A stretch of 37,895 bases of DNA from Vulcanimicrobiota bacterium. GTDB lineage: Bacteria; Vulcanimicrobiota; Vulcanimicrobiia; Vulcanimicrobiales; Vulcanimicrobiaceae. The translations under genes and the position numbers were made by a program. Positions 1 to 37,895 of the stretch are shown one piece after another. Where the stretch lies: contig DAIDGS010000179.1 of NCBI GenBank assembly GCA_027459845.1, positions 1-37,895 of the forward strand, given 5' to 3'. The stretch's first letter is position 1. Every line of letters starts with the position of its first letter. The notes under the pieces were generated by a model. It did not search any database, had not been told where the DNA came from, and saw only the letters and a list, made by a program, of their open reading frames with translations.

Positions 1-174
1 CTCTACTACAGCACCTCGCCGTCCCTCGACGGCTCGCGGTGGTCGGACGGCTATCCGCGCGGCAGTGGAGGCGCCGTCTTTCGCCTGCACGGCACGACCC
101 AGTACACGCTCGACGCAAGCGGAACCAGCCACGGCAAAGCCTTCACGTCGCACCAGGTCTGCACGAGGTCTTAG
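1..174 (+). CDS. C-terminal end of an unrecognised protein (5' truncated by window edge)
   Basis: Frame 1 is open from the first base to a TAG at 172-174 and gives 57 residues rich in Ser, Gly, Tyr and Thr with a Cys near the end. The composition resembles an extracellular or cell-surface domain. The frame is supported by an intrinsic terminator starting 10 bases after the stop. I do not recognise the family, and the start lies outside the window. Confidence 0.5.
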   Translation, partial: LYYSTSPSLDGSRWSDGYPRGSGGAVFRLHGTTQYTLDASGTSHGKAFTSHQVCTRS

Positions 175-183
175 TCGGTCCCT

Positions 184-222
184 GGGCGAGCGGACTCGCG
201 GGTATGAGCCGCTCGCCCTTTT
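184..222 (+). terminator. Intrinsic terminator
   Basis: A perfect 10-bp stem (GGGCGAGCGG at 184-193 with CCGCTCGCCC at 209-218) closes a 15-base loop and is followed directly by TTTT (219-222). It ends the upstream frame. Only about 40 bases separate it from the chosen start of the oxidase gene, so that gene either has a promoter overlapping this hairpin or is reached by read-through. Confidence 0.75.
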
Positions 223-261
223 ATGCTCTCTCTTCGCGTCGAGCCGAGTCGGAAGGTAATG

Positions 262-2163
262 ATGCTCTCAATGCGGTTTTGGCGCACCGTGCGCCAGTAT
301 GCCCTGCTCTTCATCGTGGGCGCGCTCGGCGCGCTGTTCTTGAGCGGGCCACCCGCGAGCGCGCGGGTGCCCAAAGGCCTGCCGCCGATCTGCGGTGGTC
401 CGCTTCCATCCGGCCCGATCACCTCGGGCCCGCGTATCGACATGACCGCGCTGCCGCACGACGACCTCGGCTGGCCCGAACTCATCTTGCGGGTGCGCTC
501 GCGCGGCGAACGCTTTTGCTATCGCTACGCCTACGACGGAACAACGTATCACCGCGCGCCGATTATGGTCGTCCACCCAGGCGATCGGTTTGCGGTACGC
601 GTGGTCAACGAACTGACCGGTCCGGCCAGCGGCGCGAGGATGGCGGCCAGCGCGGTGCCGCCCTGCAAGCCGCGTCCGATGCCCAACGTGATGCCGCGGC
701 CCTTCGTCGGCTACTTCGACCATACGATCGAAGCGCGCGCGATGAAGCTCTCGGATACCGACGTCAACATGCACTTTCACGGCTTCGTCGGCCCGGCGAG
801 TGAAGAAAACATCTTCCTCTCCACGCTGAGTACGCCCGCACGCGCCTGCGAATACGACATCACGGTGCCGCGCACTCAACCGCCGGGGACCTACTTCTAT
901 CATCCGCACGCGCACGGGGCCGCCGAGGACGAGGTTGCGGGCGGCCTCTCGGGTATGTGGATCGTGGAGCCCGCTACGACGGAGTTGCCCGTACGCGACG
1001 AACACGCGATCGTGTTGCGCTATCGGATTCCCTTCCTCGCCAACTGGAACTACGTCCCGAGCGAGCTGCCACTCGTTCGCGCTGCCGCGGCGCACGAAGC
1101 AACGCTCGCGCCACATACGCCCGTCGCGTTCGATCCGTTCGACCCGCCGCCGTGGCCCAGCGCGGTGCCGATGCGCGGCCACGGCATCTATGTCGCGCGC
1201 TGCGGAAGCCGCCCCGACGGTCGCCTTGCGGTTGACGGCGTCGACGCCCCCGGCGAGCTGAGCGTCCCGGCCGGCGAGCCGCAGTTGCTGCGCGTACTCA
1301 ACGCAACCTCGGACTCGATCGTGTACATGCGCGTGCGCGCGCACGGCCGCGACCGTTCGTTCAAGATCGTCGGTCGCGACGGAACGCCGGTCGGCGGCGA
1401 CGACGCCGCACCGTTGGCACGCTTCATCGCGGCGCGACAGGCCACGCTCGTGCCGGCTGCCCGCGTCGATATCCTGCTCACGCTCAAAGCGGGACAGAAG
1501 GTGACGCTCTACACCCATCGCCACTGCAATGCTCCCTCCGACGCGGTCGCTCGAACGCAGCCGCTACTGGTGGTGCGCGCATCCGCACCACTCGCGCATC
1601 CGACCGTCGTTGCGACGCGCCCGCTCACGGCCGCGCAGAGCCCGGCCGCCAAACTGGTGGCATACGTCCGTGCGCATCCGCAGCTCGTCCGCAAGCGCGC
1701 ATTTACCTATACGGAATACGTCCTACCCAAGGCACACGGTCGCGGCGCGCACGGCGCCTATTACCTCACCGAGACGAGTCGCCCGGGATTCCACGAAACG
1801 CCCTTCTGGCCAACCTACGCGAAGGGTGCGATGACGCCGGATCCCACAGTTGTGGTACGACGCGGGACGATCGAGGAGTGGTATCTGTTCAACACGACCC
1901 TCGAAACGCATAGCTTCCACATCCATCAAATGAACTTCGTCGCGGTCAACGTGCCCGGCGGTCCGATGACGCTCGATACGGTCGAGGTCCCATTCGGACG
2001 CCTGCTTCCCAATCTGAAAAGCCGCGACTATCCGCTCATCGCTCCGTCGGTCACGCGCGTGATTTTGGACTTTCGGCACGTGCGCCGCGGCACGTTCGTC
2101 TTTCACTGTCACATGCTCTTTCATGAAGACCGCGGCATGATGGGCGTCATCAAGGTCGTGTAA
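262..2163 (+). CDS. Secreted multicopper oxidase
   Basis: About 633 residues. A hydrophobic N-terminal export signal is followed by cupredoxin domains carrying all four copper-ligand motifs: HFHG near base 772, HPHAH near 900, HSFHIH near 1912, and HCHxxxHxxxxM near 2104. This is the full trinuclear plus type-1 copper set, so the protein should be an active oxidase of the laccase/CueO/bilirubin-oxidase type acting outside the cytoplasm. The substrate (Cu(I), Mn(II), phenolics) cannot be told from sequence. ATG 262 (or 259) is preferred because GGAAGG at 251-256 is correctly spaced. An upstream ATG at 223 abuts the preceding terminator and has no ribosome site. Next in the same direction are blaI/blaR1-like regulators, but they have their own promoter. 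Confidence 0.93.
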   Translation: MLSMRFWRTVRQYALLFIVGALGALFLSGPPASARVPKGLPPICGGPLPSGPITSGPRIDMTALPHDDLGWPELILRVRSRGERFCYRYAYDGTTYHRAPIMVVHPGDRFAVRVVNELTGPASGARMAASAVPPCKPRPMPNVMPRPFVGYFDHTIEARAMKLSDTDVNMHFHGFVGPASEENIFLSTLSTPARACEYDITVPRTQPPGTYFYHPHAHGAAEDEVAGGLSGMWIVEPATTELPVRDEHAIVLRYRIPFLANWNYVPSELPLVRAAAAHEATLAPHTPVAFDPFDPPPWPSAVPMRGHGIYVARCGSRPDGRLAVDGVDAPGELSVPAGEPQLLRVLNATSDSIVYMRVRAHGRDRSFKIVGRDGTPVGGDDAAPLARFIAARQATLVPAARVDILLTLKAGQKVTLYTHRHCNAPSDAVARTQPLLVVRASAPLAHPTVVATRPLTAAQSPAAKLVAYVRAHPQLVRKRAFTYTEYVLPKAHGRGAHGAYYLTETSRPGFHETPFWPTYAKGAMTPDPTVVVRRGTIEEWYLFNTTLETHSFHIHQMNFVAVNVPGGPMTLDTVEVPFGRLLPNLKSRDYPLIAPSVTRVILDFRHVRRGTFVFHCHMLFHEDRGMMGVIKVV

Positions 2164-2418
2164 GAGAGGCTTCCTGCGTCGTCGCGAACGCGAGGTCGTA
2201 GGCAGCCTTGAAGCGACGCTCGCGGCCGCGCCCAACCAGCGGGCGGACGCGAGCGTCGCCGGCCTTTTCGAGCGAGGCCGGCAAGCATGGGCGTGGGGAA
2301 GGCCGATCGGCTCGCGCGTGTCGCCCCGGTGAAGTGGCGCCGCGCGGGGCGCCCTCATCCGAAGACGGGTCGCCGCTCGGGCTGTGCGAGCCTCACAGCG
2401 ATTCCATTAGAAATCTAG
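2164..2418 (+). other. Non-coding gap before the blaI-like gene
   Basis: No open frame here has a ribosome site or recognisable family. A short plus-strand frame around 2170-2330 has a protein-like composition but no start codon or ribosome site, so I do not call it. A half-palindromic TTAG/CTAG element at 2408-2418 lies just upstream of the -35 box and may be a second regulator site. Confidence 0.4.
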
Positions 2419-2463
2419 TTGACAGGCGGCCGCGACTCGCTTAGGATACTATTACATTCCTAA
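2419..2463 (+). promoter_or_regulatory. Promoter and probable BlaI-type operator
   Basis: TTGACA (2419-2424), a 17-base spacer and TAGGAT (2442-2447) form a near-consensus housekeeping promoter. Overlapping the -10 is an inverted repeat, TTAGGA (2441-2446) with TCCTAA (2458-2463), placed where a bound repressor would block initiation. BlaI/MecI proteins bind short inverted repeats at their own promoters, so autoregulation is the natural reading. The operator assignment is inference. Confidence 0.65.
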
Positions 2464-2477
2464 TCGTTGGAGGGAAC

Positions 2478-2864
2478 GTGTCGCGTAAGAAGTCCTTGAT
2501 CCTCACCGATCACGAACTGCGATTGATGAACGTACTCTGGCTGCGCGGCCGGGCTACGGTCGCAGAGGTAGTCGAATCGCTGCCGCCGCCACCGCTTGCC
2601 TACAGCACCGTGCTCACGACGATGCGCACGCTCGAGCAGAAGGGCTACGTCGCGCATGACGAGGAGCGGCGAGCGTACATCTATCGTCCCGTCGTGGCTC
2701 GCGATCAGGCGGCAAAATCGGCGATGCATCACCTGCTCGGCCGCTTCTTCGGCAACTCGCCGGGTGCGCTCGCCGTCGCGTTGCTCGGCGAGGCGCCACT
2801 CAGCGATGCCGACGCCACCGAGATCGAGCGGATGCTGCAGCGCCGCAGAAAGGCTACGCCATGA
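2478..2864 (+). CDS. blaI: BlaI/MecI/CopY-family transcriptional repressor
   Basis: 128 residues, the usual length of the family. The N-terminal two-thirds is a winged helix with the family hallmarks: LTDHELRLMNVLW, then TVAEVVESL, then a recognition helix STVLTTMRTLEQKGYV. The C-terminal third is a dimerisation helix. In the family, a partner M56 metalloprotease cleaves the repressor to release DNA. GTG 2478 follows GGAGG at 2469-2473. The stop overlaps the start of the M56 gene (ATGA), so the two are translationally coupled. The regulated target may be only this operon or may include the upstream oxidase. No beta-lactamase is visible. Confidence 0.92.
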   Translation: MSRKKSLILTDHELRLMNVLWLRGRATVAEVVESLPPPPLAYSTVLTTMRTLEQKGYVAHDEERRAYIYRPVVARDQAAKSAMHHLLGRFFGNSPGALAVALLGEAPLSDADATEIERMLQRRRKATP

Positions 2865-4045
2865 TGGTGCAACTGATCGTCGATTCGCTCTGGCAGGGTG
2901 CGCTCGTGGTTGTCTTTGCGGCGCTCGTGACGGTGATGCTTCCCAAGCGCAGCGCCGCAACGCGCTACGCCGTGTGGTTCGTCGCACTGCTCGCACTACC
3001 GATCGTTCCGATACTGACGCTATGGCACCCAGCGCCGACCCCGGCGATCGCGCTCCCAGCGGCCGACGGCATGACGATGGCCACCGCGCTCTTTACCGCT
3101 AAGGCGGCACACGCCGGGACGACGATCGCGATCGTCTGGCTCTGCGGCTTCGCGTTCTCGCTGACACGGCTCGCCATCAGTTACGCGCGCATTCGTACGA
3201 TCGTTCGACGTGCGACTGCGGTGCCAAAGCTCGGGAACGACGTGCTGCTGTCGAACGAGGTGACGATTCCGATCGCCGTCGGCGTCGTTTCGCCTCGCAT
3301 CGTGATGCCGGCCGACCTGGTGCAGACGCTCGATCCGGTCGACCTGGAGATCATCCTGCGGCACGAACGCGCGCACATTCGCCGCGGCGACGTCGCGGGA
3401 AACTTCGTTCAACGCCTGATCGAATCGGCGCTCTTCTTTAATCCGTGGGTGTTTATCGTCGGCCGCCAACTCATCGTCGAACGCGAGGCCGCCTGCGACG
3501 ACCGGGCGATCTACTCGACGAACTACTCGAATCGATACGCCACATGCCTGGCGCAGCTCGCTTGCGGCGTGCGGCGCTCGCGTACGCCCCTGCTCACTCC
3601 CAGCGCGATCGGACCGCGGCATTTGATCGTGGACCGTATCGCGCGCCTCTTGAACGGAAAGGTTCCCCAGGTGAGAATCAACTACTTCGTGCTCGGCGCC
3701 AGCGCGGCGCTCTTTATTGCCCTTGGCCTCGCGCTCGGTACGCCGAGAGTCGTTTCGGCGACCACAAGCACGGCGGGAACGAAGTGCAATCACCCCGCCT
3801 CGGTTGTGACGCCCGCGGTGCCCGCTATCCCGACCTCGTTCCACGCCAACGGGTACGCGACGGCGCTCGTCAGCCTCGACCAAAACGGAAACGTGCTCGG
3901 CGTCAAGATTGCCCACTCCAGCGGATACGCCGTGCTCGACAACGCGACGCGGACGGCCGCGCTAAAGTCGACCTACGCACCCGCCGTAAAGCAATGCAAG
4001 CCAGTAGCGGGGCAATACCTCTTCAAAGTTAAGGCGCGGCCTTAA
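2861..4045 (+). CDS. BlaR1-like M56 membrane metalloprotease with a TonB-like C-terminal domain
   Basis: 394 residues. Membrane segments lie at about 11-27, 36-55, 87-107 and 276-293. The zinc protease motif HERAH is at 168-172 and the downstream EREAACDD at 207-214 supplies the third ligand, so the protease core looks intact. After the last membrane segment, the usual penicillin-binding sensor is absent. Residues ~312-394 instead look like a TonB C-terminal type domain (NGYATALVSLDQNGNVLGV and a late Cys-rich stretch). The expected role is to sense a signal outside the membrane and cleave the BlaI-like partner. The ligand is unknown and, from the missing domain, probably not a beta-lactam. 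Confidence 0.88.
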   Translation: MMVQLIVDSLWQGALVVVFAALVTVMLPKRSAATRYAVWFVALLALPIVPILTLWHPAPTPAIALPAADGMTMATALFTAKAAHAGTTIAIVWLCGFAFSLTRLAISYARIRTIVRRATAVPKLGNDVLLSNEVTIPIAVGVVSPRIVMPADLVQTLDPVDLEIILRHERAHIRRGDVAGNFVQRLIESALFFNPWVFIVGRQLIVEREAACDDRAIYSTNYSNRYATCLAQLACGVRRSRTPLLTPSAIGPRHLIVDRIARLLNGKVPQVRINYFVLGASAALFIALGLALGTPRVVSATTSTAGTKCNHPASVVTPAVPAIPTSFHANGYATALVSLDQNGNVLGVKIAHSSGYAVLDNATRTAALKSTYAPAVKQCKPVAGQYLFKVKARP

Positions 4046-4061
4046 TCGAATCTCGCCCACC

Positions 4062-4093
4062 GGGCAGCGCCGCATGCGGCGCTGCCCTTTTTT
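4062..4093 (+). terminator. Strong intrinsic terminator after blaR1-like gene
   Basis: A perfect 26-base palindrome (13-bp arms, GGGCAGCGCCGCA and its complement, 4062-4087) is followed by six T residues (4088-4093). It closes the blaI-blaR1 operon. Bases 4094-4318 beyond it hold no gene I can support. Confidence 0.9.
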
Positions 4094-4318
4094 GCTTTTA
4101 CGGGCCCGGGCCGTGACCCCGGTTGAGATGGGCTACGGCGCATCGTGCGATCGGCCATTCCTGTAACGGGCCAAGCGAGGCACGTTCTCATGGTCACACG
4201 CTCTTCGTCAGAGCTTCGGCACCCGTGCGTTACAGCGCGACCAGTCTTGGGCCGCAATCGGCTGCACCGCAATGCCCGCGGCGAGGTAGGCCGGACCACT
4301 TTTCCTCGATGCCCGCAG

Positions 4319-5017
4319 TCATGAGCTACGCGCCTCAAAGATTTCCACGTTGGGAGGAGCATCGACGAGAAAGTCGCGGTCTTGCGGATAGTAGCGCGCC
4401 GCCTCAGGCGGATCTCCAGCGAAGCGCGTGATGGATTGCACCGTGTCCCACAACGAAAGCGTAACGATCTCACCGTAGTCGCCGCGATCGCCGGTGAGGA
4501 GGACCCACCCGAGGTTGCCCGGCGTTCGGCGGTAATCGTCAAGCCCCGTCTCGGCTACGTACCCGCGATATGCGGCAAGCAAGCCGGGCTTGACGCGCCC
4601 ACGCCAAAGCCGCGCGACAAGAGGTTTGCCAGGGCGATGGCACACTTCGTAGCGATTGCCGTCCAGGTCCGCAAAGAACGCAGCGTAGTAGCCCTCGGAG
4701 TACTCCGGACAGTCATGCGGTGCTTCGTACTCGGTAGCACCGGCGCGCTTAGCAGCCTCAGCGACGGCATCGACGGCCTCACGCGAGCCCGCGCGAAAGG
4801 CGATGCGCGTGTGCGACGGAGCCATGTCCGGCTCGGCCGTGATTGCGAGAAACGGCCCGGCTTCGCTCGGCGAGTCGTATGACACCCAGCACTCCGAGGT
4901 CGAGACGGCACCGAGTCCAACGGCTGCGCAAAACGCATCGTAAAAGCCTCGGGCGCGCGCGAGGTCGCGCACCCGAACGTCGAGATGATCCCAAAGGCCA
5001 AGGGGCACGGCAGTCAC
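4319..5017 (-). CDS. VOC-family protein fused to an ABM-like (monooxygenase-fold) domain
   Basis: 232 residues. Residues ~8-125 form a glyoxalase/VOC domain (GLWDHLDVRVRDLARARGFYD at the start, DLDGNRYEVCHRP at the end, with the usual His and Glu metal-ligand positions). Residues ~130-225 resemble an antibiotic-biosynthesis-monooxygenase/dimeric alpha-beta barrel (WRGRVKPGLLAAYRGYV, IVTLSLWDTVQSITRFAGD). The enzyme activity is unknown. The GTG start at 5017 overlaps the TGA of the upstream gene (GTGA), so the two are co-translated. A longer frame reaching 5092 would run through the neighbour and is rejected. The AraC gene is divergent and could regulate this pair. Confidence 0.8.
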   Translation of the reverse strand: MTAVPLGLWDHLDVRVRDLARARGFYDAFCAAVGLGAVSTSECWVSYDSPSEAGPFLAITAEPDMAPSHTRIAFRAGSREAVDAVAEAAKRAGATEYEAPHDCPEYSEGYYAAFFADLDGNRYEVCHRPGKPLVARLWRGRVKPGLLAAYRGYVAETGLDDYRRTPGNLGWVLLTGDRGDYGEIVTLSLWDTVQSITRFAGDPPEAARYYPQDRDFLVDAPPNVEIFEARSS

Positions 5018-5535
5018 TCCTCGCCACGTACTAAGGCAAACTCTGAGCCCATGTGCCATAGGCCGTCGGTGCTTTGGTGCTCGCCGCGCCAAAGAAAGCT
5101 GGTAGGCGTGATATCGTTGAAGCTCCAGCGGATTGGCGTGCCTTCATCGAGGCCCGTGAGCACGATACGATCGCCGCTGCGCGACCCCGCTAAAAGGTTC
5201 TGCTTTCCCGTGACCGGATTGATCCACGTCACGTTCCAGGCCGTGCCCTCAAGATTGAGAAAGCGCAGCGAGGTTCCGTAGCGCGTGTACGCGTCAGTAG
5301 TTTGCCGTTTGCGTCGCGTCGGGACGATCCACACGTCCTGCAGCGCGCGCCCGTCGAGCACCCACGCGAACCACCACTCGCCGCGGCTTTCGGTAACGCT
5401 GCCGTCGTCCGCGTGGTCGCGCACGACCGCCGACCAGCATCCAACCAGCCAGTCGAGGTCGCGGGCGCGTGCTCCCAACGCCGGCGAGGGTTTGGAAGCG
5501 ATCAAGGCATCGGCAAATCCACGGGCGAATTCCAT
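5014..5535 (-). CDS. DUF1579-like / lipocalin-fold protein of unknown function
   Basis: 173 residues, no signal peptide. The pattern LDWLVGCWSAVVRDH followed by alternating strands with Trp pairs (EWWFAWVLDG, ALQDVWIVP, TSLRFLN, WNVTWINPVTG) resembles DUF1579-type beta-barrel proteins that bind small hydrophobic ligands. Family placement is by eye and no catalytic site is evident. It is first in a two-gene operon with the VOC-ABM protein. The start (ATG 5535) lies 50 bases from the divergent AraC start and has only a weak ribosome site. Confidence 0.7.
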   Translation of the reverse strand: MEFARGFADALIASKPSPALGARARDLDWLVGCWSAVVRDHADDGSVTESRGEWWFAWVLDGRALQDVWIVPTRRKRQTTDAYTRYGTSLRFLNLEGTAWNVTWINPVTGKQNLLAGSRSGDRIVLTGLDEGTPIRWSFNDITPTSFLWRGEHQSTDGLWHMGSEFALVRGEE

Positions 5536-5585
5536 GTCACGATGCTATCCGATGCCGCACCGGAGAGCTTGGGGAAAGTTGACCG

Positions 5586-6443
5586 ATGATTGCCGCTGCA
5601 CCGCTGGCGGAAGGTCGGGGTTGGTCGGTCCACGATTGTCGCTGCAACGCGGGCCCGAACGACGCGCCGTTGGTCGAGTCGCGCCCGTACGTTTCGATCG
5701 CGCTGGTCGTCAGTGGGACCTTTCGCTTTCGCGGTCGCTACGGGGAAGTGTTGATGGCACCGGGGGCGATACTCGTGACCGACGGCGATCTCGAGTTCGA
5801 GTGCCGTCACGACGATAGCCGCGGCGACCACTGCATCGATTTCCGGTACGAGCGCGCCGCCTTCCAAGCGCTCGCCGCGGAGACCGGCGCGACCGATGCG
5901 ACGCTCCGTATGCATCAGATCCGCCCCACGCCTGCCACCTTGGCGTTGTTCGCTCGCTCGCTGGGCCAGGTGCGCACGCGCGATCCACTCGCCCTCGAGG
6001 AACTCAGCCAGCTTGCGGCCGCGACGACGCTGCGGTCCAACGAAGCGGCGCCCGCCGACTGCACGGTATCGCGATCGGATGACCTCGCGCGCGCCGCGGC
6101 GATCGCACGCATGGTCGAAGCGCATTCCTCCGAGCGGCTCACGCTTGCGGATCTGGGACGCGCAGCCGGCGTCGGGCGCGCGACGGCGATCCGACTGTTT
6201 CAGCGGGCGATCGGCATCACGCCTTATCAGTACCTCCTGCGAGTGCGCCTCGTCGCCGCCGCTCGTCTCCTGCCGACTAGCGACGACAGCGTGACCGCCA
6301 TTGCGGCGGCGTGCGGATTTAACGATCTCTCGGAGTTTACGCGCCGTTTCAAGCACGCCTTCGGCTATCCGCCCGGCCGTTATCGACGCGCATCGGCGCC
6401 GGCGGCGACCGGTCAGCCGCAAAGGTCGACGCTTTTGGCCTAA
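5586..6443 (+). CDS. AraC-family transcriptional regulator
   Basis: 285 residues. The N-terminal ~130 residues form a cupin-like sensing domain (SIALVVSGTFRFRG, MAPGAILVTDGD). The C-terminal ~100 residues carry the two AraC helix-turn-helices: LTLADLGRAAGVGRATAIRLFQ and VTAIAAACGFNDLSEFTRRF, then FGYPPGRYRR. ATG 5586 follows GGGGAAA at 5571-5577 with good spacing. It is divergent from the DUF1579/VOC pair and upstream of the putrescine operon in the same direction, so either could be its target. The inducer is unknown. Confidence 0.9.
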   Translation: MIAAAPLAEGRGWSVHDCRCNAGPNDAPLVESRPYVSIALVVSGTFRFRGRYGEVLMAPGAILVTDGDLEFECRHDDSRGDHCIDFRYERAAFQALAAETGATDATLRMHQIRPTPATLALFARSLGQVRTRDPLALEELSQLAAATTLRSNEAAPADCTVSRSDDLARAAAIARMVEAHSSERLTLADLGRAAGVGRATAIRLFQRAIGITPYQYLLRVRLVAAARLLPTSDDSVTAIAAACGFNDLSEFTRRFKHAFGYPPGRYRRASAPAATGQPQRSTLLA

Positions 6444-6481
6444 ACCTCTAAAATTTGCGTGGAAATTGTGCCGAAGGCACC

Positions 6482-6511
6482 TTGGATTGCCGGTCGGCGA
6501 ACCCGTACAAT
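6482..6511 (+). promoter_or_regulatory. Candidate promoter of the putrescine/GABA operon
   Basis: TTGGAT (6482-6487), an 18-base spacer and TACAAT (6506-6511) lie 33 bases upstream of the gabT start. Just upstream is a small inverted repeat, GTGCC-GAA-GGCAC (6467-6479), a possible regulator site. The motif match is moderate and untested. Confidence 0.4.
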
Positions 6512-6544
6512 TGCCCGAGACGCCCTCCCGGGAAGGATCTACGC

Positions 6545-7813
6545 GTGACCGCCACTCCGCTCTCCGAACGTACCGCCGATCTGCTGGCGCGACGCCAAGC
6601 CGGCGTCGCGCGCGGCGTCGCGACCGTCCATCCGATCTTCGTCGAGCGCGCCGAAGGGGCGAAGCTCTGGGATACCCACGGCCGTCGCTACTACGACTTC
6701 GTCGGCGGGATTGGGACGCTTGCCATCGGCCACGCACACCCGCGCGTGACGGCCGCGATCGCCGAGCAAGCGGCGCGCTTCACGCACACCTGCTTTCAAG
6801 TCGCGATGTACGAGCCGTACGTCCGTGTCGCCGAGGAACTGAACCGCCGCGCGCCCGGCGACTTCGCAAAAAAGACGCTGCTGCTCTCGACCGGCGCCGA
6901 GGCGACCGAGAACGCCGTCAAGATCGCGCGCGAGCACACGCGCCGCCCCGGCGTGATCGCCTTCACGCACGGCTACCACGGCCGAACGCTGCTCGCGCTG
7001 ACGATGACCGGCAAGGATGAACCGTACAAACAGCACTTCGGGCCGTTTTGCGGCGACGTCTACCACGCGCCGTTTCCGTACGAACATCACGGCATCGATA
7101 CGGCGACCGCACTCAAGGGCTTGCACGCGCTTTTTGCCGAGCGCGCCGAACCCGAGCGAATTGCGGCGATCATCGTCGAGCCGGTGCTCGGCGAGGGCGG
7201 CTTCGTACCGGCGCCGCCCGCGTTTCTGCGCGCGCTGCGCGCGCTCGCCGATCGGCACGGGATCGTCCTGATCTTCGATGAGATTCAGACGGGCTTCGGT
7301 CGCACCGGCCGATTCTTCGCCAGCGAACACTACGACGTCGCACCCGATCTCATCACCGTCGCCAAGTCGCTGGCCGGCGGGTTGCCGCTGGCGGGCGTCT
7401 GCGGCCGCGCCGAGATCATGGATGCACCGCTCCCCGGCGGCTTGGGCGGCACCTTTGCCGGCAATCCGGTGGCGTGCGCTGCGGCGCTCGCGACCTTCGA
7501 GGTTATGGACGACGCGTTCTTGGCGCGGGCGCGCGCGATCGGCGAACGGCTCGAGCAGACGCTCCGCGCGCTGCAGCAGCGTCATCCGGCCATCACCGAC
7601 GTCCGCGGGCTCGGCCCGATGCTGGCGATGGAACTCCAGCACGGCGCTCAAGCAGTGGTTGCCGCCGCCCGCGAGCGCGGCCTCCTGTTGATGCTGGCCG
7701 GCCATCACGACGTCGTGCGCTTCCTGATTCCGTTCGTCATCGCCGATGCCGAACTCGATGATGCCCTTGCCATCCTCACCGCGAGCGCCGACGACGCGCT
7801 CGCACGCACCTAA
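6545..7813 (+). CDS. gabT: 4-aminobutyrate aminotransferase (class III PLP aminotransferase)
   Basis: 422 residues. The fold-type I class III pattern is complete: GGIGTLAIGHAHPRV, STGAEATENAVKIAR, HGYHGRTLLALTMTGK, EPVLGEGGF, FDEIQTGFGRTG and the PLP-binding Lys at about residue 274 (AKSLAGGLPLAG). It would transfer the amino group of GABA to 2-oxoglutarate, giving succinate semialdehyde. The GTG start at 6545 is chosen because GGAAGG at 6531-6536 is 8 bases upstream. A TTG-initiated extension to 6455 has no ribosome site. It is first of three genes that together would convert putrescine to succinate semialdehyde. A 5-aminovalerate or related substrate is possible. Confidence 0.9.
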   Translation: MTATPLSERTADLLARRQAGVARGVATVHPIFVERAEGAKLWDTHGRRYYDFVGGIGTLAIGHAHPRVTAAIAEQAARFTHTCFQVAMYEPYVRVAEELNRRAPGDFAKKTLLLSTGAEATENAVKIAREHTRRPGVIAFTHGYHGRTLLALTMTGKDEPYKQHFGPFCGDVYHAPFPYEHHGIDTATALKGLHALFAERAEPERIAAIIVEPVLGEGGFVPAPPAFLRALRALADRHGIVLIFDEIQTGFGRTGRFFASEHYDVAPDLITVAKSLAGGLPLAGVCGRAEIMDAPLPGGLGGTFAGNPVACAAALATFEVMDDAFLARARAIGERLEQTLRALQQRHPAITDVRGLGPMLAMELQHGAQAVVAAARERGLLLMLAGHHDVVRFLIPFVIADAELDDALAILTASADDALART

Positions 7814-7823
7814 GGAGTCCATC

Positions 7824-9194
7824 ATTTCCGACCGCGACACCCACGTGTACGAGTACACCCAGCGCGTCCTCGATCTCATCGCCAAGCCGAGCATCGCCGC
7901 CGACGATGCGGCTTGGATCACGCACGAAACCGTTGAAGGTTTTCGCGAGCACGTCAATCCCGGCTTTCTGGAGTATCGCAAGGCCGGCAACGGCACCGGT
8001 GCGGGCGCGGTGGTCGAGTGGTCGGACGCGGGACCCAACTCGTATCGCGACGTCAACGGACGCGAGTACATCGACTGTCTCGGGGGCTTCGGAATCTTCA
8101 ATGTCGGCCACCGCCATCCCAAAGTCGTCAAAGCCGTCGCCGACCAGCTGCGCCGTCAACCGCTCCACAGCCAAGATCTCCTCGATCCGCTGCGCGCGAT
8201 GCTCGCGACGACCCTCGCCATGCTCGCCCCCGCTCCACTCGAGTACGCCTTTTTCTGCAATAGCGGCACCGAGGCGGTCGAGGCGGCGCTCAAGCTCGGG
8301 CGCGCGCACGATCCTAAAAAGCAGACGATCGTCGCCGCAACGCGCGGATTCCACGGCAAGAGCTACGGCGCGCTCTCGGCCAGCGCCAAAGCCGAGTTCC
8401 GGATTCCGTTCGGACCGATGCTGCCGAACATCGAGCACGTGCCCTTCGACGATCTGCTGGCACTGCGCGACATGATGACCTCCTGCCGCGCGGTCGGCGA
8501 AGACGTCGGCATCGTGCTGCTCGAACCGATCCAGGGTGAGGGCGGAATCATCATTCCATCGGATGCGTATCTTCCGGGCGTGCGCGCGCTTTGCGACGAG
8601 TTCGGCGCACTGCTGGTGCTGGACGAGGTGCAGACCGGCATGGGGCGCACCGGCACGATGTTCTGCTTCGAACAGTACGGCATCACCCCTGACATCCTGT
8701 GTTTGGCTAAGGCCTTCGGCGGCGGCGTGATGCCGGCTGGTGCGGTGATCGGCCGGCGCGAAGTCTTTGCGAAACTCTTCGCCAACCCGTTCCTGCACAC
8801 GACCACGTTCGGCGGCAATCCGCTCGCCTGCGCAGCCGCACTCGCCACCATCAACGTGCTGATCGAGGAGCGCTTACCGCAACGCGCGGCAACCGTCGGC
8901 GCGCGGATGCTGGCCGGATTGCGCGATGCGGCGGCCGCGCATCCCGACCTGGTGCTCGACGTACGCGGCCGCGGGCTGATGATCGGGCTCGAGTTCCACG
9001 ACCATGCGACCGGCTTCGAGCTGGGCAAGCGAATGCTCGAGCGCGGCGTGCTGGTTTCGGGGACGCTGGTCAACGCCCGCGTGATTCGCTTCGAGCCGCC
9101 GCTCACGATTACGGAGGAGCAAGTGGACTACGTGTGCCAAGCTCTGCGCGACAGCCTCAACGCCATGGCCCAACCGGCCGCTTCGGGAGTCTAA
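7824..9194 (+). CDS. patA: Putrescine aminotransferase, apparently with a non-AUG start
   Basis: About 456 residues, closely resembling Escherichia coli PatA/YgjG as I recall it: FREHVNPGFLEYRK, the IDCLGGFGIFNVGH stretch, PLHSQDLLDPLRAMLA, FFCNSGTEAVEAALKL, EPIQGEGG, LDEVQTGMGRTG, the PLP Lys at about 296 (LAKAFGGGVMP) and TTTFGGNPLACAAALATINV. It converts putrescine plus 2-oxoglutarate to 4-aminobutanal. The start is odd. AAGGAG at 7812-7817 overlaps the gabT stop and points to ATT at 7824 (or ATC 7821). The nearest in-frame GTG (7845) is too far from any ribosome site, and ATG 7746 lies deep inside gabT. I give ATT as the best guess. The next gene follows after 4 bases. Confidence 0.9.
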   Translation: MSDRDTHVYEYTQRVLDLIAKPSIAADDAAWITHETVEGFREHVNPGFLEYRKAGNGTGAGAVVEWSDAGPNSYRDVNGREYIDCLGGFGIFNVGHRHPKVVKAVADQLRRQPLHSQDLLDPLRAMLATTLAMLAPAPLEYAFFCNSGTEAVEAALKLGRAHDPKKQTIVAATRGFHGKSYGALSASAKAEFRIPFGPMLPNIEHVPFDDLLALRDMMTSCRAVGEDVGIVLLEPIQGEGGIIIPSDAYLPGVRALCDEFGALLVLDEVQTGMGRTGTMFCFEQYGITPDILCLAKAFGGGVMPAGAVIGRREVFAKLFANPFLHTTTFGGNPLACAAALATINVLIEERLPQRAATVGARMLAGLRDAAAAHPDLVLDVRGRGLMIGLEFHDHATGFELGKRMLERGVLVSGTLVNARVIRFEPPLTITEEQVDYVCQALRDSLNAMAQPAASGV

Positions 9195-9198
9195 CCGT

Positions 9199-10725
9199 AT
9201 GCACACCGTTTCCCGCCCCGATACTGCCACGATCCTGCGCAACGTGCCGCGCATCGGCGAGACCGTGCCGATGTTCGTCGGCGGGCGCTGGGAGCTCGCC
9301 GCCTCGGGCGCGACCCGCGCGATCGTTAATCCGGCCGACAACCGCACGATTGCGCAGGTCGCCGATGGCGACGCCGCCGATGCGGCGCGCGCGATCGCAG
9401 CTGCACGCCGCGCCTTCGACGACGGACCTTGGACGGCTCTCGCGGCGTCGGATCGCGCCATGCTGCTCTTTCGTCTGGCCGACGCCATCGACGCGGCGCG
9501 CGAAGAGTTCGTGCACATCGATACGCTCAACAACGGCAAGCCGTTGCGCGAATCCGAGTACGACGTCATCGACGCCGCCAACTGCTTTCGCTATTACGCC
9601 GGTCTCGCGACCAAGCCGCACGGCCAAACCTTCGACGTGCCGGCACCCTCGCAGACGTTCACGGTGCGCGAGCCGATCGGCGTCTGCGGGCAAATCGTTC
9701 CGTGGAACTATCCGCTGCTGATGGCGGTGTGGAAACTGGCGCCGGCGCTGGCCGCCGGCAACGTGTGCGTGCTCAAACCCGCCGAAACGACGCCGCTTTC
9801 GGCGTTGCGGCTGGCGACGTTGATCGAGGCGCTGGAGTTCCCGCCCGGGGTCGTCAACATCGTCCCCGGCGCCGGCCAAACCGCCGGACACGAACTGGCA
9901 GCCAGTGCGCTGGTCGACAAGGTGGCTTTCACCGGCGGCACGGTCACCGGACGCAGCGTGATGCACGCCGCAGCCGGAAACCTCAAGAAGATCTCGCTCG
10001 AGCTGGGCGGCAAGTCGCCCAACATCGTGTTCGCCGACGCCGACTTCGAAACCGCAATCGACTATGCGCTCTTCGGCATCTACGCCAACGCCGGTCAAGT
10101 CTGCTCGGCCGGCTCGCGCTTGATCCTGCAGAAATCCTTGCACGATCGCTTCGTCGATCGGTTGGTCGAGCGCGCGCAGAAGATTCGCGTTGGTGACGGC
10201 TTCGACCCACGTACGGAGATGGGGCCACTGATATCGCCGATCCAACGCGAACGCGTCGAGAACTACCTCGCGATCGGACGCGAGGAGGGCGCGACCTTGC
10301 GCTGCGGCGGCGAACGTCTCGGGGGCGCGCTCGCCGATGGAAACTTTCTCTCGCCGGCGATTTTCGATCGCACGACGCCGACCATGCGGATCGTGCAGGA
10401 AGAGATCTTCGGACCGGTGCTCGTCGTCCAAGCCTTCGACGACGAAGCCGACGCGATACGTCTGGCCAACGACTCGCCCTACGGCCTCGCCGGCGCGGTC
10501 TTCACGCAGGACGTCGCCAAAGCGCATCGCGTGATTCGCAAGCTGCGCGCCGGCATCACCTGGATCAACACCTACCATCCCACGTATAACGAGGCGCCCT
10601 GGGGCGGCTACAAACAGTCGGGCATCGGGCGCGAACTCGGCACCTACGGATACGATGCCTACACCGAGGTCAAGCAGATCAACGTCAACCTCGACGTCGC
10701 GCCTTCGGGCTGGTTTTCACCCTAG
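9199..10725 (+). CDS. NAD(P)-dependent aldehyde dehydrogenase, probably 4-aminobutanal dehydrogenase
   Basis: 508 residues of the betaine/aminoaldehyde dehydrogenase group. Visible features are the VPWNYPLLMAVWKLAPALAAGN cofactor region, FTGGTVTGRSV, catalytic Glu at residue 268 (ELGGKSPN) and catalytic Cys at residue 302 (GQVCSAGSR). After patA it would oxidise 4-aminobutanal to GABA, which GabT then uses. This role comes from context, because betaine aldehyde is also a common substrate of the group. ATG 9199 follows GGGAG at 9185-9189. No separate succinate-semialdehyde dehydrogenase is in the window, so this enzyme may be promiscuous or the last step is elsewhere. Bases 10726-10926 downstream hold nothing I can support. 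Confidence 0.88.
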   Translation: MHTVSRPDTATILRNVPRIGETVPMFVGGRWELAASGATRAIVNPADNRTIAQVADGDAADAARAIAAARRAFDDGPWTALAASDRAMLLFRLADAIDAAREEFVHIDTLNNGKPLRESEYDVIDAANCFRYYAGLATKPHGQTFDVPAPSQTFTVREPIGVCGQIVPWNYPLLMAVWKLAPALAAGNVCVLKPAETTPLSALRLATLIEALEFPPGVVNIVPGAGQTAGHELAASALVDKVAFTGGTVTGRSVMHAAAGNLKKISLELGGKSPNIVFADADFETAIDYALFGIYANAGQVCSAGSRLILQKSLHDRFVDRLVERAQKIRVGDGFDPRTEMGPLISPIQRERVENYLAIGREEGATLRCGGERLGGALADGNFLSPAIFDRTTPTMRIVQEEIFGPVLVVQAFDDEADAIRLANDSPYGLAGAVFTQDVAKAHRVIRKLRAGITWINTYHPTYNEAPWGGYKQSGIGRELGTYGYDAYTEVKQINVNLDVAPSGWFSP

Positions 10726-10926
10726 CGACGGTATCACGAAGGGGCGGCCTCAACGCCACGCCGGTGCCACGCGCAGCGTTGTGCGTCGCCGCTCCCCATG
10801 GTTGCGCGCCGGTAAGCGCCGAGCACGCGGTGAGGCGTGCAGCGTTCTATCTCGACCCCCGCACGTCTCAGCGTTGACGCACGTATGCTCGGGGTATGAA
10901 GACAGGCAGCCGGGCGTTTCCAGCCT

Positions 10927-11238
10927 CTACTGCGAGCCGATGCGATAACAGCCGCTCGGGTCGACGCTGACGCGCCGTCCCGCGATCAGGATGCTGCGCA
11001 CGCGGTGATCCCAAAACGTCAGCACGCGCAGCACGATCGGTTTGGCACGCGCGAAGAGGGCGCGCGCCCGGTTCGAGAGCGCGATCGCATCGCGTGGCCA
11101 GGGTGGGTGATCGCGCGGCAGCGGCGGGCCATCGGGATCGATGCCGGTGACGACCGGCACCACGGCGCCGGGTTCCTCGCCGCGTAGCGCCAGCAGTTGC
11201 GGCGCGACGGGGTCGTCGAGCTCGACGCTCCTAAGCAC
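10927..11238 (-). CDS. Small protein of unknown function, last gene of the flagellar/sigma block
   Basis: 103 residues from a GTG at 11238 that overlaps the end of the sigma-factor gene by 8 bases. I do not recognise it. There is no signal peptide or clear membrane segment. The middle is Pro/Asp-rich (GIDPDGPPLPRDHPPWPRD) and the end is basic with beta-like strands (KPIVLRVLTFWDHRVRSILIAGRRV). An AGGAG at the overlap would suit a slightly later start, but no later start codon is well placed. Position suggests a role with the sigma factor or rod genes, but nothing in the sequence proves it. Confidence 0.5.
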   Translation of the reverse strand: MLRSVELDDPVAPQLLALRGEEPGAVVPVVTGIDPDGPPLPRDHPPWPRDAIALSNRARALFARAKPIVLRVLTFWDHRVRSILIAGRRVSVDPSGCYRIGSQ

Positions 11239-11893
11239 GATGCACCGCGCGCAGCCGTTCGAGGGCAGCCAGATGAATCTGCGAGGAGCGCTGCGCCGAG
11301 ATTCCGATGTCGCGGCCGATCGCGCGCAACGACCGGCCGCCGTAATAGTGCTCGATGACGACCCTCCGCTGGCGCCGCGAGAGCCCTGCGATCGCGCGAC
11401 GCATCGCGGCACCGGCCAGCGCTTCGGCGACGATTGCGGCCGGATCGTTGCTCCAGTCCAGCACCGGGTCGCATCCGTCGGGGAGGGGCGCATCCAGCGA
11501 GAGTGGCTGCGCCCGCAGCGCAGCGGCGCGTGCGGCCGCCAGGGCCGGGCGATCGCGCGCGTCCTCGGCCTGCGTGGGCAGGCAGCCGCGCGTTGCAGCG
11601 GTCGCATAGCGCTGGCGGTCGGCTTCGCGAATGAGGCGCCGCACGCGCTCCGACACCGGATCCATCCGGCGCAACCCGTTGAGCATCGCCCCGACGATAA
11701 GGCGGCGCGCATAGCGCGGCAGCGTGCTGCCGCGCTGCGGATCGTACCGATCGACGGCCTGGATCAATCCGACGCACCCGTCGCCGATCAAATCATCGAA
11801 ATCGGCCGCCGGAATCAGACGGCGCACGCGTCGGGCCAATCCGCGCACCAGCGGGAGCAGACGCCGCACGGCTGCCTCGCGCGCGTCGCTCAC
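11231..11893 (-). CDS. fliA: FliA/WhiG-type alternative sigma factor
   Basis: 220 residues, close to the 235-250 of the family. Region 2 is clear (DFDDLIGDGCVGLIQAVDRYDPQRG, then YARRLIVGAMLNGLRRMD). The RGAM-L-LR-D pattern is typical of the sigma-28/FliA group. Region 4 ends the protein (LSRRQRRVVIEHYYGGRSLRAIGRDIGISAQRSSQIHLAALERLR). The middle (region 3) is Ala/Arg-rich and poorly conserved. GTG 11893 overlaps the TGA of the flgJ-like gene (GTGA). It would direct RNA polymerase to late flagellar or related promoters. The symbol is by family; an envelope-stress sigma of the same class cannot be excluded. Confidence 0.8.
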   Translation of the reverse strand: MSDAREAAVRRLLPLVRGLARRVRRLIPAADFDDLIGDGCVGLIQAVDRYDPQRGSTLPRYARRLIVGAMLNGLRRMDPVSERVRRLIREADRQRYATAATRGCLPTQAEDARDRPALAAARAAALRAQPLSLDAPLPDGCDPVLDWSNDPAAIVAEALAGAAMRRAIAGLSRRQRRVVIEHYYGGRSLRAIGRDIGISAQRSSQIHLAALERLRAVHRA

Positions 11894-12084
11894 CGGTTCG
11901 GCTCCAGCGCACGCGCCACAATCGCGCCGAACCCACCGCGATCGGCACGCGCCAACTCGAACGCAAGCTCGCCGCGTCCGTATCCCCCGAGCGGGCCGCT
12001 ATCCGGAAAGAGCGACTGCAGAAGCGGCTCGAAGAGCAGCGCCTCGACCTGCATGCCGACGCGCTGCGCGCTTACGCTATCCAC
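11890..12084 (-). CDS. Small FlgJ-like rod-binding protein
   Basis: 64 residues from GTG 12084, or 54 from ATG 12054. It matches the N-terminal rod-binding part of FlgJ in pattern (EALLFEPLLQSLFP, a Gly-rich turn, GELAFELARADRGGFGAIVARAL) and lacks any peptidoglycan hydrolase domain, as in many single-domain FlgJ proteins. It would help assemble the flagellar rod in the periplasm. It overlaps flgG by 8 bases and the sigma gene by 4, so it is embedded in the coupled block. The short length makes the assignment tentative. Confidence 0.55.
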   Translation of the reverse strand: MDSVSAQRVGMQVEALLFEPLLQSLFPDSGPLGGYGRGELAFELARADRGGFGAIVARALEPNR

Positions 12085-12805
12085 GCTGCAGGTTGTTGGC
12101 GATACGCAGCATTTCGTCGGCCGCCTGGACGCCTTTGGCATTGGCCTCGTAGGCACGCTGCGCCGCAAGAATCTGCATCATCGCTTCGACGATCGAGACG
12201 TTGGAGCGCTCGAGCATTCCAAAGCGCAAGTGCGGCCCATGCACCCCGCCCGGTACCTCCATCTGGGGGCGTCCCGCCGCGGCCGTGGCGAAGAACAGCG
12301 TTCCGCCCTGCGCGCGCAACCGCTCGGGAGCCGGAAACGTATAGATCGCGATGCGGCCGAGCGCGCGCGTGCCGTGCGCGAGCGTCGCGCTCGCGCGGCC
12401 GTCGCCGGCGACCGAAAGTTTGACGGCATCGGCCGGTACGTGCACGCCGTCCAGGCGCCAGCCCTCGGCGTTGCGCAGCGACCCATCGGCCGCGCGTGCA
12501 AATGCACCGTCGCGCGTGTACGCCACGCGTCCGCGCCGGTCGCGAACGCGGAGAAATCCGGGCCCGTCGATCGCGAGATCGAAGCCGCCCGCGCTCTTGG
12601 CCAGTTTGCCTTGCGTAAAGAGCGCCTCGACGCCGAGTTCGGCGGTCCCGATACCGCCCTCACCCGGCGCGACCAGCTCGGTGAAGCGCGCCGTCGCACC
12701 TTTGAAACCCGGTACGTCGGCGTTGGCGAGGTTGTTGGCGACGACGTCGAGCGTCTGCTGCTGCGCGGCCATCCCGGTCGCGGCCGCATAGAGAGCGCGG
12801 TCCAC
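12077..12805 (-). CDS. flgG: Flagellar basal-body rod protein FlgG
   Basis: 242 residues (family about 260). The N-terminus has the rod/hook signature (ALYAAATGMAAQQQTLDVVANNLANADVPGFKG). The middle has the FlgE/F/G beta domain (FDLAIDGPGFLRVRD, TRDGAFARAADGSLRNAEG). The C-terminal coiled segment is FGMLERSNVSIVEAMMQILAAQRAYEANAKGVQAADEMLRIANNL. It forms the distal rod. It sits 3 bases after the flgF-like gene. No other flagellar export, hook or filament genes are in the window. Confidence 0.9.
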   Translation of the reverse strand: MDRALYAAATGMAAQQQTLDVVANNLANADVPGFKGATARFTELVAPGEGGIGTAELGVEALFTQGKLAKSAGGFDLAIDGPGFLRVRDRRGRVAYTRDGAFARAADGSLRNAEGWRLDGVHVPADAVKLSVAGDGRASATLAHGTRALGRIAIYTFPAPERLRAQGGTLFFATAAAGRPQMEVPGGVHGPHLRFGMLERSNVSIVEAMMQILAAQRAYEANAKGVQAADEMLRIANNLQRG

Positions 12806-12808
12806 GGC

Positions 12809-13408
12809 CTACTTCACCCGCGCGCTCTGCGCGGCGGTACCGCGCACCGCGTCGATCGCGCTCACCACCTTTTGCGCGCTCTCGAACGACCGCTCGGCGG
12901 CCAGGACGTCGACCATCTGACGGATCGCATCGACGTTGGCGCGTTCGAGAAAGCCGGCGTGCAGGCTGCTGCCGAGCGGCAACGCAATCCGGTCGAGCGT
13001 TCGACCGGCGAGCCTCACGCGACCGTCGTGCGCGATCCGCGCGCCGGGCGGAAGGTGCAGCGGCCCGCGGGCGCCGAGCACGACGCGGTCGCGCCGATCG
13101 CGCAGCGTACCGTCGGCAGCGCGCGTGAGCGCACCGTCGCGCGTGCGCTCGATCCTCCCGTCGCCGCTGCGTACGCGAAACGCTCCCGGCCCGACGATCG
13201 CGAAGTCGAGCGCGCGTCCCGTGCGAGTTAGCCCGCCCTGCCGCGTCGCGATCCGGCGCGCAATGGTCACGCCGTGCGCGGTCAGGCGACCGCGAGCAAC
13301 GTAGCCGCGAAACGATCCGCTGGAGACGTTGGCCAGGTTTTCGGTGGCGATATCCAGTCGCGTCCGCGCGGCCACCATGGCGCTGCCGGCCCAGGCGATT
13401 CCATCCAT
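12809..13408 (-). CDS. flgF: Flagellar basal-body rod protein, FlgF-like
   Basis: 199 residues, shorter than the usual ~245. The N-terminal helix (GSAMVAARTRLDIATENLANVSSGSFRGY) keeps the rod signature but with ENLAN instead of NNLAN. The core (LDFAIVGPGAFRVRSGDGRIERTRDGALTRAADGTLRD) and the C-terminal helix (GFLERANVDAIRQMVDVLAAERSFESAQKVVSAID) are family-typical. It would form the proximal rod. Encoded just 34 bases after fabH and 3 bases before flgG, so probably co-transcribed with both. FlgF versus a second FlgG-like paralogue is uncertain. Confidence 0.85.
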   Translation of the reverse strand: MDGIAWAGSAMVAARTRLDIATENLANVSSGSFRGYVARGRLTAHGVTIARRIATRQGGLTRTGRALDFAIVGPGAFRVRSGDGRIERTRDGALTRAADGTLRDRRDRVVLGARGPLHLPPGARIAHDGRVRLAGRTLDRIALPLGSSLHAGFLERANVDAIRQMVDVLAAERSFESAQKVVSAIDAVRGTAAQSARVK

Positions 13409-13442
13409 GCGGCGATGCTAGCCGCGCGATGTGTGCGGGCGG

Positions 13443-14453
13443 TTACGAAATCGTGGCCGAAGCGCTACTCCAGCGCAGCACGTTCCCGGCGGTTACGAGC
13501 CCGCCTCCGAAACCCATCATCAGCACGCGTGCCCCGTCCGCAATGCGACCCGCGCGCACCGCCGGAACCAGCGCCAGCGGAACGCTGACCGCCGAGGTGT
13601 TGCCGTAGCGCTCGATGCTGGTCAGGGTGCGCTCGCTCGGAAAGCCGATCCGTTTGCAGAGCGCGTCGATCATGCGCAGGTTCGCACTATGCGGCACGAA
13701 CCAGTCGATCTCGCCCAGCGTCATTCCGGCCCGTTGCAGCACGCGATCGATCGCAACCGGCACGTTTTCGAGCACCCAGCGATACACTTCGGCCCCGCGT
13801 TGTCGCAGCAAGCCGGAAGCATCCTCTACGCCGTTGATCTCGTGGCGCAGCCCGGTGCGATACAGAAACTTGCCGCCGGTACCGTCGGATCCGGCATCCA
13901 TGCCGAAAATGCCCGGAACGTCGCTGCGCTCGATCAGCGCGGCGCCGGCACCGTCGCCGAAGAGAATGCAGGTCGAACGATCGGTATAATCTACCGACCG
14001 GGTCAACGCGTCGGCCGCGACCACCAACACGCGCCGCGCCTGCCCGGTCCCGATCAAACCGGCAGCCAGATTGATGCCGTACACGAAGCCCGCGCAGGCG
14101 GTGCTGATGTCGACGGCCCCCACCGAGCGCGGCAGCGCGAAGTGTGCCTGCAGCAGCGTCGAAACGGTCGGATAGGCGTAGTCCGGCGTGGTGGTGTTGA
14201 CGATGATGAAATCGATGTCGCTCAGGCGCACCTCCGGATGGTGCGCGCAGAGATCCTCAACGGCGCCGATCGCGAGGTGGCTGGTGTACTGCTCGGGGGC
14301 AACCACGTGACGCTCGCGAATGCCGGTGCGCTGCACGATCCAATCGTCGCTCGTCTCCACGATACGCTCGAAGTACGCGTTGTCGAGTACCCGCTCGGGA
14401 ACGTACATTCCCAGCGCCGCGATCCTAGCCGGAGCGGAGATCACCATCTGCAC
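13443..14453 (-). CDS. fabH: Beta-ketoacyl-ACP synthase III (FabH)
   Basis: 336 residues. The KAS III triad is visible: Cys120 (DISTACAGF), His255 (VPHSANLR) and Asn285 (YGNTSA). The conserved DDWIVQRTGI near the N-terminus and GFGGGL near the C-terminus are also present. It condenses acyl-CoA with malonyl-ACP to start type II fatty acid synthesis. GTG 14453 follows a GGAG about 6 bases upstream; ATG 14447 is an alternative. It lies 17 bases after divIVA and just upstream of the flagellar rod genes. No other fatty-acid genes are nearby, so a specialised acyl-primer role is possible. Confidence 0.93.
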   Translation of the reverse strand: MQMVISAPARIAALGMYVPERVLDNAYFERIVETSDDWIVQRTGIRERHVVAPEQYTSHLAIGAVEDLCAHHPEVRLSDIDFIIVNTTTPDYAYPTVSTLLQAHFALPRSVGAVDISTACAGFVYGINLAAGLIGTGQARRVLVVAADALTRSVDYTDRSTCILFGDGAGAALIERSDVPGIFGMDAGSDGTGGKFLYRTGLRHEINGVEDASGLLRQRGAEVYRWVLENVPVAIDRVLQRAGMTLGEIDWFVPHSANLRMIDALCKRIGFPSERTLTSIERYGNTSAVSVPLALVPAVRAGRIADGARVLMMGFGGGLVTAGNVLRWSSASATIS

Positions 14454-14470
14454 CGCGCGCTCCGCCGCGC

Positions 14471-15025
14471 TTACGAGACCACGATACGCGTGGTTTCGGT
14501 GTGTGGAAGCGGTTCCTGAACGGGTGCTTCCTGGGCGGCGGTCGACGCCGCCGGCTCGGGGGTCGCCGGCGCGGCCGTTCCGCCGCTACGGTCGAGCAGC
14601 GCCAAGTGGGTCATCAGCAGGTTGCGCAACTCGCTGCGCGCCCGCTCGCCGGCCTCGAGCGTGCGCTGGTGCTCGCGGCGCACTTCGGCGATCGCATCGT
14701 TGTAGCCGGCCATCTCGCGGTCGGCCGCCATGCGCGCCTGCTCGCGGATGAGATCGGCCTCCTTGTGCGCCGAAGCCTTCACCTCGTCGGCCGTTCGCTG
14801 TGCCAGCACCAGCGTGTTCTGCAGCGACTCTTCCATCGCTTTGAAGTGACTGATGCGTTCGCGCAGATCGGCGATCTCGGCCTCCAGCGCGACGCGATGC
14901 TGTGCGTCGTCTTCCAACGTCTCGATGAGTTCGTCGAGAAACTGGTCGACTTCGGCGCGATCGTAACCTTGCAGCGCCTTCTTGAAACTCTTGTGCTGGA
15001 TGTCGATCGGTGTGATTTTTTCCAT
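14471..15025 (-). CDS. divIVA: DivIVA-domain cell division/polarity protein
   Basis: 184 residues. The N-terminus is the DivIVA membrane-binding and lipid-sensing domain (PIDIQHKSFKKALQGYDRAEVDQFLDEL), then a long coiled coil to about residue 140 (heptads with repeated Arg/Glu), then a Pro/Ala-rich tail of ~40 residues. DivIVA proteins recognise curved membrane at poles or septa and recruit division or growth factors. It lies 8 bases downstream of sepF, the classic neighbourhood in Gram-positive and related genomes. Confidence 0.92.
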   Translation of the reverse strand: MEKITPIDIQHKSFKKALQGYDRAEVDQFLDELIETLEDDAQHRVALEAEIADLRERISHFKAMEESLQNTLVLAQRTADEVKASAHKEADLIREQARMAADREMAGYNDAIAEVRREHQRTLEAGERARSELRNLLMTHLALLDRSGGTAAPATPEPAASTAAQEAPVQEPLPHTETTRIVVS

Positions 15026-15033
15026 CGTGTGCT

Positions 15034-15453
15034 TTATCCGCGATTGGAGAGAAAGTCGAGCGAACCGTCGGCCATCATGGTCTCGCGCAAGCCGGCGGCG
15101 TTGACCGCGACGCCGGCCGGAACGACCAAATAGATCGCTTCGGCGAGTTTCTGAATCTTGCCGTCGATGGTGTAGGCGACGCCCGAGGTGAAATCCACCA
15201 CCCGCTGCAGCAGCGCGCGATCGGCATTCTGCAGATTGAGGATCACGACTTGACGTCCGCGCAGCGAATCGGCAATCTCGACCACGTCTTGATAGCTGCG
15301 CGGCGAGTAGACGCTCACCTCGGTCCCGCCGCGCCGTCCGGCATGCGCGATCGGAACCACGCGACTATGGCCGATCGGCTCGTCCTCGTAGTAGTCCCCC
15401 TCGTCGTCCTCGCGGATCGAGAAGAACGAGCCGATTTTGCTGAACACGCTCAT
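15034..15453 (-). CDS. sepF: Cell division protein SepF
   Basis: 139 residues. An N-terminal amphipathic membrane-targeting helix (MSVFSKIGSFFSIRE) is followed by an acidic linker and the SepF core (SYQDVVEIADSLRGRQVVILNLQNADRALLQRVVDFTSGVAYTIDGKIQKL) ending in an IYLVVPAGVAV strand. SepF anchors FtsZ to the membrane, and it usually occurs where FtsA is absent or auxiliary. ATG 15453 follows GGAGGGG with 7-base spacing and overlaps the stop of a 10-codon mini-ORF. Confidence 0.93.
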   Translation of the reverse strand: MSVFSKIGSFFSIREDDEGDYYEDEPIGHSRVVPIAHAGRRGGTEVSVYSPRSYQDVVEIADSLRGRQVVILNLQNADRALLQRVVDFTSGVAYTIDGKIQKLAEAIYLVVPAGVAVNAAGLRETMMADGSLDFLSNRG

Positions 15454-15482
15454 CGTCGAGCCCCTCCGGTCACGTAGCGCAC
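15450..15482 (-). CDS. Ten-codon mini-ORF coupled to sepF
   Basis: GTG 15482 stands 4 bases after a near-perfect ribosome site AAAGGAGG (15494-15487). Ten codons later its TGA overlaps the sepF ATG (ATGA). Whether it is translated is unknown. It may be a leader that couples yggS translation to sepF, or the strong ribosome site may be incidental. Confidence 0.25.
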   Translation of the reverse strand: MRYVTGGARR

Positions 15483-15513
15483 GGTTCCTCCTTTCGCGGC
15501 CGAGGCCCCGCGT

Positions 15514-16176
15514 TCATGGTGCCTCCCGCGGGCCGAAGATCGCGGTGCCGATGCGAATCATGGTCGATCCGGCGCGTAGCGCGATACGCCAGTCGGCCGA
15601 CATTCCGAGCGAAAGCGTGGTTCCGCCGACCTGCGGCAGCACCGCGGCGGCCCGCGCGAAGGCCCGCTCGACGACCGAGCGGTCGTCGGAGATCGGCCCG
15701 AGCGCCATCACGCCGCCAACGCGCAGGTTGGGCAGGCCGCGCAGCGCCTCGGCCAACCGCCCGGCCTCGGCGGGGTCGCAACCGAAGCGTTCGGTCGGGG
15801 AGATGTTGAGCTGCACCAGCACCTCGAGTTCCTTGCCGGCGGCGACGGCGGCGCGCGAAAGGGCGACTCCGGCCTCGCGGCGATCGACGCTCTGCACCAC
15901 GTCGAAGAGCTCCACCACCGCCTTGGCCTTGTTGGTCTGAAGGTGCCCGATGAAGTGGCGGCGTGCGCCAACGATGGCGGGCAGTTTTTCACGCGCCTCC
16001 TGCAGATAGTTTTCGCCGATCTCGCGCAGCCCGGCGTCGATGGCAGCCTGCACCACCGCGGCCGGCTGGCGCTTGCTCACGCCGACGATCGCCACCGGAT
16101 CGGCGCGGCCGCACCGCAGCCGCTCGCGCTCGACTTCGGCGCGCAGCGCTTCGAAGCGCTCGGCTACGTGGAGGAT
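15514..16176 (-). CDS. yggS: YggS/PLPBP-family pyridoxal-phosphate homeostasis protein
   Basis: About 220 residues. Family pattern: VAIVGVSKRQP (PLP Lys), GENYLQEAREKLP, RRHFIGHLQTNKAK, VQSVDR, VLVQLNISPTERFGC, LSLGMSADWRIALRAGSTMIRIGTAIFG. It buffers PLP levels and is a classic sepF neighbour. The start cannot be placed normally: no ATG, GTG or TTG occurs in frame between the upstream region and the conserved core. The family's usual N-terminus would begin near ATC 16176, which lies within the last codons of lgt; CTG 16146 is another option. The first in-frame GTG would remove about 35 conserved-region residues. Confidence 0.88.
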   Translation of the reverse strand: MLHVAERFEALRAEVERERLRCGRADPVAIVGVSKRQPAAVVQAAIDAGLREIGENYLQEAREKLPAIVGARRHFIGHLQTNKAKAVVELFDVVQSVDRREAGVALSRAAVAAGKELEVLVQLNISPTERFGCDPAEAGRLAEALRGLPNLRVGGVMALGPISDDRSVVERAFARAAAVLPQVGGTTLSLGMSADWRIALRAGSTMIRIGTAIFGPREAP

Positions 16177-17027
16177 GGCTTGACGGCGACCGGCGTGGCT
16201 TCGGTACGTGGTTCCGGCCGGCGCGCGCAGTAGACGATGCCGATGATGCCGATCGGGATCATCGGTAACGCATAGAGCTGCCCGCCGGTGATTCCATGCC
16301 ACACGAAGTCGGCGTGACGCCAAATTTCGGCCACGCTGCGCGTGATGCCGTAAATCGTGAACCACGACCAGGCGACCACGCCGTCCTTCGGCTTGGTGCG
16401 ATAGATCAGCAACAGCACCGGCAGCGTTAAGATATCCAGAATCGCTTCGTAGAGTTGCGCCGGATGGCGGTATGCCGCGCCCCAGATCGCGAGGTCGCCG
16501 GGACGATTGGGCACCATGCACCACGGGCGATCCGGTCGGCAGACGTCGCCCCACAACTCGTCGTTGATAAAGTTGACGATCCGCACCAGGGTGATCCCGA
16601 TCGGCAGCATCATCACGATTTCGTCGCCCAACACCATGTACTTCAGCGCCGGGTGCTTGCGGATGAAGAGCGCGACCGCAATCATCACGCCGACCAGACC
16701 GCCGTGGAAGGCCATGCCGCCGTTCCACACGGCGATCAAATTGAGCGGATTGCTGGTGTAGAACGCCAGGTCGTGCTTGCTGATGATGTCGTTGAAGACG
16801 AAGAACGTTCGCCCGCCGACCAGCACGCCGATCAGCGCGTAAAACAGAAAGTCTTGAATCTGCTCCGAGGTCAGCCCCAGCCGGCGACGCCCGGTCGGGC
16901 GGTTGAGCCACAGGTAGACGCAGACGAACCCCACCAGATAGGCGATGCCGTACCAGTGTATTTTGACCGGTCCCAACTGCAGGGCAATCGGAGAGACATT
17001 AGTCGGATAGGAGAACCAGTGGTGCAT
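16164..17027 (-). CDS. lgt: Prolipoprotein diacylglyceryl transferase
   Basis: 287 residues with about seven membrane segments. Family landmarks: KIHWYGIAYLVGF, the GGRTFFVFND region, NGGMAFHGG, the RIVNFINDELWG signature and RHPAQLYEA. It transfers diacylglycerol to the lipobox Cys of exported prolipoproteins. lspA, the next step of the same pathway, is in the divergent operon starting 45 bases away, so the two steps flank one promoter region. The start ATG 17027 is followed by a short HHWF N-terminus. Confidence 0.94.
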   Translation of the reverse strand: MHHWFSYPTNVSPIALQLGPVKIHWYGIAYLVGFVCVYLWLNRPTGRRRLGLTSEQIQDFLFYALIGVLVGGRTFFVFNDIISKHDLAFYTSNPLNLIAVWNGGMAFHGGLVGVMIAVALFIRKHPALKYMVLGDEIVMMLPIGITLVRIVNFINDELWGDVCRPDRPWCMVPNRPGDLAIWGAAYRHPAQLYEAILDILTLPVLLLIYRTKPKDGVVAWSWFTIYGITRSVAEIWRHADFVWHGITGGQLYALPMIPIGIIGIVYCARRPEPRTEATPVAVKPSST

Positions 17028-17071
17028 TCCTACAGGCCTTAGCGGTGCGGCGGGATAACCATTTTCGGAGC

Positions 17072-17803
17072 ATGACTTCGACGACGCACGTGACCGTCGG
17101 CATCGCCTTTCTCGCGGGCCTCGTTTCCTTCATTTCGCCGTGCGTCCTTCCGCTCGTGCCGGCCTACCTCTCGTTGCTCACCGGATCGAGCCTGGAGGAG
17201 CTGCGCGGCGGCGCGAGCGCGGGCATGCGCGCGCGCGCTATCGCCCACGCGCTCGCTTTCGTCGTCGGCTTCAGCCTGATCTTCATCGCGCTCGGCCTGG
17301 GCGCCAGCGCCGTCGGCGGCGTGCTGGCCGCCCACCGAACCCTGCTCGCGCAGATCGGCGGGATCGTGGTGATCGTCCTCGGCTTGCAGATGATGGGCAT
17401 GATCCGGCTGCCGTTTTTGCTCATGGACGCGCGGGTGCACGTGCAGCACGCCCGCCGCACCTACTGGTCGTCGCTGCTGGTCGGGATGGCCTTCGCGGCC
17501 GGGTGGTCGCCCTGTATCGGGCCGATCCTCGCCACGATCCTGGCCATCGCCTCGCAAGCGCGCACCGCCGAAGCGGCCGGGCTCTTAGCCGTCTACTCGG
17601 CCGGCTTGGCGGTGCCGTTTCTGCTGACCGCGGTCGCGATCGGCGCGATCTTGCCGCTGCTCGATCGCATCAAGCGCTTCCTTCCGGCCATCGAGTTCAC
17701 CGCCGGGGCGTTCTTGGTGGTCGTCGGGTTGGTACTCGTCAACGATGCATTCCTCAACGTCGCAGGATGGTTTTATCAGTTTGTCCCGCAGCCGCAACTC
17801 TAA
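17072..17803 (+). CDS. ccdA: Cytochrome c biogenesis protein CcdA (thiol-disulfide membrane transporter)
   Basis: 243 residues with six membrane segments and the two reactive cysteines in the family positions: SPCVLPLVPAYLSLLTG near the N-terminus and GWSPCIGPILATIL in the middle. It passes reducing equivalents from cytoplasmic thioredoxin to outward-facing thiol proteins. ATG 17072 is chosen, although GGAG is only one base upstream. GTG 17045 is an alternative with no better site. No ResB or CcmG partner is adjacent. It is the first gene of the plus-strand ccdA-lspA-rluD-tgt operon. Confidence 0.9.
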   Translation: MTSTTHVTVGIAFLAGLVSFISPCVLPLVPAYLSLLTGSSLEELRGGASAGMRARAIAHALAFVVGFSLIFIALGLGASAVGGVLAAHRTLLAQIGGIVVIVLGLQMMGMIRLPFLLMDARVHVQHARRTYWSSLLVGMAFAAGWSPCIGPILATILAIASQARTAEAAGLLAVYSAGLAVPFLLTAVAIGAILPLLDRIKRFLPAIEFTAGAFLVVVGLVLVNDAFLNVAGWFYQFVPQPQL

Positions 17804-18293
17804 CCTCACCAAGACGCTGACGATCGCGTTGGTCGCGATCGCGGTCTTTTGGCTCGATCAGTTTACCAAATCGTGGCTCACCAGCCACCTCTACTTCGAC
17901 GGCCGCTGCCTACCGCTGTGCGGGCACAAGGTACTCGTACCGGGCTGGCTGCAGATCGCGCTCGAACCGAACTATCACGGTGCCTTCGGACTCTTCGGCA
18001 ACAACGCCGTGCTGCTGATCGGCATGGCACTGGTGGTGCTGGTGGTCTTTTGGTACAGCTTCCGCGACATCGCCGCGCGCTCGATACTGGTGCGCGTCGC
18101 CTTCGGCATGATCGCCGGCGGTGCGATCGGCAACATCGTCGATCGCATCCAGCACGGATACGTCATCGATTTCATCGACTTTTACCGCTTTCCGAATATC
18201 TGGCGCTTTACGTTCAACGTCGCCGATGCGTGCATCACGATCGGCGTCGCGCTGCTGTTTCTCTCGAGCTTTGCGGTACGACATCGGAGCTGA
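17745..18293 (+). CDS. lspA: Lipoprotein signal peptidase (signal peptidase II)
   Basis: 182 residues, four membrane segments. Aspartyl protease motifs are intact: GNIVDRIQHGYVIDFIDF and FNVADACITIG, plus the N-terminal WLDQFTK and the EPNYHGAFGLFG loop. It cleaves diacylated prolipoproteins made by Lgt. ATG 17745 overlaps ccdA by 59 bases. The first ~20 residues are polar and atypical, so a later start is possible, but no ATG or GTG is available before the first helix. Confidence 0.92.
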   Translation: MHSSTSQDGFISLSRSRNSNLTKTLTIALVAIAVFWLDQFTKSWLTSHLYFDGRCLPLCGHKVLVPGWLQIALEPNYHGAFGLFGNNAVLLIGMALVVLVVFWYSFRDIAARSILVRVAFGMIAGGAIGNIVDRIQHGYVIDFIDFYRFPNIWRFTFNVADACITIGVALLFLSSFAVRHRS

Positions 18294-19158
18294 CGACGCC
18301 GGCAAACGCGCCGACGTGGTGGTGGCAGCGTACAGCGGCGCCTCACGTTCGCGCGTCGCCGGCGCCGTCAAAGCCGGGGCGGTCCGCGTCAACGGTGAGA
18401 CCATCCGTCCCAGTCATCTGCTCGAAGCCGGCGACGTGCTCGAGTTTACGATTGAAGCCGTGGCCGTGCGCACCGTCGAGCCGCAGGCGATTGCTCTGGC
18501 GATCGTCTACGAAGACGACGACGTTCTGGTGGTCGACAAACCGGCCGGCATGGTGACGCACCCCGCCCACGGCGCGCGTAGCGGAACGCTGGTCAACGCG
18601 TTGCTCGCCCACGCGCACGCGTTGCCGGGCGATCCCGAACGTGCCGGCTTGGTGCATCGGCTCGATCGCGACACCTCGGGGTTGCTGGTCGTCGCCAAAA
18701 CCGAAGCGTCGCTGCGCGCCTTGGGCGAGGCGATGCGGGCACGCACGATCCATCGCGAGTATCTCGGCCTGGTGCGCGGTCATCCCGAGCATCCTACCGG
18801 CACGATCGACGGCCCGATCGGGCGCGATCCGAACCATCGCCTGAAGTATGCCATCGTCCGCGACGGCAAACCCGCAATCACGCACTTCGTCGTCCGCGAG
18901 CAGCTCGCGCAACACGCCGAACTCGCGTTCACGCTGGAGACCGGGCGCACGCACCAAATTCGCGTGCATCTGGCGGCGAGCGGACATCCGATCGTCAACG
19001 ATCGCGTCTACGGCAAGCGCGAACCGCGTAGCGAGCTTCCCGGTCAGGCGCTGCACGCCTGGCGGCTGCGCTTCGCGCACCCGCGGACCGGCGCGCCGCT
19101 CGCCTTCGAGGTCGCCCCACCGGCCGGATACCTGCGCACGCTCGAATGCCTGCGATGA
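18271..19158 (+). CDS. rluD: RluD-family 23S rRNA pseudouridine synthase
   Basis: 295 residues. An N-terminal S4 RNA-binding domain (SRSRVAGAVKAGAVRVNGE) is followed by the RluA-family catalytic domain (VVDKPAGMVTHPAHG, HRLDRDTSGLLVVAKT with catalytic Asp at about 132, LETGRTHQIRVHLAASGHPIVND). TTG 18271 is chosen because it gives the family N-terminus and overlaps lspA by 23 bases. An ATG at 18121 would read through lspA in another frame and adds junk sequence. The exact uridine target (RluD versus RluA/C) is not certain. Confidence 0.88.
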   Translation: MRYDIGADDAGKRADVVVAAYSGASRSRVAGAVKAGAVRVNGETIRPSHLLEAGDVLEFTIEAVAVRTVEPQAIALAIVYEDDDVLVVDKPAGMVTHPAHGARSGTLVNALLAHAHALPGDPERAGLVHRLDRDTSGLLVVAKTEASLRALGEAMRARTIHREYLGLVRGHPEHPTGTIDGPIGRDPNHRLKYAIVRDGKPAITHFVVREQLAQHAELAFTLETGRTHQIRVHLAASGHPIVNDRVYGKREPRSELPGQALHAWRLRFAHPRTGAPLAFEVAPPAGYLRTLECLR

Positions 19159-20249
19159 GTGCGTTTACGCTGCGCGCGCAGGACGGCGCGGCACGACGCG
19201 GCACGCTCGGCCTAACGCACGGCCGGGTTGAAACGCCGGCCTTCATGCCGGTCGGCACGGCTGCGACCGTCAAGGGTCTCGCCCCGGAGGAGATCCGCGC
19301 GAGCGGTGCGCAGATCGTTCTCGCCAACACCTATCATCTCTGGATGCGTCCCGGACGCGAGATCATCGAAGCCGCCGGTGGGCTGCATCGCTTCATGAGC
19401 TGGGACGCGCCGATTCTCACCGATTCCGGCGGCTTTCAGGTCTTCAGCCTCGAGGGCCGACGGCGGCTCGACGAAGACGGCGTCACCTTCCGTTCGCACC
19501 TCGACGGCAGCGAGCATCGCTTTACCCCCGAGGGCGTAATCGCGTTTCAAGCGGCCCTCGGCGTCGACGTCGCAATGGTGCTCGACGTCTGCGTGAAGCT
19601 TCCAGCCGAACCGGCGGCCTTGAGCGAATCGGTGCGTTTGACCACGCAGTGGGCGCGACGCTCGCGCGCGGTTGCGCCGGCCGCCGGCACGGCCGTCTTT
19701 GCAATCGTGCAGGGCGGCTTGGATGCGCGGCTGCGCGAGCGCTCCGCACGGGAACTCGTCGAGCTCGATTTTCCCGGATATGCCATCGGTGGGCTCTCGG
19801 TCGGCGAGACCCGCGCGCAGATGGAGGAAACCGCCCGCGCGACCGCAGCGCTGCTGCCGCAGGCCAAGCCGCGGTACCTCATGGGCGTCGGAACCGTACG
19901 CGATCTTATCGCGGCGGTCGACTGTGGCATTGATCTCTTCGACTGCGTCTATCCAACGCGCTGCGGCCGCAACGGGCGCGCCATGACGCGCACGGGCGAG
20001 TTCAACATCTTCAACGCTGCCTTTACGCGCGATCTGGGACCGATCGATCCGGATTGCGCCTGTAGCGTTTGCCGCACCTACTCGCGTGCCTACCTCGCGC
20101 ATCTCTTTCGCAGCAAGGAGATGCTCGGACCGCGGCTGCTCTCGCTGCACAACGTCACGCTACTCAACACCCTCATGCACGACGCGCGAACGGCCATCGA
20201 GGCGGGGCGCTGGCGCGCCTTTCGCGACGGCTTAGGCTTCGAGCGCTGA
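19155..20249 (+). CDS. tgt: tRNA-guanine transglycosylase
   Basis: 364 residues. Nucleophile and base-recognition residues are present: Asp90 (ILTDSGGFQ) and Asp263 (FDCVYPTR), with VQGG and GYAIGGLSVGE between. The zinc site is Cys301, Cys303, Cys306 and His332. It inserts preQ1 into position 34 of GUN-anticodon tRNAs on the way to queuosine. ATG 19155 overlaps the rluD stop (ATGA); ATG 19146 is three codons earlier. Its 3' end overlaps the convergent ileS gene by 18 bases. Confidence 0.94.
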   Translation: MSAFTLRAQDGAARRGTLGLTHGRVETPAFMPVGTAATVKGLAPEEIRASGAQIVLANTYHLWMRPGREIIEAAGGLHRFMSWDAPILTDSGGFQVFSLEGRRRLDEDGVTFRSHLDGSEHRFTPEGVIAFQAALGVDVAMVLDVCVKLPAEPAALSESVRLTTQWARRSRAVAPAAGTAVFAIVQGGLDARLRERSARELVELDFPGYAIGGLSVGETRAQMEETARATAALLPQAKPRYLMGVGTVRDLIAAVDCGIDLFDCVYPTRCGRNGRAMTRTGEFNIFNAAFTRDLGPIDPDCACSVCRTYSRAYLAHLFRSKEMLGPRLLSLHNVTLLNTLMHDARTAIEAGRWRAFRDGLGFER

Positions 20250-23003
20250 GAGCACCGCCGAGCAGTCGGCGCAGACGTCGGGATACGTGGGATCGGCGCC
20301 GAGCGAACGGTACTTCCAGCAGCGCGCGCACTTGGCGCCCTCGGCCGGCGCCAACTCTAGACTCGGTGCAGTCGTCGCCGCGGGGGCTGGGACGAGATCC
20401 AGCTGCGAGAGCACCAGCGCTTCGCGCAGGGTGTCGCCGAGTTCGAGTAGCCGGTCGTAGAGCGGATGCGCCGCCACCAAGCGCGCGCGCGCCTCGAAGT
20501 CGCGCACCGTTACGCCGGCCGCGACGCGCGCGCGCAGTTCCAGCAACGTCTGCCAGAGGGCGCGTTCGGCCGTACGTTCGCCCATGTCGGGTGAGACGAA
20601 TGCGGTATCGAAGATCGATGCGGCCCCGGCGCGCAGCGGCTCGGGTAGCGTCTGCCAAGCCTCTTCGGCGGTAAACGAAAGTACCGGCGCCACCGCGGTG
20701 AGAAAGCGACGAAGCACGTGCAGTAGCGCCGACTGCGCGCTGCGTCGTCGTGGGTCGCCGGCGGCACGCGAGTAGAGCGGATCTTTCATCGCATCGAAGT
20801 ATAGGCTCGAGAGCGCGCTTTCGAACTCGACGATGCGCAGATAGGCGTCGTGGATCTCAAAGCGCTCGTAGTGGGCGCGCACGGCCGCCGCCAAATCGTC
20901 GGCCACCGCGCAGGCCAGCCGGTCGAGCGGCTCCATCGCCGGCAGCGGAACGATCGCCGCGGCGTCGAGATCGGCCACGTTCGAGAGCATGAAGCGAATC
21001 CGGTTACGCAGGTTACGGTACACCCGGCCGACCTGATCGACGACGGTCGGGCCGAAGCGCACGTCGTCGACGAACTCGACCGAGGCTGCCCACAGCCGCA
21101 GCACGTCGGCTCCCCAGCGCTCCATCGCGGTATTCGCATCGATGCCCGTGCCGCGCGATTTCGACATCGGGCGGCCCTGCTCGTCGTTCACCCATCCGTT
21201 CTTGACGACGTGCTTGTAAGGAGCGTGCCCTTTGATCGCGACGCCGGTTATCAGCGAGCTGCGAAACCAACCGCGGTACTGATCGCCGCCTTCGACGACC
21301 AGATCGGCCGGCCACGGCAAGCCGCGCTTGCCCAGGACGGCGAGATGCGTGACGCCCGACTCGAACCAAATGTCCACGATATTGCGCTCTTGCGCAAACG
21401 ACGCGCCACCGCACGACGGACAGCGTAATCCGGCCGGCACGTAGACGTCGACCGGGTCGCTCCACCACGCACTGGCGCCCACCTCGGCGAAGCGCTTGGC
21501 TGCCAGCCGAGCCACGCGCGGATCGAGAAACGAATCGCCGCAGGCTTGGCAGATCAACGCCGGAATCGGCGTGCCCCACGTTCGCTGGCGCGAGATACAC
21601 CACTCGGGATGCGTTTCGATCATCTGCACCTGTCGCGAGCGCCCCCAGTCGGGAGTGTACGCGACCGCATCGATTGCGTCGATCGCGCGCTGGCGCAGCA
21701 GGTTTTGATCCATCGCGATGAACCACTGCGCCGTGGCCCGGAAGATCACCGGATTGTGACAACGCCAGCAGTGCGGATAGGAGTGTTCGTAGTCGGCGGC
21801 GCTCCACAGCAAACCGCTTGCCCGCAGGTCGTCGACGATCGCCGCGTTCGCTTTGAAGATGAACTGGCCCGCGTAACGGCCGGCCTCGGCGGTGAAGCGT
21901 CCGCTCGCGTCGACCGGATTGAGGACCGGCAAGCCGTAACGCATGCCGGTCTCGAAATCGTCGGCACCGTGACCGGGCGCGGTATGGACGGCACCGGTAC
22001 CGGTTTCGAGATCGACGTAATCGGCCAACACGATCGGCGCGTCGCGGTCGGCAAACGGATGGCGCACCGCCAGCCCGTCGAGTTGCGCGCCGGTCGCACG
22101 CGCGACCGGATCGCCCGGACAGCGTTCGCCCAGCGCCGTCCGCGCCAGCGCCTCGGCGACCACGACTTCCTCGTCGCCGACGCGATAGAGCCCGTAGACT
22201 GCGTCGGGACGCAGCGCGATCGCCGCATTTGCCGGCAGCGTCCACGGCGTCGTCGTCCAAATCACGACGGCGATCGGACGGTCGGGCTCGGCAGCGGTGC
22301 CAAAAGCCGCCCGCAGCGCCGCGCGCTGCGCCGGATCGGCCGGAAAGCGCACGTAGATCGCGGGCGAGACCTTTGGCTCGTATTCGATCTCCGCTTCGGC
22401 CAGCGCGGTCTCGTCGTGCACGCACCACAGCGTCGAGCGCAGCCCACGATAGATCTGTCCGCGCTCCGCCAGCTCGGCGAGCGTCTCGACGATCGTCGCT
22501 TCGAACGATGCGTCGATGGTGCGATACGGATGCTCCCAGTCGCCGAAGTTTCCCATCCGGGTGCGCACGGTGCGCTGGCGATCCAGCCAATACAGCGCGC
22601 GTTCGCGGCAAGCCTCGCGCAACGCGATCGGATCGATACTATGAAAGTCCTTGATTCCCAGATGTTTGAGCGTCTCCAACTCGATCGGCAAGCCGTGCAT
22701 GTCCCAGCCGGGCACGAACGGTGCGTGCTTGCCGGCGAGGAGCGCAATTTTCACGAACATGTCCTTCAGGACCATGTTCAAAAAGTGTCCCATGTGCAGC
22801 TCGCCGTTGGCGTAAGGCGGGCCGTCGTGGAGCGTCCAGGCGGTGTTTGCGGCATTGGCCGCGAGACGGCGCTCGAAGGTGTGCTGCTCGCGCCACCAAC
22901 GCACGCGATCCGGCTCGCGCTTGGGCAGATCGGCCTTCATCGGGAAGGACGTGCTGGGGAGATTCAACGTCGCGCGATAGTCGCGCCGCACGGTCTCGCT
23001 CAT
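20232..23003 (-). CDS. ileS: Isoleucyl-tRNA synthetase
   Basis: 923 residues, family length. Class I signatures: HMGH at residues 70-73 (HIGH motif, after LHDGPPYANGEL), an editing domain with TTTPWTLPANAAIA, a KMSKS variant PMSKSRG near residue 611, and a C-terminal zinc-binding CARCWKYR...CADC tail, which is the eubacterial type. It charges tRNA-Ile. It lies 32 bases after csaB. I see no T-box leader sequence. The 3' end overlaps tgt on the other strand. Confidence 0.96.
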   Translation of the reverse strand: MSETVRRDYRATLNLPSTSFPMKADLPKREPDRVRWWREQHTFERRLAANAANTAWTLHDGPPYANGELHMGHFLNMVLKDMFVKIALLAGKHAPFVPGWDMHGLPIELETLKHLGIKDFHSIDPIALREACRERALYWLDRQRTVRTRMGNFGDWEHPYRTIDASFEATIVETLAELAERGQIYRGLRSTLWCVHDETALAEAEIEYEPKVSPAIYVRFPADPAQRAALRAAFGTAAEPDRPIAVVIWTTTPWTLPANAAIALRPDAVYGLYRVGDEEVVVAEALARTALGERCPGDPVARATGAQLDGLAVRHPFADRDAPIVLADYVDLETGTGAVHTAPGHGADDFETGMRYGLPVLNPVDASGRFTAEAGRYAGQFIFKANAAIVDDLRASGLLWSAADYEHSYPHCWRCHNPVIFRATAQWFIAMDQNLLRQRAIDAIDAVAYTPDWGRSRQVQMIETHPEWCISRQRTWGTPIPALICQACGDSFLDPRVARLAAKRFAEVGASAWWSDPVDVYVPAGLRCPSCGGASFAQERNIVDIWFESGVTHLAVLGKRGLPWPADLVVEGGDQYRGWFRSSLITGVAIKGHAPYKHVVKNGWVNDEQGRPMSKSRGTGIDANTAMERWGADVLRLWAASVEFVDDVRFGPTVVDQVGRVYRNLRNRIRFMLSNVADLDAAAIVPLPAMEPLDRLACAVADDLAAAVRAHYERFEIHDAYLRIVEFESALSSLYFDAMKDPLYSRAAGDPRRRSAQSALLHVLRRFLTAVAPVLSFTAEEAWQTLPEPLRAGAASIFDTAFVSPDMGERTAERALWQTLLELRARVAAGVTVRDFEARARLVAAHPLYDRLLELGDTLREALVLSQLDLVPAPAATTAPSLELAPAEGAKCARCWKYRSLGADPTYPDVCADCSAVLSALEA

Positions 23004-23035
23004 CGGAACGTCCCGGATTCGTGGCGAGGCGGGGT

Positions 23036-24121
23036 CTACTCCCCCAGCAACTCGCCGAGCACGTCAAAGTTGCGTTCGGCCGCTGCGCGCAAAGTCGCAA
23101 GGCGCTGCGCGAGATGCCCGGCCAGCGCAGCGCGCTCGCGCACCAGCCGATCGACGCCGGCATCGACCGCGGCGTCGTCCGGCCGCGGCGTTCCCGGTAC
23201 CCAGAGCGGCGCCAGTGGATACGCCAAGTCGTCGCAGAGCGCGGCCACTTTGGGATCGTACGGTATCGCAAGAAACGGCACGGCGTAGCGCGCCGCCAAG
23301 ACCAGGGCGTGCAGACGCATGCCGATCGCCGCGTGGGCGCCGCGCAGAATGGCGGCGGTCTTCGCCAGGCTCGATTCGGGAAGCAGCATCGGCGCGCTAC
23401 GCGCCGCGCGAATGATCTCGGTCGAAACCTCCGCGTCGGGCGTTCCGCCGAGCGGCAGGAAGGCTACGCGAATGCCGTGGTCGATTTCCAGCCGATCGAC
23501 GGCCCGAACGATCGCCCCGATTCCCTCGCGCAAACCGGGGGTCTTGCGGACGCTCACGACGGCGTACGGCGCGCCGTCGGTCGCGAGGCCTTCGGCCGCC
23601 AAGTCGGTCTCCTCGGCCGGCGCGTCGTACAAAAACACCGGATCGGCGGTGCGTTCGACCGGAGTCGCTGCGAGTACCTCGCGCAGGAGTTCGAGCGAAC
23701 GCGCGTCGCGCACGGTTGCGCGCGTCACCCCGCGGCACATGCGCCGAACCATAAACCTGCCCACGGCATCGAGCGGGCCGATCGACTGCGCAAAGATCAT
23801 CGTGCGCCGGCCGCGCCGCACCCCCTCGCGCAGGATCGCCGCGTAGTAGAAGAGGCTGCGCAGCGAGGTCGCATTCTGCAGCAGACCACCGCCGCCCGAG
23901 AGCACGACGTCGGCACGCGCGACCGCGCGGCGCACCCCGCTCCACTCCCAGCGTGGCGTCGCCTCGACGCCGTAGGCCGCCGCCGTCGCCGCCGGCGTCT
24001 GCGAAAGCACCTCGATCGCGAGCTTTGGGAAGCGCGCGCGCAGACGCCGCACGATCACTTCCAGCAGTGCCTCGTCGCCGAGATTCCCAAAGCCATAGTA
24101 GCCGCTGAGCAGGACGCGCAC
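23036..24121 (-). CDS. csaB: Polysaccharide pyruvyl transferase CsaB
   Basis: 361 residues. It opens with the CsaB hallmark LLSGYYGFGNLGDEALLEVI, followed by GGGGLLQN, FAQSIGPL, RDARSLELL, VSVRKTPGLR and GMRLHALVLAA. CsaB adds ketal-pyruvate to secondary cell-wall polysaccharide, the modification that SLH-domain S-layer proteins bind. It therefore predicts an SLH-anchored surface layer in this organism. GTG 24121 starts 25 bases after the DUF5693 gene, a recurrent partner, and ileS follows. Confidence 0.9.
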   Translation of the reverse strand: MRVLLSGYYGFGNLGDEALLEVIVRRLRARFPKLAIEVLSQTPAATAAAYGVEATPRWEWSGVRRAVARADVVLSGGGGLLQNATSLRSLFYYAAILREGVRRGRRTMIFAQSIGPLDAVGRFMVRRMCRGVTRATVRDARSLELLREVLAATPVERTADPVFLYDAPAEETDLAAEGLATDGAPYAVVSVRKTPGLREGIGAIVRAVDRLEIDHGIRVAFLPLGGTPDAEVSTEIIRAARSAPMLLPESSLAKTAAILRGAHAAIGMRLHALVLAARYAVPFLAIPYDPKVAALCDDLAYPLAPLWVPGTPRPDDAAVDAGVDRLVRERAALAGHLAQRLATLRAAAERNFDVLGELLGE

Positions 24122-24146
24122 GCGTGCAGCCGCCGTCGCCGCGCGC

Positions 24147-26168
24147 CTAGCGTGACGGCACGACGCGCGGTGCCGTCGTCAAACGTACCACCCAGCGATA
24201 GACCGCGATGGCGACGGCGCCGATCAGAACTCCGATGACCAGGCCGTTGGCGATGCGCCACACCGATATGTAGAGCGGCGTATGCAGGTGCGAGAACGTG
24301 TCGACGATGTCGCCGATGCCGACACCCGCGCCCAACGCCAAAAGCCAGCCGGCGAAGCGGCGGTGTAAGGGCAGCAGCGCCGGAATCAGCATCAGGCACG
24401 GATAGCCGATGAGAAACTCCTTGAAGCGTGGGCGCACGCTTAGGACGTTGGTCAAAACGTGCCGCAACAGCATCTCGAACGGCGACGGTGAGATGTCGGA
24501 TTGGTTGCCGCTGCGCATCACCAGGATCGCGGCTGCCGCCACGATCGCCAGCCCCAGGAGAAGCTGGTAGGCCAGCACGGGTGCGGCGATCACGTCGCGC
24601 GGGCGCTCGACCCCCGATCCGAATCGCCGGTCGAAGACGTAGAGCACCAGCGCCACGATGGGCGGCACCAGCAGCACCAGCTTCACGCCGCGGAAGCGCT
24701 CGATCTCCTCCATCGCCAGCGGCGAACTCATGACGCCGACCACGACCAGCGCTCCCAGTAGCGCCACGAACGTCGCGACCAGCGTCCAGCCCAAGCTGCG
24801 CCAAAACTGTACGCCGAAACGCTCGGCCGGCGTGGCATTGAAGGCCGGGATCAAGCACACGATCGCGGCCGTTTCGAAGAGCAGCGCGCCGCACAATGCA
24901 ATCAACGAGCGCACGCCCATGTCGTGGTGCAGCCCGACTCCGGCGAGATAGACCAGAATCGTCGCCGCGTAGGCGGCAATCGCCCAACTCGGGCGGTACC
25001 AACCGAAGAACCCGAGCAAGAGGACGAAGAGCGAGGGCACCGCCAGCGCCGCGACGCCGACCAGGATGCGATCGTTACCACGGTAGAGCGGAATCGGCGT
25101 CGCGCGCCCGAGTTTGAAACCGTCGTCGCGCAGCGCTTGAGCGATTTCGGAGACCATCTCGACGTTGGTCTGCTCGATCGAGAGATTTCCGTCGCGGTGC
25201 GCCCAGGGACGCAGGTAGACCACGCGAATGTTGCGCTCGCGCACGCCCAGCGCGAAGCGGGCGACCACGGTATCCAAGCGCAGCTTGTCCATCTCGAGCT
25301 TGGCAATCGCTTGAACGCGGACGGTGTGTCCCGGAATCAGGCGCGCCAGAGTTGCGTTGCCGCGCTGCAGTTGGCTTGGGTCGTAGACCTCGATCGAGCC
25401 GAAGTTGAAGCCATAGCGCTTAAAGACGGCGGCCGTATCGCGCAGGTGTTTCGGATAGCCGAGAACCTGGTTGCGCAAGCCGAAGAAAATCACCGTGGAA
25501 ATCTTGGGATCGTAGCGCGCGATATCGTGAAACATCGCGGCAATCTGCGCGCCGTTGACGCGTTCGTCGTTTTGCAGCCGTGGTACGACCAGCAATCCAA
25601 GGCGGCGCGCCAGTTCGAGCTGATCGATGGGAATGCCGAGCGCGGTCTGATCGAAGTAGTCGAGCTGGGTGCGCACCTCGATGAGCCAGGGCCGGGTGCG
25701 CCGCAATACGATCACCGACTTGGGCATGAAGTGCAGCGCAAGCTGTTCGCGAAAGCGCGCGTACGTCGCCGGATCGGAAACCATCAGGTAGACGGCGTTG
25801 GGATCGATTCGATGCTCGCGCAGCAGCGCCGCCAGCAGCGGATCCGCCACCGGCGCCACGCGCGCCTGATTGATCAGGGCGGCACCGGTGAGGGCGTACG
25901 AGCGCCCGCCGTCGCCGACCGTCGCCCCGAGTTGCTCGGTGAGCGCCAAGGAGGTAAGGCCGGCGCGACGCAGGGCGATCAGAAAGTTGGCCGGGTTGTA
26001 GTCGTACGAGCGCGCCAGGCTCAGGAAATCCTGATAGTCCATGGCGAGTTCGACGCGGCGAGCGTGCGACTCGGTGCGCACCCGAAAGGCGGCGACCGCC
26101 AAGGCCGCCAGGAGGCCGACGATCAAGAGGACGGCCGCATAGCGCGTCCGTGACTGGAAGAGGCTCAC
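24147..26168 (-). CDS. DUF5693-family polytopic membrane protein
   Basis: About 673 residues. One N-terminal membrane segment (~10-30) is followed by a large extracytoplasmic domain to about residue 355 (DYQDFLSLARSYDY near the start; NVEMVSEIAQALRDDGFKLG near its end). Eight to ten C-terminal membrane helices follow. I place it in DUF5693 from this architecture and from its position before csaB. A role in making or exporting the pyruvylated polysaccharide is inference. The GTG start at 26168 is set by AAAGGG at correct spacing. A longer frame upstream runs through the leader hairpins and is rejected. Confidence 0.8.
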   Translation of the reverse strand: MSLFQSRTRYAAVLLIVGLLAALAVAAFRVRTESHARRVELAMDYQDFLSLARSYDYNPANFLIALRRAGLTSLALTEQLGATVGDGGRSYALTGAALINQARVAPVADPLLAALLREHRIDPNAVYLMVSDPATYARFREQLALHFMPKSVIVLRRTRPWLIEVRTQLDYFDQTALGIPIDQLELARRLGLLVVPRLQNDERVNGAQIAAMFHDIARYDPKISTVIFFGLRNQVLGYPKHLRDTAAVFKRYGFNFGSIEVYDPSQLQRGNATLARLIPGHTVRVQAIAKLEMDKLRLDTVVARFALGVRERNIRVVYLRPWAHRDGNLSIEQTNVEMVSEIAQALRDDGFKLGRATPIPLYRGNDRILVGVAALAVPSLFVLLLGFFGWYRPSWAIAAYAATILVYLAGVGLHHDMGVRSLIALCGALLFETAAIVCLIPAFNATPAERFGVQFWRSLGWTLVATFVALLGALVVVGVMSSPLAMEEIERFRGVKLVLLVPPIVALVLYVFDRRFGSGVERPRDVIAAPVLAYQLLLGLAIVAAAAILVMRSGNQSDISPSPFEMLLRHVLTNVLSVRPRFKEFLIGYPCLMLIPALLPLHRRFAGWLLALGAGVGIGDIVDTFSHLHTPLYISVWRIANGLVIGVLIGAVAIAVYRWVVRLTTAPRVVPSR

Positions 26169-26210
26169 GGACCGCCCTTTCGACCGGCGCCCGCCAAGGC
26201 CCCCGCCCGA

Positions 26211-26246
26211 GAAAACAAGAGGGCCCGCCGTAGGCGAGCCCCCTTG
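26211..26246 (-). terminator. Intrinsic terminator in the leader of the DUF5693 operon
   Basis: Read on the minus strand, bases 26246-26216 fold into a 14-bp hairpin with a UAC loop, followed by UUUUC (26215-26211). Two of the pairs are G-U only in the minus-strand RNA (A-C on the plus strand), so the structure belongs to minus-strand transcripts. It sits 43 bases upstream of the DUF5693 start, where it would act as an attenuator or would end the upstream transcript. Confidence 0.75.
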
Positions 26247-26247
26247 C

Positions 26248-26307
26248 CGTCGCGTATGCCTTCTGCCCTTTTTTGTTCGGGCTCCAGCATACCGGGTGTG
26301 GGCGACG
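26248..26307 (-). ncRNA. Structured RNA leader element upstream of the terminator (possible riboswitch or attenuator)
   Basis: On the minus strand three nested helices stack: CGTCGC/GCGACG (26307-26302 with 26253-26248), GTATGC/GCATAC (26292-26287 with 26259-26254) and GCCC/GGGC (26282-26279 with 26268-26265). There is a 9-base one-sided bulge between the first two, an internal loop of 4 by 5 bases, and a 10-base A-rich apical loop. The outer helix ends one base from the terminator hairpin. This aptamer-then-terminator layout resembles a riboswitch. I could not match it to a class I know. Confidence 0.45.
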
Positions 26308-26370
26308 TCGTGTGATACTGCGTGATGCGGGCCGCCCACCGGGCCACGCGTCGCTGCGAGAGGTGTTCAG

Positions 26371-26399
26371 ACTGTAGCAGATTTCTCCCCTACGTGAAA
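26371..26399 (-). promoter_or_regulatory. Candidate promoter of the DUF5693-csaB-ileS operon
   Basis: Minus strand: TTTCAC (26399-26394), a 17-base spacer and TACAGT (26376-26371). It would start transcription near 26364 and give a leader of about 195 bases containing the structured element and terminator. The -35 match is weak. Confidence 0.35.
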
Positions 26400-26418
26400 T
26401 ACCCTCAATTGGGGAATT

Positions 26419-27210
26419 TTACATAGCGTCCGAAGGCCACGCGGGCGCGCGCTTGTGGAGAAAGGCTCCGATGCCTTCCTGCGCGTCGGGTTCGAGCGCG
26501 TTGGCGACCATCACGTCGCGGGTGTACGCATAGGCTTGCTCGATCGGTCGATCGATTTGCTCGTAGAACGCGCGCTTCCCGATCCCGACGACGCGTGCGC
26601 TCGCATGACCGATCCGTTCGGCCAGCGCCAGCGTTTCGGTATGGAGCACCGCACCGGGAACGACGCGATTGACCAGCCCGTATGCGGCCGCCGTCGTGGC
26701 GTCGATCGGCTCGCCGGTCAGTAGCATCGCCATCGCGTGCTTGCGCCCGATCGCGCGCGAGAGCGCCACCATCGGCGTACTGCAGAAGAGCCCGATGCGC
26801 ACGCCCGGGGTTGCAAAGGTGGCCGACTCGGAAGCGATCGCCAAATCGCAGGTCGCGACCAGTTGGCAACCCGCCGCGGTAGCCACTCCCCCAACCTCGG
26901 CGATCACCGGCTGTGGGACGGCAGGAATCCGCAACATCAGCGCCACGCACGCATCGAAGATCTCGCGATAGCGCGCTTCGTCGCCGCCGCAGAGTTCCCG
27001 AAGATCGTGTCCGGATGAAAACGCCGGACCCTCGGCGCGCAACACGATCGCGCGCACGCTGCGATCCTCGCCGAGCGCGTGGAGCGCGCGCTCCAGCGCG
27101 CGCATCATCTCCAGCGACAGAGCGTTGCGCCGCTCCGGGCGGTTCATCGTGACGATGGCGCAGGCCCCGTCGCGCTCGAGGTGTAGCAGGTCGGCTTGGG
27201 TGGTGCTCAT
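26419..27210 (-). CDS. Enoyl-CoA hydratase/isomerase family protein
   Basis: 263 residues. Crotonase-fold landmarks: IVTMNRPERRNALSLEMM, VLRAEGPAFSSGHDLREL (oxyanion-hole and CoA loop), GGVATAAGCQLVATCDLAIAS, ATFATPGVRIGLFCSTPMVAL, LTGEPIDATTAAAYGLVNRVV. The region around FSSGHDLRE and GLFCSTPMVAL resembles the ECHDC3-like subgroup, whose substrate is unclear. The gene is alone on its strand segment, with 327 bases of decayed sequence upstream and the DUF5693 leader downstream. Confidence 0.88.
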   Translation of the reverse strand: MSTTQADLLHLERDGACAIVTMNRPERRNALSLEMMRALERALHALGEDRSVRAIVLRAEGPAFSSGHDLRELCGGDEARYREIFDACVALMLRIPAVPQPVIAEVGGVATAAGCQLVATCDLAIASESATFATPGVRIGLFCSTPMVALSRAIGRKHAMAMLLTGEPIDATTAAAYGLVNRVVPGAVLHTETLALAERIGHASARVVGIGKRAFYEQIDRPIEQAYAYTRDVMVANALEPDAQEGIGAFLHKRAPAWPSDAM

Positions 27211-27265
27211 CCATTACGGGTTCGCCACCGCTACGCGATCGGCTCCCGGAGGCTATCGACCGGCG

Positions 27266-27537
27266 CTAGGGTGAGGGCCGAACGACCTCTTTACTCCCGG
27301 CGTCAGCGCCGTAGACGTTCCCGGATGCGTGCATCGCAGCGCCGTCCGCAATCGCGCGCGCATCGGTCTGTGGCGGGAAGCTAAAGCCGCCGATGGGCTG
27401 CGCCGCGCCGCCGTTTTGCGACGTATCCGATCTTTTGAAACCTGTCCGAGCGGGCGTTTGTCCGCAACCCAAAGATTGTTGGTGCCGGGGACGACCGCAA
27501 CGCCTTGCGGGTCGAAACCCGGATCGGCGGTCGACCG
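27266..27537 (-). pseudogene. Decayed NHL-repeat protein fragment
   Basis: Two pieces of one repeat protein lie in different minus-strand frames. Just after the DUF427 stop, one frame reads ADPGFDPQGVAVVPGTNNLWVADK. About 30 codons later another frame reads FPPQTDARAIADGAAMHASGNVYGADAG and then stops at 27266. Both are NHL/beta-propeller blade patterns (G-I/V-AV-DxxGNVYVAD). There is no start codon or full-length frame, so at least one frameshift and a large 5' loss have occurred. Bases 27211-27265 hold nothing else. Confidence 0.6.
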
Positions 27538-27891
27538 TCACCGCACCAGCTGCGTGACGTCGTCGTTCGTCTTTCCGAGCCTCCGCGCCGTGGCGCCGGC
27601 ATAGAATCCGTATTTGCCGCGGATGTGCTCCCAGCCATGCTTGACGTCGTCGTAAACCCAGGCCACGCGCGACACCTTTCGGTTGCCCTCCTCGAAATCG
27701 ACGTAAAAGCAGCGCCCCTTATACGGACACCGATACTCATGCTCGGTGAGCCTGAGGGCCTTAGGGTCGACCGCCGAGGGATCGACGTACCAGTTGCCTT
27801 CAATTTCTTGAAAAGCCCCGGCATCGGCATCGACGATAATCCTGCCCGAGACCGCCTCGCGGATCACGAGGCGCGAAGGTTTGGTTGTCAT
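27538..27891 (-). CDS. DUF427-domain protein
   Basis: 117 residues. DUF427 pattern: RIIVDADAGAFQEIEGNWYVDPSAV, the core EHEYRCPYKGRCFYVDF, then VAWVYDDVKHGWEHIRGKYGFYAG. The CPYKG motif is the family signature. No biochemical function is established that I can name. ATG 27891 has only a weak ribosome site. It lies downstream of, and in the same direction as, the thioredoxin-CRP gene, about 96 bases away. Confidence 0.85.
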   Translation of the reverse strand: MTTKPSRLVIREAVSGRIIVDADAGAFQEIEGNWYVDPSAVDPKALRLTEHEYRCPYKGRCFYVDFEEGNRKVSRVAWVYDDVKHGWEHIRGKYGFYAGATARRLGKTNDDVTQLVR

Positions 27892-27987
27892 AACGTCACC
27901 ATACCATCGTAGGGTCTACCTCGCGCGGTGCGCGCGCTCACAGCCGATCGCTCGTCGACGTTCTCGTCGTGAGACCACTTTGCTCCA

Positions 27988-28992
27988 CTAGCCTTGGGCT
28001 CCAAGCACCTTTTGCAACACGCGGTCGAGAATCCCGGGCTCAAGACCGTCGGGGTCGACCACGAGGTAGCGCTCGTCGTCGAACGCGACGCTACCCGTCT
28101 TCTGGAGCTTTCCAAGCTCGATCGTACACGACTCTCGTGTGACGCCGATGAGCTGCGCGATCTCCTGATGCGAGAGCCTGATCGCGATGCGGATTTTCCC
28201 ATCGGGCAGCGGCTCGCCGTGCTCTCTGGCCAAATGTCGCAACACTACGAGCAACTTCGCCTTGACGGAACCGTAGGCCAAACCGGCAACACGCGTCTCC
28301 ATTTCGCTCCGGCGGCGCGCGATCTCGCCGGCAATCATCATCGTGAGTTGCGGCTTATGACCCATCAGCCGCGTGAAGTCATCGATCGACGCGGCGCAGA
28401 TGTGCGACGCCTCGAGCGTCTCGGCAAACGTCTGACGATGCGCTTCCTTAAACAACGCGAGCTCGCCAAAAATGTCGCCGGGTCCGAGGATCGCCAGGGT
28501 TAGCTCCTTGCCATCTTCGGTGAGGCGGTATAACCGCACGTGCCCGGTCTTCAATAAGTAGATCGCGTCGCCGAGGTCGCCTTCCGAAAATACGATCTCC
28601 TTTGACGGGAAGTCCTGTTCGCGGAAGAGGTGCGCATACTTCTCTACCTCGCCCGGTGGAACTCCGTGGAAGAGCCGGTTGTGCTGGAGGTACCACACCT
28701 TATTGGGCACGGGGGCTTGCTTCCCGAGCAGTTCCGCGAACACCCCTCGCAGGCGTTCCGCACTCGGTGTCCCCGTGAGGCGGCGCCCGTCGGGCAACAG
28801 CAACGTAGGCGTCACGGCGATCCTCACGCCGTCCGCGTCAGCTTGCGATCGCTCTCGGACGCGTAGATCGATGCCCTCGACGTTATCAAGTATCTCGCGC
28901 GCACGACGCCTGACGACCTGCGTGAAGTCGCACTCGCGGCATCCGTAGAGCGTCACGACGAGCGTATCGCGCTCGACTCGCGGCACCCCCAT
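27988..28992 (-). CDS. CRP/FNR-family regulator with an N-terminal thioredoxin-like CxxC domain
   Basis: 334 residues, about 100 longer than a normal CRP. Residues 1-~92 look like a compact thioredoxin/glutaredoxin fold: LVVTLYGCRECDF puts Cys18 and Cys21 in a CxxC, and VTPTLLLPDGRRLTG gives the cis-Pro (62) strand and a Gly turn. Residues ~100-215 are the cyclic-nucleotide-type sensor (FSEGDLGDAIYLLKTGHVRLYRL, GPGDIFGELALF). Residues ~265-310 are the helix-turn-helix (LSHQEIAQLIGVTRESCTIELGKLQ). This suggests DNA binding controlled by thiol redox state. ATG 28992, preceded by GGGA, starts one base after the stop of the upstream DUF427-like gene. The first CRP part has few Cys, so FNR-type iron-sulphur sensing looks unlikely. 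Confidence 0.85.
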   Translation of the reverse strand: MGVPRVERDTLVVTLYGCRECDFTQVVRRRAREILDNVEGIDLRVRERSQADADGVRIAVTPTLLLPDGRRLTGTPSAERLRGVFAELLGKQAPVPNKVWYLQHNRLFHGVPPGEVEKYAHLFREQDFPSKEIVFSEGDLGDAIYLLKTGHVRLYRLTEDGKELTLAILGPGDIFGELALFKEAHRQTFAETLEASHICAASIDDFTRLMGHKPQLTMMIAGEIARRRSEMETRVAGLAYGSVKAKLLVVLRHLAREHGEPLPDGKIRIAIRLSHQEIAQLIGVTRESCTIELGKLQKTGSVAFDDERYLVVDPDGLEPGILDRVLQKVLGAQG

Positions 28993-28993
28993 G

Positions 28994-29383
28994 CTAGGGT
29001 CCCAGCTCTTCGACGGCAAGAGACGGGTGCTGCTGTGGCACCGCAACGCGGTACCAGATGAATGGAAGCAGGGGATTCGGACACCAGTAGAGCCAGCCCA
29101 ACGCTTTTTCCCGTCGGCCACTTGGGAGTACGAGATCCATCCAAACGTAGAGAAATTTGTATATGCAGAAACCGGGAATGAAGCTTGGCTTAAACTGTCC
29201 CTTTAACGACGCTCGATGTATGTAATAGTTCCCCTCGAATGGCGTGATCGCCCAGCCGACTCTTCCCTCCGCAATCACGGTACCGCTCGCGCGATGCCGG
29301 ATGCGAATGTAGTGGTGCTTCGGTCGCGCCTGCGCTAAGGCGCTAGCCGCGCCTAGACCCGACATACAAGGCTCATCCGGCAT
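28994..29383 (-). CDS. DUF427-like protein coupled to the thioredoxin-CRP gene
   Basis: 129 residues. A DUF427-type core in a longer, more aromatic version: GTVIAEGRVGWAITPFEGNYYIHR, then FCIYKFLYVWMDL, then GWLYWCPNPLLPFIWYRVAVPQQHPSL. ATG 29383 follows AGGA with 7-base spacing. Its TAG is one base from the regulator's ATG, so translation is coupled. Function is unknown. Together with the second DUF427 gene it brackets the redox-type regulator. A different family with a similar core is possible. Confidence 0.72.
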   Translation of the reverse strand: MPDEPCMSGLGAASALAQARPKHHYIRIRHRASGTVIAEGRVGWAITPFEGNYYIHRASLKGQFKPSFIPGFCIYKFLYVWMDLVLPSGRREKALGWLYWCPNPLLPFIWYRVAVPQQHPSLAVEELGP

Positions 29384-29472
29384 TGGCGCGTCCTAAACCC
29401 GCAAAGAGAGCTTCGATCGCATCAAGCTTGTTGTGCGCGCGCACGATCTGCATCTTCTACTGCACCGCGCAT

Positions 29473-29512
29473 CGAGCGAGCCGCTTTCGCGCTGGGTGAA
29501 ACGGCTCACTCG
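29473..29512 (-). terminator. Hairpin downstream of the Met-rich gene, terminator-like but without a T-run
   Basis: Minus strand: an 11-bp stem (29512-29502 with 29483-29473), fully paired if one U-G is allowed, around an 18-base loop. It begins 22 bases after the stop of the secreted protein gene. No T tract follows, so termination is uncertain. Confidence 0.35.
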
Positions 29513-29533
29513 TTGCGCTCGATGTTCTCGGCT

Positions 29534-30439
29534 TTACTGCTTGACGTTGACCGTCAGTACGGCCGGAGACACGCCCATCGTCGGCATGTGGTCGTTGTTG
29601 GCTAGCTGGACGATGATGGTCGCTTTACCGCTGCGCCACGTCGATAGGTCGATCGGTATCGTCTTCGTGCAGGGCATGCCGATCAGTCCCGGCTCGGCCA
29701 TCGTCATCATCGGCCGCATCTGGCTCATCGTCATATGTGACGCTTGCATGAATCGCTTGCCCATTGCCATTCCTTCGGGGGTGTTCATCAGCGCCATCAT
29801 CGGCGTCGCAGGATTGGCGCTGGTCTCGCCGATCTGCTTCACAAAGACGTGAATGTGCCCCCAGCCTCGGACATCCGGCTTACCTTCGAGAGCGCAAGAG
29901 AGCTTGAAGTTGCGCACGGCCAACACCAGATTGAACCGGGCGGGAACCGTCGCATCATTCGTTGGCGACACAATCGAAACCGAGGGTTTTCCCCCGATCG
30001 CCTGGGGTAGCGGGTTTGCGACTGCCGGACGATACACGAACGTGGTCATCGCGGGCAGGCTGTTCATGGCGTGCGTATCGTTGGCAAGCACTACCGCAAG
30101 CGTGTGCTTGCCGGGCTTGAGTCCTTGTCCCGAAATCGCAAAGCGATTGGAGCAAGCCACGGTGGTGAGATGGGGCATGTCCATGCCGTCGATCATCGCG
30201 TGCACGTGTCCCTCGCCCATCGGCGCGTTCGTTTTCCCCATATTTGCGCATTCGAGCTTGAAGTTTTTGACCGCAAGCCTGACCGGAATGCTTGCCCCGG
30301 TTACGGTCGCACCCATCGCCGGTGAGACGATCGAGACCGAGGGCGGAGCCATCATAGCGGCGATCGCGGGAACACCGAGCAGGCCGATGGCTAGCGTTGC
30401 GGTCAGGCTCGCGAGCCGCCGCATTCGAAGGTGGTTCAT
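29534..30439 (-). CDS. Secreted duplicated GHxH protein with a Met-rich loop (putative metal binding)
   Basis: 301 residues. A signal peptide (to about residue 28) precedes two copies of one beta-sandwich-like domain (33-138 and 152-299). Each opens PSVSIVSP and carries a GHxH motif (His78/His80; His195/His197) and a Cys pair (64/96; 182/257). The second copy has an insert with 13 Met between residues 214 and 255. Met and His clusters in exported proteins usually bind copper. This is inference, and the domain resembles DUF4399-type sequences only loosely. An AAGGAG lies 12 bases before ATG 30439. The DUF427/thioredoxin-CRP genes follow in the same direction after 150 bases. Confidence 0.75.
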   Translation of the reverse strand: MNHLRMRRLASLTATLAIGLLGVPAIAAMMAPPSVSIVSPAMGATVTGASIPVRLAVKNFKLECANMGKTNAPMGEGHVHAMIDGMDMPHLTTVACSNRFAISGQGLKPGKHTLAVVLANDTHAMNSLPAMTTFVYRPAVANPLPQAIGGKPSVSIVSPTNDATVPARFNLVLAVRNFKLSCALEGKPDVRGWGHIHVFVKQIGETSANPATPMMALMNTPEGMAMGKRFMQASHMTMSQMRPMMTMAEPGLIGMPCTKTIPIDLSTWRSGKATIIVQLANNDHMPTMGVSPAVLTVNVKQ

Positions 30440-30955
30440 AAAATGACGGGTCTCCTTGACAAAGTGGTGTGCCGCAAGGGTACCGCGCGCGACGCCGCCG
30501 CGCTGTGAGCCGGCTCACCACCGCGCATGCGCGCCGCTCCCGATCCGATGGCCGCCCCGATTGCCGCGCCGTCGCTCGGAGTCGGCACGTGCGTCCGCGG
30601 CAGGCGCGCCGACGTACCCGGCTCCAGGAGCGCGCCCTCGACAGTTGGGAGCTGCACGTCGTTCTTCGGCGCAGTAGCGACGGTCGTGCTTTTGGGAAGG
30701 CGCGATCGGCACCATGGTGAGAGGGGCGCAACTCGGCTGCGCGCTGACGGCGCCGTCACGCTCGCCGGTTGCTGGATTGCGTCGAGTTGCGTTAGCAAGG
30801 CAGGCAACGCGCTGCCTGCCCGCCGGCCGCGCCTACCCGCGCATAGCGCGCGCCGCGCTGCCGCGTCGAAGGGTGCTGCGGTGCGCAGCGATCTGGGCTG
30901 CGTTGGAGCACGAACGACGCGTGGTACGGCCCGGGAGCCGCCTCTCGAAGGAACG
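30440..30955 (-). other. 516-base gap without a supported gene
   Basis: No frame has both a ribosome site and a recognisable family. A minus-strand frame across 30436-30807 has an interesting end (PSDGAAIGAAIGSG, a glycine-zipper look) but runs into the next gene's start and has no ribosome site. A perfect 8-bp hairpin (30799-30806 with 30813-30820) lies downstream of the CPBP gene and may help end its transcript. Confidence 0.35.
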
Positions 30956-31846
30956 CTATCCGGCCCGCGAGAGGTCAGGACGCAGACGTGGCAGGCACCA
31001 GGCCGCGACCGCAGCGATCGCCGCCATCAGAAAAACGCCGAACTCCCCGGCGAGATATCCGTTGAGCGGCGTCGGCGCGATCAAGCGATCGAAGAACGAC
31101 TGCACGATCGAGTTATTCGTGCTGTGGGCGATCACGCCCGGCCAGATGCTGTGCGAGCGAAGGCGCAACCACGCCAGGAAGATCCCCGCCGCGGTGGCCG
31201 CGAGCGAGAAGACGACGATGGAGAACCACATGGGATTGCGTCCGTGATATATCCCGAGCATGACGATCGGATAGTGCCATGCCGCCCAAATGAGGCCGCT
31301 GAAAATCGCCGCCTTGCGCTCCCCATAGGCTCGTGCGAACGTGGGAACCAGGAGACCTCGCCATCCGATTTCTTCGCCGGCCGCCGTCACCAGACTCACG
31401 ATCGTCACATAGGTCGCGACGTACAGGAACTCGACGAGCGGCGCAACCACCGATGGTGCCGGAAAACGTGCGAGATGAAACTGCGAGACGGCCGACGCGA
31501 TGCTCTGCGCGTTGGGGCCGCCGAGCGCCGGCAACGCGATCAACGGCAGGTACGCAAGCGTGCTGTAACCCAGCGGCACGAGCCATCCCGCGAGCAGCCA
31601 CCTCCAGGTCGGGATTCCCCAGCCCATCGCGCGAAGGGATCCCCGTACGACCAACTTCGTGACGATCGCGCAGAGCGCTGGGAGGAGCATGCCCAGCGGT
31701 ATGAGCCGTGCTCTCGAGGCATCGTTGGCAATATAGAACCACAGCGGATAGGTCGTTGCGAACGTGAGCGTGATGAATATCCAGGCTTCGCGCAGCGCGC
31801 TCCCGCGGGCGGCGGCCGTATGCGAGGGTACTTTAGATGCAGCCAT
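30956..31846 (-). CDS. CPBP-family intramembrane metalloprotease
   Basis: 296 residues, about eight membrane segments. The three CPBP motifs are present: EEIGWRGLLVP (Glu-Glu-x3-Arg), IWAAWHYPIVML (F/W-x3-His) and HSTNNSIVQ (His-x3-Asn). These form the abortive-infection/CAAX protease active site within the membrane. The substrate is unknown. ATG 31846 is chosen because it precedes the first helix directly. A much longer open frame upstream is a shadow of the divergent hydrolase gene. It is divergent from that hydrolase with 148 bases between. Confidence 0.88.
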   Translation of the reverse strand: MAASKVPSHTAAARGSALREAWIFITLTFATTYPLWFYIANDASRARLIPLGMLLPALCAIVTKLVVRGSLRAMGWGIPTWRWLLAGWLVPLGYSTLAYLPLIALPALGGPNAQSIASAVSQFHLARFPAPSVVAPLVEFLYVATYVTIVSLVTAAGEEIGWRGLLVPTFARAYGERKAAIFSGLIWAAWHYPIVMLGIYHGRNPMWFSIVVFSLAATAAGIFLAWLRLRSHSIWPGVIAHSTNNSIVQSFFDRLIAPTPLNGYLAGEFGVFLMAAIAAVAAWCLPRLRPDLSRAG

Positions 31847-31994
31847 ACTCGTTCGTGCCGGTCTCTCTAAAGCGTGCGCGTCCCGTCGTGCAACGTAAGC
31901 GCTCCACGCTGCGGCGACGGCCCGACTGGAGGCATGCGGCGGCTGCAGACGAAATCGCCAAATGCCTTCTATGCTCCTTACGAGAGGCCTGCGC

Positions 31995-33506
31995 ATGCGA
32001 CTCGCAACGCTCTTGCTCGTTATGGCCGCCGCGCTGGTGCCGGCGTCTCCGGTAATGCCCGCCCCGCAAGCACGATTCGTACGCGGCGCGTGCCCCGGCA
32101 AGCCATCGGCCTTGGCTGGGATCAAGGGCGCGCGGTGTGGGTATCTGACCGTTCCGGAGAACCGAAGCAAACCGGACGGAAAACTGATCCGCCTGCCGGT
32201 TGCCATCATCCCGGCAGTCGCGGCGAAGCCGGCGCGCGACCCCATCCTGTGGCTGACCGGCGGACCCGGCTTCGATGCATACACGCAAGCCCAGTACGTA
32301 CTCGATTGGGGCTTGAATCGCGATCGCAACGTGATTCTGATGTCGCAGCGAGGGACGTACTCGTCGCAACCCTCACTCGTATGCCCGAACCTCGATCGAT
32401 TCAACGCGCGTTCGGTCGGATTGCGCTATGACGCCGCCTCAACCGAAAAGCTGCACGCGCAGGCCGTCGCGGCCTGTTACCGCAGCCTTCGCGCTCGCGG
32501 GATCGATCTGAGCGCGTACAATACGACCGCAAGCGCCGCCGACTACGATGACCTCCGAACGGCGCTGGGAATCCCGCGGTGGAACGTGTGGGGAATGTCG
32601 TACGGATCGGACTTGGCTCTGACGTACGTGCGGCTCTATCCCAAGAGCGTTCGGGCGTTCGGAATCGACGGTGTCGTCCCGCCCGACATCGCGGGCGCCG
32701 CAATGACGTGGCCGAGCCTGCACGAGGGGCTCTACAACGTCTTTCACGCCTGCGCGGCGCAGCCGGCTTGCCACAAGCGCTATCCGAAGCTCGCAGCGAC
32801 GTTCATTCACTTGGTCCGCCGGCTCGAAGCCCATCCGATTACAACGACCGTGACGCTTCCCGAGCGTACGCAGCCGGTCAAGGTGGTCATCGACGGCGGC
32901 GTGCTCGTAAACTGGGCGGTGCCCGCAACGCACAATCCCACATCGCTGCCGCAACTGATCCACGAACTCGCGCAGGGTCATCCGCGCGCGATCGCCCAAC
33001 AGTGGGCGGCGCGCCAGATCGGCGATCCTCAACAGTACGGGATCTACGCCTACGGCTTGGCCTACAGCATCTTTTGCAGCGAATGGATCCCCTACGAGCC
33101 GGCTGGCGCCGTGCTCGCGGCCGGGCGGCGCGCCTTCCCGACGTTTCCGGATTCGGTTCTCGCGCAGGGACCGCAGTTGGCGTACATGCGGACCGATTGC
33201 CGCGAGTGGCCGGTTGCTAAAGCGCCGAGCTCGATTCGCGACGCAACGCGAAACGCGATTCCGGCTCTGGTGATGTCGGCGACGTTCGACGCTCAATCCG
33301 GGGCGCAGTGGGGCCGGCATGCCGCGCGCACCCTTTCCAGAGCCACGGTCGTCGAGATCCCGGGAGTCGCGCATATGGCGATTGCCGCGTCGCCCTGCGC
33401 GCAAACCGTGATCACGTCGTTCTTCGACCACCCGCTGGCTCCGAATCTCGCCTGCGTTCGCGCGATCAAACCAAGGCCGTTTAAAACCGGCCCGTCTATT
33501 CGCTAA
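31995..33506 (+). CDS. Secreted alpha/beta-hydrolase, tripeptidyl-aminopeptidase type
   Basis: 503 residues. A signal peptide (MRLATLLLVMAAALVPASP) is followed by GYLTVPENRSKP, the oxyanion strand LWLTGGPGFDAYTQAQ, MSQRGTYSSQP and the nucleophile elbow WGMSYGSDLAL (Ser202). The C-terminal part is typical of TAP-like proteins: PALVMSATFDAQSG (Asp) and IPGVAHMAI (His), with paired Cys near the end. It probably trims exported peptides or esters. ATG 31995 is preferred over 31962/31971 because AGAGG at 31983-31987 is 7 bases upstream and the signal peptide starts there. Confidence 0.87.
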   Translation: MRLATLLLVMAAALVPASPVMPAPQARFVRGACPGKPSALAGIKGARCGYLTVPENRSKPDGKLIRLPVAIIPAVAAKPARDPILWLTGGPGFDAYTQAQYVLDWGLNRDRNVILMSQRGTYSSQPSLVCPNLDRFNARSVGLRYDAASTEKLHAQAVAACYRSLRARGIDLSAYNTTASAADYDDLRTALGIPRWNVWGMSYGSDLALTYVRLYPKSVRAFGIDGVVPPDIAGAAMTWPSLHEGLYNVFHACAAQPACHKRYPKLAATFIHLVRRLEAHPITTTVTLPERTQPVKVVIDGGVLVNWAVPATHNPTSLPQLIHELAQGHPRAIAQQWAARQIGDPQQYGIYAYGLAYSIFCSEWIPYEPAGAVLAAGRRAFPTFPDSVLAQGPQLAYMRTDCREWPVAKAPSSIRDATRNAIPALVMSATFDAQSGAQWGRHAARTLSRATVVEIPGVAHMAIAASPCAQTVITSFFDHPLAPNLACVRAIKPRPFKTGPSIR

Positions 33507-33620
33507 TCTCACGCGCTTGAGCGAGATCTGCGCCGCCGTCGAGCGTCGGCGAAGTACGCGTGAACGTAGAGCTGAGAGCGCGGCGCCTCAACCGCAGGAG
33601 CGATCGATCCACTCGGGAAC

Positions 33621-34492
33621 GTGCTGCCCGAAATGATGCGTCACTTCATGACGATCCTCGCGCTTCTCATCTTGTCTGCATGCAGGTTGGATGTCACGCA
33701 AACGATTGATGCGACCGCCAAAGGTCGCCGGGTAATCACCTACACCGAAACGTTTGACGATGGAGCATTCGCCGCAGCCACGCGCCTTGGGGGACCTTTT
33801 GCGTTCGGCGTCGACGCGGCAAGGCAGGACGGTTGGAAGGTGCATGGGTCGAGCGGCCCCGACGCGCATACGTTTGTCTTTCAACGCTCATTCCCACGAA
33901 GGATGTAGAGCTGCAGCCGACGCGGCTTGCCCGCGACAGCGCCGTAGGCACTCCACCCAACGCGTTCCTCCTAGGACCTACCGCCTTCATCGGGGTTCCA
34001 ATCACGGTGGTGACCGGAAGCACGCACAGTGTGTCGATTCCAGCGCTGTTACGACCATCAGAAGCGCCGGCAAAAGGCGCGCGCGGCGATGCAACGTTCC
34101 AACGTGCCAACGCCCGAATCAATGCTGCGGCCGTAGACTCGGTCGTGCACGTGCGTATTATTCTTCGCGATGCCACGGGGGTTCGCACAATCGAGCCAAG
34201 GTTCGCCGACGGCACGGTATTTTCGCCTTCATCCACCAGCACGCTGCACATCGGCCAGCCGTGGCCAATCGCACGCATCCTTGCCTTTTGGCGCAACGTC
34301 GGACCGTATGGCAGGTTCGACTACGAACATTATGCACCACCGCTCTGCAGCGATCAGCTGCAGTATCGCAAGGCGTGGATGTTTGGCGTAGGCGTCTACG
34401 CAGACGGCGCGCGCATCCCGCGGCACCTGATGAAGACGACCTTGACGCTCGCCGCCACCTGGCTGGCGCAGCATCCTGTGAAGTGCCCTTAA
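33621..34492 (+). pseudogene. Frameshifted lipoprotein of unknown function
   Basis: The first frame (33621-33908) gives a lipoprotein signal (ILALLILSAC lipobox) and VTQTIDATAKGRRVITYTETFDDG. It then stops soon after a CCC run at 33893-33895. The sense continues one base out of frame (PTKDVELQPTRLARD...) to TAA 34492. Restoring one C would give a 290-residue lipoprotein. The later part has WRNVGPYGRFDYEHYAPP and LAATWLAQHPVKCP. I do not recognise the family. A real deletion, an assembly error or (less likely) recoding would explain it. GTG 33621 or ATG 33633/33636 may be the start. Confidence 0.65.
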
Positions 34493-34687
34493 CCGGCGTT
34501 CCGCGACGATTCTCGCCAAGATGGACGGGTACAACAAGACAAGATAATGGGTAGTCCCCCGTCGAGCACGATCCGCGTCCGCGCTCAGCCGATCGCAACG
34601 GCGCGCCGGCGAGCCACTCCCAGAGTCGTCCGCGATCTCGACGCGCGCAGATCGCTCCGCCGCCTCTCACCGGGAAAAACGAAAGGC

Positions 34688-34727
34688 TTGACAACAGCGT
34701 TGATATAACCTACTATGTCGATAATAT
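34688..34727 (+). promoter_or_regulatory. Near-consensus promoter giving a leaderless padR transcript, with imperfect operator
   Basis: TTGACA (34688-34693), a 17-base spacer and TACTAT (34711-34716). The expected start site is about 34723, and the padR ATG is at 34726 with no ribosome site, so the mRNA should be leaderless or nearly so. An imperfect 25-base inverted repeat (34703-34727, 8 of 12 arm positions matching) spans the -10 and the start codon and could be the PadR autoregulatory site. Confidence 0.7.
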
Positions 34728-35058
34728 GGCGAAGGGTGAATACCTCGGCGAATTCGAGCATATTGTTCTGCTCACAATACGCCGTCTTGGAGACGGCGCG
34801 TACGGAGCAATGATTCGCGCTGAAATCGAGCGCGTTACGGGTCGTTCTCCGACGATCGGCACCGTCCACGCGACACTCGAGCGTCTCGAACGTAAACGGC
34901 TGGTAGCATCTTGGATTGGCGAACCGACCGCCGAGCGCGGGGGCAAAGCAAAACGCCACTTCAAGCTCGAAGCGGATGGTGTATCTGCGCTTAAGGCCGC
35001 ATGGTTGACGGTCGAACGCCTTCGGGAAGGTGTACCGCTGTTGATGGTCCTCGCGTGA
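34726..35058 (+). CDS. PadR-family transcriptional regulator
   Basis: 110 residues, the short PadR-s2 type. The winged helix is clear: LGEFEHIVLLTIRRLGDGAYGAMIRAEIE, then PTIGTVHATLERLERKRLVASWIGEPTAERGGKAKRHFKLEADG, and a short dimerisation helix. PadR proteins are usually self-repressing. Its TGA overlaps the GTG of the next gene (GTGA), the common arrangement in which a PadR controls a membrane protein with a permease-prefix domain. Lower GC than the left part of the window suggests a recently acquired or faster-evolving segment. Confidence 0.92.
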   Translation: MAKGEYLGEFEHIVLLTIRRLGDGAYGAMIRAEIERVTGRSPTIGTVHATLERLERKRLVASWIGEPTAERGGKAKRHFKLEADGVSALKAAWLTVERLREGVPLLMVLA

Positions 35059-35621
35059 GACCGCCTGCGCTCGCTCAGGCGCTTATCGCGGCAGCCGCGC
35101 CATCGAGCGAGTACGAAATCGTTGCCGGCGATCTGCACGAGGAATACCTTAGGATCGTATCCTTAAAGGGAGTAGCGGCTGCAAACCACTGGTATTGGAC
35201 CCAAGCATTGCTTTCAATACCGTCGCTGCTTTCGTACTCGAGATCAAATGTCTCTGTGCTTCGCGGAATTGGTGTCGCGTTCACTGCGCTCGCTACATTA
35301 GTTGCGATGTTGGCTGTTCTCATGGCAATCGATACGATACTTGGAAGCGGAGATCGAATTGCAGGTTGGATGTACATTTCAATCAATTATGCAGACGCCA
35401 TAATATTCGGCGCGCTTCTTGCATGGTTGGTTCGCCCCGACGGCTTGCGCGTCACCTTTCTTGCATCACTTTTTCTTGTTTTCTGTTTTGTCGTTCCAGC
35501 GCTCGCCGGCCACCGGGGCTCTGAGGCGCCACTTGCCGCCTGGATTGTACTTTGCGGAGGCATACCCGCAATGTGTATCGGCGCCGGAGTTAGCCAGGCC
35601 ATTCAGATACAATTTAGATAG
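35055..35621 (+). CDS. Small membrane protein with a permease-prefix-like N-terminus
   Basis: 188 residues. The N-terminal ~60 residues match the permease-prefix pattern found on PadR-linked ABC-type permeases (PPALAQALIAAAAP, AGDLHEEYLRI, ANHWYWTQALLSI). Only four membrane segments follow (~77-99, 110-130, 137-155, 158-180) and there is no MacB/FtsX permease domain. It may therefore be a stand-alone or shrunken relative. GTG 35055 overlaps the padR stop. A short perfect hairpin (35621-35638) lies at the stop but lacks a T-run. Confidence 0.7.
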   Translation: MRPPALAQALIAAAAPSSEYEIVAGDLHEEYLRIVSLKGVAAANHWYWTQALLSIPSLLSYSRSNVSVLRGIGVAFTALATLVAMLAVLMAIDTILGSGDRIAGWMYISINYADAIIFGALLAWLVRPDGLRVTFLASLFLVFCFVVPALAGHRGSEAPLAAWIVLCGGIPAMCIGAGVSQAIQIQFR

Positions 35622-35677
35622 CGCACACTAAGGTGCGCGCCAAAATCATTAAGTAGACGCTATTAAAGGAATCTTTC

Positions 35678-37762
35678 ATGAGCATCCTCGCGCGAGGTCT
35701 GTTTCGTGCTGCCACGATGTTCCCACTAGCCTTATCTTCGCTGCTCATGTGTTCGGCTGCTCCACCGGCGAGCGTGGACATGCCACCAACGCTCACGCTA
35801 TCCCCCGCAATAGCGCCCGTAATAAACGGGGTCGTGAATCAATCCTGGGACGCCGCTGCAGCCGTCCATCTCGATCACGATTTCACGTATCGCCGCGCGT
35901 CGGCGACGCAAGAAATGGTGCGTGTAACACAAGATGGCGCCGCGCTCTACGTCGCGTTTGAAGTCACGCAAAAGAGCGTACCTATCGCCAATCAGCACTC
36001 AAATGGCAGCTCAGTTTTGAATGATGACTATGTTGGCGTCTATCTCAGTCCGCGGGGCACCCAAGGCTTTTCGTACGCGTTCTTTGCCAATTCGATCGGT
36101 GCGCGCTATCAAACATCGAGCGAGAACACCGCATACTCACCTGAATGGACCGCCATCGCCCACGCGACCCCGAGCGGTTATGTAGTCACGATGGGTATAC
36201 CATTGAGCATCATTCGATCGGACGGATCGCACCGCTGGCGCGTGCAATTCGTGCGCTTTTCCCAAGCGACGGGTTCGCTCGACGTTTGGGCCTATTCGCC
36301 CGTCGCAATCTCTGCGTCGGATCCGACGTTCTTCGGCTGGGTTAACGGGATCGGCGTTGCACCGGCCGGATTGAGATCGACGAGTACGCGTAACCCAGCG
36401 CGCGTCCAACTATATGCGCTCTCCGAGTCCACCTCAGCGAAGAATGGAGGCAGCACCTCACGTGTCGGCGCCGATTTTTCGCTCCCACTGTCGCCAAACG
36501 CATCGCTCGTCGGCGCGCTGCATCCCGACTACTCGAGTGTGGAATCCGACCAACAGAGCATTGCACCAAGCGCCTTTGCGCGTCAGTACAACGAGGTCCG
36601 GCCATTCTTTACTCAGATCGCGGGCAACTTCTACCAAAACTTTATCTGCATCTCATGCCCTCTCACGCTCTACACACCAGCAATCCCGACATTTTCGCAG
36701 GGCTATGGCGTCGAGGGCAATCAGGGGCGCGTGACGTTCGCCGCGTTCGATGCCCTCGGTTTTGCGCGCACCGACCAAGCCGAAGCCGCTAACTACGACT
36801 ACGAGGACCCACGGCAACAGTATGGCATCGATGCCGAACGTGTCGCAGTCGGGGCCTTCGGACTCAATGATTACACCGCCTCGCTCGGCATGGGTTATAT
36901 CAACCAACATACGCACTTTGGCATCTACAGCAATAATATCGTGGAGTCGGGATCACTGGTTACCGACGGCGCGCAAGCCCAAGACCGGGAGTATGGTTTG
37001 CTGTACTCGACGGCAACGAGCACATTCCTAGTCGGCGTCCAGCGGATCGGCGATCAATTTGATCCCCTCGACGGCTATGTCGCGCAAAACGACATACGCG
37101 GCTATCAAAGTCTCCTGCAGCAAAGGTTCACGTTCACGCCCGCGTTTTGGGTTCACGACATTAATGTGACAAACTACTACGCGCGGTACGACAATCACCT
37201 CGGCCTACTTGCACAAACGGACGAGAAGCCGCGAATCGAGGTCGACTTGAAAAATCTGCTAACCGTAACGGTGTTCGCTAGTTCACAGGGGATCCGCACT
37301 GTCAAGGACGAGCTCCTACCCTTTAACGGCAACGGTCTCAACTTTGGGTACCGCGAGAACACAAACACGCCGTCATACGTGCAATACACCGGCGGCCCGT
37401 ACAACCACGGTGAGCTCAACGCATGGACGTATCTCACCACGCTGCCCGTCACGCGTCGCATCCATTTCGCGCTCGAGGCCGACCAGGACAAGTATCTCAC
37501 CACTCATCCCGGCGAACTTTCTACCGATCAATGGTTGGAGCGCGCCTCGATCGACTGGCAGCCGAATAAGGTATGGCAGTTCGACCTCGGGGCTCGCCGT
37601 ATCATTGGCGCAAATCTACCCGATGCATTCCAAACGCCAACATACGAAAGCATCTATACACCGGCATCTACGTGCGACATCGCGACGGGGAACCCGTTCC
37701 AGCCCGGGTGCTTCATCGACGCCGGAAACGTCTCACTCGCGCTACATTGCCTGCGCTGTTAG
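35678..37762 (+). CDS. CBM9-like/DUF5916 outer-surface protein, 3' end cut off by an insertion sequence
   Basis: 694 residues. A signal peptide is followed by a CBM9-like domain (~40-210: INGVVNQSWDAAAAVHLD, ALYVAFEVTQ, DDYVGVYLSP, WTAIAHATPSGYVVTMGIPLS) and a long DUF5916 region rich in aromatic beta strands (FSLPLSPNASLVGALHPDYSSVESDQ, YNEVRPFFTQ). This is typical of predicted outer-membrane barrels. Its reading frame ends in CLRC-stop, where the last Cys codon and the TAG are the first bases of the IS element at 37757. The native C-terminus is missing and the gene is probably non-functional. ATG 35678 follows AAAGGA with 7-base spacing. Confidence 0.82.
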   Translation: MSILARGLFRAATMFPLALSSLLMCSAAPPASVDMPPTLTLSPAIAPVINGVVNQSWDAAAAVHLDHDFTYRRASATQEMVRVTQDGAALYVAFEVTQKSVPIANQHSNGSSVLNDDYVGVYLSPRGTQGFSYAFFANSIGARYQTSSENTAYSPEWTAIAHATPSGYVVTMGIPLSIIRSDGSHRWRVQFVRFSQATGSLDVWAYSPVAISASDPTFFGWVNGIGVAPAGLRSTSTRNPARVQLYALSESTSAKNGGSTSRVGADFSLPLSPNASLVGALHPDYSSVESDQQSIAPSAFARQYNEVRPFFTQIAGNFYQNFICISCPLTLYTPAIPTFSQGYGVEGNQGRVTFAAFDALGFARTDQAEAANYDYEDPRQQYGIDAERVAVGAFGLNDYTASLGMGYINQHTHFGIYSNNIVESGSLVTDGAQAQDREYGLLYSTATSTFLVGVQRIGDQFDPLDGYVAQNDIRGYQSLLQQRFTFTPAFWVHDINVTNYYARYDNHLGLLAQTDEKPRIEVDLKNLLTVTVFASSQGIRTVKDELLPFNGNGLNFGYRENTNTPSYVQYTGGPYNHGELNAWTYLTTLPVTRRIHFALEADQDKYLTTHPGELSTDQWLERASIDWQPNKVWQFDLGARRIIGANLPDAFQTPTYESIYTPASTCDIATGNPFQPGCFIDAGNVSLALHCLRC

Positions 37763-37771
37763 CGGACTTCC

Positions 37772-37809
37772 AAAACTGACCCACCCCGGACGTTGAAAAT
37801 TGACCCATC
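37772..37809 (+). repeat. Tandem-oriented transposase-binding repeats in the IS end
   Basis: AAAACTGACCCACC (37772-37785) and AAAATTGACCCATC (37796-37809) are near-identical direct repeats 24 bases apart, with a third partial copy (TGACCC) directly after. IS21-family ends carry such repeats as IstA binding sites. Confidence 0.7.
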
Positions 37810-37836
37810 TGACCCGATCGCGAACATCTGTTTGCG

Positions 37837-37895
37837 ATGCTTACGAAAGAGAGTCAGGTGGAAGTACACGTCCTGCACAAGCAGGGAAAGGGCGT
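37837..37895 (+). CDS. istA: IS21-family transposase IstA (5' end only)
   Basis: ATG 37837 opens MLTKESQVEVHVLHKQGKG, the typical IstA start (M-L-x-KE-x-x-EV-x-VL-x-x-QG) that leads into the DNA-binding helix-turn-helix. Only 19 codons are inside the window. IstA is the DDE transposase of IS21 elements and works with the IstB ATPase. Confidence 0.75.
   Translation, partial: MLTKESQVEVHVLHKQGKG

Follow-up and report, generated by a model that had tools for sequence, protein, structure and literature searches.

What does a CRP-type regulator sense, and what does it control, when its N-terminus resembles thioredoxin? The question is raised by a locus of a Vulcanimicrobiota bacterium. The window, that is, the whole stretch of 37,895 nucleotides analysed here, is an entire contig (C179); the genome it comes from (labelled G000) measures 2.7 Mb and is split into 205 contigs, and the relatives retrieved by sequence are Candidatus Eremiobacterota MAGs. 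A sequence-only reading had described a thioredoxin-CRP fusion between two DUF427 genes and proposed a redox- or thiol-responsive regulator with DUF427 as its partner. The three open reading frames were confirmed, as was a one-base gap upstream of the regulator (the stop codon of P0003 ends at 28994 and the regulator ATG lies at 28992). The regulator comprises the following features:

27988-28992, minus strand: P0001, thioredoxin-fold/CRP fusion regulator of 334 amino acids (ATG at 28992, stop ending at 27988; cNMP_binding and HTH_Crp domains; aligned with 14 further full-length homologues)
28705-28992, minus strand: monothiol thioredoxin-fold domain of P0001, residues 1-96 (alignment, profile search, AF2, Foldseek)
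28939-28941, minus strand: Cys18, not conserved (homologue alignment)
28930-28932, minus strand: Cys21, invariant (homologue alignment)
28807-28809, minus strand: cis-Pro62, invariant (homologue alignment)
28363-28617, minus strand: CRP-type sensor, residues 126-210, with Cys199 (Pfam, alignment)
28039-28242, minus strand: Crp-type helix-turn-helix (HTH), residues 251-318 (Pfam, alignment)
28126-28128, minus strand: Cys289 in the recognition helix (homologue alignment)

P0001 is a genuine fusion of a thioredoxin fold with a CRP protein. A cNMP_binding sensor (PF00027, E 5.7e-23) is followed by a Crp-type HTH (HTH_Crp_2, PF13545, E 1.4e-11), as in the CRP/FNR superfamily, and the alignment with CRP proteins of the PDB (E down to 1.5e-26) spans the ligand pocket, with the sensor aligning normally with ligand-binding members. 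The first 96 residues alone match no Pfam family above cut-off. An AF2 model of residues 1-97, calculated from the window sequence and two relatives, has a pLDDT of 81 and a pTM of 0.71; the best Foldseek matches to it are mostly thioredoxins (probability ~1.0, query TM ~0.6), and a homologue profile of the N-terminus finds thioredoxins in the PDB (1nho, E 2e-4). The fusion proposed earlier is thus borne out by the structure prediction. The full-length AF2 model was discarded as too poor for interdomain contacts (pLDDT 47).

The fused regulator is present in 15 of 149 genomes of the phylum (Eremiobacterota), all from the class of the window; the phylum-wide search revealed none outside the class, and none was found on plasmids. 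A scan of genome contigs retrieved two fused relatives and one unfused. In a tree of the CRP parts, fused and unfused proteins form two separate groups (support for the fused group 100/100), and the linker NKVWYL and the domain boundaries are common to both. No earlier account of a thioredoxin-CRP fusion was found in a limited literature search. Judged from its sequence, P0001 is best read as a predicted transcription activator of the CRP/FNR superfamily with an N-terminal monothiol thioredoxin-fold input domain.

The N-terminal module had been described as a CxxC motif (Cys18/Cys21) with a cis-proline. Among the 15 distinct fused proteins aligned, Cys21, Phe23 and Pro62 are invariant, which upholds the cis-proline and one of the two cysteines. 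Cys18 occurs in the window protein only, with R, S, G, Q or A in every homologue, and CxxC is not a feature of the family. In the profile alignment Cys21 sits on the first cysteine of the thioredoxin CPYC motif (1nho), and the motif therefore reads C-x-F-[S/T], monothiol rather than CxxC. With its fold, its cis-proline and an active-site cysteine at helix 1, the domain belongs to the thioredoxin fold superfamily; assignment as a dithiol thioredoxin was rejected, because Cys18 is variable and x-F-[S/T] follows Cys21. The comparison with monothiol glutaredoxins finds C-x-F-[S/T] present and weak Pfam glutaredoxin matches only.

The only invariant cysteines of the fused proteins are Cys21, Cys199 and Cys289, each in a different domain. 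An iron-sulfur protein of the FNR type was also rejected, as an N-terminal cysteine cluster for [4Fe-4S] is missing and the invariant cysteines are spread over three domains. Cys199, in the sensor domain, is found in unfused relatives too; residue 289 is Cys in all fused proteins, and nine unfused relatives have Val or Ile at this position. The correlation between Cys289 and the thioredoxin-fold domain fits a thiol pair. It may also reflect a single evolutionary event, since both split the same two groups, and their joint presence could be historical and not functional.

The reading that we consider probable is that P0001 acts as a thiol-responsive activator of the class II type, with a small regulon that includes its own gene; here we infer both the signal and the redox chemistry. 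The thiol response proposed earlier is retained here as the best reading, and the dithiol CxxC model is given up. Alternatively, the thioredoxin-fold domain could be a structural or docking module, with activation by a small ligand in the CRP pocket and Cys21 kept for folding or packing. The single conserved cysteine of the domain and the normally aligning sensor would suit such a module, and unfused relatives with the same boundaries and NKVWYL linker must sense without a thioredoxin domain. We nevertheless regard it as unlikely, because Cys21 and the cis-proline are invariant amid variable surroundings, which is the pattern of an active site, and because Cys289 is invariant too, in the fused proteins only.

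Gene clustering identified MHP, and not DUF427, as the most conserved neighbour of the regulator homologues. This gene and the operator upstream of it had both been overlooked:

29534-30439, minus strand: MHP, secreted Met/His-rich protein with a duplicated domain (neighbour clustering, protein sequence)
30504-30519, minus strand: operator GGTGAGCCGGCTCACA with the 14-bp perfect palindrome GTGAGCCGGCTCAC, upstream of MHP (sequence match)
30477-30482, minus strand: predicted -10 element TACCCT of the MHP promoter, 21 nt after the operator, which places the operator centre at -41.5

MHP has four invariant cysteines, two GHxH motifs and 7-10% Met, and gave no match to PDB sequences. In seven genomes it precedes the regulator on the same strand with a gap of ~10 bp; P0003 lies between the two in the window genome only. 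Among 117 genomes of the class, the regulator is present in 15, MHP in 14 and both in 13 (Fisher p 2e-14, a value that treats genomes as unrelated). The gap between MHP and P0003 (29384-29533) contains a strong transcript hairpin with its stem around GAGTGAGCCGTTTC/GAAAGCGGCTCGCTC (z-score of the whole stretch -1.43), possibly an attenuator or terminator that lowers regulator expression in the window genome. With this hairpin and P0003 in between, co-transcription of MHP and the regulator in the window is uncertain.

SCO1 and TlpA-like genes are located in the regulator operons of G096 and G097. Close to MHP in G106, and close to the regulator in G038, there are P-type ATPases of the HMA type, in a set that includes an HMA protein and a MerR gene. 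In G108, DsbD_TM/TlpA-like genes adjoin MHP fragments. Because MHP is secreted and rich in Met, His and Cys, and SCO1, TlpA-like and copper-ATPase genes lie near some homologues, the regulon is suggested to serve the handling of copper or of thiols in the cell envelope. Elsewhere in the window, positions 17072-17800 encode a DsbD_TM/CcdA-type membrane protein, a possible electron route to envelope thiols, and positions 2478-4045 a Penicillinase_R (BlaI-type) repressor and, after it, an M56 (BlaR1-type) peptidase that carries a TonB_C domain.

The SCO1 and TlpA-like genes, the ATPases with their HMA and MerR companions, and the Met/His richness of MHP would also be compatible with a metal sensor that has Cys21 and Cys289 as its ligands for a soft metal (Cu(I), Hg(II) or Zn(II)). 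We find this doubtful: the metal genes are not conserved beside all homologues, the two cysteines are in separate domains, and neither a Cu(I)-sensor motif nor any other known metal-sensor motif was recognised in P0001. For the thiol-responsive activator that we prefer, the thiol or copper signal is likewise inferred, as the effector cannot be read from domain homology, from conserved cysteines or from neighbouring genes.

The upstream regions of MHP share the palindrome TGTRAG-N4-CTYACA, which is a CRP-type TGTRA-N6-TYACA site. Across the 2.7-Mb genome, TGTRAGNNNNCTYAC is matched exactly at one place only, the operator at 30504-30519. Of the 15 regulator genomes, 13 have operators 5' of MHP, of the regulator or of both (the window genome, G036-G040, G081, G082, G084-G087 and G096, the last with its site 5' of an SCO1-TlpA-regulator operon); in G097 and G106 they precede other genes, among which both genomes have one for the same type of membrane protein. 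In G106:C111 (L050/L138), a 4-kb stretch near the regulator contains four operator matches, which adjoin a radical-SAM gene, a STAS gene and a DUF1440-like membrane gene, a type that has an operator site in G097 too.

In all 16 MHP, regulator and SCO-operon promoters examined, TAnnnT starts 21-22 nt after the palindrome, which puts the operator centre near -41.5/-42.5, the position of a class II activator. By sequence, the system thus has a palindromic TGT-N10-ACA-type operator at the class II position, in line with the CRP/FNR superfamily. The regulator genes of G038-G040 look leaderless. One hundred Markov copies of the window contained ~0.05 core sites each, and none contained a core with a -10 element. 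With at most one mismatch, the genome has 22 strand matches at 16 places versus 16 strand matches for a reversed-pattern control; a larger regulon in the window genome was rejected on this account, such matches being barely commoner than in the control. Only three of the 16 places have promoter geometry, namely the MHP site, the P0002 site and one site on C188.

The site does not belong to fused proteins alone: genomes that lack the regulator contain the palindrome as well (at least one match in 36 of 88 such genomes of the family). In one case, near 16641-16667 of G028:C175 (L013), it lies immediately upstream of an unfused CRP relative, and given this site the operator preference may be older than the fusion. 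G037 has the operator with TATACT at exactly 21 nt twice, at 1530-1545 of G037:C16 (L130) and at 1434-1449 of G037:C26 (L131); the genes downstream encode secreted paralogues of 67-70 amino acids, possible further members of the regulon.

The fixed distance to the -10 element could also mean promoter occlusion, with the regulator repressing MHP: repression is possible for auto-regulatory CRP/FNR proteins, and the operator could overlie the -35 region. A centre at -41.5/-42.5, a fixed TAnnnT spacing and no obvious -35 hexamer, across divergent promoters, are instead the layout of a class II activator, and we judge repression improbable. Activation, as preferred here, would extend to the DUF427 genes through the following features:

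27538-27891, minus strand: P0002, DUF427 (PF04248) gene (Pfam)
28994-29383, minus strand: P0003, divergent DUF427-like gene (BLAST, overlap with PF04248 hits)
27927-27942, minus strand: degenerate operator TGTGAGCGCGCGCACC with one core mismatch, upstream of P0002 (sequence match)
27898-27903, minus strand: predicted -10 element TATGGT of P0002, 23 nt after the degenerate operator and 6 nt before the ATG (leaderless)

P0002 scores 55.9 bits against PF04248 (gathering cut-off 22.1). P0003 stays below the cut-off in Pfam and has no NCBIfam match; its hits in relatives overlap PF04248 hits, and BLAST relates it to P0002 orthologues (E ~1e-6 to 1e-7, in a small sequence set). Pfam membership of P0003 was rejected, and the relationship is through BLAST only. 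The pair of flanking DUF427 genes described earlier is therefore one member and one divergent relative, in an arrangement peculiar to the window genome. A neighbourhood survey found DUF427 next to the regulator in no other regulator genome, and several have no DUF427 at all. DUF427 is not a syntenic partner, and the narrow claim would fail on the terms that the sequence-only reading had set itself, namely that homologues have neither the CxxC nor a link to DUF427.

A functional partnership loses its support from synteny and gains some from operators. P0002 orthologues of a related genus, 56-62% identical (G082, G084 and G087), lie on other contigs than the regulator and have the operator intact, with TAnnnT at 20-21 nt and the ATG ~6-7 nt later (leaderless). 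Within one mismatch, the degenerate site of P0002 has no leaderless counterpart elsewhere in the window; it deviates in one core position and in its spacing of 23 versus 21-22 nt. G080 (69% complete; regulator not found) has an operator site upstream of its DUF427 gene too, and the DUF427 genes of G038, G039 and G096 have none in the stretch fetched. Taken together, the link between DUF427 and the regulator appears to be supported through operators and not through synteny. That the regulator is a dithiol CxxC switch and DUF427 its partner by conserved synteny, as C18-x-x-C21 and the two DUF427-type genes of the window might suggest, has hardly any probability left, with Cys18 missing from all homologues and DUF427 beside the regulator in no other genome.

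We hypothesize that the thiol-responsive activator works as follows. A P0001 dimer most likely binds TGTRAG-N4-CTYACA palindromes centred ~41.5-43.5 bp upstream of the predicted starts and, at this class II position, would drive a small regulon that includes its own gene. In the window genome, this regulon would consist of the MHP-P0003-regulator transcription unit and of P0002, whose leaderless promoter would be the weaker one. At the N-terminal end of helix 1, Cys21 would be the point of reaction for an oxidant, for a low-molecular-weight thiol or persulfide, or for a soft metal such as Cu(I). Its state would control DNA binding, possibly via exchange with the recognition-helix residue Cys289. 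As MHP and the neighbouring genes suggest, the output would be the handling of copper or thiols in the envelope. We tentatively speculate that a one-cysteine thioredoxin-fold sensor gates CRP-type DNA binding by thiol exchange with the recognition-helix cysteine, and so ties DUF427, a widespread domain, to an envelope response to thiol or copper stress. If true, thiols would be sensed here by a thioredoxin-fold domain that, cut down to one reactive cysteine, is built into a CRP-family activator and matched by a cysteine in the DNA-reading helix. It would also provide a concrete regulon (operator, promoters and targets) for an almost unstudied phylum, and a testable context for DUF427 proteins and for a new secreted Met/His-rich family.

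Comparison with known systems places these elements. The DUF427 family (PF04248), with P0002 as member and P0003 as divergent relative, is without assigned function and is tied here to a regulator via operators; its domain has a beta-tent fold like MsrB, minus the zinc site (PMC4287342). No function was found in the literature on DUF427 and DUF4399, and hits on glutamine synthetase were set aside, as they concerned DUF4278. Like members of the thioredoxin/glutaredoxin family (1nho, 1fo5; monothiol glutaredoxins), P0001 has the beta-alpha-beta-beta-beta-alpha order, a cis-proline and a cysteine at the nucleophilic position that starts helix 1; unlike them, it has C-x-F-[S/T] for CxxC, is fused to a transcription factor and has no sequence match to the family above Pfam cut-offs. 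With E. coli CRP at class II promoters and M. tuberculosis CRP (3d0s), it shares the sensor and HTH, an R-E-[ST] recognition helix and a TGTGA-N6-TCACA-type palindrome at the class II position, and it differs from them in the extra N-terminal thioredoxin-fold domain, the recognition-helix cysteine and a tiny local regulon. Precedents for oxidation-controlled CRP/FNR activators are CprK and FixK2, with a thioredoxin-fold domain described in neither. In CprK of Desulfitobacterium hafniense, oxidation in vitro leads to an interdomain Cys11-Cys200' disulfide and loss of DNA binding (PMC12937710, PMC5487381), and a physiological role of this disulfide is not supported (PMC12937710); in FixK2 of Bradyrhizobium, binding is lost upon oxidation of C183 near the DNA (PMC9104804). 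In the CRP-family activator PrfA of Listeria, the thiol state is set in trans by TrxA or glutathione (PMC5487381), whereas in P0001 the resolving cysteine is missing and the thioredoxin-fold domain is built in.
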